This document shows positions 1-60,246 of a stretch of DNA of 60,246 nucleotides, piece after piece. The first letter of the stretch is position 1. Each line of letters begins with the position of its first letter. Location: NCBI GenBank assembly GCA_019359235.1, contig JAHHHT010000043.1, positions 1 to 60,246 of the forward strand, given 5' to 3'. The translations under genes were made by a program, and so were the position numbers. The stretch is from Oscillatoria princeps RMCB-10 (GTDB lineage: Bacteria; Cyanobacteriota; Cyanobacteriia; Cyanobacteriales; Oscillatoriaceae). The notes under the pieces were generated by a model. That model had not been told where the DNA came from and ran no database searches. It saw only the letters and a list, made by a program, of their open reading frames with translations.

Positions 1-372
1 GGCCAACGGATTGATTCTTTGGATTTAGCTATACTTATTTTAGCCAATCTGGAGTCGGGCCGGCTCCGGGGGGTGTAACCCCCCATCGATTCGCCAACAG
101 CTTCTTGGAAATCGCGGCTATACAGACGAAACCCGCCTGCGCGGGCTAAGAGAAGAGCGCGTTTTCCTCGTTTTTCCTCGTTTTTCCTCGTTCCCAGGCT
201 CTGCCTGGGAACGCCTGAAAGGAGGCTCTGCCTCCTTCTCTCCCACCAATTAAGCGATATTTCACGGGCACGGGGGGTATAACCCCCTATTAATTCGCCA
301 GCAGCATCTTTATAATCGCCAGGAAACTAGCAAATTTGCACCTGTAATCCGGAATTTGCATCCCCTTACCCG
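1..372. other. Intergenic stretch with dispersed repeats, no gene
   Basis: No convincing coding frame. It holds one full copy (188-304) and one partial copy (about 67-120) of a dispersed repeat also seen at 6845-6960 and 13935-13987. A short CGTTTTTCCT run is repeated at about 160-190. It lies downstream of the binding-protein gene that ends at 373, so it may contain that gene's terminator, but I see no clear U-tract hairpin. Confidence 0.6.
188..304. repeat. Dispersed ~117-bp repeat, copy A
   Basis: It begins with a palindrome (CGTTCCCAGG...CCTGGGAACG), continues with a second short palindrome (GGAGGC...GCCTCC), and ends near ATTAATTCGCCAGCAG. The same order of blocks recurs at 6845-6960. 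A truncated copy with only the two palindromes lies at 13935-13987. No coding potential is seen, and the type is a small interspersed non-autonomous repeat. Confidence 0.75.
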
Positions 373-1593
373 CTACTTCAAAAAGGCAAATTTACCATTC
401 TTTCCGTCCGCATCCACCTTCAGCTGCGCCACATAGAAATCCTTCTGGATCACATCCCCCACCGGCGTGAAAGCAATCTCACCCAAAGGCGTATCGTACT
501 TTCCAGTTAGCAGCTGCTTGTTCAGTTCTGTCCGCAGCTGCTCCAGCGGCATCTTGCTGACGTCAGACTTCTTATCCAAAGCTTGCAGCGCCCCCACAAA
601 CACCTGAACCGCCGCGAAAGCTTGGGCGCTAAACTGCGGCGGTTCCTTCTTGTACTGACTCACATAAGCCGCGCGGAACTCCTTATTAATCTCATTCGAG
701 TGTTCCGGGCTGTAAGCTTGCGCAACCAGAACCCCATCGCAGAGCGCCTTGCACACCGAGAAAATATTAGAAGTGTTGAAGCCATTCCCGCCAACAATCA
801 CACCTTTATAACCCAGCTCCCGCAATTGCCGCACCAAATTGCCGCCGTCTGCAGCCAAACCCGAAATAATCACCAAATCTGGAGTCAAGTTCAGCGCGTT
901 TGTCGCCTGGGTTTGGAAGTCCGTGTCAGTAGTTTGGAACTTCTGAACTGTTACTATCTCCAGTCCTTGCTCCTTAACTGTTTGCTGAAAAATTTCAGTC
1001 TCCGACTTGTTAAACGCATCGTTTTGTGCGTAGAATACTGCAACTTTCTTAATCTGCGGGTTGAGCTTCAGCGCCGCTCTCACCGAATTGGGGGCGACGA
1101 TAGAAACCGGCGAGGAAACGCGAGCGATGTAATCCCCAATTTCCGGAATGCCTTTAGCCGTATTGGAGGCTCCGATCACCGGCACTTTTGCCCGCTCTGC
1201 AATCGGGTCAGCACTAAACGCTTGCTGCGACAGGGTAGGGCCCACAATGCCCGCCACTTTATTCTGAGTGATCAGGGTTTGGAAGGCGTTGATCGTGCCG
1301 GCTTCATCTCCTCCCGTGTCCTGAATCACCAATTTAATCGGAGTGCCGTCAACACCGCCCTTATCATTAAAATATTTCTCGGCAATTTTAGCACCGGCTA
1401 CCCCCTCCTGACCCAGCAGGGCGACGTTGCTGGTTTGCGCCAAGGCAACGCCTATGGGAATAGCAGTATTAGAACCGGCACTTGTACCGGCACCATTGGT
1501 GGAACCTGTGCCGGTCTGAGCCGAACCGCAGGCTCCCAGCAGCAAAGCCAAAATAACAAATAATCCGGAACTGCGATCTGTAAGTTTTTTCAT
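373..1593 (-). CDS. ABC transporter substrate-binding lipoprotein, branched-chain amino acid (LivK) type
   Basis: Periplasmic type I substrate-binding protein of 406 residues, the usual length for the LivJ/LivK/UrtA group. Residues 1-22 form a lipoprotein signal with lipobox LLGAC and lipidated Cys22, followed by a Gly/Ser/Thr-rich linker to about residue 45. The mature domain starts with the family pattern IPIGVALAQT and contains GxVGPTLS and the VAVFYAQND type strand typical of this fold. Known family ligands are branched-chain amino acids, amides or urea; the sequence alone does not settle which. No permease or ATPase genes are adjacent, so it is an orphan or serves a transporter encoded elsewhere. 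It lies downstream of trpE on the same strand, separated by a repeat. Confidence 0.88.
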   Translation of the reverse strand: MKKLTDRSSGLFVILALLLGACGSAQTGTGSTNGAGTSAGSNTAIPIGVALAQTSNVALLGQEGVAGAKIAEKYFNDKGGVDGTPIKLVIQDTGGDEAGTINAFQTLITQNKVAGIVGPTLSQQAFSADPIAERAKVPVIGASNTAKGIPEIGDYIARVSSPVSIVAPNSVRAALKLNPQIKKVAVFYAQNDAFNKSETEIFQQTVKEQGLEIVTVQKFQTTDTDFQTQATNALNLTPDLVIISGLAADGGNLVRQLRELGYKGVIVGGNGFNTSNIFSVCKALCDGVLVAQAYSPEHSNEINKEFRAAYVSQYKKEPPQFSAQAFAAVQVFVGALQALDKKSDVSKMPLEQLRTELNKQLLTGKYDTPLGEIAFTPVGDVIQKDFYVAQLKVDADGKNGKFAFLK

Positions 1594-1623
1594 AACCTAT
1601 CTGCAAAATATCTGTTCATCCAG

Positions 1624-1676
1624 AAACCGGGTAACTTCTGCGAAACCCGGTTTCTTTAAGAAACCGGGTTTCTCAT
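1624..1676. repeat. AAACCGGGTTTC palindromic repeats between trpE and the binding protein
   Basis: Three inverted half-elements (AAACCGGGT, AAACCCGGTTTC, GAAACCGGGTTTC) joined by TTTAA. This is the same family found at about 7018-7055, 9385-9413, 29398-29434, 36521-36704, 39786-39870, 49137-49207 and 49635-49674. The strong stem could act as a terminator for trpE, but that is inference. Confidence 0.7.
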
Positions 1677-1681
1677 TTCAC

Positions 1682-3262
1682 CTAAAGTCCCTCAGGAACC
1701 GAAACCAGACAGCGAATGGCTTCTAGCAAACCCCTAGCTTTGTTGAGGGTTTCCTCGTACTCTTTTTCGGGGTCTGAATCCGCCACCAAACCGGCACCGG
1801 CTTGAACTGAAACCGTATGCTTGCCACTGCCGGCGGGGCGAACCACCATCGTGCGAATGGCGATCGCCGTATTCAGCTGCCCTTCAAAATCGTAATACCC
1901 GTAAGCGCCGGAATATGGGCCGCGCCGGCACCCTTCCAGCTCGTGGATAATCTCCATCGCCCGAATCTTGGGAGCGCCGCTCACCGTGCCGGCGGGGAAG
2001 CTGGCTTTCAGCAAATCCCAGGCGGTTTTCTCGGGGTCGAGCACCCCGCGCACATTGCTGACAATGTGCATGACGTGGGAGTATCGCTCGATCACCATTA
2101 ATTCATCAACCCTCACCGAGCCTTTTTTGCAGACTCTCCCCAAATCATTGCGCCCCAGATCCACAAGCATGACATGTTCCGCCACTTCTTTAGGATCTGC
2201 CAGCAACTCTTTGGCCAGGGCTTCATCTTCCGCCGGCGTATTGCCCCGTCGGCGAGTGCCGGCAATCGGTCGCAGGGTGGCCAGTTGGCCCCCATCTGGG
2301 GTGCGGTCGGCTCTCACCATCACTTCCGGACTGGAGCCAATAATTTGCCAGTCGCCGAAGTTGAAGTAAGCCATGTAAGGCGAGGGATTGATCAGGCGCA
2401 GAGAGCGGTAAAGCGCAAACGGATCGCCGGTGTACTCAGCGGAGAGTCGCTGCGAAAGAACCACTTGAAAAATATCGCCCGCTTTGATATAATCCTTTGC
2501 CTTTCGCACATTCTCGCAGAATTGCTCCTTGGAAGTGTTGCTGGTATAAACCAACTCCGGCTCCAGCGCCGGGGCAGGCGTCCCGCCTGCCCTACGTCTG
2601 TTTTCTGCAGCGGGCGGCGTCCACTGCAACAGGGTGTCTTTACTCGACAGCGGCATTTGCAGTTTGCTCACCAGGGTTTTGACGCGAGCGCAAGCCGCCT
2701 CGTAAGCCGGCGCAATGTCCCCAGCGGCATCCCGCAAGTCGGCGTAGGAGACTGCCCAAATCTTGCGCTTCACCTGGTCAAAAATCAGCAGGCTGTCCAC
2801 CTGCACCCACAGACCGTCCGGCAAATCTGTCTCAGCTGGCGGGTAAACCGGCACGCGGGGTTCAATCCAGCGAATCAGTTCGTACCCCCAGAACCCGAAC
2901 AGTCCGCCCACACCTGGGGGCAGCTGGGGGATTTGAACCGGCTGAATCGGTTTGAGGCAGTTCGCCAGAATCTCAAACGGGTCGCCCTCAAACACCTCCA
3001 CCGCGCCGGTGCGGTGAGTTTGGGTGGTGCGGTTCCCCCGAGCTTCCAGAACCCAAAGCGGGTCGCACCCCAGCAAACTGTAGCGCCCTATTTTCTCCCC
3101 GCCTTCTACCGATTCCAGCAGGAAGCTGTGGGGAATGCCTGCGCACACCTTGTACCAAGCCGACACCGGCGTATCCAAATCCGCTGCCAGTTCCTGGCAC
3201 ACCGGCACAAAATTCCCCTCAAGGGTGAGCTGCGAAAATTGCGAAAAATCAGGAAAAATCAT
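1682..3262 (-). CDS. trpE: Anthranilate synthase component I
   Basis: Converts chorismate plus ammonia/glutamine to anthranilate, the first committed step of tryptophan synthesis, together with a TrpG amidotransferase. The 526-residue length fits. Residues 48-51 (LLES) are the N-terminal motif linked to tryptophan feedback binding. The C-terminal chorismate-binding domain shows IAGTRRRG, ERYSHVMHIVSNV and FPAGTVSGAPK, all characteristic. A Ser/Pro/Ala-rich interdomain segment near residue 225 (NRRRAGGTPAPALEPE) is encoded partly by a genome repeat at 2573-2592 and is atypical. The gene lies upstream-adjacent to psaD on the same strand, an arrangement I recall from other cyanobacteria. No TrpG is in the window. 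Confidence 0.95.
   Translation of the reverse strand: MIFPDFSQFSQLTLEGNFVPVCQELAADLDTPVSAWYKVCAGIPHSFLLESVEGGEKIGRYSLLGCDPLWVLEARGNRTTQTHRTGAVEVFEGDPFEILANCLKPIQPVQIPQLPPGVGGLFGFWGYELIRWIEPRVPVYPPAETDLPDGLWVQVDSLLIFDQVKRKIWAVSYADLRDAAGDIAPAYEAACARVKTLVSKLQMPLSSKDTLLQWTPPAAENRRRAGGTPAPALEPELVYTSNTSKEQFCENVRKAKDYIKAGDIFQVVLSQRLSAEYTGDPFALYRSLRLINPSPYMAYFNFGDWQIIGSSPEVMVRADRTPDGGQLATLRPIAGTRRRGNTPAEDEALAKELLADPKEVAEHVMLVDLGRNDLGRVCKKGSVRVDELMVIERYSHVMHIVSNVRGVLDPEKTAWDLLKASFPAGTVSGAPKIRAMEIIHELEGCRRGPYSGAYGYYDFEGQLNTAIAIRTMVVRPAGSGKHTVSVQAGAGLVADSDPEKEYEETLNKARGLLEAIRCLVSVPEGL
2573..2592. repeat. Short palindromic repeat inserted inside trpE
   Basis: The palindrome GGCAGGCGTCCCGCCTGCCC sits in frame in trpE at the linker between its two domains. 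Close relatives occur in intergenic DNA at 22228-22287 and near 49105. It adds a few residues without breaking the frame. Confidence 0.7.
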
Positions 3263-3445
3263 CTATTTCTCTCTTTCATCCGGTTGATTCCTGTTTTTAA
3301 CCACGGGCCGCTCTCAACCTGAATCCCTTTTATATTATTGCTTTTTGCGGGTTTTCACCCATTTTTAATCTAAACTTTAACTTCTCAAATCCACAGGGGC
3401 GACCGGCGGGAAGCGCCAGAGGTCGCGAGTTTACAGACGCCAGAT

Positions 3446-3475
3446 GTCGCGTCTCCACACTTGGGGAGACGCGAC
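3446..3475 (-). terminator. Strong hairpin downstream of psaD
   Basis: Perfect 11-bp stem (GTCGCGTCTCC with GGAGACGCGAC) and an 8-nt loop, 43 bases past the psaD stop codon. No U-tract follows on the minus strand, so it may be a transcript 3'-end stabiliser rather than a classical terminator. Confidence 0.5.
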
Positions 3476-3517
3476 TCGGCGTTCTGCATTAAGAGATCCT
3501 GCTGACCGCAGCGGGCG

Positions 3518-3946
3518 CTAGACTTCGTAAGTGCGCTGACCGCTGAACTTCAGCGTTGCCGGTTGCGGGTTGCTGCCGATGTTGCGGTCTTTCTTGCCCA
3601 CAGCGGCACGGCCTTCGTTCACCTTTTCGGGGAAGACGCCATCATTGGGGTGCAGGTACTGGATTTCGCCATTAGCATAAATCCGGTAAATTTTGTAGTC
3701 CTCAATTTTGGGCTTGAATTTTGTCCGCAGTTGAGCGCCCAAAGCCAGACACTGTTCCTTGCGGGCCAAGTAAAGCAGGTTTTGGCCTTGGCGCATGATC
3801 GCCGCTCCGCCGGTGGGCATTTCAAACACTTGTTCCTTGGAGCTAGTCCAAGTGATAGCGTATTTTTCTTCCACCTCAGCTTTGGTGAGCAAGCCGCCGG
3901 TGCTGCCGCCAAAAATCGGGGTTTGTCCAGTCAAGGGTTCCGTCAT
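3518..3946 (-). CDS. psaD: Photosystem I subunit II (PsaD)
   Basis: Stromal-side extrinsic subunit of photosystem I that forms the ferredoxin docking site with PsaC and PsaE. The 142-residue length matches cyanobacterial PsaD. Recognisable segments are [12 protein letters not shown] near the N-terminus, [60 protein letters not shown] and the C-terminal GQRTYEV. The ATG start is supported by GAGAGGT four to five bases upstream. The 181-base gap upstream (3947-4127) must hold its promoter; I could not identify clear -35/-10 boxes there. Confidence 0.98.
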
Positions 3947-4127
3947 GAATACCTCTCGCGCGTGTAAAGCAATTTTTAAGGCATCGTATCATTCAGCCCC
4001 CCCTATCTGAGCTTTTTGTCAAGAACTGTAACAGTTCTTTAGCTTTCGGCAAAATTTGCCTCCCTGTGGCCAAGAAGACCCCAGAGCCCAGTAGCTGTAG
4101 GGGCGGCCCCCCGTGGCCGCCCTGCCA

Positions 4128-6155
4128 CTACCGGAGGGTGGCCCGCCGGCGGCCCGAACCGCCACCCCCCCGGTTGCGGCCCCCGCGCGGCGGTGATTGC
4201 GGGCCTGTTTCTTCGCTCACCTCCGCAATCGGGACAGTGAAGTGAAACTGACTGCCTTGGTCTTTGCCGGCAGAGGTGGCCCAAATCTTGCCCCCCCAGC
4301 TGCTGACAATTTGCCGGCAAATCGCCAGCCCCAAGCCGGTGCCGCCTTGGGTGCGGCGCAGGGCACCTTCTTCTTGATAAAATCGGTCAAAGACGACATC
4401 GAGGCGGTCTGGGGTAATGCCCCGACCCGTATCGGCCACAAGCACCTCCACACGCGAGCCGGTGCACTTCGCCTGGACAGTCACCAGTCCGGGAGGCTGG
4501 GTAAACTTGCAAGCATTGTCCAGCAGTTTGGCCAGCACCTCCACCAGCCACTCTCCGTCCGCCTGCACCAGAGGCAAGTCTTCCGGCACTTGGGCGGCAA
4601 TCTGGATGGGGGCGGCCTCCTCCCACCGGCGGGCGCGAATGCTGCTGAGGGCCAAATCGACACACTCTTGCAGCTGCAGCGGTTCCAGATTCCAGTCCAC
4701 CCGCCCGCTTTCCAAGCGAGAAAGGGTGAGGAAGTCCTGCACCAGTTTGCGCAGCCGGTCGGCGTCTGCCAGAGCCGAGTTGAGCATGGCTTGCCGCAAT
4801 TCTGGAGCCATGTCAGGCTCGCTGGAAAGACTTTCCAGGCAAATTTGAATCGTGGACAGAGGCGTGCGCAGTTCGTGACCGGTGATCGCAATCAGGTTGC
4901 TGCGGGTGCGGTCGAGCGCTTCCAGCTGCTCGTTGAGTTCTTCGAGGTTGGCGTAAGCTTCGGCTTGAATGATGGCGACGCCGACTTGGGTGGCGATCGC
5001 ATTCACCAGCGTCAGCTCTTCCGAGTCCCACTCGTGAGCGCACCCGCCGCAGTAGTGCAGCTCCACTATCCCCAGCAGCTGGTTTTGATACAGCACCGGC
5101 ACCATCAGCCAAGAGGCAATCTCCCACTTTTGCGCCAGCGCCCGCGTGCCGGTGCCGGCAAGCAGGGAGTCTGTTTGGGCGTGCTCAACCCACACTCCCT
5201 CCCTGCGCCGCACCACTTCTTGAAACAGGGGATTGTCCAGCAGGGGCCAATTTTGGCCGGCCAGGGAGCTGGCCGAGTGGGCCAAAAACTCGTGCCCGAT
5301 CGTCGCGCTTTCGTCCGTGGCTTTGCAGCGGTAAATCAGGCACCGGCACGCCGCCAGCGCCTGTCCCAGCTCTCGCACCGCCACTTGAAAAATCTCGGCA
5401 GGATTGAGGGATTGCCGGATGGTGGCGGTAATGGAATTCACCAAGCGCTCTTTGCGCTCTTGGGCGGCTAGCGAGCGGTAAGTTTTCAGCAATTTGTGCT
5501 GTCCGACTTGCAGGTATGTTACCAAGCGCTGGGCGAAGGGTTCCGGATCGGCGCTGTGGAATCCGGGCGGCATTTCTATAAGGAACTGCGAGCGGGCCAT
5601 TTCGATTTTCTCCGCCAGTTCGGGACGGTAGCTGAGAATCCGATCCAGCAACAGCTCCGCCGCCTTGCAGCTCACCTGCCGGTCAAACGTCCAAATTCCC
5701 TCAAACCGGCGGGCTTGATCCATCCCCGGCAAGTCCAGCCCCCGCTCGCTGGCGCTCTCCGTGTCGCTCACCGGCGCTGAACGCTCTTGACAAATCAGAC
5801 AAGTTGCGTATGAGCGAGAGATCGCCACCAAATGCCACTCTTGACTCAGCCGGTCTTCCGGGTCGAAGGCTACTGTTTCGTAGAATTCGGACGAGTGTTT
5901 GAAATCCGTCTCCGGTGCGGCGAGTACATAAAGCTGATTCGTCCGCTCGGCAATCCGCCGGTAGCGGTGCGCCTCCTGCCGGTAGAAGCGCTCTCGCTGA
6001 AAGTTGGCAATCAGCAAAGGCGAATCGGACCCCGCCAGAACTTGATCTTCCATTGCGTGGGAGAGAGCCGTCAAGGAAGATTTGAAATAAATTTGGGGTC
6101 GCAGCTGGGGTAAGGCTTGCAGCAAGTCTTCGAGCACGAAAGTGGTTTTGCTCAT
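4128..6155 (-). CDS. DICT-GAF sensor histidine kinase
   Basis: 675-residue soluble two-component kinase. The first ~150 residues resemble the DICT sensory domain found in cyanobacterial diguanylate cyclases and kinases. A GAF domain spans roughly residues 240-405, then a HisKA dimerisation domain with the phosphorylatable His in ITGHELRTPL, and a HATPase_c domain with N-box (KLLDNACKF), G1 (VADTGRGI) and G2 (GTGLGLAICRQ). No membrane segment is visible. The last ~35 residues (after VPIAEVSEE) are an Arg/Gly/Pro-rich tail encoded by a very GC-rich stretch and look like read-through into repeat DNA. No response regulator is adjacent, so its partner is unknown. Confidence 0.9.
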   Translation of the reverse strand: MSKTTFVLEDLLQALPQLRPQIYFKSSLTALSHAMEDQVLAGSDSPLLIANFQRERFYRQEAHRYRRIAERTNQLYVLAAPETDFKHSSEFYETVAFDPEDRLSQEWHLVAISRSYATCLICQERSAPVSDTESASERGLDLPGMDQARRFEGIWTFDRQVSCKAAELLLDRILSYRPELAEKIEMARSQFLIEMPPGFHSADPEPFAQRLVTYLQVGQHKLLKTYRSLAAQERKERLVNSITATIRQSLNPAEIFQVAVRELGQALAACRCLIYRCKATDESATIGHEFLAHSASSLAGQNWPLLDNPLFQEVVRRREGVWVEHAQTDSLLAGTGTRALAQKWEIASWLMVPVLYQNQLLGIVELHYCGGCAHEWDSEELTLVNAIATQVGVAIIQAEAYANLEELNEQLEALDRTRSNLIAITGHELRTPLSTIQICLESLSSEPDMAPELRQAMLNSALADADRLRKLVQDFLTLSRLESGRVDWNLEPLQLQECVDLALSSIRARRWEEAAPIQIAAQVPEDLPLVQADGEWLVEVLAKLLDNACKFTQPPGLVTVQAKCTGSRVEVLVADTGRGITPDRLDVVFDRFYQEEGALRRTQGGTGLGLAICRQIVSSWGGKIWATSAGKDQGSQFHFTVPIAEVSEETGPQSPPRGGRNRGGGGSGRRRATLR

Positions 6156-6844
6156 CAGTCGTCTTTACGCTTCGCCGGTGATAGGTTGGCTCAATTGAGC
6201 AATATGCTACCAGCCCCAATATACAGTTTCACGCTCCAAAAGCGACAGGGAGACACCGGCTGCTTCCCTCTGGGATGGCTGAGTGCCGGTGGCAATTGAG
6301 CAGATATGCTTAAGCTGGTTGCGTTTTCACCGTGGCGTTCCCAGGGGTGCCGGTGTTTTTTCGGAGATGTGGGGTGGGTTCCTACTGCTGCGGTGCGGGG
6401 TGCGTTCCGCCTTGGTGAGCTTGGAAGTAGAGAGCGTGCGAAAAATGGAAGGCCCCCTACTTTTTAATAATTAACCGCTCCTCAGCCAAGGACGCCAAGG
6501 CAATGCAGATGTAGGGTGCGTTCCGCGTTCCTGAGCTTAGATGTAGAGAAGGTGCGAAAACCGGAACGCACCCTGCGGCTTCTGCCGAAATGGTGATGGC
6601 CAGATTAACCCCTTAAGATAGATGAAATTTTAGGCTAATTTGCCTTATTAAAAGGATAGCTTTTCACGCAGATCGGCAAGCTCCGTTCTAGCAAAAACTG
6701 TGACCCAATTTCAGGTTCCTGCAGAGCAAAACCCAGAGTTCTCGCCAGAATCCGCAACAGCGCCAGAACCAGATGCAGAAACCGGCTGGCTTGTTTGTAG
6801 TTGGGCTTTAGCCCAACCGGATCGCCTGATGCCGGCCAAGTTTC

Positions 6845-6960
6845 TCGTTCCCAGGCAGAGCCTGGGAACGCCTAAAAGGAGGCTCCGCCTCCGTCTCTCC
6901 AACCAATTAAGTAATATTCCACGGGCGCGGAGGGTATACCCCCCATTAATTCGCCAACAG
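6845..6960. repeat. Dispersed ~117-bp repeat, copy B
   Basis: Same block order as the copy at 188-304: CCCAGG/CCTGGG palindrome, GGAGGC/GCCTCC palindrome, a conserved CCAATTAAG..ATATT segment, then a CGCGGAGGGTATACCCCCC-type segment and ATTAATTCGCCAACAG. Confidence 0.8.
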
Positions 6961-7234
6961 TCTCTTGACGGTGGAGCGGCTTCCCTGACTTGCTCTACCT
7001 CCAACCCTAATATGGGGGCCCAGAACCCCGGTTTCTTAAAGAAACCGGGGTTCTGAAATTTCCGCGAAGGTATAGGACGCGCTATATCTGGGCTACTTAC
7101 CCCACAGGCGTGCTCTAGCAGCCGTGACACAGCTTCTAACTTGACCTCTAGCCAGCCTTCTTGCTTATGTAGGGCAAAGCAATCCAGGAAAAAACGGCTG
7201 TTTTCGTGGAGCAATCGGGAGAATTTTTCTGAGA

Positions 7235-7360
7235 GTGCCGGCTCGTTCGTAGCCAGTGCCGGCTCAGTCGTACAGACTGCCGGTGGATTCGTAAAGAGTG
7301 CCGGTTGATTCGTACAGAGTGCCGGTTGATTCGCAAAGACTGCCGGTTCATCGGTGAAGG
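7235..7360. repeat. 21-bp tandem repeat, six copies
   Basis: Six head-to-tail units of exactly 21 bp starting at 7235, 7256, 7277, 7298, 7319 and 7340, with consensus near GTGCCGGTTGATTCGTACAGA. The last is diverged. The 21-bp period keeps frame, so either strand could encode a heptapeptide repeat, but no gene context supports translation. Confidence 0.85.
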
Positions 7361-7411
7361 AGAAACGAGATCAGCCCTTGTCATGCGGGCGAAAGTCTGT
7401 CCTTGCGTGAA

Positions 7412-7504
7412 TTTCCTTTTCACCGGCAATCCCCGCCACCCGTTTCCTTTTCGCCGGCAATCCCCGCCACCCGCTCCCTTTTCACCGGCAATCCTCCCAC
7501 CCCA
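7412..7504. repeat. 31-bp tandem repeat, three copies
   Basis: Units start at 7412, 7443 and 7474 and contain CCTTTTCACCGGCAATCCCC. The third is diverged. Copies abut directly with no unique spacers, and they lie just past the stop codon of the ABC transporter gene. Confidence 0.8.
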
Positions 7505-7511
7505 CCGGCAC

Positions 7512-9341
7512 CTACCCCGCCGCAAACGAGCCGGTTTCTTGCAGCGCGTGCAGCCGGTAGTAAATCCCCTTGTGGCGCAGCAACTCCTCGTGACTCCCCA
7601 CTTCCGCAATTCGCCCCCGATCGAGCACCACAATCTTGTCCGCCTCCCGCACTGTACTCAGCCGGTGGGCAATAATAATCGTCGTGCGGGTGCCGAGAAT
7701 ACTGTTCATCGCCAGCTGAATCGAGCGCTCAGATTCATAATCCAAACTCGAAGTCGCTTCATCAAAAACCAGCACGTCTGGCTCCACCAAAAGCGCTCGC
7801 GCAATTCCCAGCCGCTGCTTTTGCCCGCCCGACAGCCGCACGCCCCGCTCCCCTACCGCAGTGTGCAACCCTTTGTCAAGCTGGCGGATAAATTCATCCG
7901 CTCTGGCAATGCGGCAAGCTTCTTGCACCTGCTCGAAACTAGCATTAGGATTGCCGTATTTCAGGTTATCCAGCAACGTGCCATTGAAGATATCAACTTC
8001 TTGGTGGACGATAGCCAGCCGGCGGCGGTAGCAGGCGACATCCAGCGGTTGGATGTCCTCCCCATCGATCAAAATCTTGCCGCCATCGGGTTCAAAATAG
8101 CGGAACAGCAGCTTCACCAGCGTTGACTTGCCGGAACCCGACCGGCCCACCAGCGCCACGGTCTGGTACGGCTCAATCAGCAGGTTGATATCTTGCAATA
8201 CCGGGCGTGAGGAATCGTACCCAAAAGTGACGCCGGAAAATTCTACCTTGCCGGTGAACTTGTAAGGCGTGAGCGCCAGCGGTTTCGGGGAAGCCGGTGT
8301 CAAATCCACCGCATCGCTGCCCGATGGGTAGCGCATAAATTCGTGGAATCGCACCATAGAAGCGTACCGGCGGGCAAACATCTCCGCCAAGTTAGCGATC
8401 GGGCGCAACTCCGAATAAGCCATGCTGGCAAAACTAAAAGTTGTGATAAAATGTCCGAGAGACATCGCGCCGCTGACTGTCTCCAGCAGGGTAAACCCCA
8501 GCACTGCGAACAGACACACCTGAATCACCGTGGTTTGCCACATCGTCAGCACGGTGTAACTCATGTTGATGCGCCCATCGATAACAGTAAACTCCCGCTC
8601 TATACGCTGGCGCTGGCGCTTTAGTTCAGTCGCTTCCCTGGCAAAGGCTTTCACCGTTTTGATATTGGTGACAATTTCCGAGGTGCGGCTTTCGGTATTT
8701 TCGATGTGCCGGTCTATTAATTCCTCTCGCTTTATCAACTCTGCCAAGCTTTTCAGGCTGAAGCCGAGGATAAAAATGAACGAAACCATGAACAGCACGG
8801 CAATCCGCCACTCGATTAACCAGACGATCGCAAAGATTCCCAGCATCCGGCAGAGTTTGGGAATCAGCTGACCGGCGATTTCTGGGTAAGTCCAGGTGTG
8901 GTTCCCCACCCCCCTGGCAATCCGCCCAGCAATCCGTCCGGCATTATTTTCCTCATAAAACTCCAGTGGCAGAGTCAGGATTTTTGCCAGAGCTTTTTGG
9001 CTGTAGTCGCGGCGGGTGCGCAGAGCAATATCCCAGTGAAACCAGAGTCCCAGCCAAGGTTGCACCGGCGCTCTCGCCACTGTGGCCCAAAAAATAAGCC
9101 CCATCAGGACTCCCAGGTCGAGGGGCTTGCCGGCAGTCAACCCTGTCAACTCAGCGACCGCCGCTATCAGATGTTGCGTTATCCCATCCACCTGCAAGCC
9201 AGAAAGCACGTTTAAAATCTGGCCAATCGCGTAGGGCAGAACCAAATCCAGGATTTCAAAGGCGCAAGACGCCGCAATACTAAAAGCCGCTACCAGCCAG
9301 TACCGCCGGTAGTAGCTGACGAGATCGCGAAATTTTGTCAT
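7512..9341 (-). CDS. ABC exporter half-transporter (fused permease and ATPase)
   Basis: 609-residue MsbA/Sav1866-type exporter subunit. The first ~330 residues form the transmembrane domain, with hydrophobic segments around residues 15-40, 75-95, 160-195, 265-300. The nucleotide-binding domain begins near 365 with VEFSGVTFGYD, Walker A GRSGSGKST at 399-407, signature LSGGQKQR, Walker B VLVFDEATSSLD and switch His in IIIAHRLSTV. It should act as a homodimer or with a partner not visible here. The substrate cannot be read from the sequence. Upstream bases 9342-9400 should hold the promoter. Confidence 0.93.
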   Translation of the reverse strand: MTKFRDLVSYYRRYWLVAAFSIAASCAFEILDLVLPYAIGQILNVLSGLQVDGITQHLIAAVAELTGLTAGKPLDLGVLMGLIFWATVARAPVQPWLGLWFHWDIALRTRRDYSQKALAKILTLPLEFYEENNAGRIAGRIARGVGNHTWTYPEIAGQLIPKLCRMLGIFAIVWLIEWRIAVLFMVSFIFILGFSLKSLAELIKREELIDRHIENTESRTSEIVTNIKTVKAFAREATELKRQRQRIEREFTVIDGRINMSYTVLTMWQTTVIQVCLFAVLGFTLLETVSGAMSLGHFITTFSFASMAYSELRPIANLAEMFARRYASMVRFHEFMRYPSGSDAVDLTPASPKPLALTPYKFTGKVEFSGVTFGYDSSRPVLQDINLLIEPYQTVALVGRSGSGKSTLVKLLFRYFEPDGGKILIDGEDIQPLDVACYRRRLAIVHQEVDIFNGTLLDNLKYGNPNASFEQVQEACRIARADEFIRQLDKGLHTAVGERGVRLSGGQKQRLGIARALLVEPDVLVFDEATSSLDYESERSIQLAMNSILGTRTTIIIAHRLSTVREADKIVVLDRGRIAEVGSHEELLRHKGIYYRLHALQETGSFAAG

Positions 9342-9937
9342 AAAAAAACGAAGCAGGTAGCCAAAATGGACACACCGTTTGCCAAACCCGGGCTTTGGCA
9401 GAAACCGAGTTTCTTGTCCGTCGGGTAATGGTCTACGTCAAAGCCGTTCCAAAATCCGGTTTTTCCTCCCGGAGATGATTTAACCTTTTATTTTGTCCAC
9501 CTACTTCTCAGATCCTAGCTGTTTTCAGTCCTGAAACCGTACCTTAGCACAGGTGGGCTAGTCTGCGAGCGCCCCCATTCCGAAGTTGGGCTGGGAAACT
9601 CAGGACAGGGGACGGGCTGCGGCTGGGGTGCATTTTACCAGAGCCACCCCCGCTCCGCCACCCAGCCGGCTTGGGGAGAAAGGCAATCAAACCTTCCCCA
9701 CCCCCCTGTGCCTTTTTCTTACTCCCCCTCACCCCAAAGTGGGAGAGGGGGCTGGGGGGTGAGGGGGCTGGGGGGTGAGGGGCTTGTCGGATAGGGGGTT
9801 GGGGGCGAGAAGCTTGCCGTCAATCAACTGGACGTGATATAATATGCTGGCTCGCATGCCCCCCTGAACCACTGTCTGGTGGCACAGGCATGGGAGCCTG
9901 TGCCGGTCGCGGGTCAGTCAAAACAGTTTTTAGAGAA
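9342..9937. other. Intergenic region, G-rich repeats, no gene seen
   Basis: Contains an AAACCCGGGCTTT-type palindrome near 9385 and a G-rich tandem stretch at about 9728-9785 in which GGGGCTGGGGGGTGAG recurs. The 62-residue frame at 9544-9732 has repeat-derived, low-complexity composition and I do not call it. Confidence 0.5.
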
Positions 9938-10075
9938 TCAGACTGTGTAGGCTGACGTCAGCGCCCACACGATGAGGAACGCAATCGCGCCCAGCACCGC
10001 AATCGAGGTGATTGCGATCGCAGCGGGGCTGTCCGCCCCCTTGAATTTCATGATGCCACGGTCTAGATCGGACAT
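9938..10075 (-). CDS. Small single-span membrane protein, 45 residues
   Basis: Unrecognised small protein. It reads MSDLDRGIMKFKGADSP, then one hydrophobic helix from about residue 18 to 42 (AAIAITSIAVLG...FLIVWALTS) and ends AYTV. Size and shape are like the low-molecular-mass thylakoid subunits of photosystem II, cytochrome b6f or NDH-1, but I cannot match it to a named one. An internal Met at residue 9 is an alternative start. It lies divergently from rimO with about 170 bases between them. The clean helix and cyanobacterial context argue for a real gene. Confidence 0.6.
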   Translation of the reverse strand: MSDLDRGIMKFKGADSPAAIAITSIAVLGAIAFLIVWALTSAYTV

Positions 10076-10082
10076 AGCCCTG

Positions 10083-10200
10083 TTATAATTCCTCTGACAG
10101 AGAGCTACTTTACGTTAAATCATATTAATATATGGAAGTGGGGTGACGCCGAAGCGGCCAGCAAGTCCGATCCTGAAAGGGTAAGATCAGCAGTCCCCAC
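10083..10200 (+). promoter_or_regulatory. Possible promoter and structured leader of rimO
   Basis: A TATAAT box with a TG upstream (10083-10088) could be an extended -10 for rimO. Downstream, GTGGGG at 10138-10143 pairs with CCCCAC at 10195-10200. Inside are GCC-GAAGC-GGC and a GATCCT...AGGGTAAGATC hairpin, so the transcript could fold as a small branched RNA ending 46 bases before the rimO ATG. It does not match a riboswitch class I know. Confidence 0.35.
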
Positions 10201-10246
10201 AATGTAAGATAGCAGAGAGCAAGCCATCACGGATTCCAAACGCTGC

Positions 10247-11578
10247 ATGGGCAAAAAGCCAACCATTGCCATTTCCCACCTGGGCTGTGAAAAAAATCGC
10301 ATCGACACCGAACATATGCTGGGCCTGCTGGTGCGAGCGGGCTACCAGGTGGACACCAACGAAGAATTAGCGGATTACGTCATTGTCAACACTTGCAGTT
10401 TTATCCAAGCCGCACGGGAAGAGTCGGTGCGGACTCTGGTAGAGCTAGCAGAGGCCAACAAAAAAATCGTGATCGCCGGCTGCATGGCGCAGCACTTCCA
10501 AGATCAACTGCTCGACGAACTGCCAGAAGCGGTGGCCCTGGTGGGCACCGGCGACTACCACAAAATCGTAGAAGTCATTGATCGTGCCGAAACCGGCGAG
10601 CGAGTCAAGGAAGTAACACCGGAACCGACTTACATAGCGGACGAAACCACACCCCGCTACCGGACGACGACCGAAGGGGTGGCCTACCTGCGAGTGGCGG
10701 AAGGGTGCGACTATCGCTGCGCCTTCTGTATTATCCCCCACCTGCGAGGCAATCAGCGCTCGCGCTCCATCGAGTCCATTGTGGCGGAAGCCAAACAGCT
10801 GGCCTCGGAGGGCGTTCAGGAAATTATCTTGATCTCCCAAATCACCACCAACTACGGCCTCGACCTGTACGGCGAGCCCCGGCTGGCGGAACTGCTGCGG
10901 GCCCTCGGGGAGGTGGACGCTCCCTGGATTCGCATGCACTACGCCTATCCCACAGGGCTGACTCCCAAAGTGATGGCCGCGATTAAGGAAACGCCCAACG
11001 TCCTGCCCTACCTCGATTTGCCCCTGCAGCACTCCCACCCGGAAATCCTGCGGGCCATGAACCGGCCTTTCCAGGCGGGGGTGAACGACGCTATCATTGA
11101 GCGGATCAAGACGGCGCTCCCCGATGCCGTTCTCAGGACAACCTTTATTGTCGGGTTTCCAGGAGAAACAGATAAACAGTTTGAACATTTGCTACAATTT
11201 GTAAAGAAACATGAGTTCGACCACGCAGGAGTGTTTACATTTTCCCCAGAGGAGGGCACCCCAGCATACAGTCTGCCGTCCCAGCTACCGCAAGACGTGA
11301 TGGACGCCCGCAGGGAGGCCCTGATGGAAGCGCAGCAGCCAATCTCGCTGAAGAAAAATCAAGCCGAGGTGGGCAAAGTGGCTTCCGTACTGATAGAGCA
11401 AGAAAATCCCGAGACGGGCGAGTTAATCGGGCGCTCGGCACGGTTCGCCCCAGAAGTGGATGGCTTGGTTTACGTTCAGGGAGTCGCTCGGCTGGGCTCT
11501 CTAGTGCCGGTGGCCATTACCGGTGCCGGCGTTTACGACTTGTACGGCCATGTCGCCACGGCGGCAGACCAGATTTAG
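10247..11578 (+). CDS. rimO: Ribosomal protein uS12 (S12) methylthiotransferase RimO
   Basis: Radical-SAM enzyme that methylthiolates the conserved aspartate of ribosomal protein S12. 443 residues, normal length. The N-terminal MTTase domain carries the auxiliary cluster cysteines C14, C50 and C79. The radical-SAM cluster is C154-x3-C158-x2-C161. RimO-specific features are [12 protein letters not shown] at the N-terminus (LGC.KN with D) and the FIVGFPGET segment. A C-terminal TRAM domain begins near residue 375. The start ATG has no obvious Shine-Dalgarno, which is common in cyanobacteria. Confidence 0.96.
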
Positions 11579-11994
11579 GCCAAGTAACAGGCCAATGCGG
11601 AAAGTTTTGCGAAATTGTTGCGATTTGCTTAACAAAAGTTTAATGTTGAGTTAAGATTTCAGCAGAACGTTTGAGCGTGAGCGGAGGTCAGAAGGGGTCT
11701 AACCCTTCCAGGCATTCGCCCAGAAAAGAAAAGAGCTTTGGCCACCGCCCGCTGGGCTCCCAGCTCGAGCTGGGCCATAACAAATTACTGACCAGCCACT
11801 GCTCTAAAGCCGCCGCTCGCAGACAAATGATTCATTCGACATCCCCGCTGTTCAACTCGTAGCTTGAATCGAAGCCGGTGTGATGAGCAGTGGCACAGGC
11901 ACCCCGCCTGTAGAGAGAGTACCTGCGCTCAGACTGCTAGCAGTGCAGCTGAGCCTGTCATTTAGCGCAATCAAATAGGTTTATAGGAGATTAA
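11579..11994. other. Long 5' leader region of the DEAD-box helicase gene
   Basis: 416 bases without a convincing gene between rimO and the helicase. The last bases carry TAGGAGATTAA directly before the ATG, a good ribosome-binding site. Cold-regulated RNA helicase genes are known to have long untranslated leaders; whether this one is transcribed as a leader is inference. Confidence 0.4.
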
Positions 11995-13440
11995 ATGGAT
12001 TTGTCATTCAAAAACCTAGGTCTTTCTGAAGCTCGCGTCAGCCAATTAGAAAAACTGGGTTTCACAGCCCCGACAGCAATTCAAACGCAAGCGATTCCAG
12101 AGCTGCTGGCGGGACGAGATGTGGTGGGACAAGCGCAAACCGGCACCGGCAAGACGGCGGCGTTTTCCCTGCCCATTTTAGAGCGCATTGATTTCAACAA
12201 ACCGGCAGTACAAGCCCTGATTCTGACGCCAACCCGGGAGCTGGCGCTGCAAGTGAGCAACGCCATCCGCGACTTTAGCGGCGACCGGCGCTTGGGCATT
12301 TTGGCAGTTTACGGCGGCTCGGCGATTGACCGGCAGATCCGGTCACTGCAGCGGGGCGTGCAAATTGTAGTCGGGACGCCCGGGCGGATTATCGATTTGC
12401 TCGACCGGGGGAACCTGAAGCTGGACCAGCTGACTTGGCTGGTGCTCGACGAAGCTGATGAAATGCTGAGCATGGGCTTTATTGATGATGTGGAGAAAAT
12501 CCTCAGCCAAGCCCCATCCGACCGGCAGACCGCCTTTTTCTCGGCGACGATGGAAGTCTCGATTCGCCAGCTGGTGAACAAGTTCCTGCGCGAGCCGGTG
12601 AACGTCAGCATCAAGCAGCAGAAAGCCACGCCGAAGCAGATCGACCAGCACGTTTATATGGTGCCGCGCGGCTGGACGAAAGCGAAAGCCCTGCAGCCGA
12701 TTTTGGAATTGGAAGATCCGGAATCTGCGATTATATTTGTTCGCACCCGGCGGGCGGCGGCTGAGCTGACCAGCGAACTGCAAGCCGCCGGTCACAGCGT
12801 AGACGAGTACCACGGCGACTTGAATCAAGCCCAGCGGGAGCGGTTGCTGAGCCGGTTCCGCCAGCAGCAAGTGCGGTGGATTGTCGCCACGGACATCGCG
12901 GCTCGCGGGCTGGATGTGGATCACCTGACGCACGTGATCAACTACGATTTGCCCGACAGCGTGGAAAGCTACGTGCACCGGATTGGGCGCACCGGGCGTG
13001 CCGGCAAAGCAGGAACGGCCATTTCCCTGGTTCAGCCGTTTGACCGGCGCAAGCTGCAGCAAATTGAGCGCCACGTCCGCCAAACCCTGAAGATTAACTC
13101 AGTGCCGAGCCGGTCGCAAATCGAGTCGCGCCAGCTGGAAAAACTGCAAGCCCAAGTGCGGGCGGCCCTCACCGGCGAGCGTTTGGCGTCGTTCTTGCCG
13201 ATGGTGTCTCAGCTTGGCGAGGAGTACGACGCACACGCCATCGCGGCGGCGGCGCTGCAAATGGCCTACGACCAAACCCGTCCGTCTTGGCTGCGCTCAG
13301 ATGCGCCGGTGGAAGATCCGTCATCTCCCAAGCCCAAGCTGATCAAGCGGGGTAAACCGTCTGTGGGCCAGCCTTCGGTTTCGCCGAGCCCTGTCTCGCA
13401 GACTTCTGTGGGGCAAACCTCTGTGTCGCAGAACGGCTAG
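11995..13440 (+). CDS. DEAD-box ATP-dependent RNA helicase (CrhR/CsdA-like)
   Basis: 481-residue RNA helicase that unwinds RNA duplexes with ATP, in cyanobacteria linked to cold and redox stress (CrhR). Motifs in order: Q motif (GFTAPTAIQTQAIP), motif I AQTGTGKT at residues 47-54, Ia PTRELA, II DEAD near residue 150, III SAT, IV IIFVRTRR, V ATDIAARGLDV, VI HRIGRTGRAGK. After the core comes a ~130-residue C-terminal region, then a low-complexity Ser/Val/Gln tail built on repeats of S-V-x-Q-x-S (residues 455-481). Which cold-shock helicase orthologue it is cannot be fixed from one window. Confidence 0.94.
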   Translation: MDLSFKNLGLSEARVSQLEKLGFTAPTAIQTQAIPELLAGRDVVGQAQTGTGKTAAFSLPILERIDFNKPAVQALILTPTRELALQVSNAIRDFSGDRRLGILAVYGGSAIDRQIRSLQRGVQIVVGTPGRIIDLLDRGNLKLDQLTWLVLDEADEMLSMGFIDDVEKILSQAPSDRQTAFFSATMEVSIRQLVNKFLREPVNVSIKQQKATPKQIDQHVYMVPRGWTKAKALQPILELEDPESAIIFVRTRRAAAELTSELQAAGHSVDEYHGDLNQAQRERLLSRFRQQQVRWIVATDIAARGLDVDHLTHVINYDLPDSVESYVHRIGRTGRAGKAGTAISLVQPFDRRKLQQIERHVRQTLKINSVPSRSQIESRQLEKLQAQVRAALTGERLASFLPMVSQLGEEYDAHAIAAAALQMAYDQTRPSWLRSDAPVEDPSSPKPKLIKRGKPSVGQPSVSPSPVSQTSVGQTSVSQNG

Positions 13441-13604
13441 TCCGGGGGAGTTAGTGGTGTTCTGGTGGTGTTTGGGGCGTCGCACATTTGTGGGATGAAC
13501 CCCACCCCCCAACCCCCTCCCCGCAAGCGGGGAGGGGGAGTAAGAGAGGGTTTTGGATGAGTGCAAAAAGTTCAATCATCCTTCTACTGTGCAACGCCAG
13601 TTAA

Positions 13605-13676
13605 GATCCCCCCCTGCCCCCCCTTAAAAAGGGGGGGACTTTCAAGCCCCCCTTTTTAAGGGGGGTTGGGGGGATC
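13605..13676. repeat. GATCCCCCC inverted-repeat element
   Basis: 72-bp palindromic element with termini GATCCCCCC...GGGGGGATC and an internal CCTTAAAAAGGG/CCCTTTTTAAGG core. Relatives lie inside the MITE at 23911-24009 and partially at 25881-25914. Confidence 0.75.
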
Positions 13677-13934
13677 AGATCCTGAATACTTAGGAGAGCC
13701 TTTCCGGACATCTGTTGCGCGTATAAAGCCAAATGGTATTCCCCAGATGCCACCCCGGCGCTAAGTGCCGGTGAGTTACTGTGCGGATAAATTGCATAGA
13801 ATAGAGACAGCGCCGGTAGCGTTTCGGCAGCGGCTGCAGTGGGTGTCCTGTCTGTGAGTTTCACAGGAGGTTCATCTGTTGTGTGCGGGTGCCGGTGTGC
13901 TGCCGGTGTCTGCTTGCTGCGGCGGGGCGGTTCC

Positions 13935-13987
13935 CCTCGTTCCCAGGCTCCGCCTGGGAACGCCCTTTTAGAGGCTCTGCCTCCTTT
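13935..13987. repeat. Truncated copy C of the dispersed repeat
   Basis: Contains only the CGTTCCCAGG/CCTGGGAACG and GAGGC/GCCTC palindromes of the element at 188-304. Confidence 0.65.
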
Positions 13988-14128
13988 CAAGTGACAAGCA
14001 GATTAAAAGCCTAACAGCTTATAAACCCGCCCCTCCTGCCGGCTGTGATATTGATGTGCAAATTAGATGCGGTGATGCGGGAGGGGCCAGGGGTGGGGGA
14101 GAAGCTCAAAAACAACGGCGACCAATGT

Positions 14129-14998
14129 CTACTGGGTATCACAATATGGGTTCTGATCGACCAGATTCTCAGGCATTTTATCTATAAACCACTGAGACTT
14201 GTTTGGATCGAATATAAGTTCCACTATCCGGCTTTCACACGCTGTTTCGCCGTTTTTATAGATATATTTTAGCCAGACTTGTATCTGACGATTGCTCAGG
14301 GTTTTAAAAGCATAGGTTTCTACGCTGTTTACTGAATCCCAGAAAGAACTTGTTCCGTTGCTCTTGGGATTTTGCTGTTTATAAGTTTTTTTAAAAGCAT
14401 CGCTAAGTAAGGCTTTAGCTTCCGCTCTATTTGATGGAGCTAATTGATAATATCTGGCAATAACTTGTTTAGGAGTTAATTGAGGTTGCCGGTTCTGAAT
14501 AGAAGAAATCAGTGCTGTATAATTCTTTGAAAAAGAACCTAGTTGAGCAGTCCACCAGCCAATGCCAAAAACTATACAGAGTATTGCAGCCCATCCCCAT
14601 TTCCTTGAAGATGGACTACCTTCTGTGCGAGATGAGCCACCTGAATTTGTAGATATTGAATTTAAAGACGTAGTATTTCTTGAAGTAGAAGAGCCGGTAG
14701 AACTGGTAGGACGCGAATTTACTGTTGGGGTTGGAGAACTTGTGGCTGGAGTATTAGAGTTTGTATTTGAAACGTTGACTCCTGTCCTTCTATTCGTTTC
14801 AAGGCGTGTTGGCGGAGCCGAGCGAGCTGTGGCGAGAACAGCATTTGTGAATTGGCAGAAACAGCGCCTTTTCTGTTCCCATTCAGCTATCGTCATGACA
14901 ATAGGACAATTAGGACGAAGGCACTTCATTCCTTGTTCACCTTCCCTGAACTGATGCAAGCTGTATGGCGATTTAATACCTGGTTCAAACGTTACCAT
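14129..14998 (-). CDS. Membrane protein with N-terminal Cys-rich domain and NTF2-like C-terminal domain
   Basis: 289 residues; last gene of the ubiquitin-like operon. The N-terminal ~55 residues (FEPGIKSPYSLHQF, then MKC-x4-C and a CxC pair) are nearly identical to the first Cys domain of the neighbouring 166-residue protein. Next comes a Ser/Thr/Asn-rich linker (residues 68-130), one membrane helix (about 133-152) and a C-terminal domain from about 165 (PKQVIARYYQLAPSNRAEAKALLSDAFK..., ...SFWDSVNSVE) that resembles the NTF2-like domain attached to cyanobacterial Ser/Thr kinases. It is 16 bases after the upstream gene. Topology would put the Cys domain and the NTF2 domain on opposite sides of a membrane. 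Function unknown; a ligase or adaptor role is inference. Confidence 0.72.
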   Translation of the reverse strand: MVTFEPGIKSPYSLHQFREGEQGMKCLRPNCPIVMTIAEWEQKRRCFCQFTNAVLATARSAPPTRLETNRRTGVNVSNTNSNTPATSSPTPTVNSRPTSSTGSSTSRNTTSLNSISTNSGGSSRTEGSPSSRKWGWAAILCIVFGIGWWTAQLGSFSKNYTALISSIQNRQPQLTPKQVIARYYQLAPSNRAEAKALLSDAFKKTYKQQNPKSNGTSSFWDSVNSVETYAFKTLSNRQIQVWLKYIYKNGETACESRIVELIFDPNKSQWFIDKMPENLVDQNPYCDTQ

Positions 14999-15014
14999 CT
15001 CTAGAAAATTAATC

Positions 15015-15515
15015 TTATTTAGTTAACAGCGCAACAATTACAAAAACTAAAAAGCCACTGAGGGCTGAAATTACAATAATTTGCCATTTTTGAGGGAAAG
15101 GAGCTCTGGGTCGCCAAACTGGCAAGGGTGGATATTGCTCTCCGGGATAAATGGCTATGGCTGGAGCGGCATTTGTATGCCCTAAAATACATTTTCCTTT
15201 TACTTCCCAAGCCTGATTGGTCATAACTTTTTCACAGGTGAGACACTTCATTCCCCGCTCATTTGCAACAAACTTATGGGCAGTCCAACAACACGCTACA
15301 CCTGCCTGGAAAGTTTCAAGGCGTGTTGGCGGAGCCGAGCGAGCTGTGGCGAGAACAGCATTTGTGTATTGGCAGAAACAGCGCCTCTTTTCTTCCCATT
15401 CAGCTATCGTCATAACACGAGTACAGCCAGGTCGAAGGCACTTCATTCCTTGTTCACCTTCCCTAAACTGATGCAAGCTGTATGCTGATTTAATACCTGG
15501 TTCAAACGTTTCCAT
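15015..15515 (-). CDS. Tail-anchored protein with two Cys/His (treble-clef-like) domains
   Basis: 166 residues. Two tandem metal-binding-like units: unit 1 (residues ~10-50) with C-x4-C and CxC; unit 2 (~70-115) with ACC-x3-H, then GMKC-x2-C and C-x3-H. The shared frame is G-M-K-C, two variable residues, C, a conserved W, then a C-x(1-3)-C/H pair. A Pro-rich linker (PPLPVWRPRAPF) and a single C-terminal helix (IIVISALSGFLVFVIVALL) follow, so it is tail-anchored. The spacing of unit 2 (C-x2-C-x14-C-x3-H) matches the first half of a RING/treble clef but lacks the usual later pair. An E3-like role in the ubiquitin-like pathway is plausible but unproven. Confidence 0.72.
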   Translation of the reverse strand: METFEPGIKSAYSLHQFREGEQGMKCLRPGCTRVMTIAEWEEKRRCFCQYTNAVLATARSAPPTRLETFQAGVACCWTAHKFVANERGMKCLTCEKVMTNQAWEVKGKCILGHTNAAPAIAIYPGEQYPPLPVWRPRAPFPQKWQIIVISALSGFLVFVIVALLTK

Positions 15516-15531
15516 CTCTAGAGAGTTAATC

Positions 15532-15927
15532 TTATTTAGTTAACAGAGCAACAGTCACAAAAATTAAAAAGCCACTGATGGCTGAAATTACAATAATTTG
15601 CCATTTTTGAGGGAAAGGAGTTTTTGCATCTCGCCACCTTAGTTGATATCTAGCTCTGGGTCGCTGAACTGGCGGGGGTGGCTCTCGCCATTCTAGTTCA
15701 AGTCTAGATCGGGGAGTTCGCGTATGAGGTGTAGGATTCCTTGATGACCTGGGATAAATAGCTATGGCTAGAACGGCATTTGTATGTCCTAAACGACATT
15801 TTCCTTTTTCTTCCCAAGCCTGATTGGTCATAACTTTTTCACAGGTGAGACACTTCATTCCCCGCTCATCTGCAACAAACTTATGGGTACTCCAACAACA
15901 CGTTACACCTGCCTCGAAAGTTTCCAT
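15532..15927 (-). CDS. Tail-anchored protein with one Cys/His domain and two LxWRD/E motifs
   Basis: 131 residues, paralogue of the downstream 166-residue protein. It has one Cys/His unit (TCC-x3-H, GMKC-x2-C, C-x3-H), then a basic Pro/Arg-rich linker carrying ELEWRE and QLRWRD, and a C-terminal helix (IIVISAISGFLIFVTVALL) ending in LTK. The two LxWR motifs sit next to the membrane anchor, as if to display them at the membrane surface. It lies 16 bases before the next gene and 33 after the previous one, so is co-transcribed. Candidate membrane adaptor or ligase; function unproven. Confidence 0.72.
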   Translation of the reverse strand: METFEAGVTCCWSTHKFVADERGMKCLTCEKVMTNQAWEEKGKCRLGHTNAVLAIAIYPRSSRNPTPHTRTPRSRLELEWREPPPPVQRPRARYQLRWRDAKTPFPQKWQIIVISAISGFLIFVTVALLTK

Positions 15928-15960
15928 CTTTGTTGTAATAGTCCGGCTAAATAAGAACAG

Positions 15961-16599
15961 TCACCTCGTATTTTTCCGCGTCGAGTTTCTGGTTTTACGA
16001 GAGGATGGCGGCTGAGGGTTTATCCCTGGCGCTGCGTTCGTATCCGGTGTAGCATCTCGCCAGTTTAACGCTTTTTTAGACGCCTCAGTTACGGAGCCTG
16101 TATCATTGGCATCTCGCCAGTTAAGAGGTCTAGTGCTAGATTGATATTGCGCGACCAGACGGTCGAAAATTTGGGCTTCATAAGGAGACATCTCTACACC
16201 GCGATCTCTCCCTCCATACCCTGCATTACCATAGGCTTGACGCGCTCTGTAGGCTGCTAGTTTTTTGACTTGTTGAGATGTTAACTGACCAGGCACTCCA
16301 GATGTTAAATTCAGTTCTTGCTGTTCCGCATCTGTTAGATTCAAGGAACTCATTTCATTTTGTCTTTGGATTCCCTCCATAAAATCCTCGGCATGCATAA
16401 TGTGCCTGTTGCCAACTTTGACTTGACAATACCAGCGACCGTTGCTTTGCCAGTAATGATCGTGAGCCACAACACTGTTACTTTCAAGGCTATCTCGGTC
16501 GCCCGAACATAAAAGCTCCCATCTTCCATCAGGGTTTTGTTTGAACTTATACCAAAGATGGCCGATTTGCTTGGCTTCGCTCCAGGTTGGTTCTGACAT
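15961..16599 (-). CDS. Unknown 212-residue protein with two LNWRD motifs
   Basis: Not recognised. An N-terminal region (residues ~10-85) is rich in Trp, Tyr and His (LWYKFKQNPDGRWELLCSGD, HDHYWQSNGRWYCQVKVGN) and looks like a compact beta-rich domain. A helical middle follows (LTDAEQQELNL, LTSQQVKKLAAYRARQAYG). The C-terminal part is flexible and carries two LNWRDA motifs (about residues 160 and 177), then a basic Arg/Thr tail. It is 11 bases after the ATPase gene and 33 before the Cys/His protein, so it belongs to the operon. A substrate or scaffold of the conjugation system is possible. Confidence 0.7.
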   Translation of the reverse strand: MSEPTWSEAKQIGHLWYKFKQNPDGRWELLCSGDRDSLESNSVVAHDHYWQSNGRWYCQVKVGNRHIMHAEDFMEGIQRQNEMSSLNLTDAEQQELNLTSGVPGQLTSQQVKKLAAYRARQAYGNAGYGGRDRGVEMSPYEAQIFDRLVAQYQSSTRPLNWRDANDTGSVTEASKKALNWRDATPDTNAAPGINPQPPSSRKTRNSTRKNTR

Positions 16600-16610
16600 A
16601 ATTTACCTCT

Positions 16611-18386
16611 TTATTCACCGTCACGCCAGTTTAGTCTTTGTCTGTTGCTTTGCTGTAGGTTTTGCCCTTGATTTGAGTCAGGATCGCGCCAATTTAATCT
16701 GTCTTGCTGTTCGTTCTGCCTTTGGTTAGAGTTGTCTTCGCGCCAAATTAATATAGGAGAACTTGCGCCTGGAATCGCTGTGGCTTGTGATGCAGACTCG
16801 CGCCAATTTAAACGACGTGGGGGTTGCCAGGTAGTGCTTGGCGCGAGTACCCTTTCATAATCCACTAAAAAAGGTTTGCGACAAGCTGTTCTAGAATGAA
16901 CGATAGCGACATATTGATTGCCTACAGGATACTGAATTTCTCTCGTATCCAGTACCGGAGCTGATTCGCGCCAGTTTTCATAACGCTCGCGGTCAAAATG
17001 AGTCCGCAGCCAAGGAAACTCATCTTGTGGGTTAGGTTCATGGTGTCTGCGCCTTCTCACATTCTGATTGCGATTTCCCAGACGACTGCTCAACCACTCA
17101 GCCGCACCGGCACCCACACCCCGACAGAGAACAACCGTATCGAAATTTTCCATCACCTGCTCTCGATATTCTGGGGTAATTTGCTCCAGGCTTTGAGCGG
17201 CAATAACAATACTTCCTTTCGCTGAACGCGCCACACTTGTAAACTCAGCAACATCTATTTGTTGCTGGATTCGGGGAAACTCATCAATCCAAAAGACAAT
17301 CCCTTGCTCGCCCTCATTTTGAGTCCATCGCTCATAAAAGATAGTCATCAGAATATCAATGAGCGCCGCTGATATTTTTTTGGAAACATCACGCCCTGCT
17401 AACTCAGCCCCAATGACTAATAAGGTAGGGCGACGCTGAATATCTCGCAGTAAAATGTCACTGTGTCCTGTGACTTGCTCAAAGTTTGGCCAGCCAAAAA
17501 AGCTGATCGCATCCTGAATTGCCCAAGTAAAAGCGCTGTCCCCACTATCACTATTTTGAATCAGTCTGAGTTGAGATTGAATAGCGGCTTGTAATCTAGT
17601 ATCCGGGCATAACCGTAAAAATTGAGTTAGAGTTTCAACAGGATTCTGGGCAATTTGGTAAATATGCTTGAGGGTTGCCGCCTCCCCAAAAACCTGCTTA
17701 ATCAGCATAATCCACTGAGCCATCCAAGCGATGTCTCTCATGGCAAAATGCCGACTCTCTCCTAAGTTGTCCGTGCTGCCATACAAGCAGCTAGCTAAGA
17801 TTTGAGCGTCTTGTATAGAGTATATATTATCCAGTAAGTTAATACTGTGGCTGCGGTAAACTTCTTGGGGATGTGTGCTCCAATAGATTACCCTCACTCC
17901 TTTTTGCTGTGCGTACTCACCTAGCTTATCTATGAGGGAGCCACCTTTAACGTCAATCACGATGTTAGATAACCCAGCATCAATTGCAGCCTTAATGCCG
18001 GGAACGATCAACCCTTCTGTTTTCCCGGAACCCGGTGGCCCAATAATGGCTACATTTTTGTAAATGGATTTTTCTTGCATCCAAACCTCTTGAGTTGGCT
18101 TTACTTTACCCCCGGCTATTTTCAAGAATTTCCCCAGGTCGAGAACGGGTTGGGATGCGTATCTATCTGGATGTTTTAAAATTCGGCAATTGTGAAGCGG
18201 AGATCCAGGAGACTTAAGAACATCGGTAATTTCATTCAGAGTTGCTGTTCCTGAGTAATCCCTTAAATCTCTCAGGTGAATATCTGTAGGCGGCAAAGGT
18301 TCGTTGGGGCCAAGAATAGTTTCGCCACCCCCGAACAGGTTTCGTAACCCCCAGCCTAAGTTTTCAAAAGAGTCTTGCCAAGTCAT
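16611..18386 (-). CDS. VirD4/TraG-like P-loop ATPase with a tail of LxWRD/E motifs
   Basis: 591 residues. Walker A is GPPGSGKT at residues 116-123, Walker B IVFWIDEF at 363-370, and the flanking pattern (VIDVKGGS, TLLVIGAEL, VIAAQSLEQI) is that of type IV secretion coupling proteins of the VirD4/TraG/TraD group. Unlike VirD4 there is no clear N-terminal membrane pair. From residue 470 the protein carries five tryptophan motifs: YENWRE, LNWRE (526-530), LIWRE (546-550), LNWRD (564-568) and LNWRD (585-589), the last four in a Gln/Asn-rich tail. No relaxase or mating-pore gene is nearby, so it probably works inside this operon, for example as an unfoldase or translocation motor. That role is inference. 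Confidence 0.85.
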   Translation of the reverse strand: MTWQDSFENLGWGLRNLFGGGETILGPNEPLPPTDIHLRDLRDYSGTATLNEITDVLKSPGSPLHNCRILKHPDRYASQPVLDLGKFLKIAGGKVKPTQEVWMQEKSIYKNVAIIGPPGSGKTEGLIVPGIKAAIDAGLSNIVIDVKGGSLIDKLGEYAQQKGVRVIYWSTHPQEVYRSHSINLLDNIYSIQDAQILASCLYGSTDNLGESRHFAMRDIAWMAQWIMLIKQVFGEAATLKHIYQIAQNPVETLTQFLRLCPDTRLQAAIQSQLRLIQNSDSGDSAFTWAIQDAISFFGWPNFEQVTGHSDILLRDIQRRPTLLVIGAELAGRDVSKKISAALIDILMTIFYERWTQNEGEQGIVFWIDEFPRIQQQIDVAEFTSVARSAKGSIVIAAQSLEQITPEYREQVMENFDTVVLCRGVGAGAAEWLSSRLGNRNQNVRRRRHHEPNPQDEFPWLRTHFDRERYENWRESAPVLDTREIQYPVGNQYVAIVHSRTACRKPFLVDYERVLAPSTTWQPPRRLNWRESASQATAIPGASSPILIWREDNSNQRQNEQQDRLNWRDPDSNQGQNLQQSNRQRLNWRDGE

Positions 18387-18404
18387 GTTGTTTTTTTATC
18401 GGTC

Positions 18405-19418
18405 TTATTGCAGGTGCTGGTTACTTTGCGGCTGTGATGGTTGCGACTCTAGGGGTTGCGACTCTAGGGGTTGCGACTCTAGGGGTTGCGACTCTGATGG
18501 TGGCGGATATGATGTTTGCGGCGAGTTTGGTGGTTGTGAACTTTGCGGATAAGATTGAAATATTTTCCGGATCAGTCGAGTCAACCAAGATCCAGGTATA
18601 AAAATAATCTTCAGAGCAGCCATATCCCCAATCACAATACCTGGATTTGAACGTTCAGGTTGCTCACTGCTTTCTGGTTGGCTGGGGGAAAATGGTGCTA
18701 ATTCAGAGCTATCCTGCACCTGTTCCGAGCGAGTAACTGGTGGCAATTGTGGCTCTCTTCGGTGTGGTTGTGGTTGTTCTTGTGGCTGTGGTTCTTGAGG
18801 TTCGTCTCGCCACTGGAGTTGCTGAGAATATTTTTCCAAGTAAATAGGCTCAATCCTTTTACCTTCTGCACCGTAAAAGAACCCTATCTCTTTGCGCAGA
18901 GGATCGTATACCACCGCAATCTGCCAAATCTGCTTAAAAGATAATCTTTGAGTATTTAAGTCAGTCCCCGATAAGAATATACCATGACCTGGATGGGAGT
19001 GATACCAGCCAACAATTGTTGTTCCAGGAAAATCTTGTTTGTGAGTGCTAATAATTGCTTGCCAGCATTCCGGTGTGAACTGAAAGTGAACTCGATTGCC
19101 TACCGTGTATGGAGCAGCAATAGAGCCAACTATTTCTGTATAGTATTTTTTGCTTTTTGGGCATAAATAAGCTTGGCCAACTACAACTCCTCCCGTTTCA
19201 TTATAAGGGTCATGGCTCAGATGTTGGATCAGTTGACTCACAGCTTCCCGTTCCACAAAAACACTCATGGATTGGCTGCTAATTTCTCTGAATAGAGATT
19301 CAATGTTCCTGCTGGATGAGCCAGCGAATCGCTGTTGCTTATCTCGCAAAAAATTCCTTAGATGTCTGGCTATCGGTTTGTAAACATCTTCACAATCACG
19401 CCACTGAAGTCTAGCCAT
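18405..19418 (-). CDS. JAMM/JAB metallopeptidase, probable Ubl-processing and deconjugating enzyme
   Basis: 337 residues. The JAMM zinc site is complete: Glu74 (NETGGVVVG), His140 and His142 (YHSHPG), Ser150 and Asp153 (FLSGTD). The family cleaves isopeptide or peptide bonds after ubiquitin-like C-termini; here it is the obvious candidate to remove the 5-residue tail from the Ubl encoded upstream. LQWRD occurs right at the N-terminus (residues 4-8) and again after the catalytic domain (about 204-208). The C-terminal half is Pro/Gln/Ser-rich with one conserved-looking hydrophobic patch ([20 protein letters not shown]) and ends in repeats of P-L-E-S-Q encoded by a 15-bp tandem repeat. Confidence 0.92.
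18435..18496. repeat. 15-bp tandem repeat in the 3' end of the JAMM gene
   Basis: Four units of GGTTGCGACTCTAGG-type sequence encode the repeated pentapeptide PLESQ near the C-terminus of the JAMM protein. Units are nearly identical, so copy number may vary by slippage. Confidence 0.8.
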
Positions 19419-19542
19419 ATTTTATGCGCAACTTTAAAAACCTGAAAAATATATCTGGATTTTAACCCTGTATAAACTTGATAGGGAGCGCTAAGAGTTC
19501 AGGTATCTATATTAGATTCAAGCACATCCCTATCTATATCAT

Positions 19543-20034
19543 CTATCTCCAATTCAGCTTATTTAATGGAAATAAGTGCTGATTTATATTAGCCCAGTCT
19601 CTGGCTGTAGAGTTAGCAGGTACTCCAAACCTAAGGTTTTCATACTGAATCATCCTAATGACTCTCTTTACCAGAGCATCCAGAGGTTCATTTACTTTTT
19701 GCAAATCACTGCCCCTGAAACAAAATCTACCATCTGAGTAAACATTAGGATGAAACATCGGTGCTTCTAACTTAACTACCGGTAACACACCTGTATCGGG
19801 ATAAGATTCGGGAAAATCTTTTATGCAAATAATATGTTCTGTCCGATACTTAGGCGTACTACCGCTAACGGATTCTACTCCTTTGCAGTTGGATAATTGG
19901 ATGCGGTAATAATCCGGCGGATTACCTCTTGCCTCCAATATCGTGATTTTGACTGGTTTGACTGACTCATTGAAAACACAGAGCTTTTGTAAAGAACGGT
20001 AATCATTAGCCAGTCTATCCTGCCTAAGAGTCAT
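19543..20034 (-). CDS. E2-like ubiquitin-conjugating enzyme fold protein
   Basis: 163 residues. The segment from FPESYP through APMFHPNVYSDGRFCF matches the UBC-fold signature: Pro-rich loop, strand, HPN (residues 95-97), then the Gly-x-x-Cys active site with Cys105. A helix follows (EPLDALVKRVIRMIQYE) and a PANSTARDW segment like the C-terminal helices of E2 enzymes. It would receive the Ubl from the E1-like protein as a thioester on Cys105. The protein ends exactly with KLNWR, one of the operon-wide tryptophan motifs. Its start overlaps the end of the Ubl gene by 11 bases, indicating translational coupling; 124 bases separate it from the JAMM gene. Confidence 0.9.
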   Translation of the reverse strand: MTLRQDRLANDYRSLQKLCVFNESVKPVKITILEARGNPPDYYRIQLSNCKGVESVSGSTPKYRTEHIICIKDFPESYPDTGVLPVVKLEAPMFHPNVYSDGRFCFRGSDLQKVNEPLDALVKRVIRMIQYENLRFGVPANSTARDWANINQHLFPLNKLNWR

Positions 20035-20287
20035 AATTATAGCCTCCTTCTGCTCTAGGTGTTAATATCAATAAAGCTCCTGATTGAATGCCCGCACTTT
20101 GAAGGGTGTCGCTTTCTCGTAACACCTTGTTGGTTTTATCTAAAATAAGATCGCAAGGAACTGACAATAAATTTGCCTGTTCTTGAGCGCCATCTTTCAC
20201 TTGACTTATTAACATATCTAGAGGGACATCGACTGTCTTTTTGAAAGTGCCATCAACGGTTCTAACCGTTACAGTAATTGTTTCCAT
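20024..20287 (-). CDS. Ubiquitin-like protein with C-terminal Gly-Gly and 5-residue tail
   Basis: 87 residues with a beta-grasp pattern: TITVTVRT, TFKKTVDVP, a helix (ISQVKDGAQEQANLL), LILDKTNKVL, TLQSAGIQSGALLILTP, much like YukD and ubiquitin. It ends RAEGG then YNYDS, so Gly81-Gly82 would be exposed by removing five residues. I chose the ATG at 20287 rather than the upstream in-frame ATG at 20329: GCGAGGAAATT gives a ribosome-binding site right before it, and the decayed copy upstream starts at the equivalent point. Embedded between E1-like and E2-like genes, it is the likely modifier of the pathway. Confidence 0.9.
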   Translation of the reverse strand: METITVTVRTVDGTFKKTVDVPLDMLISQVKDGAQEQANLLSVPCDLILDKTNKVLRESDTLQSAGIQSGALLILTPRAEGGYNYDS

Positions 20288-20359
20288 AATTTCCTCGCTC
20301 TCCTCATCCGTTGGTTGGTTGTTCTTCAAAAACTATTTCTGGCTGTACCGGCAGCTAAA

Positions 20360-20479
20360 TTATATTTGGGATCGATAATAACGAATCACCTGATTTGCTC
20401 GCACCGATGCAGGAGGAACTTCGGCGATTTTCTGAAAGCTCCTATCAGCTGTTCTGACTGTTACGGGAATTGTTTCTAT
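20360..20479 (-). pseudogene. Decayed duplicate of the ubiquitin-like gene
   Basis: Immediately after the E1-like stop codon the minus strand reads IETIPVTVRTADRSFQKIAE, clearly homologous to the first 20 residues of the intact Ubl (METITVTVRTVDGTFKKTVD). The start codon is ATA instead of ATG. Similarity fades after about 26 residues and the frame stops 39 codons in, before any Gly-Gly. It is a truncated relic of a tandem Ubl duplication. Confidence 0.75.
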
Positions 20480-20482
20480 GAT

Positions 20483-21652
20483 TCAGTCAGCATCCTGATG
20501 AGTCTGTTTGGAGTCAGAAAATAGCTCGATATTTACGCGCCACTGGTAAGTTTGGCCGTTGTAGGCAAGCAACTCGCGCTCGCCTAACCCAAAATCCCTA
20601 AATGGCAAGTCAGCATCTTCAGAATCAGCAGCTAGCCTAAAATACTTGACAGCTTCTCTGTTTGAATTATCACATTTTGGGCACTGAGTATCACCCTGCT
20701 TGATTTCTTTGATAGGTTTTTTAACCGGCTCTATATACCCACAACTATGACAGGTAAACTTAGAGACAAAATCAAAGGGTAACTCTAGCTGCCAGTCCTC
20801 CCATAAATCTAATTCTTGGGCCACTTTTTGGGGCGTGCTATCAAATTTAGCTGCGAAAGCAGAGGTTCCGCCCTTTTGGGTAATTGATGCGTGATCGGGG
20901 CAATCTCGATCCAGAGTAAATTCAATGGTGCGGAAGCCCATCGGATTGCTAACCGGCAAAAATAACTGTGTTCCTGGTTTTAGGTGACTTTCCCCAAAGA
21001 CCAAAAGTTGTACTGCTACCTCTACTTGGTAAGCTGCAATGACAGAAGAGGTCATAATGGTGGTGGCCATCGTTGGCTCTTTAAAACTGTCCTTCAGATA
21101 CCCGCACGAGTACCTTTCGTTAAGCCTTTCCCAAGCTGACCGATCCATTTGGCAGCGATAGCAGGCTGTTTCTGGAACTCTGGGATCGAAAAGCGCTACA
21201 TTCCCTAATTGGTGGTTGATCCCGCCATCGACCCAAGGGACACCGGCAAAATAGCACCGTTTATTAATTTCCCGTCTAGCCCCAATACTGTCCAAACAGC
21301 CGAACACTACATCCATCTCCCGCAGCAAGCCGCGCCCAAAAGCAAACTCTAACTTGCCAATAATCGGATATACTTGAGCGTCAGGGTTTAATTCCTTAAC
21401 CCTCTGGGCCACCACCTCCGCTTTATATCTGCCTATGTCCGACTCCCTAAACAAAACCGAGCGCGTCAAGTTGTGGATTTCGATAGTGTCATAGTCCACG
21501 ACCCAAATATGACCCACTCCCAGCAAGGCCAAGTTTTTAAGCACTTCGTTCCCTAGTGCGCCACAGCCAAATACAGCTACTTTAGCATTGGCCAGCTTTT
21601 CTTGGCTCCAGTTTGGAATGCGTTTTAGGCGGTCGTATTTGTCGTCAGACAT
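20483..21652 (-). CDS. E1-like (ThiF/MoeB family) adenylating enzyme
   Basis: 389 residues; first gene of the operon. The Rossmann nucleotide site is GCGALG (residues 29-34), with Asp53, Arg64, Lys77 and Asp121 in the positions used by E1/MoeB/ThiF enzymes for ATP. Structural zinc ligands are probably C164-x2-C167 and C251-x2-H254. Cys183 (YSCGYLKDSFKEPT) is the best candidate for the catalytic thioester cysteine. An added C-terminal zinc ribbon (C301-x2-C304 and C324-x2-C327) is not part of the core fold and could recruit the E2 or a partner. YQWR near residue 370 resembles the operon-wide motif. It would adenylate the Ubl C-terminal Gly and pass it to the E2-like protein. Confidence 0.92.
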   Translation of the reverse strand: MSDDKYDRLKRIPNWSQEKLANAKVAVFGCGALGNEVLKNLALLGVGHIWVVDYDTIEIHNLTRSVLFRESDIGRYKAEVVAQRVKELNPDAQVYPIIGKLEFAFGRGLLREMDVVFGCLDSIGARREINKRCYFAGVPWVDGGINHQLGNVALFDPRVPETACYRCQMDRSAWERLNERYSCGYLKDSFKEPTMATTIMTSSVIAAYQVEVAVQLLVFGESHLKPGTQLFLPVSNPMGFRTIEFTLDRDCPDHASITQKGGTSAFAAKFDSTPQKVAQELDLWEDWQLELPFDFVSKFTCHSCGYIEPVKKPIKEIKQGDTQCPKCDNSNREAVKYFRLAADSEDADLPFRDFGLGERELLAYNGQTYQWRVNIELFSDSKQTHQDAD

Positions 21653-22519
21653 TGCTATTTAAAAGCCACTTCCTTTTGCGTATCGGCCCTCTGTCTCCTT
21701 CTCTTCATTATGTTATCCCGGCTCCTCAAAGCTGACAAGCCGAAAAAAGTTGGAAAAAGTTGGATCTTTCTCAACTTGGTATAGAGAATGTGCCGGCGCG
21801 GCAAAAAGTTGGAAAAAGTTGGAAAAAGTTTGGTATAGTTACCGCCGCGCTCTCACCGGCACACCTGTGGACATCCCTCAGATATAGCACTAGCCAGATT
21901 GCTTCGGACATTGGACATTCTAGGGCAGGCCGTTCCGCTAGCGTAGCGATGCGCGCCAGCGCATTGCGGGCCCGTAGCTGCGTTCCGCAGCCCCTACGCT
22001 AAAGCGCGACACCTGCCCCACGGATATACCCGTAGGACAGGCATCTTGCTTGTCCCAATGTCCATGAGAACAAGGGACATGCCTTGTCCATTACTGAGCT
22101 GTCCATTGCTATATTGGCTCTTTCTACGATTGGCAGACAGAATGGGGATGGCCAGCCGACAAAGTTGGGAAAAGCTGGCTCACTATAAAATTGGGATATC
22201 TATAGCAGTAGCCACTTAGATTAGGACGTAGGACAGGCGTCTCGCCTGTCCCAGAGATATTGAGGGCAGGCGTCTCGCCTGCCCTACGCCTTCCCTCCGA
22301 GCTCGTGTCCTAAACTGACTGCCTACTGCTATAGCACTAGCCACTTAGGGCACGGACGTAGGACAGGCGTTCCCTCCGCCCCTGTCCCTGCTATCAAGTG
22401 AGATGCCTTGTCCATTACAGAGCTGTCTATTGCTATAAAAGGGGTAGGCGCGGCAAAAAAGTTGCAAAAAGTGGGAAAAAGTTTGGTATAGTAACCCCAG
22501 CGCTCTCACCGGCCCACCT
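21653..22519. promoter_or_regulatory. Divergent control region with iterated GTTGGAAAAA repeats
   Basis: 867 bases between the divergent E1-like gene and the HTH gene. The block AAAAAGTTGGAAAAAGTT, followed by TTGGTATA, appears at 21743-21783 (variant), 21800-21838 and 22453-22492, with a weaker version near 22158-22176. Units repeat every 10 bases, matching one helical turn, and precede a TATAGT box. The segment 21790-21886 is a near copy of 22444-22539, including the first codons of the HTH gene. Between the copies lie small palindromes of the GGACAGGCGTCTCGCCTGTCC type. Confidence 0.6.
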
Positions 22520-23038
22520 ATGGACATCCCTCAGATATTGCAATTTGTCGATGAAGCGGTCTGCGCCAAGACCGGCAAACATCTCAATGACTTGCAGCGG
22601 AGAATTATCATGGGAATACTGAAGGGCCAAAAGTATGCCGGCGTTGCAGAAACTTATGGGTATAGCGCCAAGCACATAAAAAAAGCCAGTCACGAGCTCT
22701 TGCGCATGCTATCTGATGTCTTTGGCGAAGACGTTAAGAAAAGTAATCTTGAATCAGTCCTAGACCGCCAAATCAATGTAAATATAACTTTGAGGACGAA
22801 AAACAACCGTCATCATAATAATGTTACAGGTATAGGCTACATCTACAGTTGCCCCGATTCCTCCACTTATCCCCCAGAGAAAAGTCAACCGGCAACTCGC
22901 GACTCGCACCCGGCCATCCCGAAAATTAAAATAGAAACAGTTAATAAATTGCGACAGTTTGGCTTGCGCGACGAGCAAATTGCAGAGGCGCTAGACCTAC
23001 CCTTGGAGGTAGTTAAGCAGGTGGACTTCGAGGAGTGA
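22520..23038 (+). CDS. Small HTH protein like the N-terminal domain of cyanobacterial vWA-MoxR-associated/NTPase proteins
   Basis: 172 residues. The first ~85 (PQILQFVDEAVCAKTGKHL, LQRRIIMGILKGQKYAGVAE, GYSAKHIKKASHELLRMLSD, GEDVKKSNLESVL) match the helix-turn-helix region that heads many large cyanobacterial signalling NTPases (WD40, vWA-MoxR-associated systems). Here it stands alone. A variable linker is followed by a second short helical unit (IETVNKLRQFGLRDEQIAEALDLPLEVVKQ) that looks like another HTH. Its own promoter carries GTTGGAAAAA-type repeats. It lies divergent to the Ubl operon and is a candidate regulator of it and of itself, by inference. Confidence 0.75.
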   Translation: MDIPQILQFVDEAVCAKTGKHLNDLQRRIIMGILKGQKYAGVAETYGYSAKHIKKASHELLRMLSDVFGEDVKKSNLESVLDRQINVNITLRTKNNRHHNNVTGIGYIYSCPDSSTYPPEKSQPATRDSHPAIPKIKIETVNKLRQFGLRDEQIAEALDLPLEVVKQVDFEE

Positions 23039-23129
23039 GAAAGCCCCAGTTGTTTCTCGCTCGCCACCGGCAGCGGAAGCGCCAAGACTCTTGTGCCGGT
23101 TTGAACTCTCACGGCGCACGCCGTATCCC

Positions 23130-23777
23130 TTAACAGACTTGCTCTCGCACCCATTTGCGAAATGCTCGCCGCGCCGCACCGGCACCCTCCGTCTGGCTCA
23201 TTTTCAAATATTCCGAAATCTTCTCCACAACCGGCAAATTGGGAAATGTCGGGCTAGTTTCCACCGGCACATATTCCCCCGATCGCAAAACAAAAATTTC
23301 CACTCTCCCTTCTGCATAGCGCCACAGTTCCGGCACACCCAGCGCCACATAAGCAGACAGCTGCGTTTGTGAGGTAATATCGACTTCAAGGGCTAAATCT
23401 GGCGGCGGATCGGCAGATAAATCGATCCGCTCTTTGCCCACCATCCGCGCTGCATTTTGAATGTAAAAACAATCGTCTGGTTCAACACCGGCTGCCATCT
23501 CTGGACGCTTAAACGTTGTCGAACCATAAGGCTCCCAGTCTGTCCCCAACTCATCCAGCAAGATTTTGACAAACTCGCCAATCAGTATTTTTGCTTTTTC
23601 ATGTTTTGGTAGCGGCATCCGAATCTCCAAAATTCCCTGATAGTAAGCAACTCGCGAACCGCGATGCTCTCCGATTTCTTCTAAAATTGCCTCAAACTCC
23701 GCCCAACTAATCTCGCGCAAGGTCAGCCGCTGTCCTGGTTGAACATCGATCTGGCGCAATTGCAGTGTAACGACCAT
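23130..23777 (-). CDS. Uma2 family (DUF820) PD-(D/E)XK nuclease-fold protein
   Basis: 215 residues, normal length for this family, which is hugely expanded in cyanobacteria. It shows the typical N-terminal LTLREISWAEFEAILEE segment, YYQGILEIRMPLPKHE, GVEPDDCFYI (the family EPD catalytic acid), and LALEVDITSQTQLS with the ExD core, then YAALGVPELWRY-like sequence (YVALGVPELWRYAEG). The family has a restriction-endonuclease-like fold; cellular roles remain unclear and some members are linked to mobile elements. It converges with the HTH gene, 91 bases apart. Confidence 0.92.
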   Translation of the reverse strand: MVVTLQLRQIDVQPGQRLTLREISWAEFEAILEEIGEHRGSRVAYYQGILEIRMPLPKHEKAKILIGEFVKILLDELGTDWEPYGSTTFKRPEMAAGVEPDDCFYIQNAARMVGKERIDLSADPPPDLALEVDITSQTQLSAYVALGVPELWRYAEGRVEIFVLRSGEYVPVETSPTFPNLPVVEKISEYLKMSQTEGAGAARRAFRKWVREQVC

Positions 23778-23871
23778 CTCAGCCTCCCTACTGTTTGAGG
23801 TAATCGGTTTACTCCCACAGTTTATTTAAATCCAAAACAAACCCAGGTAAGACATCTTCACCTGATAAAAT

Positions 23872-24048
23872 TATATAACCCAAGTTGCTACTTCCCAGTG
23901 AGTCAGGTCAGATCCCCCCCTAGCCGGGGCGGTCTCCGTGTGCCGCACCGCCCCTACAAGGGGGGGGAATGCTCAAAGCCCCCCTTTTTAAGGGGGGTTT
24001 GGGGGGATCTAGATCCTTAGACTTGTAGGTAGCAACTTGAGTTATATA
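23872..24048. mobile_element. 177-bp MITE with 20-bp terminal inverted repeats
   Basis: The left end TATATAACCCAAGTTGCTAC and the reverse complement of the right end (TATATAACTCAAGTTGCTAC) match at 19 of 20 positions. Inside sits a GATCCCCCC...GGGGGGATC element (23911-24009) like that at 13605-13676, itself interrupted by a GGGGCGGT...ACCGCCCC palindrome. No transposase is encoded. It appears to be a nested non-autonomous element. Confidence 0.8.
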
Positions 24049-24467
24049 GCGGTTCTCAGTTTGATGTACTATGGCCCATAAACCCGATTTCGTAGGGGCG
24101 GTGCCCCTGTGCCCGCCCCTACCGTTAGCGTAGCGGCTCCGTTAGGAGCGGTTTCTCCGCAGCACACTAATCTGAGAAACGCTATATAGCAATGGAGAGT
24201 AAGGGCAGGCTCACCCGAAAGGTCTGCAGTCAACAAAGATTATCTGTAAACCCGCCCCTACTCAGGACAAGTCTCGAAGCCCGCCCTCAACGACCTCCGG
24301 ACAGGCAACGCACATTTTATTTGCGCTATAATATCTAGCAATTGTTTCCATTTCCTGCCTGATAAAGGGCTTTGCAGGCCATGCACCTTTAGAAGATAAG
24401 CAGATTAAAAGCCTAAAAGCTCGCCCTACCCAACAGCGCGACAGCTGCAATTTGTCCACCGGCAGTC
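24049..24467. other. Intergenic repeats, no gene
   Basis: Contains GTAGGGGCGG/CCGCCCCTAC palindromes (about 24091-24122), a GCGTAGCGGCTCCGTTAGGAGCGG element also found near 54400-54420, and fragments resembling a degenerate reading frame on the minus strand (24262-24459) that I do not trust. Confidence 0.5.
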
Positions 24468-24502
24468 AAAAAAACAGCCGGCTGCCGTTGAGGCAGCCGG
24501 TG
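24468..24502 (-). terminator. Rho-independent terminator of the PEP-CTERM gene
   Basis: On the minus strand, CCGGCTGCC, a 5-nt loop and GGCAGCCGG are followed by CTGTTTTTTT: a 9-bp GC-rich stem plus U-tract, about 110 bases past the stop codon of the gene at 24615-25349. Confidence 0.85.
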
Positions 24503-24614
24503 TTTGGAGTGGGGAGTATGAATGCCGGCAGAACTTCTCAAGGCAGCCGGTGTGTCAAAAAGCCGCATTTTGATTTACTCTAAAACCCTTGATATCACAA
24601 TTGCCGGTGGAAAA

Positions 24615-25349
24615 CTAGGCATTCTGCTTGACCTTCCGACTGCGCAACCGGGCCAAGATTGCGCCACCCAGCGCCAAACCGCCGAGAGTAGTGGGTTCGG
24701 GTACGGCTGCGAGAACTTTGTCACTTCCGCCACCAGCGTTCACCTGCTGGAAGCGACCGGCTGCTTGCAGTGAGCCACCTTGAAATCCACTTTGGAATGC
24801 GCTTTCAACACCGGCAGCGGTGAGGTTATTGCCGCTCAGCAAAAAGCTAACACTAGAAGATTGGCCGGCAGTCAGACCTTGCTGGGGATTGCCACCCACA
24901 AAGTTGCCAGATCCAGCGGAGCGAATGCCATAACTGAACGAATTGCTGACGTTCGGTAAACCCGGTATAGAGACGTTGGTGTAAGTCTTTGTAAAGGCGC
25001 TGGAGCCTGGATTGTAAGTGAATGTGCTGACGATAGTCGGCAGGTCGAACGCCACCCCAACCAGAGTTGCCGCAGTTGCCCCCAGCCCAGCTGAGCCGTT
25101 GGTCGTGTTTTTGATATCGAGGTTGAGCAGGACCTGCGCCCCCTGCTGGACAAAATTGAAGTCGAGCTTCGCTGTTGCGCCAGTGTTCTCGGTGCTGCCA
25201 TACTGGGGAGCGATAGACAAGCCGAAAGCCTGTGCCGGCGCTGCAGTCAGCGCGGTTGATGCGAGGGCCATCCCGGCAGCCAGCGCGGTTGTGCCGGCAA
25301 GAGCGCGAGTGGAGAGAGAGGTTAAAAGATTACTATTTTTCATATTCAT
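24615..25349 (-). CDS. PEP-CTERM sorting-domain protein, paralogue 1
   Basis: Exported protein of about 244 residues. An N-terminal signal peptide (TALAAGMALASTALTAAPAQA) precedes a beta-rich, Gly/Ser/Thr/Asn-rich body. The C-terminus is a typical PEP-CTERM signal: VPEPTTLGGLALGG, a short hydrophobic run, then basic RLRSRKVKQNA. Such proteins are handled by an exosortase and end up at the cell surface or in the matrix. The ATG at 25349 has GGGGGTGGGA just upstream; the frame could begin at a GTG six bases earlier or at ATG 25343. It shares most of its sequence and its upstream region with the gene at 26624-27376. Confidence 0.85.
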   Translation of the reverse strand: MNMKNSNLLTSLSTRALAGTTALAAGMALASTALTAAPAQAFGLSIAPQYGSTENTGATAKLDFNFVQQGAQVLLNLDIKNTTNGSAGLGATAATLVGVAFDLPTIVSTFTYNPGSSAFTKTYTNVSIPGLPNVSNSFSYGIRSAGSGNFVGGNPQQGLTAGQSSSVSFLLSGNNLTAAGVESAFQSGFQGGSLQAAGRFQQVNAGGGSDKVLAAVPEPTTLGGLALGGAILARLRSRKVKQNA

Positions 25350-26212
25350 TCCCACCCCCTAAGAGGAGAGATGCTAAACTTTCAGGAGAGATGGCTGAGT
25401 TTGTGAAGCCTGCCAGTCTGTCCTTGTGGTTGACCGCCAATTTCATTGTGGCACTCTTATACAGCAATTCTTAGCAGTTTGCCTGTATCTTTAATCAAAA
25501 TTTTTTTTAGCCCGGGTTTTCTTAAAGATTGAGTGAAATCCCTCACTTTTACGCACAATTGCGGTTGACAGCCCGCGTGCTGCATGCTTTTATTGCCGGC
25601 TCACTCCGCAAAATCACGGAATCTGAGGGCGATCAGTTTTTAATATATGTTAACAGGATAGTCTATTGATAAAAAAGTTAATAGGAAATCTTTAGATGAC
25701 CCCTGGGGTTGGGAGGCGCGGTCAGGGGTGGGGGGTTTCCTTCAGGGAAGAGCAAACAAGCAATTTAGGCCAAGTAGGCAGCTGGCTGCAGACGCCGCCG
25801 GCAGGGAAAGAAGGTTTCAAGGCGGCAAGGCAGGAAGGCTGCAATACCAATTTTATTTAATCGTGAAACAGATAGTTCTGGCCCCCCCCTTTTTAAGGGG
25901 GGCTGGGGGGGATCTGAACTGTTCGATCGCAAAAGAAAATTGATATAATGTCCAAACCTCCTGCAGCTGCCGGTGGCAACAGCACGCACAACCCGCTCGG
26001 GCAAAGGCAACCATCCGAGAAGCGGATGTGCCACCGGCGGGCTACTGGTGGTGTTTTTGAGCAAGCAACCGGCGGAAGTCTGCCAGTTGGGGAATGGCTG
26101 CAAGAGCGATCTGCCAGTGAAGGCAAGCAACTGCGGCTTGCGCCGGCATGTCCAAATAGCACATCGCCCTCTTGCGCCCAACGGTCAGCGGATAGGAATC
26201 GCCACGGAACAA
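25350..26212. other. PEP-CTERM promoter region and repeat DNA
   Basis: Bases 25356-25620 resemble 27386-27640 (shared TGGCACTC, GGTTTTCTTAAAG, AATTGCGGTTGAC blocks), so the promoter was duplicated with the gene. A partial GATCCCCCC-type element lies at 25881-25914. The remaining frames to 26212 look like decayed sequence. Confidence 0.5.
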
Positions 26213-26368
26213 CTAGGCATTCTGGCTAGCTTTGCGCCGGCGTGATGTCGCCAGAGCCCCTGCGACTAAGCCCAAACCTGCCAAAGTTGCCGGTTCTAGC
26301 ACCTTCGTCGTCTCGGCGGGCGTTACGGAACCCACCGGCTGACAGAGGTTTTTGAGAATCAGTTCCAG
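26213..26368 (-). pseudogene. Orphan C-terminal fragment of a PEP-CTERM gene
   Basis: The minus strand reads a clear PEP-CTERM-like tail: VLEPATLAGLGLVAGALATS, then RRRKASQNA and a stop at 26213-26215. No full gene precedes it in frame; the upstream sequence gives only about 20 unrelated residues (LELILKNLCQPVGSVTPAE). The consensus PEP is changed to LEP. It is a relic of a third paralogue. Confidence 0.7.
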
Positions 26369-26623
26369 AACCGGCATTCAAATAAAAAGGAGCCAATTTC
26401 CTGATGGCCGCGAATGTGCGACAGCTGTTTGGATCGCGGATTTTCAATGATGCCAGGGGCTCCTGTTTTTTTGTGCGCAGCGACGAAAACCGACTGCCGG
26501 TTTCGCTGCCGGTGTTGGGAGTGGGGATTCTCAACCTGGGCACAACTCCGGCCTCAGTCGGTGCGGTCGCCGGCTGTCTTTCTACCGGGTGCAAAGCGCT
26601 TGATATGAATTGCCGGTGAAAAA

Positions 26624-27376
26624 CTAGGCATTCTGCTGAACTTTCCGACTGCGCAACCGGGTCGCGAGTGCGCCACACAGTGCGAGACCGGCGAGAGCGC
26701 TGGGTTCGGGTACGTCTACCGGATCTGGGTCAGGTGTGACGAGGCCGGCGAGCACTTTGTCACTTCCGCCACCAGCGTTCACCTGCTGGAAGCGACCGGC
26801 AGCCTGCAGTGAGCCACTTTGATATCCACTGAAGAATGCGCTTTCAGCACTGGCAGCGGTGAGGCCCGCGCCACTCAGCAAAAAGCTCACAGCAGTAGAT
26901 TGGCCGGCGGTCAGACCTGCTTGGGGATTGCCACCGACAAAGTTACCAGTTCCAGCAGAGCGCATGCCGAAATCGAATGGGCCGGCCAAACCCGGTATCG
27001 AGACATTGAAGAATTCCCGTATGAAGTTGCTGGAGCCTGGATCGAAATCGAAGCTGCTGACGATATCCGGCAGGTCTAGCGCAACCCCAACCAGAGTTGC
27101 CGCAGTCGCCCCCAGCCCAACAGAGCCGTCAGTCGTATTTGTAATACCGAGGTTGAGCGTAACGCCCCCAGCCGTGTCCGCAAAGTCGAAGTCCAGCTCA
27201 GCTGTTGCGCCAGTGTCTTCGGTGCTGCCGAACTGCGGATTGATGGACAAGCTGAACGCCTGCGCCGGCGCTGCTGTGAAGGCGGAAGAGGCGAGGGCCA
27301 AACCGGCTGCCAGAGCGGCTGTCCCGGCTAGCGCACCTTGAGGCAGAAGAGCGGTAAAGAGATTAGTGCTTTTCAT
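26624..27376 (-). CDS. PEP-CTERM sorting-domain protein, paralogue 2
   Basis: About 250 residues, close paralogue of the gene at 24615-25349 (shared STEDTGATAELDFDF, GLGATAATLVGVALDLP, AAGRFQQVNAGGGSDKVLA). Signal peptide about residues 10-40 ending AAPAQA; C-terminus VPEPSALAGLALCGALATRL then RSRKVQQNA. Compared with paralogue 1 it has a short Asp/Pro-rich insert (TPDPDPVD) before the PEP motif. I prefer the ATG at 27376, aligned with MKNSN of the paralogue and preceded by GGGA; an in-frame ATG at 27385 is possible. Confidence 0.85.
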   Translation of the reverse strand: MKSTNLFTALLPQGALAGTAALAAGLALASSAFTAAPAQAFSLSINPQFGSTEDTGATAELDFDFADTAGGVTLNLGITNTTDGSVGLGATAATLVGVALDLPDIVSSFDFDPGSSNFIREFFNVSIPGLAGPFDFGMRSAGTGNFVGGNPQAGLTAGQSTAVSFLLSGAGLTAASAESAFFSGYQSGSLQAAGRFQQVNAGGGSDKVLAGLVTPDPDPVDVPEPSALAGLALCGALATRLRSRKVQQNA

Positions 27377-28158
27377 AATTCCCATCCGGTACGATAAGAG
27401 AAGCTGAACTATCGGGATAGATGACTGAGTTGATCCGGTCTGCGACCGCGTATCTGTCCTTGACCGACGATTTTAGTATGGCACTCACCTCTGCCCGTTG
27501 CAAGCCCTTCCCTCTATCTTTAACAAAAAATTATTTTGGCCCCGGTTTTCTTAAAGTTTGAGTTAACTCTCTCAAACATCCGCAAAATTGCGGTTGACGC
27601 TAGGGAAGTTGCAGGCATTTTATTTCGGATCACCGCAAAATCTCGGAACAGGCTATTTATAGCGTTTCTCATATTAGTGTGCTACGGAGAAACTTTTTTC
27701 CTGAGACAACGAGTAAACATGCAATCCCAGCTTAACGCCCCGGTCGCTTGTGACGCCGCCGGCAAGTTGGAAGGCTACAGGGCTCTACCATTTTGAGGTT
27801 CTAACGTCCCAACCTTCTGTAGCTGCCGGTGGCCATAACGCACTGCCACAGCCAAACTGGGCATTCTGGCTAGCCTTGCACCGGCGCTCTGGCCGCCAGC
27901 ACCCCTGTCACCCAGCCCAAACTTGGCCCAGCCCCACCGGCGGCGTCCCGCACAGGGGAATGATAAGGATACAGCCGAAATTGAGACAAACCGGCAGCCG
28001 GTGGCACGCCACAGGAGGAGGCGGCGGGCGTCCCGCGCCTGCCGGCGTGCCAAGACACGCGCCGCTGAGAGAAAATCTGCGTTAATCTGCGTTAATCTGC
28101 GGTTAAAAAGCGGGGCATATTCCCATCCTACCACGCAAAATCCCCCAGCCGGTTCCGC
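27377..28158. other. Duplicated promoter and second decayed PEP-CTERM tail
   Basis: 27386-27640 mirrors the promoter of paralogue 1. Around 27858-27935 the minus strand reads GLGWVTGVLAAR and, after a one-base frame shift, RRCKASQNAQ: a disrupted PEP-CTERM tail like that at 26213. Minus-strand frames in the rest are built of Arg/Gly/Ala-rich repeat sequence. Confidence 0.5.
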
Positions 28159-28944
28159 TTACTTAACCAGAGGCGTGTCAGCAATTTCTTGCCGGAGTTC
28201 AACTTGATTCAACAAGTCTTTCCAGTCAGTTGCGAGTGCCGGTTCTGCGGGATTCTCCACGCGCAGCTGGGCTAGGGCTGTCAGAGCGTCGTACCACAAC
28301 CCATTTTCGGCATAAAGGGCAGCCTTGTCGCGCTGTTGCGCCGTGTCTAACTTCGCCTTCAGGTCTGGGGAAAGTTCAACCCGCTGAATCCATCCGTTCA
28401 CGAAAGGATTTTCCGAATTCCCTTCGGGATCGCAAATCAGGGTGAAGCCCCACTGGTACTTCTTGCCAAGTTCTAGAGGCTTGGACGCCGATCCAGCTGG
28501 CATGCCGATGCTCACAATACCAGGACGAGAGCCGTCAATTGTGAAAGCGGTTTCGTAAACTGTATTGTCGGCTTCGTCTTTGAGAGTCAGCTCCGCTTTG
28601 GCTGCGAAAGTTGCGGGAACATAAAAAAATAATGTCGGATACCCGGAGCTCGTCAGCCCACCGGTTTTGTCTCTTCTGTCTGGCACCAAGGCGGTTACGG
28701 GTGTCGCGCCGGTGAGGCAAGGTCTCCCCCGCGTTCCCGACGATTCCCGATTGCCTGGTGGGGGTGCTGTGTCCGGCTCTTTATAGGTAATTCTGGCCAC
28801 AAGCAGTTCCTCACTCCGCGCAACCGTTTGGCTGAGGGGGTTGGGCTGGCGCTGTGCGAGTTCAGGCCAGCTAGGGATGCTAAAGGTTTCCAGGAATAAA
28901 ACAGCAGAAATTGTTATCGAATGGGGAGAATATTTGGCCATCAT
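28159..28944 (-). CDS. DUF928 family exported protein, copy 1
   Basis: 261 residues. The N-terminal ~30 residues are a weak signal peptide. The DUF928 body shows PPPGNRESSGTRGR, C-x-TGATPVTALVPD, PTLFFYVPATFAAKAELTLKDE, GIVSIGMP, LELGKKYQWGFTLICDPE, GWIQRVELSPDLKAKL, and ends with ALYAENGLWYDALTALAQLR and DWKDLLNQVEL. Function is unknown, but DUF928 genes are often neighbours of CHASE2 genes in cyanobacteria, as here (CHASE2 at 31062). Start ATGATG is preceded by AAGAGG. Confidence 0.9.
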   Translation of the reverse strand: MMAKYSPHSITISAVLFLETFSIPSWPELAQRQPNPLSQTVARSEELLVARITYKEPDTAPPPGNRESSGTRGRPCLTGATPVTALVPDRRDKTGGLTSSGYPTLFFYVPATFAAKAELTLKDEADNTVYETAFTIDGSRPGIVSIGMPAGSASKPLELGKKYQWGFTLICDPEGNSENPFVNGWIQRVELSPDLKAKLDTAQQRDKAALYAENGLWYDALTALAQLRVENPAEPALATDWKDLLNQVELRQEIADTPLVK

Positions 28945-29478
28945 CCTCTTGACAAGGTAATCCAGTAAGTGCGGAAAAAACTACTTGACAAATATATCGA
29001 AAGCATTTATAAATCAGCACTGTCAAATCCGGAAGCGCCGGCATGGCTTGCGGGCGCAACCGGTGGGGAAAGCAGGAGTGCGCTGGAGTGGGACAGGCAT
29101 CTCGGCTGCCCTCAAAAACAAGGAGCGCGGGCACGCCCGCCCTACCCTGCTTGCAGCGCCACCGGCGGGCTTTAGCGCCGGCTGCAAATAATCGCGCTCT
29201 CACCGTAAATGATATAAATTCTATCAGGATGAAAGCTACAGAGGTACGCGCATCCGCGCTTACTGGACACTCCGCGTTCTGGCAAGCAATGAGCTCGGAC
29301 TGAAAATTAGGAATTATCAACTGTCAACTGTCAATTAAGATGGCAAAATGTTAATTCCCAATTGATCTAGCGGTTTTCAGTTGGATGAAGTGCGCCCCAG
29401 AAACCCGGGTTCTTTAAGAAACCGGGTTTCTCAGTACCTCACTAATATGAAAAACGCTACAAGTCAAGCTGCGCTTGC
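28945..29478. other. Intergenic DNA between DUF928 paralogues
   Basis: No gene seen. Contains GC-rich repeat fragments (29050-29180), an AACTGTCAACTGTCAATTAAG stretch and an AAACCCGGGTTC/GAAACCGGGTTTC palindrome at 29398-29434. Confidence 0.5.
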
Positions 29479-30243
29479 TTACTGAACGAGGGGCGTTTCG
29501 GCAAGTTGTGCGAGTCCAACTTTATTCAACAGGTCTTTCCAGTCAGCTGCGAGCTGTGAGTCCCTGGGATTGTCCATGCGCAGCACAGCCAGGGCGGTCA
29601 GGGTGTCGTACCACAGCCGCGCTTCCGCGTAGAGGGAGGCTCGCTGGCGTTCTTTGGCCTTCTCCAGCGCCCCAACCAAGGTTTGGGGGAGTTCAACCCG
29701 CTGCACCCACCCGTCCACGACCAGATCGCCAGACCGGTCGTCGGGATTGCAAATTAGGGAGAAGTACCAGCGGTAATTTTTGCCAATTTCTAGAGGCTTT
29801 GACGCCCCCGCCGGCATGCCAATCTTGACAATACCCGGAGTAGTGGTGGCAATGCTCACCGAAGTTTCGTAAACCTTATTTTTGTTTTCGTCCTTTAAAA
29901 TCAACTCCGCCGACTGTGCGGTATTGGGAGGCACATAGAAAAAGAAGGTCGGATGCTCGGAACCCGTCAGCCCACCGCTTTTTTCCGGGGTCAGGGCAAT
30001 CAGAGACCTGTCGCCAGAAAGGCAAAGGCTGCGCGATGCCCCCGCTTCTCGGTTTCCTGGAGGGGGCCCAGCGTTTGGCTCTTGGTAGTTAACTTCCGCT
30101 AAAATCCGTTCCCCACCCTTCAAAACCGTTTGGCTGAGGGGGTTGTGTTCTGAAGTCGCCCGTGCCGGCAAGCTTTGGATGCTAGCCAGTCCCAGAGATA
30201 GGGTAACAGAAAGTGCGGTCAGACGCAAAAAATAATTGGCCAT
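29479..30243 (-). CDS. DUF928 family exported protein, copy 2
   Basis: 254 residues from the preferred start. Signal peptide MANYFLRLTALSVTLSLGLA through LPARA. Same DUF928 landmarks as copy 1: PPPGNREAG, GDRSLIALTPE, PTFFFYVPPNTAQSAELILKD, GIVKIGMPAG, LEIGKNYRWYFSLICNPDD, GWVQRVELPQTLV, SLYAEARLWYDTLTALAVLR, DWKDLLNKVGL, ending ETPLVQ. An ATG at 30267 lies in frame, but AGGATTAAC directly precedes the ATG at 30243 and that start gives a proper signal peptide. Tandem paralogue of copy 1; together they likely serve the same envelope role. Confidence 0.9.
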   Translation of the reverse strand: MANYFLRLTALSVTLSLGLASIQSLPARATSEHNPLSQTVLKGGERILAEVNYQEPNAGPPPGNREAGASRSLCLSGDRSLIALTPEKSGGLTGSEHPTFFFYVPPNTAQSAELILKDENKNKVYETSVSIATTTPGIVKIGMPAGASKPLEIGKNYRWYFSLICNPDDRSGDLVVDGWVQRVELPQTLVGALEKAKERQRASLYAEARLWYDTLTALAVLRMDNPRDSQLAADWKDLLNKVGLAQLAETPLVQ

Positions 30244-31061
30244 GTTAATCCTGTCAGCGTCATCCAATCAGTGCGGGAAAATACTTGACAAAGAATCGGA
30301 GACATCGCCAGAGTGTAAATAGATTTTATAGGAAACACCTCCTTTGTCTCCAGCGCAAGTCCCTGCAGCCAGCTTGTAAGATTCCAGAGCGTCGCCCGTC
30401 ACAGAAGCCCTGAGTTTTTCTCGCGAGCGCTCTTGCTGTCCCAAGCCTTCCGGGCGGAGGAAAGCGCAACTGAGAGCTTTCCCCCACCAATTCCTGCGTC
30501 AATCAGCTGAAAGTCATTGAGTTGGCATACCGGCCTTGCGGTACTGTACAGCCGACCGCTTCCACTCCCGGCTGCGCTGGCATGTCCGCTTCAAGGGCGA
30601 CGGTAAAAAAGCCGCTGCCACAACACCCTGTTGGGAGAAGCGCTCAACCCCCTCAGAACTGACATCTGGCTTCCCAACAAACAGGGAATTGACGGATGGG
30701 TCTGCCCGCAGGCTAATATTTCCTGCAACTATTTTATAATTTACATCATCAGCTCTTAATCGTGCGTGACTTTAGACTTTTTTAACATAGAAGTCTTCTG
30801 TTGAAGTCAAAGCTAAGGCGACCTGTGGACTCGAACCAGCCCCCTGAGAAGGGCATTATAACCTTTTGTGAGCCGACTTAGCAGGTCTGCCCGCCCGAGT
30901 TATTTTCACAGGAATTTGTGTGCGCCTTTTGGTAGAGGGTTAAGTGAGGAAGCGCTTAAATACCTCCAGCAATAAATTGCTCAGTTTAAGTCAAGCGGCA
31001 GCAGTCAGCAGACCAGCTCGCCCGGTTGGCTACTGTGTGTCAGTCATGAAACCTATGCCTT
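30244..31061. other. Intergenic region upstream of the CHASE2 gene
   Basis: Apart from the tRNA-like relic I see no gene. The minus-strand start side holds the DUF928 copy 2 promoter; the right side precedes the CHASE2 ATG. A 67-residue plus-strand frame at 30536-30739 has no recognisable features. Confidence 0.45.
30817..30926 (-). pseudogene. Degenerate tRNA-Ser(GCU)-like sequence
   Basis: On the minus strand, GACCTGCTAAGTC resembles an anticodon arm with GCT anticodon. GGTTCGAGTCC is a T-loop, GGTCGCC would be the 3' acceptor strand, and a long segment between them fits a serine-type variable arm. The 5' acceptor (GGCGCAC) pairs only partly, the T-stem has mismatches, and the D-arm is not recognisable. 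Probably a tRNA relic; a divergent functional tRNA is less likely. Confidence 0.3.
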
Positions 31062-32861
31062 ATGATAGATAAAAATCTTTTGACGAAAATTCGTTCTGTC
31101 TTGCCCAGCGCGACTGACCTAAAGGAGGCAGCGTCTACCTTCTTTCGCGAGGTGGCGATTGCGAGTGTGGCGGTCACATGCTTGCTCGCAGGGGTGAAGC
31201 AGCTGGGGACGCTAGAGGCAGTGGAGCTAAATGCCTTCGACCAGATGATCCGGTTGCGTCCCGAAAAAGGCCCAGACGACCGGCTGCTGATCGTGGGCAT
31301 CACTGACGGAGATATCCAGTTGCTCAAAGAACCGATACTCTCAGATCGAACAGTCAAGCGGCTGTTGGAGAAAATCGAGCAATTGCAACCGCGAGCGATC
31401 GGTCTGGATATCTTGAGAGATGTGCCGGTGGAGCCAGGGAATGCGGATTTAGTCAAGTACCTGGACAGGAGCGAGGGCATCATTACTGTGTGCAAAATTA
31501 GTGACCCTGACGCCAAAGATCCGGGAACGCCACCCCCGCCAGGATTCCCAAAAGACCGGGTTGGATTTGCCGATCTGGTGGTAGATGCCGGTGGAATTCT
31601 CCGCCGCACCCCATTTTTTCTCACACCCCAAGAGACTCCCTTTCCCCTCAAACATCTCTGTAACAACCCCTCCAATCAGGTGCCCTCCTTTGCCCTCCAG
31701 GTAGCAAACCTTTACCTGGAACAGCAGGGAATCCACTCGGGCTCATCCCGAGAAGGCGAGCTAATGCTAGGCTCAACTGTATTTAAACGCCTGGAAAAAA
31801 ATAGTGGCGGATACCAAAAGGCTGATGTGGGGGGGAACCAACGGCTGATCGACTACCGGTCAGCCGGCAGCGTCGCCAAACAAGTCAGCCTCACAGAAGT
31901 CCTCAACGGCAAACTGGACGCCAACTCAGTCAGGGAGCGGATTGTCCTGATCGGCTACACAGCACAAACTGCTAAACAAGACAGTTTCTACACCCCCTAC
32001 AGTGCCGGTCTGAAAAACAGCCAGAAAATGCCAGGGGTTGTGGCTCACGCTCAGATTGTCAGCCAGATCCTGAGTGCGGTGCTCGACAAGCAGACCCAAT
32101 TTTGGTTTTGGCCAGAGTGGGCGGAAGTCCTCTGGATAGGGGCGTGGTCACTTGTGGGTGGAACCCTGGCTTGGCGGATTCGCCACCCGGGCAAGTTTGC
32201 GCTGGTTTCTATTTCGGCGCTGGGTGTTTTATTTGCAACCTCCTTTGGCTTGTTTGTGCGCGGAGGGTGGCTGCCTGTGGTGTCGCCGGCGATCGCATTG
32301 ATTGCCTCTGCAGGGAGTGTGGTTTTAGCAGACCGATTCAACAAAGCCGGATACCCGCAGGCGATCGCCAATCGCGTCAAACAGGTGTTTAAAGTCGAGA
32401 TTGACCTAACCAAAAAGGAGCGCGAGGTGGCTGAGATCACCGAGTCGGAAACCTTCAAGGAATTGCAGCGAAAAGCTCGCGAGCTTCGGGGGCGGGAACG
32501 CCAAGATTCTCAAGCTGGCGTCGCCCCAACAGCGGGCGAACCCGCCAGCAACCAGCACGCCGCCGCAGCCGATGATTATTTCGGGCCTCCGCGTCAAAAA
32601 GGCAAGCAACTGGAGGCGAAAGACGCACCGGCAGCCGCAAACCCGCCCTCCCCTATTAGCTCAGCCGACCATTCCTCACCGCTGCCAGAAAATGCCGTGC
32701 CGCTGAAACATCACGAGGGCGACGCGCCGGCTGCCGGTGTCTCCAACGGGCAGAGCTCGCCGCAGCCACCGGCTTTCGAGAGTGCGGAGGACGATTACTT
32801 GCAGCAGTTGCGTTCAAAAGCGAAAAAGTTGAAGCATAGAGACGAAAAATCTGGCGATTGA
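31062..32861 (+). CDS. CHASE2 domain membrane sensor without a catalytic output domain
   Basis: 599 residues. An N-terminal membrane helix (about 28-45) is followed by an extracytoplasmic CHASE2 domain with its hallmarks: NAFDQMIRLRP, DDRLLIVGITDGDI, LLEKIEQLQPRAIGLDIL, GFADLVVDAGGILRR, ERIVLIGYTAQTAKQD. Then three membrane helices (roughly residues 345-430). The cytoplasmic tail starts with a short helix and is otherwise disordered, rich in Ala, Pro, Gln and Lys, with two similar motifs (DDYFGPPRQKGKQLE and DDYLQQLRSKAKKLK). In most CHASE2 proteins an adenylate cyclase or kinase follows; none is present, so it must signal through a partner. Often linked with DUF928 genes, as here. Confidence 0.9.
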   Translation: MIDKNLLTKIRSVLPSATDLKEAASTFFREVAIASVAVTCLLAGVKQLGTLEAVELNAFDQMIRLRPEKGPDDRLLIVGITDGDIQLLKEPILSDRTVKRLLEKIEQLQPRAIGLDILRDVPVEPGNADLVKYLDRSEGIITVCKISDPDAKDPGTPPPPGFPKDRVGFADLVVDAGGILRRTPFFLTPQETPFPLKHLCNNPSNQVPSFALQVANLYLEQQGIHSGSSREGELMLGSTVFKRLEKNSGGYQKADVGGNQRLIDYRSAGSVAKQVSLTEVLNGKLDANSVRERIVLIGYTAQTAKQDSFYTPYSAGLKNSQKMPGVVAHAQIVSQILSAVLDKQTQFWFWPEWAEVLWIGAWSLVGGTLAWRIRHPGKFALVSISALGVLFATSFGLFVRGGWLPVVSPAIALIASAGSVVLADRFNKAGYPQAIANRVKQVFKVEIDLTKKEREVAEITESETFKELQRKARELRGRERQDSQAGVAPTAGEPASNQHAAAADDYFGPPRQKGKQLEAKDAPAAANPPSPISSADHSSPLPENAVPLKHHEGDAPAAGVSNGQSSPQPPAFESAEDDYLQQLRSKAKKLKHRDEKSGD

Positions 32862-33473
32862 ATCTGTAGCGCCAACAGCCCACCCGGGCGCTTGCGACTA
32901 GGAAGTGCCTGGAGGAAGGCCGGTTATTGTTTTGTGAGACTGCCAAGACGCGCCTGAGCGCCAAGGAAAGAAAAGAGAGAGGATTTCACAAAAGAATTAG
33001 AAGGGCTACAGATGGCACACTAGATAGATAGTCTCGGAGGTGCGGTTAGTTCAAAAAGGTGGCCTGCAGTTATTAAGCAGCCCTGCGGCTTGCAGGAGTT
33101 TGAATTTTGCGCAGAATTTGGCGCAAGTCCGGCTCCTGACACCGGCAGCCGGTGCGCGTCTCAGTTAAAATGGTTGAAAGATAGAGAAAAGGGGAGGAGC
33201 CGGTGAAACAGCCGCTCTGGGAATTGCGCTTTGAGATTGAGGAATCACAAGAGCGAGCGCCTGACGGCAGCGAAGCGTCTCTACCGAGTGAAGGAGCTGG
33301 GGGCAAGGGGCGATTGCGCTCCCTGAATCCTCAACCGATTTTCCTGCCGCAAAGGATTTTAAGGCGATTCGGTTTACGCCCCTACATCCTCTTGATTTTT
33401 TTTTCAAGGTAACATAAAAGAATGAGAGGGTTTTCAGAGGTTTTATATAAATCCAATCAAGGTTTAGAAACTT
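32862..33473. other. Intergenic region, one doubtful small frame
   Basis: A plus-strand GTG frame at 33203-33412 (69 residues, MKQPLWELRFEIEESQERA) has GGGGAGGAG just before it, but the rest looks random; I leave it uncalled. The end of the region should hold the promoter of the MinD-like gene. Confidence 0.4.
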
Positions 33474-34619
33474 ATGTCTAAAATCGTCTGCGTCCACTCA
33501 TTCCGCCACGGAACCGGCAAATCAAACGTGGTTGCCAACCTGGCGGCAATTATCGCCAGCTGCGGACAGCGTGCCGGCATCATCGACACGGATATCCCAT
33601 CGCCCGGTCTGCACGTGCTTTTTGGCCTGGAGTCAGAAAAAATAAACGCCACCCTCAATGACTATTTGTGGGGGTCTGCGGCGCTGGCAGATATCGCTTA
33701 CGATGTTAGCGACACAGCCAACACCTCTGGCAGCCGCCGGTCGCCGGCAGCCGCCACATCGCAGCCATTGGGCGGCATCTACCTGATCCCGGGCAACCTT
33801 AAGGCGAGTGAAATTCCCCGAGTTTGGGGCGGCGGATATAATGTAGAGTTGCTGAGCGACAGCTTCGAGCTGCTGCTGCGCGATCTGAGACTGGACTATT
33901 TGTTTATTGACTCTCGTGCCGGTCTTGATGAAGAAGCCCTGATTTCCATCGCCCTCTGTGATGTCTTGGTTTTGGTGCTGCGTCCAGACCGGCAGGACTT
34001 CCACGGAACTGCTTTGATGGTGGAGTTAGCCCGGAAGTTGCAAGTGCCCCACATCCATCTGGTGGTCAACCAAGTGCTGCCCACCTACGATTTTGACGCT
34101 GTCCGGCAACAGATGGAGACGACTTACAAGGTGCCGGTGGCGGGCATCTTGCCTTTTTCTGAAACTCTCGTTGAACTCGCCAGCAGCGATCTGTTCTGCC
34201 TTCAGTATCCCAACCATCTCTTCACCCAGCAGTTGCGTGCCATCGCCGAGAAAATCACCTGCTGCAAGGCTTCCCAGATGCGCCCGGAGATTGTCCTGGC
34301 ACCGCCCTCAGAGAACCCCGATCGCGAAGAAGGTGGCCTGCGGATGTTTGACTTCCTGATGCAGCACTCCTCAGAGCGACAGCTGGCCAAATGGATATTG
34401 CAGCAGCGCAAGCCCGTCACCCTTGCCGAAGTAGCCGCTCACACCGGCATGGATAAAGGAGCTGTCCGCACTGTGCTAGACACCCTCGTGGAACAAGGCT
34501 GCTTGCTGGAGCTAGAAATGGCAGGTGAGCGGCGCTACCGGCCTCGCCTCGCCCCCAAAAAAGGACGCCAGCTTTGCAAGTATATCTGGGAAAAGCTCGA
34601 GGAGAATGGGGCGGACTGA
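33474..34619 (+). CDS. MinD/ParA-like ATPase fused to a C-terminal winged helix
   Basis: 381 residues. The SIMIBI ATPase core starts at once: deviant Walker A RHGTGKSN (residues 11-18), then IIDTDIPSPGLHVLFGL (A' motif), DYLFIDSRAGLDEEALI (Walker B), LVLRPDRQDF and NQVLPTYDF. The position of the signature lysine (K in KGGxGKT) is Arg11. From about residue 287 follows a winged-helix domain (ERQLAKWILQQRKPVTLAEV, MDKGAVRTVLDTLVEQG, RRYRPRLAPKKGRQL). Family members position or activate partners in an ATP-dependent way. The paralogue at 35408 lacks the fused domain but is followed by it as a separate gene, so the two halves work together. Confidence 0.88.
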   Translation: MSKIVCVHSFRHGTGKSNVVANLAAIIASCGQRAGIIDTDIPSPGLHVLFGLESEKINATLNDYLWGSAALADIAYDVSDTANTSGSRRSPAAATSQPLGGIYLIPGNLKASEIPRVWGGGYNVELLSDSFELLLRDLRLDYLFIDSRAGLDEEALISIALCDVLVLVLRPDRQDFHGTALMVELARKLQVPHIHLVVNQVLPTYDFDAVRQQMETTYKVPVAGILPFSETLVELASSDLFCLQYPNHLFTQQLRAIAEKITCCKASQMRPEIVLAPPSENPDREEGGLRMFDFLMQHSSERQLAKWILQQRKPVTLAEVAAHTGMDKGAVRTVLDTLVEQGCLLELEMAGERRYRPRLAPKKGRQLCKYIWEKLEENGAD

Positions 34620-35407
34620 CAGCCAGATATCCGCCTCTCCCGGGTTTGTGGCAATCACTGCTTCCCCACCCAGCCTGGGCGGCTCAAACAGTTAAACTCC
34701 AAGCGCCATCAGGGGCTGAGCCCCGATTGAGAGTGGCACCGGCACCCGCAGCGGCGCTTGGCTGGTGGGCCAGATTGGCTCTTTGGAGCGGCTGCTGTAC
34801 ACTGTAATCGGGGATGGGCGTAGCTCGCCAGACGCGATTGCAGACTCTGACGAAAAAATACTGCGAGCGTCCGATTTTCAGCGACGGGGAAGCGGCAGCA
34901 GCGCTAAAAGATGATGATAAGATTTGATTCTAGCATCTGAGCGAGCTGAAAGTCAAGAGCCGGCCCCTTGCCGGTCTGCCTGTGCGGTTGTGCGCTTGTG
35001 CGGTTGTGCGCTTGTGCGCTTGTGCGCTGCGCTCAACTGGGGAAATTTCAAGCTTGTTTGGGGAATTTGCTCTCACCCCCAGGCGTGTTGTGGATTTTTG
35101 TGACCGTGCAGCCTTCTGCCGCCGCCTCTCCTGACGCATCTGTCAGCCAGACTTTTGTCAGCGGCTGATGCCCGATCAATTTCTGACAGCCGGTGTCGCA
35201 CTTCTGCAATTTGGAGATAAAAACCAACTCAACACTTCTATAGCAGCTCTAAATAATTTGTGAAATACTCTTTCTTTTCTTGACTTGGCGAACAGGCGCG
35301 TCTTGGCGGTTTATTTAAAATAAAATTTCACAAATCTATTAGAACCGCTATAATGATTTAAGCTTGCCCGTCTGTTACAAAAATCAAAACGTTTAGTGAG
35401 GTACGCA
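34620..35407. other. Intergenic region with an octanucleotide tandem repeat
   Basis: No gene seen. Contains 6 units of an 8-bp repeat (34982-35029) and, near the right end, the promoter area of the second MinD-like gene. Confidence 0.45.
34982..35029. repeat. 8-bp tandem repeat (GTGCGCTT), six copies
   Basis: Alternating GTGCGGTT and GTGCGCTT units, six in a row. Not a multiple of three, so not a coding repeat. Prone to slippage and possibly length-variable. Confidence 0.85.
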
Positions 35408-36169
35408 ATGTCCAAAATCGTTTCAGTTCACTCCTTCCGTGGCGGCACCGGCAAATCGAACTCGACGGCTAATCTAGCAGCTATCGTCGCTCGCCACGGG
35501 TATCGGGTTGGCATCGTTGACACGGATATCCAATCTCCGGGGATTCACGTCCTTTTCGGGTTCGACGAGGAAAACATGAAGCTCTCCCTGAATGACTACC
35601 TGTGGGGGCGGTGCGCCATCGAAGAAACCGCCTACGACGTCACCTCCGTTCTCAGAGACAAAGCCACTGCAAAAAGTCGCATCTACCTGATTCCCTCTAG
35701 CCTCAGAGCTGGAGAGATTGCCAAGGTTCTGCGTGAGGGATACGACGTGGGCTTGCTCAATGAAGGCTTTCAAGAATTGATCGGGCGTCTGGAGCTGGAC
35801 TACCTGTTTATTGACACCCACCCGGGACTCAACGAAGAAACCCTGCTTTCGATTACGATCTCCGACGTTTTGGTGCTGATTCTGCGTCCTGACCGGCAGG
35901 ACTTCCAGGGAACGGCTGTGACGGTAGATGTGGCCCGCAAGTTGGAAGTGCCCAAGATGTTGCTGCTCGTTAACAAGGTGCTGACGTCCTTCGATTTCGA
36001 GGCCATGCGGGAACAGGTGTCGAAGACCTACAACGCGACGGTAGCCGGTGTCTTGCCCCTGTCGGAAGATATGGTTCTGATGGCCAGCAGCGATCTGTTC
36101 TGCCTGCGCTACCCGGCTCATCCCTTCAGCCGGGAGATGGAAAAAGTCGCCCTGCAAATTATGGCCTGA
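35408..36169 (+). CDS. MinD/ParA-like ATPase (unfused paralogue)
   Basis: 253 residues. Strongly similar to the N-terminal part of the product at 33474: RGGTGKSN Walker A, VDTDIQSPGIHVLFGF, DYLFIDTHPGLNEETL, LILRPDRQDFQGTAV, NKVLTSFDF. The signature-lysine position is again Arg11. It stops right after the ATPase fold (KVALQIMA). I start at the ATG at 35408, with GTGAGG six bases before, rather than the GTG at 35396. 22 bases later begins a winged-helix gene, so both are one transcription unit. Confidence 0.9.
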   Translation: MSKIVSVHSFRGGTGKSNSTANLAAIVARHGYRVGIVDTDIQSPGIHVLFGFDEENMKLSLNDYLWGRCAIEETAYDVTSVLRDKATAKSRIYLIPSSLRAGEIAKVLREGYDVGLLNEGFQELIGRLELDYLFIDTHPGLNEETLLSITISDVLVLILRPDRQDFQGTAVTVDVARKLEVPKMLLLVNKVLTSFDFEAMREQVSKTYNATVAGVLPLSEDMVLMASSDLFCLRYPAHPFSREMEKVALQIMA

Positions 36170-36191
36170 AAGTTGAATCGAGGAGAAAACT

Positions 36192-36518
36192 ATGAGCGGA
36201 AAAGGGTTCAATCTTTCGGGGGGAGGGGGATCGGAGGGGGAAAGCGCAGACGGTCTTAGCATGCTTGACGTTCTCACTTTACCTGAGGACCAGCAGCAGG
36301 CGATCAACTGGATGATACGTCAGGGAAAGGTGAGCTTCACCCAAGTGGTGACTCACATGGGTGAGGATGAGAAAGCCGCTCGCACGATGCTGGATACGCT
36401 GATGGGAAAAGGTTTCGTGCGCGAGACGCCAGTGGATGGGAAGCCCCATTACCACACTCACCTCGCCTCCAAAAAGAAACGCGAGCTGCCTTCAAAAATC
36501 TGGAAAGCTTTGGAGTAG
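36192..36518 (+). CDS. Stand-alone winged-helix protein
   Basis: 108 residues. After a Gly/Ser-rich start, the body (LPEDQQQAINWMIRQGKVSF, EDEKAARTMLDTLMGKGFV, KPHYHTHLASKKKRELPSKI) matches the C-terminal domain of the fused protein at 33474-34619 along its whole length. GAGGAG lies eight bases before the ATG. It probably binds the adjacent MinD-like ATPase and either DNA or another protein. Convergent with icfG; a palindromic repeat array separates them. Confidence 0.8.
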   Translation: MSGKGFNLSGGGGSEGESADGLSMLDVLTLPEDQQQAINWMIRQGKVSFTQVVTHMGEDEKAARTMLDTLMGKGFVRETPVDGKPHYHTHLASKKKRELPSKIWKALE

Positions 36519-36520
36519 CG

Positions 36521-36704
36521 GGTGAAGAAACCCGGTGTCTTAAAAAAAACCGGGTTTCTCGTCTCTGGGTGAAGAAACCCGGTTTCTTAAAGAAACCGGG
36601 TTTCTCGTCTCTGGGTGAAGAAACCGGGTTTCTTTGAGAAACCCGGTTTCTGGTATCTGGGTGAAGAAACCGGGTTTCTTTGAGAAACCCGGTTTCTGGT
36701 ATTC
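36521..36704. repeat. Four tandem AAACCCGGTTTC hairpins between convergent genes
   Basis: Four 46-47-bp units starting at 36521, 36568, 36614 and 36660. Each is GGTGAAG plus an inverted pair of AAACCGGGTTTC-type sequences around TTAAA or TTTGA and a CGTCTCTG spacer. It fills the whole gap between the convergent winged-helix and icfG genes and probably works as a two-way terminator. Confidence 0.85.
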
Positions 36705-36717
36705 AATGCCTGGCGGC

Positions 36718-38583
36718 TCAATCTTTTGGCGACCACCGCACCGCCAGCATGGTGATGTCGTCAAACTGGTCTGCGTCGCCCATGTGCTCCCGCACCTGTG
36801 TTTCGATCAGGTCAAGCAAACCCTTTGCTGAGGGGGGAGGAGACTCCAGTACAGCCAGCAATCTTTCGTCTGTGAACAGTGCCCCTGCGGGGTTGTGAGC
36901 TTCGGGAACGCCGTCGGTGTAGGTGAACAGGATATCGCCCGGTTCTAACTGAGCCTCCTGAATTTTGTAATTGATCTTTGGCATCATCCCCACAGCCGGC
37001 CCAGTGGTTTTCAGGCGCTGCTTGATGCCATTCGGACCGCAGATCACCGGGAACTCGTGCCCGCCATTAATGTAGAGCAACAAGCCCGTCGCCGGATCGA
37101 TCACGCCAAAGAACATGGTGGCGAACATATTCATCCGGCTGTGATTGTCTATCATGTAATTATTGGTGATCTCCATAGCCTTTTTCAGAGCCTGGGCACC
37201 GATTTTCAGCAGTATCCGCTTTTGGGCTGGATCTTCAGGGCGAGACTTGCGGGGGCTTTGATCGCCAAAATCCTTCAACAGATCCGAAGGATAGGTCTGT
37301 TGAGCGAGAACCCGCAGCAAACTGCGAAGCAGGGCCATAAACATCGCCGGGCCAACCCCTTTGTCGCACACGTCGGCGATGATCAAACCGACGCGGGTGC
37401 CATTCACCATCGTAAAGGCATCGTAGAAATCTCCAGCAACTTGGCGAGCGGGATAGAAGCTGGCGGCGATTTCCCACCCGCGCGGCTGCGGCAGGGTTTC
37501 TGGCAAGAAATCCGTCTGAATCTTGCGGCCAATTTCTAAGTCTACCTGGCCTTTGAGCAGCTTTTTCTCGCGCTGCAGCAGCAGCTGGTTGCTGAGGGCG
37601 ACGGAAGCCTGTGAGGCGAGAGATTCCACTACTTGCAGGAGGTAGGAGCTGAAGGGGACGATCTCGCCGGTTGTCGGGTTCTGGGCGTTGACCAGTTGCA
37701 CGACGCCTATGACTTCGCTGTCGTTATTTTTCAGGGGTACGACTAGACAGGATACAGAATGGTAGCCGTCTTTTGTATCGTAGGCTTTGTTTTCAGTAAA
37801 GTCAAAGCCCTCGGTTTGGTACATGTCGGGAATGTTGACCGAGGTGCCGGTGGCGGCGACATAGGCGGCGACAAAGGTGTCATTGGGTTTGCCGTCTGCG
37901 CCGAAAAGGGGCGCGGGGGGTAAGGCGATCGGTTGGCCGGTGGTTCCGCCCCAGGCGGCATTCAGCGAGTCGTTGCGCAAGATGGCAAACTTCAGGCAGT
38001 TATCCTCGCCGCGCAGATACAAAATGCCCATATCAGCGTTGCAGATTGACTTGGCTTCGAGTACAATCCTCTCTAGCAGACGATCTAAGTCTTTTTCCGC
38101 CGACAGGGCAATGCCGAGGGGAAGGATGGTTTGTGTTAAATCAGTCGCTAGCTTTTCCATCGCTGCCAGTTTCAGCGACTGCGAGTGCACCTCGTCGCGC
38201 AGCCGCTGCTTTTCCAGGCACTCACAGATGCGGGCTTTTAGCAACTGAGGGGTGAAGGGGGCAAGCAAGAAGTCTTCTGCGCCCATTGCCAGGGCTTTTT
38301 CAACCGTAACGCCGGCATTTGCACCCCCCAGCGCCAGTATGGGCCGGTGGTGCAGCGTGTCCGCACGTTTTATCTGCTCGAGCAGCTGAAGTCCTTCCAG
38401 ATCGAGCGTGTGAATGTCGAGGAGCACCAAGTCCACCGGCTTCTCCTCGAGCAGCTTCAACGCCCCCTCTCCGTCTTGTGCGACTGAAACTGTATAGCCT
38501 AGCTCTTGCAGATCCCGGCACAGGACATCGGGATTCATTTCGCTGCCGGCAACGAGGAGCAGCTGGCTCTTTTCAGCTTCCAT
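36718..38583 (-). CDS. icfG: IcfG-like PP2C/SpoIIE phosphatase with receiver and GAF domains
   Basis: 621 residues. Order: receiver-like domain (1-120), coiled linker, GAF domain (about 165-340, ending VVESLASQASVALSNQ), then the SpoIIE/PP2C phosphatase (390-620) with AGDFYDAF, LIIADVCDKGVGPAMFM, NGGHEFPVI, LFTYTDGVPEAHN and QFDDITMLAVR. The receiver has the phospho-Asp (LVLLDIHTLD) but lacks the acidic pair (LLLVAGSE) and the conserved Lys (FLLAPFTP), so it is probably not a normal receiver. In Synechocystis IcfG dephosphorylates STAS proteins and coordinates inorganic carbon and glucose use; the same partners are encoded just upstream here. The ATG at 38583 with AGAGG before it is preferred over the in-frame start at 38616. 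Confidence 0.88.
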   Translation of the reverse strand: MEAEKSQLLLVAGSEMNPDVLCRDLQELGYTVSVAQDGEGALKLLEEKPVDLVLLDIHTLDLEGLQLLEQIKRADTLHHRPILALGGANAGVTVEKALAMGAEDFLLAPFTPQLLKARICECLEKQRLRDEVHSQSLKLAAMEKLATDLTQTILPLGIALSAEKDLDRLLERIVLEAKSICNADMGILYLRGEDNCLKFAILRNDSLNAAWGGTTGQPIALPPAPLFGADGKPNDTFVAAYVAATGTSVNIPDMYQTEGFDFTENKAYDTKDGYHSVSCLVVPLKNNDSEVIGVVQLVNAQNPTTGEIVPFSSYLLQVVESLASQASVALSNQLLLQREKKLLKGQVDLEIGRKIQTDFLPETLPQPRGWEIAASFYPARQVAGDFYDAFTMVNGTRVGLIIADVCDKGVGPAMFMALLRSLLRVLAQQTYPSDLLKDFGDQSPRKSRPEDPAQKRILLKIGAQALKKAMEITNNYMIDNHSRMNMFATMFFGVIDPATGLLLYINGGHEFPVICGPNGIKQRLKTTGPAVGMMPKINYKIQEAQLEPGDILFTYTDGVPEAHNPAGALFTDERLLAVLESPPPSAKGLLDLIETQVREHMGDADQFDDITMLAVRWSPKD

Positions 38584-38701
38584 AGGTCTGGCCTCTTTTG
38601 TGGGGGTTCGCGTCAATTTTATCGCCGCAGGGGGCGGTAATTTTCCCTAAATAAACAGGAAACAGGAAAAAATTTTGCCTTTTACCTTTTTCCTTTTTGC
38701 T

Positions 38702-39127
38702 TTAACGAGCGGGTCGATTCACTACAAAAACATTTCGATTCCGGTCTTCCAGACGTTCGTACATAAATTTATCAACCCCCTGAATAGTCAGGTACACTCC
38801 CAGCCCGCCCATTGGTTTTTGATCCATTGGCAGGTCTACCGACATCTCCTCCTGGGCCAATTTCTCGAAGGGGTCGAAGGCTGCCGCCGTATCCTCGACG
38901 ACGATTGTCAGGGCGCGGTCGTCCATCTGGGCTTGCAAGTCTACTGTCCCTTCGCTTCCGGCTCCCTCGTAGCCGTACATAATAATATTGGTGGCGATTT
39001 CATCTACCGCCAGACGGAGGTTATAGGAGGCTTTCTTATCCAAACCGGCTTCTTTAGCAGCAGCCAGCACATAGTCCGCGATCGGTTTCAAAGAGTTTAA
39101 GGTTCCGGGTACGGTTAAAGGTTCCAT
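38702..39127 (-). CDS. RsbW-like anti-sigma factor / STAS kinase, copy 1
   Basis: 141 residues. Small GHKL kinase: N-terminal helix (LNSLKPIADYVLAAAKEAGL), N-box LRLAVDEIATNIIMYGYEG, then VVEDTAAAFDP and a Gly-rich lid (PMGGLGVYLTIQGVDKF). In the icfG system such a kinase (Slr1861-like) phosphorylates STAS antagonists. Start chosen at MEPLTVPGT by alignment with copy 2; the longer in-frame extension to 39226 is low quality. Confidence 0.88.
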   Translation of the reverse strand: MEPLTVPGTLNSLKPIADYVLAAAKEAGLDKKASYNLRLAVDEIATNIIMYGYEGAGSEGTVDLQAQMDDRALTIVVEDTAAAFDPFEKLAQEEMSVDLPMDQKPMGGLGVYLTIQGVDKFMYERLEDRNRNVFVVNRPAR

Positions 39128-39333
39128 AGCAAAACGCCCCAAGGGGGAACTAAGGGAATTGTGTTGGTAGATGGTTGACTGACAGGTTTCATTCACCCTC
39201 GAAGTGCTTCGCTTGCGCTCTGCCACTCAGATCGCAGATGAACTGACCGGCACCCTGAATCGCCAGAATCACTGCTAGCCCGCTGCCCGGTTTCGGGCCC
39301 GCCGGCAGGTCTGTTGCCGGCATTTCCCAACTC
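39128..39333. other. Short gap with an aborted RsbW-like tail
   Basis: Around 39240-39320 minus-strand sequence reads pieces such as PADLPAGPKPGSGLAVILAI, resembling the C-terminal part of the neighbouring RsbW-like kinases. It suggests a third, partly deleted copy. Weak evidence. Confidence 0.35.
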
Positions 39334-39753
39334 CTACGGTCGATTCATCACAAAGATATTGCGGTTGCGGTCGCCAACCCGTTCGTACAGGAATTTATCG
39401 ACACTCTCAATAGCGAGAATAATTCCCCGCCCGTTAATTGTCTGCTGTTTGATTGGCAGCTGCAGCATCTTCTCTTCCTCGGCGACTTTCAACAAGGGGT
39501 CGAAGGCTTCAGCGGTATCCTCTAGGGTGATGGTTAGGGTTTTTTCGTCCAGCTCGGCTCGCAAGTCTACTGCCCCAGAGCCACCGGCTTCTTGATAGCC
39601 GTAGGTAATAATATTGGTTGCTATTTCGTCTGCCGCCAAGCGGAGGTGGGAGCTGGCTTTTTTATCCAAACCGGCAGCCGCTGCAGCAGCCAGGACGTAG
39701 TTGGCAATGGCTTTCAAAGAGTCGAGAGTTCCGGGTACGGTTAAAGGCTGCAT
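39334..39753 (-). CDS. RsbW-like anti-sigma factor / STAS kinase, copy 2
   Basis: 139 residues, close paralogue of copy 1: MQPLTVPGTLDSLKAIANYV, LRLAADEIATNIITYGYQEA, LEDTAEAFDP, TINGRGIILAIESVDKF, ending RNRNIFVMNRP. Two kinases with two STAS proteins suggest two parallel or graded switches under one phosphatase. Confidence 0.88.
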   Translation of the reverse strand: MQPLTVPGTLDSLKAIANYVLAAAAAAGLDKKASSHLRLAADEIATNIITYGYQEAGGSGAVDLRAELDEKTLTITLEDTAEAFDPLLKVAEEEKMLQLPIKQQTINGRGIILAIESVDKFLYERVGDRNRNIFVMNRP

Positions 39754-39785
39754 AGCAGAAGTCGCCAGTGAGGGACAGGTCTTCC

Positions 39786-39870
39786 AGAAACCGGGTTTCT
39801 TGAAGAAAACCGGTTTCTTCGCCCGGTTTTCCAGAAACCGGGTTTCTTGAAGAAACCCGGTTTCTTCGCC
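39786..39870. repeat. AAACCGGGTTTC palindromes upstream of the RsbW-like genes
   Basis: Two tandem inverted units (AGAAACCGGGTTTCTTGAAGA and its partner AAACCCGGTTTCTTCG) between the STAS stop and the kinase start. Same family as 36521-36704. Confidence 0.75.
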
Positions 39871-39900
39871 TTGGTTTCGTTTCTAGGATGAGTTGACCGA

Positions 39901-40242
39901 CTAGACGTTTTCTATCTCAGCGGCGTCATACTCGTCGAGCATAATCACACTTTGGTGGAAACCCGTCTTTTCTATAGTGCCCTTTACCATCTCCTGAGTG
40001 CCAATCATATAGATGTCAGTATGCTCACCCATCTTTTGCTTGGTGAACAGCAGCACCCGCAGACCGGCACTGGCCATATATTCCAGTTCTTCCATCATCA
40101 GTACCAGGCGTTGCGGAGTCGCGGTAGCTGCTTTTTCCACCGCCTCTCTGAACACCGACGCTGTGCTGGCATCTAGGCTGCCCGCCAAGGTGATTTTAGC
40201 GATTCCAGGGATAGTCGTATCTAGCGTTGCGCTGAAAGTCAT
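39901..40242 (-). CDS. STAS-domain anti-sigma factor antagonist, copy 1
   Basis: 113 residues, full STAS domain: IAKITLAGSLDASTASVFREAVE, RLVLMMEELEYMASAGLRVLLF with the phospho-acceptor Ser in MASAGLR, then a C-terminal strand-helix (TDIYMIGTQEMVKGTIEKTGF). Corresponds by position and type to Slr1859 in the Synechocystis icfG cluster. Likely phosphorylated by the adjacent RsbW-like kinases and dephosphorylated by IcfG. Confidence 0.9.
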   Translation of the reverse strand: MTFSATLDTTIPGIAKITLAGSLDASTASVFREAVEKAATATPQRLVLMMEELEYMASAGLRVLLFTKQKMGEHTDIYMIGTQEMVKGTIEKTGFHQSVIMLDEYDAAEIENV

Positions 40243-40355
40243 AGTTAGCTGTTACGAAGTTTGCTGTCAGTTGTGTGAAAACAGTGAAAGGGAAAAGATT
40301 AAGATGAAGGATGAAGGTATGAAATTACAGAACTTCACGCTTCACGCCTCACACC

Positions 40356-42473
40356 TTATTTGCCTACCAGAATCACCACGGAGCGGTCGCCCAAGAGCAA
40401 TCCGTGCTGATTTTCCAGCACCGGCTCCTTACCCGGTTCCCAGCTGTCCTCTGGTGAGGGAACGCCGGTGTTGGCAAACACGCCCCACTGCATCCCCGGT
40501 GGCAAGCCCGGGATTTCAAACCAGAGGCTCTCCCAGTGAGCGTTTATGGCGACGTAGATATAATTGTCCGTCACCGTACCGGCTTTGGCGTGTTTGCCGC
40601 AGAGCATAAACGCCACGGTGCGGTTGGAGGGAGACCAGTCAGCGTTCCAGGCTTTGGTGCCGTGCCAGGTAATATCAGCATAGCCGCTGCCGGCATAATC
40701 CCGATTCTGGAAGTGGTAGCGGTTTCTCAGCACCGGGTGAGCGTTGCGGAAGGCAATGCAGTGCTTGAAAAACTTAAATAGATCGGCGTTGGTTTTTAAC
40801 AGGTTCCAATCCTGCCAGTTGAGTTCATTATCGTGGCAGTATGTGTTGTTGTTGCCGTGCTGGGTGCGCCCCACTTCATCTCCCATGAGAATCATCGGCA
40901 CTCCCTGGCTCACCATCAGCATCGCTACGGCATTTTTAATCTGCCGCTTGCGCAGGGCGTTGATTCCCGGATCGTCGGTGGGGCCTTCCCAGCCGCAGTT
41001 CCAGCTGTCGTTATCGTTAGTGCCGTCGTTGTTGTTTTCGCCGTTGGCTTCGTTGTGTTTGCCGTTGTAGGAAACCCAGTCCATCAGCGTAAAACCGTCG
41101 TGGGCTGTGATGAAATTAATCGATGTCGCCGGTCCGCGACCTTCCCACGCATACAAGTCGGGCGAACCCTGCAGCCGCTGGGCGATGTCGCCAACGGTGC
41201 CATCCCCTTTGAGGAATTTGCGAATGCTGTCGCGGTACTTGCCGTTCCACTCCGCCCAGCGCCCGAAGGCGGGGAAAGAGCCAACTTGGTAAAGTCCGCC
41301 GGCATCCCACGCTTCGGCAATCAGTTTGCACTTCGCCAGAATCGGGTCAAAGGCTAGGGTTTCTAGCAGTGGGGGGTTTTGCAGCGGTGCGCCCCAGGGA
41401 TCGCGCCCCAGAATGGAAGCCAAATCAAAGCGGAAGCCGTCGATGTGATACTCAGCCGCCCAGTAGCGCAGGCAGTCGAGCACCATGTTGCGCACAATGG
41501 GGTTGTTGCAGTTGAGGGTGTTGCCGCAGCCGCTGAAGTTGAAGTAGTACCCCTCCGGCGTTAGCATGTAGTAGGTCTTGTTGTCAATCCCCCGGAAAGA
41601 GATATAGGGGCCGTTCTCGTTGCCTTCCGCTGTGTGGTTGAAAACAACGTCGAGAATGACTTCAATGCCGTTTTTGTGCAATGCTTTGACGAGGGTTTTG
41701 AACTCGTCCATCTGCATCCCCAGCTTGCCGGTGGCGGCGTAACCGGCTTTGGGGGCAAAGAAGCCAACGGTGCTGTAGCCCCAGTAATTCAGCAGCATCT
41801 CGCCCGGTTTGACGGGATTGGGCCGGCTGTTTTCAAATTCATCAAATTCGTAAACCGGCATCAATTCAACCGCATTGACGCCCAGCTCTTTGAGGTAAGA
41901 AATTTTTTCCCGGATGCCGGCAAAGGTGCCCGGATGCTTCACCCCGGAGGAAGGGTGGCGGGTGAAGCTGCGGACGTGCATTTCGTAGATAATCTGGTCT
42001 TCCGGTTCGATTTCCAGAGGGCGGTCATCTTCCCAGTCGAAGTCGTCGAAGCCAATGCGAGCCCGGTGGTGGTAGATGTCGCTCCAGGAAGGCGTTTTTC
42101 CCCAAACGTCCCGCCCCCCAATGAGTTTGGCGTAGGGGTCGGTGAGAATTTTGCTGGAGTCAAACCACTGGCCTTCCTTGGGATTGAAAGGCCCGTCCAT
42201 GCGGTAGCCGTATTCGATGTTTTCGTAATCCAGGTCGAAGACGATCATGCTGAAGACATTCCCAATCCGGAATTCGTCCGGGAAGGGAATTTCTCCCATC
42301 GGTTCGGGAGCGTGCTTTTTGAACAGCACCAGCGTGCAAGATTTGGCGTGGCTGGAAAAAATCGAGAAGTTTACGCCTGCCGGCACGATGGTGGCTCCGA
42401 AAGGAAGGGGCCGCCCCCGCCGCAGCTTGAAGTCACCGTGCCTGTGTGTCGGTTGAGTGTCTATTCGCTCCAT
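40356..42473 (-). CDS. glgX: Glycogen debranching enzyme (isoamylase type)
   Basis: 705 residues, GH13 family isoamylase/GlgX, which hydrolyses alpha-1,6 branches of glycogen after phosphorylase trimming. N-terminal CBM48 (RPLPFGATIVPAGVNFSIFS), then the barrel with VVFNHTAEGNENG (region I), GFRFDLASILG (nucleophile Asp), LIAEAWDAGG (acid/base Glu) and FITAHDGFTL (third Asp). Ends with a C-terminal beta domain. It sits inside the icfG cluster between two STAS genes, as in Synechocystis (slr1857), which ties glycogen breakdown to that switch. Confidence 0.96.
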   Translation of the reverse strand: MERIDTQPTHRHGDFKLRRGRPLPFGATIVPAGVNFSIFSSHAKSCTLVLFKKHAPEPMGEIPFPDEFRIGNVFSMIVFDLDYENIEYGYRMDGPFNPKEGQWFDSSKILTDPYAKLIGGRDVWGKTPSWSDIYHHRARIGFDDFDWEDDRPLEIEPEDQIIYEMHVRSFTRHPSSGVKHPGTFAGIREKISYLKELGVNAVELMPVYEFDEFENSRPNPVKPGEMLLNYWGYSTVGFFAPKAGYAATGKLGMQMDEFKTLVKALHKNGIEVILDVVFNHTAEGNENGPYISFRGIDNKTYYMLTPEGYYFNFSGCGNTLNCNNPIVRNMVLDCLRYWAAEYHIDGFRFDLASILGRDPWGAPLQNPPLLETLAFDPILAKCKLIAEAWDAGGLYQVGSFPAFGRWAEWNGKYRDSIRKFLKGDGTVGDIAQRLQGSPDLYAWEGRGPATSINFITAHDGFTLMDWVSYNGKHNEANGENNNDGTNDNDSWNCGWEGPTDDPGINALRKRQIKNAVAMLMVSQGVPMILMGDEVGRTQHGNNNTYCHDNELNWQDWNLLKTNADLFKFFKHCIAFRNAHPVLRNRYHFQNRDYAGSGYADITWHGTKAWNADWSPSNRTVAFMLCGKHAKAGTVTDNYIYVAINAHWESLWFEIPGLPPGMQWGVFANTGVPSPEDSWEPGKEPVLENQHGLLLGDRSVVILVGK

Positions 42474-42553
42474 TGCATACCCTTTTAATGAAGGATTAAG
42501 CCTTAATTTTTCAAGAAAAAGTCTGAAAAATATCTCACTTCATCCCAAATACT

Positions 42554-42892
42554 TCAGGCGATTTTAAACGCTTTTAATCCTGACTCCTGCGTGTCGCAAG
42601 TTGTAAAGAACTCCAGAAATCCGGTAACGGACATGGTGTCTTCAATCTCTTCGGAAAGCCCCACCAGTACCAGTTGCGCGTCCTTACTAGACGCCTGCCG
42701 GTGCACCGACAGCAGCACCCGCAACCCAGCACTAGACATGAAGGGCACCTTGGTCATATCGATCAGAATCTTGGCCCCTGGGACGGCCAGCGGCAAAACC
42801 TTCTCTTGCACCGGCGGTGCCGTACTTGCGTCTATATCACCGGCTAACTCGACCACGTTTATTTCTTCGACCTTTTTGATATTAATGTCCAT
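42554..42892 (-). CDS. STAS-domain anti-sigma factor antagonist, copy 2
   Basis: 112 residues: MDINIKKVEEINVVELAGDI then DASTAPPVQEKVLPL, KILIDMTKVPFMSSAGLRVLL with the acceptor Ser, and ending TQESGLKAFKIA. Corresponds to Slr1856-type proteins. I start at the ATG at 42892, preceded by GAGAATAAAG; the longer in-frame extension to 43099 has no STAS homology and is repeat-like. Confidence 0.9.
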   Translation of the reverse strand: MDINIKKVEEINVVELAGDIDASTAPPVQEKVLPLAVPGAKILIDMTKVPFMSSAGLRVLLSVHRQASSKDAQLVLVGLSEEIEDTMSVTGFLEFFTTCDTQESGLKAFKIA

Positions 42893-43165
42893 CTTTATTC
42901 TCGATAGATTGGCGAACCATATATATAAAAGTGGAAGAGTGCGGCATGACCCAACAGTTTGATTTCCAGCTTCTCTATTTAGAGGAATTTCTCCGAAGCT
43001 GGAGCAGCCCCAGGGCTTCTGCCGAGTCTTCCACTCCGGGTCAGGATTCCCGAATTCTTTTCCGACGATTGGCCCTTTTGTTGTTTGTGAAGCCAGCACC
43101 GGCGAAGAGTGCAGCGAGGGGCGCAGTGGTGAAGGGTGCGCGGGAACGCACCCTGCGCCTGCTTG

Positions 43166-44989
43166 CTATTGCGGGACAATAGTGACTTTGACTTTCACGC
43201 GCTCTTTCGTGTCTGGGAGCTTGACCGTCAGGGCGTCGGCGTCGTAGTCGGTATAGGGTTGCCCGTCGATTTCACAAGCCCCAATCTTGATGCTTCCCGG
43301 AGGCAGGATATCTGGCGACACCCGCAGGATGCTGTCCTTAAATCCGCCCGGCACCGGCTTGAAGTAGAAGTCCATCGGCTGCTTGGTAATCAGCAGGTTG
43401 ATGTAAACCGCAGACAGGTAGCACAGCTCCATTGAGTGATAGCCGCTCATCGAGTGGCTGCCTTTGAAGCGTTCGGTTCCCATCAAGAAAGGCAGCCCGT
43501 TTGCCAGCACGTTGAAGTAAACCCCACCGTCGTCATGGTCGAGGAAGTGCGCGTTGTAGAAGGCTGCAGCTTCGCGGGCGTGCTTCAGGTATTCTTCTTT
43601 CTTGAACAAGCCGTGCAGGATCAGGTAGGCTAAAATCGCTTGCTCTTGCTGCCACCAAGCTTTGCGGTCGTGCCAGACAAAGCTGTGGAAATCTTCTCCT
43701 TCGTGCTTGACGCGCTCTACCACATCGTACCAGCCGCCGCGCTGCCGGTCGCTGCCGGCATCCGGCATCAGTTCGGCAATTTTTTCAGCCAAAGCCACAT
43801 ACTTGTCTTTGGGTGTGAGGCTTTGCATCCGCATCAAGTTCCAGGCAATTTTCAGGTTGTGCCCGACTACGGCGCGGTTTTGCTGCCAGCCCCAGGTTTG
43901 GTCGGCGCTCCAGTCTTCCATGAATTTTTCCTGGACAAACGGGCTGTTTTCGTAGTCCGGGAAATGCGCTTCAATGGTGTCGAAGGTGTACTCCAGCATG
44001 TCGGCGTATGCCTTTTCGCCGGTTGCCAGATACAAGTTAATCAGGTAGGCCGGTGCGTGATCGCCGACAGAGTTCCAGTTCTTGCGGGCGCGGTTGCGAC
44101 CGAGGGATTCCGCGCGGGCGTCTAGGGTGATGGGGTCGATGTGGGAGAAATACCCGCCGAGTTCTTTATCTAAATAGAATTTGTTAAACAAATCGATGGT
44201 CATCTCGGCATCTTTGAGGATGCGGGGATCGCCGCTCGCCCTATAGGTTTGAATCGGGCCGGCCAGGGCGTAGATTTGTTCGTAGGCGGGGATGCAGTCG
44301 AAGTCGTCCCCAAACTCGGAAACCAGCAGTTTTTGCTCCCGGTTGCCCGTTACCTTGATGCCGTGATACCAGTAAATCAGGTCTTCATCGGGGTCGTAAA
44401 ACCTCATGCGGTCGCGCAGGTATTCGGTGCCTTTTTCTGCGCCTTCCAGGAAGCGGTCTTCGCCGGTGATCAGGAAGGCTGAGGCAAACCCGTACACCAA
44501 GCGGGAAATGGTGTCGGTTTCTTGCAGGAAGTCGTCCTGCTTTTTGCTGCCGGCCAGGTTCAGGAAAGTGCGGTATTCCCGATAGTCAATCGCCTCTTTT
44601 GGGTAGTTAAACTGCCATTTCAGGTACGAGTCCGCCAGTGAGCGCACTTGCTTGACCCACCAATCCTGTTCTTCGTGCCGGTATTTGTCGGGGGCGTCAC
44701 CCGGAAATACCATCGATTTGACTTCAAACTTGTGCCCGTCTCCTTTTGGGTAGAAGACTCCGTAGGCAAAGACGTGCTGGCCCGGGGTTAGCAATTCGTT
44801 AAACCGCGGCGTAGCGTCAATATACCCCTCTTCCAAATTTTGGGAGATTCGCCCCCACGTTGTCGGAGACAAGTAAGCCTTATATTCCCGCCCATCTGAG
44901 GTCTTGATTCCAAAGGCTTTCTCAGATCTGTTAAAGTAGGTGACGTACCCACCTATCGTGTCTGAGAAGGAAAAATTCATCTGCTCCAC
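43166..44989 (-). CDS. AGE-family (N-acylglucosamine 2-epimerase type) sugar isomerase/epimerase
   Basis: 607 residues, longer than the ~400-residue core because of an N-terminal ~95-residue beta-rich extension (IGGYVTYFNRSEKAFGIKTS...). The (alpha/alpha)6-barrel core shows EDRFLEGAEKGTEYLRDRM, DPDEDLIYWYHGIK, KELGGYFSHIDP, RKNWNSVGDHAPAYLINLYL, QNRAVVGHNLKIAWNLMRM, GGWYDVVE and KAWWQQEQAILAYLILHG, with the His residues used in this family. Real substrate is uncertain (mannose, N-acylglucosamine or disaccharides). Matches slr1855 of the Synechocystis icfG cluster in type and place. Confidence 0.9.
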   Translation of the reverse strand: MEQMNFSFSDTIGGYVTYFNRSEKAFGIKTSDGREYKAYLSPTTWGRISQNLEEGYIDATPRFNELLTPGQHVFAYGVFYPKGDGHKFEVKSMVFPGDAPDKYRHEEQDWWVKQVRSLADSYLKWQFNYPKEAIDYREYRTFLNLAGSKKQDDFLQETDTISRLVYGFASAFLITGEDRFLEGAEKGTEYLRDRMRFYDPDEDLIYWYHGIKVTGNREQKLLVSEFGDDFDCIPAYEQIYALAGPIQTYRASGDPRILKDAEMTIDLFNKFYLDKELGGYFSHIDPITLDARAESLGRNRARKNWNSVGDHAPAYLINLYLATGEKAYADMLEYTFDTIEAHFPDYENSPFVQEKFMEDWSADQTWGWQQNRAVVGHNLKIAWNLMRMQSLTPKDKYVALAEKIAELMPDAGSDRQRGGWYDVVERVKHEGEDFHSFVWHDRKAWWQQEQAILAYLILHGLFKKEEYLKHAREAAAFYNAHFLDHDDGGVYFNVLANGLPFLMGTERFKGSHSMSGYHSMELCYLSAVYINLLITKQPMDFYFKPVPGGFKDSILRVSPDILPPGSIKIGACEIDGQPYTDYDADALTVKLPDTKERVKVKVTIVPQ

Positions 44990-45065
44990 TGGAGGGCCTC
45001 CAAAACTACAGTAAGTTTATCACATTTCCCAACTTTTTTTATGGGCTGCAATCCCTTTGGGATGT

Positions 45066-45752
45066 TTATTCATTTAAACGTCTCGACATCTTTTTGTAGT
45101 GCCGCAGGTATAGAGGGTTGGGCAGAATGTAGAAAGCGGCTACGGCAAAGAAGACTAATTTAGCCAGATTCAGGTTCAAGAAAGAAACAGCCATCGCCGC
45201 TAGATAGCAGGCGGGCGCTATCCTGTTGAAGGTGTGTACGAAAGCAATGAACTCTTTATCTGTCCCCTCATTGACCAGACTGTGAGTTGTCGCGTACCAC
45301 CAAATCAAGTCCAAGACTGTGCCGGTTAGAATCAGCACGCCGGCATAAGCCAGCACCGAGATTTGCTGGTCGGGGTACTCGCCCAGCAGTGCTGTGGGAA
45401 AGGGGATGGATGCCACGCACATCAGAAACAGGGTATTCAGCCAGAGCAGTGCGTGGTTGTGGCGGGTGATGTACATGTATATGTTGTGATGAGCCACCCA
45501 GTAAATGCCCAGCACGAAAAAGCTCATGATATGGCTGATGAATTTCGGCACTAAATCCGCCAGCTCATGGGCCAGTTCCGCTCCAACATCCGGCCCCCCT
45601 GCAATGTGGGGCACCTTCAGTTCCAGGACTAGCAGAGTGATGGTGATCGCAAAAACACCGTCACTAAACAAAGCCAGCCTCTCATTGCCGTGGGCCGCCA
45701 CGACCGGCTTTTCGGTTGCAGGAGAAGTTTCTCCTCCCCTGTTCTCGGACAT
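45066..45752 (-). CDS. TMEM175-like (DUF1211) potassium channel protein
   Basis: 228 residues, integral membrane. The family signature FSDGVFAITITLLVLELKVP stands at residues ~30-50 in the first helix; FSDG forms the helix-breaking core. Further helices follow at about 75-100, 115-135, 140-165, 180-200 and 200-218. Bacterial TMEM175 proteins are tetrameric potassium-permeable channels. ATG at 45752 has GGAGGGG about 10 bases upstream. Confidence 0.9.
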   Translation of the reverse strand: MSENRGGETSPATEKPVVAAHGNERLALFSDGVFAITITLLVLELKVPHIAGGPDVGAELAHELADLVPKFISHIMSFFVLGIYWVAHHNIYMYITRHNHALLWLNTLFLMCVASIPFPTALLGEYPDQQISVLAYAGVLILTGTVLDLIWWYATTHSLVNEGTDKEFIAFVHTFNRIAPACYLAAMAVSFLNLNLAKLVFFAVAAFYILPNPLYLRHYKKMSRRLNE

Positions 45753-45860
45753 CACTTCAGCCCCTCCTGTACAAAGTCGCCTGACGGTAAATCGATCCTT
45801 CTCCCAGCATACTCTGGTGGCACCCTTATTTGCCCGCCGAGCTACAATTCTTTACAAACT

Positions 45861-46301
45861 CTATTCTCCCACAGGCGGTGGGTTATCTTCATCCGCGAAT
45901 CCCTGGCTGATTTCCACAATATTGCCGTCCGGATCGGCAAGCCAGACTGTGCGCCACCCCGGAATGTAATCGTCAAAATTAAAAGGGCCCAGCGTGATTT
46001 TGGCGTCCTCGCCCATCTCCGCCAGCTTGGCATCTACGCTGTCAACTTTAAAGCCTATTTGACGGACTGATGGAAAATTGTAGCCATCGTTGGTGGCGGG
46101 CGGTATGGGAGATTCCTCTTTGGCCTTAAACAGTTCCAGGTAGAAGGCGCAGTCCATCATCTTGAGAAAGACAATCTGCTCGCCGTCTGGAAGTTTCGCC
46201 ACTCGGGCCCTCTTGAACCCGAAATACTTGCTGTAGAACTTTTCCGTAGCAATCGGATCTTTACAAGTCAAGGCCAATTGAGAAAATATTTGCAAACCCA
46301 T
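45861..46301 (-). CDS. VOC (glyoxalase/bleomycin resistance fold) protein
   Basis: 146 residues with two betaalphabetabetabeta units: LALTCKDPIATEKFYSKYFGF in the first and VDSVDAKLAEMGEDAKITLG then VWLADPDGNIVEIS in the second, the latter with a metal-ligand-like Glu. The family covers glyoxalases, dioxygenases and binding proteins, and substrate is not evident. It follows the DJ-1-like gene by 32 bases, a common pairing in aldehyde/glyoxal handling, so a detoxification role is an inference. Confidence 0.88.
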   Translation of the reverse strand: MGLQIFSQLALTCKDPIATEKFYSKYFGFKRARVAKLPDGEQIVFLKMMDCAFYLELFKAKEESPIPPATNDGYNFPSVRQIGFKVDSVDAKLAEMGEDAKITLGPFNFDDYIPGWRTVWLADPDGNIVEISQGFADEDNPPPVGE

Positions 46302-46333
46302 TGTCGCTCTCTCCTTATTATTTTTATTTTTGA

Positions 46334-46903
46334 CTATCTCTCTGCCAGCATTTCCACAATCTTGCGGGCAAACAGGTGGCAGTGGCCGCCTGAACGCCCT
46401 GTCACTAAATCGTCATCCACCACCACGTCTTCGTTGGTATAGATGGCCCCCATGTTCTTGACATCGCCCAGCAAGTTGTTGTGGGCGACAACCGGCCTCC
46501 CTCTCACCAGTTCCGGTGCCGGCGCGACCAGCCACATGCCGTGGCAGATAATCCCCTTGAGGATGCTTTTTTCCGCAAAAGCTCGCTTGAGAAACTCGGT
46601 AGCCGGTGGGAGTTTTTCGATATCTTCAGTGTAGCGCAGCCGGTCTGACACCATGCCCGACGGCACGATAACAGCGGCAAAAGTCTTGAGGGTTTCGTCG
46701 TCTATATCCTCGAAGCTTTCGCTACACTCAAAGTTGGCCCGATATTCGTGCCCTTGGAATGTTAGGGACTTCTGCCCCCACAAGCGGGTTATGAAATGGA
46801 CTTCCGCACCTTCCTCCTTAAAGCGACGCTCGTAGTAAAATATCTCTGGCTCGTAAAAGTCGCTTTCTATGAAAATAGCAATTTTTTTCCCTTGCAGTTT
46901 CAT
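46334..46903 (-). CDS. DJ-1/PfpI family protein
   Basis: 189 residues. Shows KIAIFIESDFYEPEIFYYER with the conserved Glu, VIVPSGM at the oxyanion region, and the nucleophile elbow GIICHGMWLVAPAPEL with catalytic Cys followed by His. Ends with VVVDDDLVTGRSGGHCHLFARKIVEML, typical of the C-terminal half. Members act as glyoxalase III/deglycase-type enzymes or proteases. Corresponds to slr1854-type gene in the icfG neighbourhood of Synechocystis. Confidence 0.9.
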   Translation of the reverse strand: MKLQGKKIAIFIESDFYEPEIFYYERRFKEEGAEVHFITRLWGQKSLTFQGHEYRANFECSESFEDIDDETLKTFAAVIVPSGMVSDRLRYTEDIEKLPPATEFLKRAFAEKSILKGIICHGMWLVAPAPELVRGRPVVAHNNLLGDVKNMGAIYTNEDVVVDDDLVTGRSGGHCHLFARKIVEMLAER

Positions 46904-46966
46904 GCTTGTCTCTCAACTTGACTCGAAACTCTTATCTGCTGCCGGCTCGCTTCGGCGTTGCTCCAC

Positions 46967-47950
46967 CTAAGGCTGTATTTTAGCGACAATCTTTCCCCGC
47001 ACATGGCGCTGGGAAAGCCGCACCAGCGCCTCGGGAATTTGTTCTAAACTGATGACCTCGGTTAGCAGGGTGTTAATCTTCTTTTCGCTGACAAGCGCTC
47101 CAAATTCCCTGCCAATGCGAGCCAAATCCTCCCGGGCTTTTTCATCTCCCAAAACATAGGCACCTCCCAGAGCCACATCATGCACAGAAAGCCCTTTGCT
47201 GAAGGATTGCAGCCGGCTGAAATCCGGCAATCCCACAACACAGGCAATTCCACCTCCAAATGCTAGCATGTCTAAACCGGCAGTGGCGCTCTCGGAACTG
47301 ACATTATCTACAATAGCATCAACTCCTCGCCCGTTTGTGATTTCCATCACTCTGGCAGCGACATCTTCTGTATTGTAGTCTATTACTTCTGCAGCGCCCA
47401 GCTGGCGAACAAATTCAAAGTTTTGCTTGGAACAGGTAGAAATCACTTTCAGTCCCTCCCGTGCTGCCAACTGCACTGCAAACCCTCCCACACCGCCGGC
47501 ACCCGCCTGGATCAGGATGGTTTGTTCGGGCTGGATGTGCAATTTGCGGTAGAGTGCCTGGTAGGCAGTAAAGCCGGCGCAAGGCAAGGCTGCAGCTTCC
47601 GCAAACGACAGATTTTTCGGCACCGGCGCGATAGTGCTGGCAGTTGTTACGTGCCACTCAGCAAATCCACCCGGCTTAGATAAATCAGCGTGATAATATA
47701 CCGCATCCCCGACGTTCCAGCCGGTGACATTTGGCCCAATAGCATCTATGGTTCCCGCCACATCCAGCCCGATAATACAAGGATACTTCCTGCCGGTAAA
47801 TCCCCACGCCGCAAATTTATAATCCGCCGGATTCAGTCCCGCTGCGTGCACTTTAACGCGCACTTCACCAGACCCCGGTTGCGGATCGGGCATCTCGGCA
47901 ACATAAAGGGTTTCAGGACTGCCAGGCCGGTCGAGTACGACTGCTTTCAT
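46967..47950 (-). CDS. Zinc-independent NADPH:quinone oxidoreductase-like MDR protein
   Basis: 327 residues of the medium-chain dehydrogenase/reductase family. N-terminal GroES-like domain (VRVKVHAAGLNPADYK, CIIGLDVAGTIDAIGP), Rossmann motif ILIQAGAGGVGGFAVQLA, and INTLLTEVISLEQIPEALV plus RHVRGKIVAKI at the end, as in quinone oxidoreductases. Catalytic-zinc ligands of alcohol dehydrogenases are missing. First of a run of oxidoreductase-type genes on this strand. Confidence 0.93.
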   Translation of the reverse strand: MKAVVLDRPGSPETLYVAEMPDPQPGSGEVRVKVHAAGLNPADYKFAAWGFTGRKYPCIIGLDVAGTIDAIGPNVTGWNVGDAVYYHADLSKPGGFAEWHVTTASTIAPVPKNLSFAEAAALPCAGFTAYQALYRKLHIQPEQTILIQAGAGGVGGFAVQLAAREGLKVISTCSKQNFEFVRQLGAAEVIDYNTEDVAARVMEITNGRGVDAIVDNVSSESATAGLDMLAFGGGIACVVGLPDFSRLQSFSKGLSVHDVALGGAYVLGDEKAREDLARIGREFGALVSEKKINTLLTEVISLEQIPEALVRLSQRHVRGKIVAKIQP

Positions 47951-48494
47951 TGTCTCAGTTTCAGGTATTTTTCCCTTAAAGTTTCAGGCAACAGTACCGG
48001 ACGGCACCGTGCCCCGTTATGGCAACACGCTTCCAGGGTTATTAAAGAATCAGGCAATCCCCATCACCCCGCTGCTTAACATCCCCTTCACCCTGCCCTC
48101 ATAATAATTCCCACACTGCCGGTGAGCCGTTCTAGCAGAAAACGACCAGACCGTCGAACTGCACTCATCCTGTAAATGTTAATCTCTTAAAACCATTCTT
48201 CATAATTCCTAGTTTGCGGAAGCTCTCAAAAGGCTTTTTTCTAAACTAGCAGTGTTTTTACCGACATCACCTAATGTTCCACTTTATTTAAGATTCTGCG
48301 GTTTTAAGTATCTTTACTCAGCCACCGCTGAGGCCGGCACACAAGTTGCGCCCGGGCCAGTAATTTCACTAACCGATCCCTGACCTGTCTGGGAAGTGAC
48401 TTTCGGTGGCCAAAGCCGTCGTGCAAACAGTATTTTAAGACCAGGTGCTAACTAAAGTTTTTTACAGAACTATATAGAAATTGATTGCTGCATC
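47951..48494. other. Intergenic region, nothing recognised
   Basis: 544 bases. A plus-strand frame at 47690-48079 enters it but overlaps the oxidoreductase gene and has no features. No clear repeat or RNA seen; the left end must hold the quinone-reductase promoter. Confidence 0.45.
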
Positions 48495-49061
48495 TTACCG
48501 GCTGGGGTACAGCCACTTGTAGAAAAGCCTGGTCATAAATGGCATGACGAAGTAAGTCATCAGCGAAACCATCAGCAGTGAAATAATGAGCGAGCTGAGC
48601 AGCGGTGGGAGAACTCTAACCACCGGCCCGAGGACAAAGGTGATAATATTGATCAGGACATAGATAGCCAGCCAAGTCACAAGTAACATTTTGTAACGGG
48701 GCGGTGGGCTGGGAACTGGCTTGTCGGGTAGCGTAAACCAGGCTTCCATCCCCGTAAGCATCTGAACATTAGCTTCCCCTTGGACAAGCTGAGTTGTTTT
48801 ATCCAGCCATTCTTGGCGAACGTCTGACTCAACCCACTTTTTCAAATTAGAATAGCGGTCAAACTTGAAAATCATAACGTATTCCGGCTGGACATTTTTT
48901 TGCGGTCGGATTACGCTGACGCCAAGATGCCCCTCGAATTGCATCGCCTCCCTAGAAATTCCTCTAATCCACTGTTCGTAGGCTTGCTCACATCCCGGCT
49001 TCACAAGCCGGGACACAATCACAGTCACCGGCAGATTTTCCTCATCCACATACGAGTTCAT
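48495..49061 (-). CDS. Membrane-anchored antibiotic-biosynthesis-monooxygenase (ABM) domain protein
   Basis: 188 residues. N-terminal ABM ferredoxin-like domain (VTVIVSRLVKPGCEQAYEQW, FEGHLGVSVIRPQ, YVMIFKFDRYSNLKKWVESD) followed by two or three membrane helices (LVTWLAIYVLINIITFVLG, LLSSLIISLLMVSLMTYFVM). This ABM-plus-membrane arrangement is a known family; the reaction is unknown. Start at MNSYVDE (49061) with AGGG upstream; the longer frame to 49193 runs through AAACCCGGTTTC repeats. Confidence 0.88.
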   Translation of the reverse strand: MNSYVDEENLPVTVIVSRLVKPGCEQAYEQWIRGISREAMQFEGHLGVSVIRPQKNVQPEYVMIFKFDRYSNLKKWVESDVRQEWLDKTTQLVQGEANVQMLTGMEAWFTLPDKPVPSPPPRYKMLLVTWLAIYVLINIITFVLGPVVRVLPPLLSSLIISLLMVSLMTYFVMPFMTRLFYKWLYPSR

Positions 49062-49136
49062 GTGATTTTTTTCCCTAACCAGTTTGAACCGGCACAATCG
49101 CAGCACAGGCGTCTCGCCTGTGCCAGACCGAGTGGG

Positions 49137-49207
49137 GTCAGAAACCGGGTTTCTTCTCTGGGAAAGCTGAGTTTTCCGGCTGACCCACCACAAGAAACCC
49201 GGTTTCT
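49137..49207. repeat. AAACCGGGTTTC palindrome pair between ABM genes
   Basis: GAAACCGGGTTTCTTC and its inverse AAGAAACCCGGTTTCTTG are 45 bases apart with a GTTTTCC-containing spacer, next to a CAGGCGTCTCGCCTG palindrome (about 49105). Confidence 0.65.
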
Positions 49208-49253
49208 TGTCGGCGTCTGTGCCACCGCCACTGCGCGGGCCCGCAACTGTTAC

Positions 49254-49553
49254 CTAAGCTATCAGCGTATAGAAGCGAATATCAGGCGCAACGGCTACTA
49301 TGCCATTAAGTTTAGCGCCCGCCTCCGTGAGATGGGGCGAATTCAAATGGGCGTCCAGCAACTCCCGGCTCTCCCACTCCTCCACCACCGTAAAATCCGT
49401 TGGGTCATCCTGATTCTGCAAGACTTCGTAACGGATGCAGCCGGCCTCTTTGCGCGTTGGCTCAACCACTCCAGTGACAATCGCTTTCACTTCTTCCAGT
49501 TTGTCTGGAAGCGCCACAACACGAGCCACCACCCGAACCCCTGTGTCAGACAT
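49254..49553 (-). CDS. ABM-domain monooxygenase-like protein (YgiN type)
   Basis: 99 residues: VRVVARVVALPDKLEEVKAI, EPTRKEAGCIRYEVLQNQDD, FTVVEEWESRELLDAHLNSP, HLTEAGAKLNGI. This is the small dimeric ABM fold seen in quinol and heme monooxygenases. The ATG at 49553 has GGAGGAAATTACC in front and is preferred to the in-frame start at 49577. With a membrane-type ABM protein downstream and an NTF2-like gene upstream it fits a small oxidative pathway. Confidence 0.9.
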   Translation of the reverse strand: MSDTGVRVVARVVALPDKLEEVKAIVTGVVEPTRKEAGCIRYEVLQNQDDPTDFTVVEEWESRELLDAHLNSPHLTEAGAKLNGIVAVAPDIRFYTLIA

Positions 49554-49691
49554 GGTAATTTCCTCCCTCACATTCACCCTTATAGTAATAGAGAGAATTG
49601 GAAATTGGCGAGCGCCAAATTCCCAATTTCTCGCTTAAGAAACCGGGTAGGACTAAAGAAACCCGGTTTCTGAGATTTCAATACCGGCGCT

Positions 49692-50084
49692 CTAAGCTAC
49701 TGTTCCATCCGGATACTGAGTCATGCCGGCAAAGTGAATCGCAATCTTGCCATCTCGCAAAACCCAGCTATCTGCAAACCGCATAGAAGCTTCCCCATCT
49801 GCAGTTTGCAATTTGATAGCTTCCACAATCATCAGCGTAGTGGGGTTTTCCGTTTCCGCCCAGAAAGCAATATCAACCTCTAGCCCGTCAATCCCCAAAA
49901 TCCCTTGAAAGTGTTCTTTTAGCTCTTCCTGACCCCGAAAATATTTGGGCGTTTTTTCAAAACTGCTGATCAAAACAGCGTCATCCGTATATTGAGCCAA
50001 GAGCGCATCAATATCCTTTTTGAGGATTAATTCGATATGCTCTTTGTACATTCTTCCCAGGGCAGTATCAGGTGCGTGTCCCAT
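49692..50084 (-). CDS. NTF2/SnoaL-like protein
   Basis: 130 residues: TALGRMYKEHIELILKKDID, LLAQYTDDAVLISSF, YFRGQEELKEHFQGIL, and WVLRDGKIAIHFAGMTQYPD. The cone-shaped NTF2 fold binds small hydrophobic ligands and serves as isomerase, cyclase or hydrolase; the reaction cannot be read here. One of three such genes in the cluster. Confidence 0.88.
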   Translation of the reverse strand: MGHAPDTALGRMYKEHIELILKKDIDALLAQYTDDAVLISSFEKTPKYFRGQEELKEHFQGILGIDGLEVDIAFWAETENPTTLMIVEAIKLQTADGEASMRFADSWVLRDGKIAIHFAGMTQYPDGTVA

Positions 50085-50300
50085 TTTAAAATCCTTTCGC
50101 GATGATTAAATTATATAACGGCAGTCGAGCAAGCGAAATGAACCGCAGAGCTTTTCCCCCTCACCAAACCCCTCCCCGCCTCCTGTAAAACGCCGAATCG
50201 CGTTCCTCTTGTTGCAGAGGCGCGATTTATCGCGTCTCAGACTCTTTTGCCCATAAATCGCGTCTCACCGAGGCAAGGTTGAGAGAAGCGCTCAGCATCC
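50085..50300. other. Gap with short repeats
   Basis: 216 bases without a gene; contains TCGCGTCTC/GAGACGCGA-like short palindromes near 50215-50270, possible terminator of the GMC oxidoreductase gene. Confidence 0.4.
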
Positions 50301-51845
50301 TTAGCCCTTAGCGGATAAAATCATATCCGCCGCCTTTTCGCCAATCATAACGCAGGGGGCGTTAGTGTTGCCGCTGGAAACCGTAGGCATAACCGAAGCG
50401 TCAGCAACTCGCAACCCTTCAACCCCATACACTCGCAGCTGCGGGTCCACCACCGCCATCGCATCGCGCCCCATCTTGCAGCTACCGGCGGGGTGCCAAA
50501 TGGTCGTAGCGTGACTGCGGATGTACTCTTCCACATTCCCACCAACTCCCGGACAAATTTCCCCATCATTGAAATCCGCGAAAGCCTGAGTGTTCGCCAT
50601 TTCGCGGCAGATTTCCACCCCCCGGATGTAAGCTCTCACATCAGTTTCGGAGCCCAAATAATTTGGGTTGACAACCGGCTTGTCTTGTGGGTTAGACGAG
50701 CGCAGCTTCACGTTACCCCGGCTCTGGGGCTGCACCAATATGGGCACAAAAATCGAGTGAGGGCCTTCAAAAGGAAATTCGGCAACGTCCACGAAACCAG
50801 GAATGCCGGCACTGAAGTTAATTTGCAAATCGGGAGAAGCCGCTTGCATCCCACTGCGAGAGCGTGCGAACAGCCCGACTTCAGCAACTGTGGTGGGAAG
50901 GGGCAATTCTGTCTTAGATTTGTAAGCCACCATCAGGCGCATGTGGTCTTGCAAGTTTTGCCCCACCCCAGGCAAATCCACAACCACAGAAATCCCGTGC
51001 GATTGCAAGTGTTCCGCCGGTCCAATGCCCGACAGCATCAGGATTTTCGGCGAAAGAAAAGCGCCGGCACTCACAATCACTTCCCGCTCAGCCTTCACCT
51101 GATGGGTTGCGCCGTCCTGAATGTACTCAACGCCAACTGCGCGAGTTCCTTCAAACAGCACGCGGGTGACTTCCGCCTTAGTTTTAACCGTCAAATTCCG
51201 ACGGTCCAGGATTGGGGTCAGAAACCCGTCAGCGGCGCTGCAGCGCTTGCCATCCTGCGTGAAATTATACTGCATAATTCCCGCTGCGGAGTGGTCGGCA
51301 GCGTTCAAATCCACATCCGGACCGCTCTTGTATCCCAGTTCGGCAGCAGCGTTCAAAAATCCATAGGCTGCAGGGGTGAGGTCGGGGCATTTCATCCCCT
51401 TCATCCCACCGCCGGCACCGTGATATTCATCCGCGCCGCCTTCATAATCTTCGGACTTCTTGAAATAGGGCAGCACGTCCTCATAACTCCACCCTTCGTT
51501 GCCGAGGAAGTTCCAGTGATCGTAGTCGAGACGGTCGCCCCGCACGTACATCATCGCGTGGACGGAACTGCCGCCACCGACAACTTTGCCCTGGATAATG
51601 CCAATTTTGCGACCCTTCAGACCGGGCTGTTCTTCGGTTTCCAGCTGCCAGTCCAAATCGGTTCCCCAGGTGTTTATGAAGCCATTAAAATAGTTGCGGG
51701 TGTGGATGAGGGGACTGTCATCCGAGGGGCCGGCTTCCAGCACCAGCACGCTGGTGTCGGCGCTGGCGCTCAAGCGATTGGTCACCACGCATCCTGTCGC
51801 ACCGGCACCTATTACAATGTAATCAAACGTTTGCTCAAAGTTCAT
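50301..51845 (-). CDS. GMC-family FAD-dependent oxidoreductase (choline dehydrogenase-like)
   Basis: 514 residues. FAD-binding DYIVIGAGATGCVVTNRLS then VLVLEAGP at the N-terminus; GMC signature region GGGSSVHAMMYVRGDRLDYD; second signature VSAGAFLSPKILMLSGIGP; C-terminal HPAGSCKMG with the active-site His and NTNAPCVMIGEKAADMI. The family oxidises alcohol groups (choline, glucose, aromatic and aliphatic alcohols); substrate unknown. The neighbours (aldo/keto reductase, NTF2-like, ABM) suggest alcohol/ketone interconversion in a small-molecule pathway. Confidence 0.94.
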   Translation of the reverse strand: MNFEQTFDYIVIGAGATGCVVTNRLSASADTSVLVLEAGPSDDSPLIHTRNYFNGFINTWGTDLDWQLETEEQPGLKGRKIGIIQGKVVGGGSSVHAMMYVRGDRLDYDHWNFLGNEGWSYEDVLPYFKKSEDYEGGADEYHGAGGGMKGMKCPDLTPAAYGFLNAAAELGYKSGPDVDLNAADHSAAGIMQYNFTQDGKRCSAADGFLTPILDRRNLTVKTKAEVTRVLFEGTRAVGVEYIQDGATHQVKAEREVIVSAGAFLSPKILMLSGIGPAEHLQSHGISVVVDLPGVGQNLQDHMRLMVAYKSKTELPLPTTVAEVGLFARSRSGMQAASPDLQINFSAGIPGFVDVAEFPFEGPHSIFVPILVQPQSRGNVKLRSSNPQDKPVVNPNYLGSETDVRAYIRGVEICREMANTQAFADFNDGEICPGVGGNVEEYIRSHATTIWHPAGSCKMGRDAMAVVDPQLRVYGVEGLRVADASVMPTVSSGNTNAPCVMIGEKAADMILSAKG

Positions 51846-51992
51846 AAGACCATCCTTAAATTATGATTTCCAAACATCTGCCTAATCTCGAAGCCATCAA
51901 AATCCGCGCTTCGGCTATCCCACCGGTCGGGTGCGTTCCCCCTTGAGAGGACTCTGTGCGGTGAAATGCCCGACGAGAACGCACCTTAATCT

Positions 51993-53144
51993 TTAACTTT
52001 GCGGTGGGTGGTATTTGTACGGGAAGGGGCGGCGGTGATTGAGGATTTTATACTCCACATTCCCGAACAGCAGAGCGCGGGAGTAGAAATTCGGCAGCGC
52101 CGGCGAGCCAAATTCCAGCATCGGATAGGGATACGCGCCCACCTCTGGCATCACCGAATTGAGCGCCGGCATACTGGCTTTATCCAGTTTTTGCATTTGT
52201 TCTTCCGTGAGCTGGAAGTCGCACGCTCCTATATCTTCTTTGGCTTGCTCTACAGTTCTAGCCGAGAAAATAGGGATGTTAACAACCGGTTTCTGCATCA
52301 GCCAGCGCAAGCAAACCTGAACGGGTGGCTTGCCGATTTCGTCGGCAATCTTAACCACTTCATCCATAATAGCCAAATTGCGCTTCGTCGCCTCGCTCCA
52401 GAAAACGTTTTTATTGGGGTCAACATGCTCCACGAGCCGGTACAGCTGGTTCGGGTCGAGATCGCCCCGGTTATATTTGCCTGTTACCAAACCGCCGGCT
52501 AGCGCAGACCAAGACACCAAACCGATGTCCAGTTCCCGCGACATTGGCAGAAATTCCGGCTCGCAAGAACGCTCCACCATGCTGTACTCTAATTGCGTGC
52601 CGATAAAAGGCGTCCAGCCTTGGAAATCCGCTATCGTATTCGCACGCGCCAGCCACCACGCTGGAAAATTCGACGCTCCCACATAGAGAACTTTTCCCTG
52701 GCTGACCAGATCGTTTAGAGCCCGCAGAATCTCGTCGATTGGCGTCGTGTAATCCTCAATGTGAATCCACAGCAAATCGATATAATCTGTTTTCAGCCGC
52801 TTCAGAGATCCTTCCACGGAGCGGAACATGTTTTTTCGGTGATTTCCGCACCCGTTGGGGTCTTTGCCCTCCGACATCCCGTCAAAGAGCGAGTATTTTG
52901 TCGCGATTACCAAAGAGTCGCGGTTGGGATGGATGAACTCCCCGAGAAATTGTTCTGACTGACTTTCCTGGTAGCGGTTGGAGGTGTCAATAAAGTTCCC
53001 CCCCGCTCCCACAAACGTATTAAAGATTTTCTGGCTTTCCTCTTTATCGGAGCCTATGGAACCCCAGATGGTGCCGAAAGTTCCGCATCCCAAGCACAGC
53101 TCAGAAACCCGCAGCCCGCTCCTACCTAATAGCTTGTACAGCAT
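51993..53144 (-). CDS. Aldo/keto reductase
   Basis: 383 residues, NADPH-dependent AKR of the long YakC/YhdN-like group. Shows GGNFIDTSNRYQESQSEQFL with catalytic Asp and Tyr, VIATKYS with catalytic Lys, DLLWIHIEDYTTPIDEIL with His, VLYVGASNFPAWW, QLEYSMVERS and PIFSARTVEQAKEDIGAC for cofactor binding. It lies upstream of the GMC oxidoreductase gene, 147 bases apart; the likely job is carbonyl reduction in the same pathway. Confidence 0.94.
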   Translation of the reverse strand: MLYKLLGRSGLRVSELCLGCGTFGTIWGSIGSDKEESQKIFNTFVGAGGNFIDTSNRYQESQSEQFLGEFIHPNRDSLVIATKYSLFDGMSEGKDPNGCGNHRKNMFRSVEGSLKRLKTDYIDLLWIHIEDYTTPIDEILRALNDLVSQGKVLYVGASNFPAWWLARANTIADFQGWTPFIGTQLEYSMVERSCEPEFLPMSRELDIGLVSWSALAGGLVTGKYNRGDLDPNQLYRLVEHVDPNKNVFWSEATKRNLAIMDEVVKIADEIGKPPVQVCLRWLMQKPVVNIPIFSARTVEQAKEDIGACDFQLTEEQMQKLDKASMPALNSVMPEVGAYPYPMLEFGSPALPNFYSRALLFGNVEYKILNHRRPFPYKYHPPQS

Positions 53145-53211
53145 AAAGTTTGTTTGTCTTTAATGTGTGATTTGCTCAAATCTGGTGGCGTGTTAAAGTT
53201 TGGCCGCCGCC

Positions 53212-53640
53212 TCACAGGATATTGTATGAATCGACCGTGAGCGTCTGAATCACCGGCTTTCCCGTCGCCGGCTCTCGCTTCACGGTCCAAGTTTGATAAG
53301 CTTGCCAAAAAACCCGTTCGCTGAAAGGTGCCGGTGGCTTCCACGTATTCGCTTGCCACTGAACCGCCACCTTAACACCGGCTCGGTCGCCTTCCGGCGT
53401 GACGCTGAACTCTTTTATGGTATGGACTTCATTAAAGAAAGTAACCAGAACCCGCTCGTACCACCTTTTGAAGCCGTCAAAGCCATAAAATGGCCCCTCA
53501 GGCCAGTTCATTTCTAAATTTTCCGAAGCCAGCAGGGAAACAAATTCCTCGGGCGGGGCGTGATCGTCCAGTTTCTTGTACCACTCATCAGCCAGTTCCC
53601 GCACTTCGGCTTCGGTTAGAGGTGCTGCACCGCTCATCAT
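53212..53640 (-). CDS. NTF2/SnoaL-like protein (ketosteroid-isomerase-like)
   Basis: 142 residues, starting MMSGAAPLTEAEVRELADEW. Core pieces WYKKLDDHAPPEEFVSLLAS, GPFYGFDGFKRWYERVLVTF, NEVHTIKEFSVTPEGDRAGV and PFSERVFWQAYQTWTVKRE match the neighbour at 53704-54144 along their whole length. The N-terminal segment is shared, so it is a recent tandem duplication. Substrate unknown. Confidence 0.88.
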   Translation of the reverse strand: MMSGAAPLTEAEVRELADEWYKKLDDHAPPEEFVSLLASENLEMNWPEGPFYGFDGFKRWYERVLVTFFNEVHTIKEFSVTPEGDRAGVKVAVQWQANTWKPPAPFSERVFWQAYQTWTVKREPATGKPVIQTLTVDSYNIL

Positions 53641-53703
53641 TTCCTCCTATGTTTGCAGGAGGCGCTGAAAGCGCCTTACAACCTTGCGCCACTGAGAGCG
53701 GCC

Positions 53704-54144
53704 TTAAAGCTTGGCCGAACCTTCGTAGTATTTGAGTTCGTCAACAATGTAGGTCAGCACAACCGGATTTCCTGTCTCGGGATCGGGCTGCACCTCCCAA
53801 GTTTGATAGGCATCCAAAACAATGCGCTCGCTGAAGGGTGCCGGTGGCTTCCACACGGAAGCTTCCCACTTCACCACCACCTTGACATCTGCCTTTCCGC
53901 CCTCTTTTTGCGTCACGCTCACTTCCTTGACAGTGTGAACTTCATCAAAGAAGATATTAATCACCCGATCGTACCAGCCTTTGAACCCATCTATGCCTTC
54001 CACTGTCGCCTCAGGGAAGACCATTTTTACCCCTTCTTTAGCCAGCATGGGCACAATCTCTTCCACCGGCGCGTGCACGTCCAGTTTCTTGTACCAAGCC
54101 ACTGCCATTTCCTGGATTGCCGCCGAGCTTAAAGGTTGGCTCAT
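53704..54144 (-). CDS. NTF2/SnoaL-like protein, tandem paralogue
   Basis: 146 residues: WYKKLDVHAPVEEIVPMLAK, ATVEGIDGFKGWYDRVINIF, DEVHTVKEVSVTQKEGGKAD, PPAPFSERIVLDAYQTWEVQ. About half of the residues agree with the product at 53212. It is the first gene of the oxidoreductase run on this strand, with a 63-base gap to the paralogue. Confidence 0.88.
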   Translation of the reverse strand: MSQPLSSAAIQEMAVAWYKKLDVHAPVEEIVPMLAKEGVKMVFPEATVEGIDGFKGWYDRVINIFFDEVHTVKEVSVTQKEGGKADVKVVVKWEASVWKPPAPFSERIVLDAYQTWEVQPDPETGNPVVLTYIVDELKYYEGSAKL

Positions 54145-54716
54145 AATTTTCTTCCTTTTGTTAACTCTACAGTCTTAACACACTCGGTTCTGCCGAGACA
54201 AAAATTGCTACTTCTACTTTTTAGTTTTAACTCAGATTTTGCCCAAAAATATGGAAGAAATTATTAAGAATTTGCCCCTGTGATTTGCAATACAAACGGG
54301 TGGCTTTTGGGTTGCGAAAATGCCGGCACTGCCGGTGTCACAGGCCCTTACCTGGGGTCTGTGCTGGGCACGCTGCTCATACGCAGCCGCTAGCTGTTAG
54401 CGAAGCGGCTCCGAAGGAGCGGTCACGCAGCCGCTACGAAGCACGCTCACGCATTGAGCATTGGTAATTTGCGCCCGGACGGCAGCCTCCAACCGTTGGG
54501 TTCCACTATGCAATAACGATGCCTACCAACTTAATATCATATCGAGAAACCGGCCTTTTGGCAGCCGGCAGAACAACTGGGCGTTGCACCAGGATGAACC
54601 CTCTCTCCTGGTGGGGGAGGGGGGTGAGGGGTGCCGCGATGCAAGAGTGATCGCAGGAGATCGCCCCCCACGGAGACTGCCCCCGGGCCGGCAAGCCGAA
54701 GGCCGGCCCTGGCTTC
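54145..54716. other. Intergenic region, repeats, no gene
   Basis: 572 bases. Includes GCCGCTAGCTGTTAGCGAAG and GGAGCGGTCACGCAGCCGCT segments related to the element near 24120-24160, and a CTCTCCTGGTGGGGGAGGGG stretch near 54603. Left end holds the NTF2-gene promoter; right end follows the giant gene's stop codon, with a GGCCGGCAAGCCGAAGGCCGGCC palindrome at about 54687-54709 as a possible terminator. Confidence 0.5.
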
Positions 54717-57700
54717 TTAGTAAAAGCGCTCGGCAATAAACAGCGGATCGGTTGGGCGCGACAGTCCGTCCGTGTCGGCAGCCGCATCCGGCAGGCCCAC
54801 TGCGATAGGAGTGCCTGCTGCCAAAGTCACAGTGCCGTCCGGGTTACTCGTCACCGTGTGCTGCGTGAGATTACCGGCAGCATAGTTGGTGCCGAGGATG
54901 AGTCCGTCGGGGCTGACGTCGATGTCACCGGCACCGGCAGCACCGAGATCCAGCTGCCCAGCAACCGTTGGCGCATCTTCGAGGGGGTGCGTATTGTCGA
55001 TGTTGTAGACGAAAATTTGACTGTTGCCAGGAGTGACCGGATCTCCCGTCACTGGGTCAACTGGGTTAGCGATCTCAGAGGGAGCGTCAATCGCATAGAG
55101 CCGGCCATCAGGTCCGAATGCCATAGAAGAAACAAAATTCAGACCCGTAATGCTGCGGGCAACGTCTTGTTCCCCCGTGTTCGGATTGTACACCCGGATC
55201 TGAGCTTGCCCTAATTGAGGGGCCTCCACCTCGGGAGTAGCTGGGTCATCTGGGTTTGTCGGCGGATTAACAGCCACATACAGGCGGCCATCAGGCCCGA
55301 AGGCAATATCAGTCAACCGATCCGCAAAGGCGTCCCCGTTGGAAGGCACAGCCACACCATCTGGCGTGCCATCCCCATTGGCATCGTTCTCAACGAATGT
55401 CCCGTCAGACCCGTCGAACCGGAGGACGCGCTCATTCCCCGCGTCAATGAGGTAGAGGTCGTTATTCGGCCCGAGAGTCAGAGCTGTGGGCGAGTTGAGC
55501 GGCGTGCCGTTGAAGGTGGTGCCGGCGTTGAGGTCGCCGAAGACACCTGCATAGTCGCCGGTTAACGAGTTGAATTCCAGCACTTGATTCGTTTGGGTGC
55601 TGGAGACGAGGATTTTGCCGCTGGGTGCCAAAACGACACCACCGATGCCTTCCAGCGGAATGCTATCCTGGCCAGCTTCTTCCGCACCAATAAACTTGAT
55701 AAAGTTCCCCGCCGCATCGTAAGCCGCCAGCGCGTCAGCGTTGTCCGTGGCGCTGGCACCCTCAGCATTGCTGCCCACCACAAACGCCACTTGGTCAAAG
55801 CGCTTGTGGGGCGTGTTTAACTCGTCGTAGCTGTTTTTCGTGAACACGAATTCCGGCGTAGTCGGAAGCAGCAGCCGGCTGTCTGCAGTGGACACGTCAC
55901 CGAATGGCCCCTGGTAGATACCCCGGTTGGGGTTAGCTGGATCGGGGGTGTAGGCGCTGAACTCACTGCCGGCAACGGGAGCACCCAGCTCATTTTCAAA
56001 AGAGTTCCCCACATACAGCGTGCCGTCTGGCCCGAATCCGATGCCAGAGAGTGCCAAACTCTCGCGATTGGCACCGGCTGGGGTAGCCGGCCCATTCGCT
56101 TCGTCTTTCAGGTCAGCATAAACCCCCAGGAATTCCCCAGCGTTGGCTTTCGTCGGACCGGCATACTTGAGAACTTCGCCCGTCAGAGCGCTGTTCACAT
56201 ACAGGTCGAGGTCTGGCCCAAAGGCAAAGGCGCTCGTTTCGTTCAGTCGCGCTGGCTGACCGTTGAGATTGGTGTACTCAAAAGCGTTGCTGGCATCGCC
56301 AAAAATGCCCAAATCAGCATGCTCGCCGATGCCAATCAGCGTTCCGGGGGCTTCTCCGTTGGGGCCGACTTGACCGGGCCCGACAAACCGCAACACCGCA
56401 CCCTCACCGTTGCTTTCGTCCTCATCCGGGTCAGAAAGGATGCTGGTGACGTAAATATTCCCGTCCGGGCCAAAAATCATCACCGTGAAATCTGGCTGCG
56501 TGTTGCCCGGTCCGGGAACCATGAAGTTGCCTTGGGCACCGTTAGGGCGAACGCCAAACGTACCCAGGAACTGTCCCGTTTCTCCGTCGTACTCCAAAAT
56601 TCGAGAGGTGAACCCGCTGGAAACGTACAAGTTTTGCTTGTCTCCGTCGTTGGCGGCGCTGGATGGCCCGAATTTCAGGCCGGTGGGAATAAACAAACCG
56701 GGTACTGGTGTGACGCCAACATCAACCGCTGGGTTAAACGGTGCCCCAGTCGCGGGATTGATGAACGAGCCCAAGCTGCCGGTGTCAGGGTCAGCTATTG
56801 GTGCCGGTGGGTTTTGCGAAAAGTCAAGAAAGACGAACGCATCGCCGAAAGCGTCAGTCACTCCATTGTTGCCGTCCCCACTGAATCCGTTCTGGCGCTC
56901 GCCAATGAATTCGCCAGAAACCCCGTCGTACTCCAAAACGGCATTAATAATTTGTCCGTTGGCTCGGTTGAGGCCCATGCCGATATACACGTTCCCGTTT
57001 GGCCCGTAAGTCAGGCCGATTGGGCCGATGAATTCCGCCGTGTCGCCGCCATTCGCCTGACCCAAGACGCCGGTGAAATTACCTTGCTCGTCGTAGGCCA
57101 AAAGCTGGCTGTTGATCTGGCTGCCAGCGACAAAGAAGGGTGGGGCGTGCCGGGTTTCGCCCGGTTCCGGCGACAGGGGGAAAGTCGCACCCGGTCGCAG
57201 CGCGTTCACTGTCCGGATAGTATCGACGATCACTTGGTTGGACTCGATCTTCCCATCTGCGCCCACCGTAATCCAGCTGGAAAGGTCAAGGTCATAGGTC
57301 TGGCCGGTTTCTATGGCTGTTGCGCCGGTCTCTTGCAGCTGCACCAAAACCCGGTTGCCTTCCACATAGGTGTCTTGGATGGTGATGGTTCCCGCCGTCA
57401 CTACGCTGCCGAGCGGCCCCAACAGTTCCCCGAGGATCGGGCCGGCATTGCTGAAATCCCCTGCCAGAGGCTGCCCGTCAGAGGTAAAGCCTTGAGCGGC
57501 ACCCACATAAGGCAGGAAAGATGGCCCGCCAACCGCAAAGCTCCAGGTGGCATCGGGCGCGTTCAAACCGGCAGCTGTAGCCACATCCCCGCCAGCCAGT
57601 GCTGTCCACATCTGCTCCGCCACAGAGCGTGCTGTGGCTGGATCGAAAGTCTCATCAATAGGGGCCAGCTCTCCTGTCAGCGGGTCATCCGCTGGGATCT

Positions 57701-60246
57701 CAGGTTGGTCGGCAATGGCTGCCGCTACGGGATAGGTATTAAAGTAGCCGTCCAGTGATGAGATCAGACCTTGGTCATTTACCGTCACCAGGTAGGTATA
57801 GTCAGACTCAAACGTTTTGCCTGTTTGAGTGGCTGCGCCATTTTGTCTGACCCGCACCGCGATTTGGCTCGGATCGTCCGGGTTGGGGATAAACTCCAGG
57901 GGTTCAAAATCGCGCGGGAAATAGTTGGCCACCAGGCTGCGGAAATATGTTCCCACCGCAAACGTCTGATCTGTGGGGTCAGTGTCTTCTTTGCCCACAT
58001 AGTCGTTAGCAAATTGGACTCTGAGACGATCTCCTCCATGAATGCTCCAAGTGATATCATCTGTCACCAAGTCCAGAACGGCGTCAATCTGATTGGGATT
58101 GGCGTTTAACACCTCTTCGTAAGCTTCAAACAGCGCCTTCACCGCACCGATGTTGCCAACTCCGAGGGCAAAGGTGTCGCTGGCACTTTCACCGGCAGCG
58201 TCGGTGGCGGTGACGGTGATATCCAGACTGTCGGCATCGGCGCTTGTTGGCGTGCCGGTGAACGTGCCGGTGGCGGGGTCGAAGGTCAGCCAAGCCGGCA
58301 GTGCCGTCCCATCTTCCAGAGTGGCTAAATAGGTCAGCGTGTCCCCTGCATCGGCATCCAAGAAGGTATTCTCAGCAACTTGGAAGCTGAAGAGTGTGTC
58401 CACCGGCGCAGTCTGGTTGGGTATCAGACTGTCCAGATTCAGCGTCGGCGCGTCATTGACGTTGGCAACGGTGAGCGTAAACGTGTCGCTGGCAAAAGCA
58501 CCGGCACTATCCGTAGCGGTCACTGTGACATCCAGAGTCCCGACATCCGCGTTTGCCGGTGTCCCGGACAAGTTGCCGGTGGCTGCATCCACCGTCAGCC
58601 AAGCCGGCAGGCTATCGTTACCGGGTACGGTATCGCTGTCTGTCGCCAGAGTAGCCGTGTAGGTCAGCGTGTCATCCGCGTCAAGATCACTAAACGTGCC
58701 TTCTGTCAAAGTGAAAGTGAAGGCTGTGTCTTCTGTGGCGGTAAGGTCGAGAATCGGGGTTGCTAGCACCGGCGGGTCGTTGACGTTGGCAACGGTGAGC
58801 GCAAACGTGTCGCTAGCGCTTAAACCGGCACTGTCGGTCGCCGTCAGAGCGATTTCCAGAGTCCCGACATCCGCGTTTGCCGGTGTCCCGGACAAGTTGC
58901 CGGTGGCTGCATCCACCGTCAGCCATGCGGGGAGGCTATCGTTACCGGGTATGGTATCGCTGTCTGTCGCCAGAGTAGCCGTATAGCTCAGCGTGTCACC
59001 CGCGTCGCTATCACTAAACGTGCCTTCTGTCAAGTTAAAAGTGAAGGCTGTGTCTTCTGTGGCGCTAAGGTCAGCAATCGGAGTTTGTACCACCGGCGCG
59101 TCGTTGACGTTGGCAACGGTGAGCGCAAACGTGTCGCTAGCGCTTAAACCGGCACTGTCGGTCGCCGTCAGAGCGATTTCCAGAGTCCCGACATCCGCGT
59201 TTGCCGGTGTCCCGGACAAGTTGCCGGTTGTCGCATCAAAACTCAGCCAAGCCGGCAGGCTATCGTTACCGGGTACGGTATCGCTGTCTGTCGCCAGAGT
59301 AGCCGTGTAGCTCAGCGTGTCATCCGCGTCAAGATCACTAAACGTGCCTTCTGTCAAAGTGAAAGTGAAGGCTGTGTCTTCTGTGGCGGTAAGGTCGAGA
59401 ATCGGGGTTGCTAGCACCGGCGGGTCGTTGACGTTGGCAACGGTGAGCGCAAACGTGTCGCTAGCGCTTAAACCGGCACTGTCGGTCGCCGTCAGAGCGA
59501 TTTCCAGAGTCCCGACATCCGCGTTTGCCGGTGTCCCGGACAAGTTGCCGGTTGTCGCATCAAAACTCAGCCAAGCCGGCAGGCTATCGTTACCGGGTAC
59601 GGTATCGCTGTCTGTCGCCAGAGTAGCCGTGTAGCTCAGCGTGTCATCCGCGTCAAGATCACTAAACGTGCCTTCTGTCAAAGTGAAAGTGAAGGCTGTG
59701 TCTTCTGTGGCGCTAAGGTCAGCAATCGGAGTTTGTACCACCGGCGCGTCGTTGACGTTGGCCACCGTCAGCGTAAACGTGTCGCTGGCGCTTAAACCGG
59801 CACTGTCGGTAGCGGTCACTGTGACATCGAGAGTCCCGACATCCGCGTTTGCCGGTGTCCCGGACAAGTTGCCGGTGGCTGCATCCACCGTCAGCCATGC
59901 GGGGAGGCTATCGTTACCGGGTATGGTATCGCTGTCTGTCGCCAGAGTAGCCGTATAGCTCAGCGTGTCACCCGCGTCGCTATCACTAAACGTGCCTTCT
60001 GTCAAGTTAAAAGTGAAGGCTGTGTCTTCTGTGGCGCTAAGGTCAGCAATCGGAGTTTGTACCACCGGCGCGTCGTTGACGTTGGCCACCGTCAGCGTAA
60101 ACGTGTCGCTGGCGCTTAAACCGGCACTGTCGGTAGCGGTCACTGTGACATCGAGAGTCCCGACATCCGCGTTTGCCGGTGTCCCGGACAAGTTGCCGGT
60201 GGCTGCATCCACCGTCAGCCATGCGGGGAGGCTATCGTTACCGGGT
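54717..60246 (-). CDS. Giant repeat protein: Ig/cadherin-like repeats, two NTF2-like domains, beta-propeller (partial)
   Basis: The C-terminal 1840+ residues; the frame stays open to the window edge, so the N-terminus lies beyond it. Visible order: at least five and a half repeats of 108 residues (motifs VNDAPVVQTPIADLSATEDT, FTLTEGTFSDLDADDTLSY, PAWLTVDAATGNLSGTPANA) of the putative-Ig/cadherin-like type, a shorter diverged repeat, then two NTF2-like domains (about 57720-58140 and 57220-57650, e.g. KALFEAYEEVLNANPNQIDA), then an NHL/SMP-30-type beta-propeller of ~800 residues with repeated FGPDGxLYV units. Such proteins are usually secreted or on the cell surface and bind calcium. The export signal would be in the missing part. 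Stop codon TAA at 54717-54719. Confidence 0.9.
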   Translation of the reverse strand, partial: PGNDSLPAWLTVDAATGNLSGTPANADVGTLDVTVTATDSAGLSASDTFTLTVANVNDAPVVQTPIADLSATEDTAFTFNLTEGTFSDSDAGDTLSYTATLATDSDTIPGNDSLPAWLTVDAATGNLSGTPANADVGTLDVTVTATDSAGLSASDTFTLTVANVNDAPVVQTPIADLSATEDTAFTFTLTEGTFSDLDADDTLSYTATLATDSDTVPGNDSLPAWLSFDATTGNLSGTPANADVGTLEIALTATDSAGLSASDTFALTVANVNDPPVLATPILDLTATEDTAFTFTLTEGTFSDLDADDTLSYTATLATDSDTVPGNDSLPAWLSFDATTGNLSGTPANADVGTLEIALTATDSAGLSASDTFALTVANVNDAPVVQTPIADLSATEDTAFTFNLTEGTFSDSDAGDTLSYTATLATDSDTIPGNDSLPAWLTVDAATGNLSGTPANADVGTLEIALTATDSAGLSASDTFALTVANVNDPPVLATPILDLTATEDTAFTFTLTEGTFSDLDADDTLTYTATLATDSDTVPGNDSLPAWLTVDAATGNLSGTPANADVGTLDVTVTATDSAGAFASDTFTLTVANVNDAPTLNLDSLIPNQTAPVDTLFSFQVAENTFLDADAGDTLTYLATLEDGTALPAWLTFDPATGTFTGTPTSADADSLDITVTATDAAGESASDTFALGVGNIGAVKALFEAYEEVLNANPNQIDAVLDLVTDDITWSIHGGDRLRVQFANDYVGKEDTDPTDQTFAVGTYFRSLVANYFPRDFEPLEFIPNPDDPSQIAVRVRQNGAATQTGKTFESDYTYLVTVNDQGLISSLDGYFNTYPVAAAIADQPEIPADDPLTGELAPIDETFDPATARSVAEQMWTALAGGDVATAAGLNAPDATWSFAVGGPSFLPYVGAAQGFTSDGQPLAGDFSNAGPILGELLGPLGSVVTAGTITIQDTYVEGNRVLVQLQETGATAIETGQTYDLDLSSWITVGADGKIESNQVIVDTIRTVNALRPGATFPLSPEPGETRHAPPFFVAGSQINSQLLAYDEQGNFTGVLGQANGGDTAEFIGPIGLTYGPNGNVYIGMGLNRANGQIINAVLEYDGVSGEFIGERQNGFSGDGNNGVTDAFGDAFVFLDFSQNPPAPIADPDTGSLGSFINPATGAPFNPAVDVGVTPVPGLFIPTGLKFGPSSAANDGDKQNLYVSSGFTSRILEYDGETGQFLGTFGVRPNGAQGNFMVPGPGNTQPDFTVMIFGPDGNIYVTSILSDPDEDESNGEGAVLRFVGPGQVGPNGEAPGTLIGIGEHADLGIFGDASNAFEYTNLNGQPARLNETSAFAFGPDLDLYVNSALTGEVLKYAGPTKANAGEFLGVYADLKDEANGPATPAGANRESLALSGIGFGPDGTLYVGNSFENELGAPVAGSEFSAYTPDPANPNRGIYQGPFGDVSTADSRLLLPTTPEFVFTKNSYDELNTPHKRFDQVAFVVGSNAEGASATDNADALAAYDAAGNFIKFIGAEEAGQDSIPLEGIGGVVLAPSGKILVSSTQTNQVLEFNSLTGDYAGVFGDLNAGTTFNGTPLNSPTALTLGPNNDLYLIDAGNERVLRFDGSDGTFVENDANGDGTPDGVAVPSNGDAFADRLTDIAFGPDGRLYVAVNPPTNPDDPATPEVEAPQLGQAQIRVYNPNTGEQDVARSITGLNFVSSMAFGPDGRLYAIDAPSEIANPVDPVTGDPVTPGNSQIFVYNIDNTHPLEDAPTVAGQLDLGAAGAGDIDVSPDGLILGTNYAAGNLTQHTVTSNPDGTVTLAAGTPIAVGLPDAAADTDGLSRPTDPLFIAERFY
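58453..60246 (-). repeat. 324-bp coding tandem repeats
   Basis: The landmark TCGTTGACGTTGGC (or TCATTGACG in the last) recurs at 58453, 58777, 59101, 59425, 59749 and 60073, exactly 324 bp apart. Units occur as two alternating sequence types (for example LATPILDL and VQTPIADL versions) and are nearly identical within a type, which suggests duplication in blocks and continuing gene conversion. Confidence 0.92.

Follow-up and report, generated by a model that had tools for sequence, protein, structure and literature searches.

The minus strand of a contig from Oscillatoria princeps RMCB-10 carries an operon in which the evidence supports a complete E1-Ubl-E2-JAMM conjugation set, accompanied by a VirD4-like ATPase, a 212-aa protein and three Zn-module proteins. 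A short motif, [ILV]-x-W-x-[DE] (LNWRD-like in this operon), recurs in the E2 tail, the JAMM protein, the VirD4 tail and most of the accessory proteins, and we propose, at close to even chances, that the locus is a self-contained bacterial Ubl conjugation system in which this operon-specific motif brings the components together on the Ubl. Within the window, by which we mean the whole stretch of 60,246 nucleotides that was analysed, nine open reading frames were confirmed on the minus strand between positions 14129 and 21652, with the following features:

20483..21652, minus strand: E1-like adenylating enzyme of the ThiF/MoeB fold (Pfam ThiF 6e-51, above the cut-off)
20024..20287, minus strand: Ubl, a single beta-grasp domain (Pfam ubiquitin 8e-4, at 19.6 bits below the cut-off of 25.4; YukD 2.7e-3; PDB profile)
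19543..20034, minus strand: Rad6-like E2 with HPN and Cys105 (Pfam, alignment, PDB profile; fold from the relative L069)
19543..19557, minus strand: E2-tail motif KLNWR, cut short by the stop codon
18405..19418, minus strand: Rpn11-like JAMM/JAB isopeptidase (Pfam Prok-JAB 2e-9, above the cut-off)
19395..19409, minus strand: LQWRD at the JAMM N-terminus
18804..18818, minus strand: LQWRD past the JAMM domain
16611..18386, minus strand: VirD4/TraG-like ATPase (Pfam T4SS-DNA_transf 7e-19, TraG-D_C 4e-11)
16620..16811, minus strand: VirD4-tail motifs LNWRE, LIWRE, LNWRD and LNWRD
15961..16599, minus strand: 212-aa putative effector with two motifs and a basic TRKxTR-type tail (family alignment)
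16054..16125, minus strand: the two LNWRD motifs of the 212-aa protein
15532..15927, minus strand: 131-aa Zn-module protein with a C-terminal transmembrane segment and two motifs
15628..15696, minus strand: LEWRE and LRWRD in the 131-aa protein
15015..15515, minus strand: 166-aa protein with a C-terminal transmembrane segment and two Zn modules (one aligned, the second placed by eye)
14129..14998, minus strand: 289-aa Zn-module protein with a borderline transmembrane segment and a C-terminal domain without an assigned fold

The initial annotation had placed E1, Ubl, E2 and JAMM genes in one minus-strand run within an AT-richer stretch, and both statements hold: the former is borne out by the reading frames, by a Pfam scan of ten window products and by PDB profiles, and the latter by a low-GC island, in which 2-kb windows within 14-22 kb have 41-47% GC and those elsewhere 49-61%, the one straddling the left edge standing at 51%. 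The catalytic residues it had named for E1, E2 and JAMM are also correct, being invariant in the alignments of relatives. In E1, GxGAxGNE and C183 are conserved in all 11 aligned sequences, as are the cysteines C301, C304, C324 and C327 of a C-terminal CxxC...CxxC zinc ribbon, and the PDB profile matches are UBA7, UBA1 and MoeB. The E2 reaches 1e-5 and 25.6 bits against Pfam UQ_con, below the cut-off of 27, a doubt removed by the profile of its relatives, which places it with Rad6/UBE2B (4e-15). H95, P96 and C105 are invariant in 13/13 aligned E2 sequences, in which no invariant or near-invariant His occurs past C105. For JAMM, E74, H140, H142, S150 and D153 are likewise invariant (13/13), and the profile of the relatives is of the Rpn11 type (4e-22). 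The operon contains both a UBC-fold E2 with HPx and a catalytic Cys and an Rpn11-like JAMM with a complete site, each a trait of the eukaryotic/archaeal type.

The Ubl comprises one beta-grasp domain (87-101 aa), for which even the profile of relatives gives weak matches to single-domain PDB chains (ubiquilin, 3e-4). Its probable start, as in relatives, is the ATG at 20287, yielding 87 aa (the listed reading frame runs from a TTG at 20329), and its C-terminus, GGYNYDS, consists of Gly-Gly followed by five residues (YNYDS), as had been noted at the outset. UBC and beta-grasp folds, on which the initial annotation had allowed its reading to fail, were both obtained by AlphaFold2 (pLDDT 90) for the relative L069, whose Ubl and E2 were modelled as one chain obtained by stop-codon read-through.

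Downstream of this core, the VirD4-like ATPase scores 68.4 bits against T4SS-DNA_transf (cut-off 20.1) and contains the Walker motifs of that domain, read as GPPGSGKTE and FWIDE. It is without an N-terminal transmembrane anchor by 19-residue hydropathy at a threshold of 1.6 (maximum 1.57, at residue 126). It also matches PADLOC mad8 (4e-9), and PADLOC returned only domain matches for the window (E1-E2, JAB and mad8). The 212-aa protein has no Pfam or PDB match and is replaced by another protein in the loci L021 and L075; when it is modelled alone by AlphaFold2, its motif regions mostly have pLDDT values below 50. Of the three "membrane Cys/His proteins" described initially, a transmembrane segment is clear in two, whereas the 289-aa protein is borderline in this respect. 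Among 20 Zn modules, seven give a Prok-RING_1 match at E <=10 (best 9.2e-5), and in the one whole protein that shows this match it is weak, scoring 10.5 bits where the cut-off is 29.1.

The shared L-x-W-R-[DE] motif, which the initial annotation had overlooked, occurs in 11 copies in five window proteins. Among 164 operon proteins, a sample that leaves out E1, Ubl and the VirD4 motor, [ILV]-x-W-x-[DE] was counted 147 times against 15.8 expected, and the reversed pattern twice against 14.8. Across all operons, neither the basic form [ILV]xWx[KR] (16 against 15.5) nor the form with F, [ILV]xFx[DE] (35 against 37.9), exceeds chance. In 33 of the 37 loci examined, one protein or more has a variant of the motif, the four loci without a W motif being L028, L030, L031 and L074. 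No motif is found in 35 Ubl proteins. The regular spacing of about 20 residues in the tails of VirD4 and the 212-aa protein might suggest neutral repeats arising from duplication or gene conversion. We consider this very improbable: the 11 window copies use five Leu codons and four Arg codons and lie in unlike flanks, which points to selection on the protein, the direction of the motif is strongly biased, and the loci carrying it span two classes of the phylum.

The Ubl is one candidate for the partner of the motif; a doubtful but plausible alternative is that the Ubl is conjugated and the motif docks elsewhere, on E1, on the E2 surface or on a host protein, the changes of the Ubl in L021 and L083 being coincidental. 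Motif type tends to switch operon by operon, jointly in unrelated proteins. Thus, in L021 the E2, JAMM, VirD4 and effector proteins all carry motifs of the VKWHK/IRWRR type, and the beta2 strand of its Ubl is acidic (KEEEATV) where most others have basic residues. Between L021 and the window, E1 remains 63% and VirD4 75% identical, and the Ubl falls to 25%, which argues against docking on E1; E2 (43%) and JAMM (34%) diverge as well. In L075, which has one Ubl, the JAMM motifs are acidic and those of VirD4 and the effector are basic. E1 seems, by eye, to be motif-free outside its folded parts, matches falling mainly in DWWD and PWVD stretches, and this suits a role for E1 as the docking partner.

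Correlation of motif charge with the charge of protein windows (over 35 loci in the case of the E2 tail and 33 in that of the JAMM head, six JAMM-head motifs having been set by hand from the alignment) gave a weak and mixed test of Ubl docking. For the JAMM head, Ubl beta2 is the most negative of 736 windows (phylogenetically corrected r -0.49, raw -0.78), in favor of the Ubl. The E2-tail charge fails to single out the Ubl, whose best window ranks 12 of 742 (r -0.39), behind JAMM and E1 windows; with the mean of both motifs an E1 window comes first (r -0.45) and the Ubl ranks fourth. These results favor another partner. Equally large positive correlations, up to 0.65, occur elsewhere in the scan, and the charge signal is a weak one, resting by our count on about two independent switches. 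In the L069 model the E2-tail motif forms a strand (residues 254-257; block pLDDT 88, against 59 for the preceding block), a single case of a short hydrophobic motif behaving as a beta-strand in SIM/AIM-like fashion. That predicted strand may pair with the Ubl or with the E2 that bears it, and so is compatible with either location of the partner.

The linkage of the genes in other genomes, the second point on which the initial annotation had said it might fail, is retained: the order E1-Ubl-E2-JAMM is found in 34 of 37 loci, in four of which the Ubl is recognized by its place and ending only. These loci were counted from 40 with E2 matches, L089, L090 and L091 being excluded for a weak E2 or a longer fused protein; G316, with a weak E2 match (3.9e-4), lies outside the sample. 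They are not independent, as L022/L023/L085 are near relatives and L080/L084/L086/L087 likewise. In each of L071, L076 and L087, at least one core gene was not found. The copies in L071 and L076 look degraded. VirD4 follows JAMM in 11/37 loci, and since the other 26 (a few truncated at the end of a contig) show none past JAMM, the VirD4 arm appears to be dispensable. The spread is patchy, covering 31/388 genomes of the order and 13/386 of the phylum.

A VirD4-bearing operon might serve plasmid biology rather than phage defence, in the control of conjugation or the exclusion of rival plasmids, with the VirD4-like protein acting as a soluble coupling-type motor or as a decoy. The VirD4 family is conjugative, the Crinalium copy is carried by a mobilizable plasmid, next to CyRepA1 and ParM-family genes, and ParA/ParB-like reading frames (by eye) follow the Dulcicalothrix copy, L006. 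We nevertheless regard this explanation as unlikely, given the loci without VirD4, the lack of a relaxase or other T4SS gene among the 9-27 kb reading frames (by eye; ten products scanned), and the chromosomal appearance, also by eye, of other genes on the window's contig, which include RimO-like and DEAD-box proteins. Another explanation, which we consider improbable, is membrane protein quality control or signalling, in which RING-like proteins would tag targets with Ubl at the membrane together with kinase and TPR partners and without a role in defence. Consistent with it, loci lacking VirD4 have a membrane-anchored JAMM and motif-bearing Ser/Thr kinase (Pkinase 2e-39) and TPR proteins, the neighbour lists coming from a simple ORF caller such that some neighbours may lie outside the operons. 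Against it, patchiness, degraded-looking copies and the exchange of an effector typify accessory rather than housekeeping genes. Patchy spread, a plasmid copy, low GC and the mad8 match fit a mobile defence locus, and putative defence against incoming DNA, whether phage or plasmid, is the likeliest purpose.

For the conjugation system proposed here, homology predicts that JAMM would trim the Ubl to Gly-Gly, that E1 would adenylate it and transfer it to the Rad6-like E2 at Cys105, and that the Rpn11-like JAMM could take it off again. The membrane Zn-module (RING-like) proteins may act as E3 or platform, in which case conjugates would form at the inner membrane. By analogy with SUMO-interacting motifs, [ILV]-x-W-x-[DE] could join the Ubl sheet as an added beta-strand at its beta2/alpha1 edge, so that E2 and JAMM might hold Ubl or Ubl chains through it, and arrays of tail motifs would call the VirD4-like DNA motor and a swappable effector (the 212-aa protein or, in relatives, a nuclease-like protein) to Ubl-marked sites. 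The motif would then work much as a SUMO-interacting motif does, as a signal drawing motor, effectors and membrane RING-like proteins together on the Ubl. Somewhat more doubtfully, the free Ubl would be a hub in the manner of SUMO, recruiting E2, JAMM, the DNA motor, swappable effectors and kinases through a Trp motif specific to each operon and co-evolving with the edge of the Ubl, and new effectors could join simply by gaining a tail.

If the motif binds the Ubl, bacteria would possess, within the compass of one compact operon, recruitment to a ubiquitin-family modifier through short linear motifs. This would supply a bacterial Ubl with a simple reader code, by which uncharacterised effectors could be found from their tails, and would offer a small model for the origin of modifier-reader networks. 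The presence of a Rad6-like E2 and an Rpn11-like JAMM in a bacterial operon also bears on the origin of the eukaryotic system.

Bacterial operons of the E1/E2/JAB/Ubl kind that bear RING proteins were reportedly described by Burroughs et al. in 2011. The initial annotation could name no published type, which stands with respect to Bil and CBASS but overstates the case for the core: bacterial operons with separate E1, E2, JAB and Ubl genes, some of them cyanobacterial, were already catalogued in 2006 (PMC1779556, row 6d). Type 6d of Iyer, Burroughs and Aravind, found in Anabaena, shares these genes together with an uncharacterised protein, but its E2 is without the classical histidine, whereas the E2 here has HPN with H95 invariant in 13/13 (PMC1779556). 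Its JAB is described as having an N-terminal alpha+beta domain in which Arg and Trp are conserved (PMC1779556); as a lead, this part could be the present motif, the JAMM N-terminus here reading L-x-W-R. TraG and VirD4 are absent from the text of PMC1779556. Operons with such a core are already published; our literature searches turned up neither the VirD4 arm nor the operon-wide motif.

BilABCD likewise unites E1, E2, JAB and Ubl in one operon, but its Ubl has two domains and its E2 a CEHH motif past the catalytic Cys, in contrast to the single domain, HPN/Cys E2 and extra genes found here (PMC11354881). The Caldiarchaeum subterraneum cluster resembles the operon in its separate, clustered genes for E1, E2, an Rpn11-type JAMM and a RING-type protein and in a Ubl made with residues past Gly-Gly; the present locus differs in being bacterial, in that its sole RING-type element is a weak Prok-RING_1-like module carried by membrane proteins, and in the addition of a VirD4 motor, a swappable effector and a motif shared across the operon (PMC5654768). 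FtsH-ternary conflict systems tie E1, a RING E3, JAB and Ubl to effectors through a shared adaptor (EAD1), but that adaptor is a domain and the Ubl is fused to E2, in contrast to a five-residue motif and a free Ubl (PMC7159879). The excluded loci L089 and L090 resemble this type. Type II CBASS Cap2/Cap3 systems have an E2-E1 fusion and a CD-NTase gene; here, E1 and E2 are separate, and no CD-NTase occurs among the ten window products scanned.

SUMO-interacting motifs have a V/I-rich core, whereas the motif described here is Trp-centred and its Ubl binding is putative. The two are alike in the proposed addition of a beta-strand at the modifier edge and in that the motifs sit in the disordered tails of enzymes, of the protease and of effectors (PMC12687455), and recruitment of this kind, by short linear motifs to a modifier, is known for SUMO and, through similar grooves, for ATG8, UFM1 and ATG12 (PMC12687455).

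The nine consecutive minus-strand open reading frames at 14129..21652 proved genuine in ORF calls on the window, and the AT-richness proposed for them in the initial annotation was borne out by windowed GC (41-47% GC, as against mostly 49-61% in the surroundings). The host, judged from its relatives to be a cyanobacterium, has a genome of 8.49 Mb with a single copy of the operon; an E1 search of this genome retrieved that copy together with four far weaker paralogues, and an E2 search gave a single match. Close together to the right of the operon lie two similar proteins that by eye appear secreted:

24615-25355, minus strand, PEP-CTERM-like protein
26624-27385, minus strand, PEP-CTERM-like protein

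The identities assigned to the core proteins held in profile searches for E1, E2 and JAMM, and for Ubl as well, though weakly. E1 (ThiF), JAMM (Prok-JAB) and the ATPase (T4SS-DNA_transf) each exceeded the Pfam cut-off, and the matches of E2 to UQ_con and of Ubl to ubiquitin both fell below it. Profiles built from relatives matched UBE2B/Rad6 (E2, 4e-15), Rpn11-type chains (JAMM, 4e-22), UBA7/UBA1/MoeB (E1) and, weakly, ubiquitin-family chains (Ubl; ubiquilin, 3e-4). The catalytic residues named from the sequence are invariant in the aligned sets of relatives, and the predicted Ubl terminus of Gly-Gly plus five residues reads GGYNYDS. The AAGGAGG that holds the Gly-Gly codons (window 20024-20060) resembles, by sequence, a Shine-Dalgarno/ribosome-binding site for the overlapping E2 gene; in L006, one of the operon loci of relatives (L numbers), a similar GAAGGAGG precedes E2.

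In overlapping genome samples, with a few of the matches weak, E2 relatives were present in 13/386 genomes from the phylum, 6/388 of the class, 31/388 of the order, 3/8 of the window's family, 12/61 and 3/10 of two other families, and 5/18 in a different class of the same phylum. The expected linkage of the genes elsewhere was found: among 37 loci counted (40 examined), 34 keep the order E1-Ubl-E2-JAMM, with Ubl recognised in four of these by place and DAG ending only. VirD4 follows JAMM in 11 of the 37; accessory genes of the remainder encode small membrane Zn-module proteins, a Ser/Thr kinase, TPR proteins and a 190-aa protein of unknown kind. One copy resides on plasmid pCRI9333.03 of Crinalium epipsammum. 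In L081 the Ubl and E2 genes are each present twice, and the tail of the second E2 ends in IKWK, not LNWR. L071 and L076 look degraded, with E1 split or shortened and no JAMM found at either locus; the L076 genome has a stop within the E2 stretch.

A short Trp-centred motif recurs throughout the operon, the window containing 11 copies of L-x-W-R-[DE].

Copies of L-x-W-R-[DE] in the window operon
E2 tail: 1 (truncated by stop)
JAMM: 2
VirD4 tail: 4
212-aa protein: 2
131-aa protein: 2

Simple DNA repeat spread was ruled out as the origin of these copies because their codons and flanks differ. Across 164 operon proteins from 37 loci, a set that excludes E1 and Ubl as well as the motor domain of VirD4, [ILV]-x-W-x-[DE] occurs 147 times against 15.8 expected from shuffles, and the reversed pattern twice against 14.8. 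Over all operons, neither a K/R-ended form (16 versus 15.5 expected) nor an F-for-W form (35 versus 37.9) is enriched. A variant ([ILV]xWx[DEKRN] or terminal WR/WK/WL) lies in the end parts of 108/164 operon proteins, compared with 34/299 other ORFs of the same loci; 28 of the 37 operons have at least two variant-bearing proteins, and four have none. The acidic form was found in 0/35 Ubl proteins.

Among relatives, motif type tends to switch in several proteins of an operon together. The window's kind is LNWRD; others are IVWND/IEWVE and, in L021 and L083, VKWHK/VRWHK/IRWRR. Identity of L021 to the window is 75% for VirD4, 63% for E1, 43% for E2, 34% for JAMM and 25% for Ubl. The position of the 212-aa protein is taken in L021 and L075 by a nuclease-like protein whose tail carries motifs of the same kind. 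Two kinases carry the motif in their C-terminal tails:

L067 10951-11904, Ser/Thr protein kinase (Pfam)
L070 10277-11773, Ser/Thr protein kinase (by eye), fused to the 190-aa 'IEPDLC' domain

In L028, L031 and L074, the E2 tails read KKKFQI(Q/E), the JAMM heads VKFEI, and the N-terminal part of JAMM weakly matches the E2 profile; in L028 this part appears by eye to lack the Cys at the active place.

The Zn modules of VirD4-bearing operons (CxxC...W...CxC) align with those of other operons. With E values up to 10 allowed, Prok-RING_1 matches 7/20 modules (best 9.2e-5), more than any other zinc family (at most 3). These matches, together with membrane segments, make the Zn-module proteins candidate membrane E3-like proteins on sequence grounds. 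Homology suggests that the operon would perform Ubl conjugation. The Zn-module proteins may act as E3, motif-bearing proteins may dock on Ubl, and the VirD4-like motor and effector could be recruited. We infer a role in defence from the patchy spread, plasmid carriage and effector swapping (L021, L075), from the match of the ATPase to PADLOC model mad8, and from the defensive role of the Bil system (PMC12948488).

Bacterial E1/E2/JAB/Ubl operons with separate genes are already known (PMC1779556), as are RING-bearing systems (PMC7159879, section 21). The literature searched contained neither the VirD4 arm nor the motif that runs through the operon, and the latter might turn out to represent a new principle. 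Two further loci resemble the FtsH-ternary type, in the window's order:

L089 5926-7374, fused protein
L090 6502-7956, fused protein

These proteins of 482-484 aa join an N-terminal helical-looking domain, which we take to be EAD1-like, to Ubl and E2 in a single chain, with E1 and JAMM separate and nearby.
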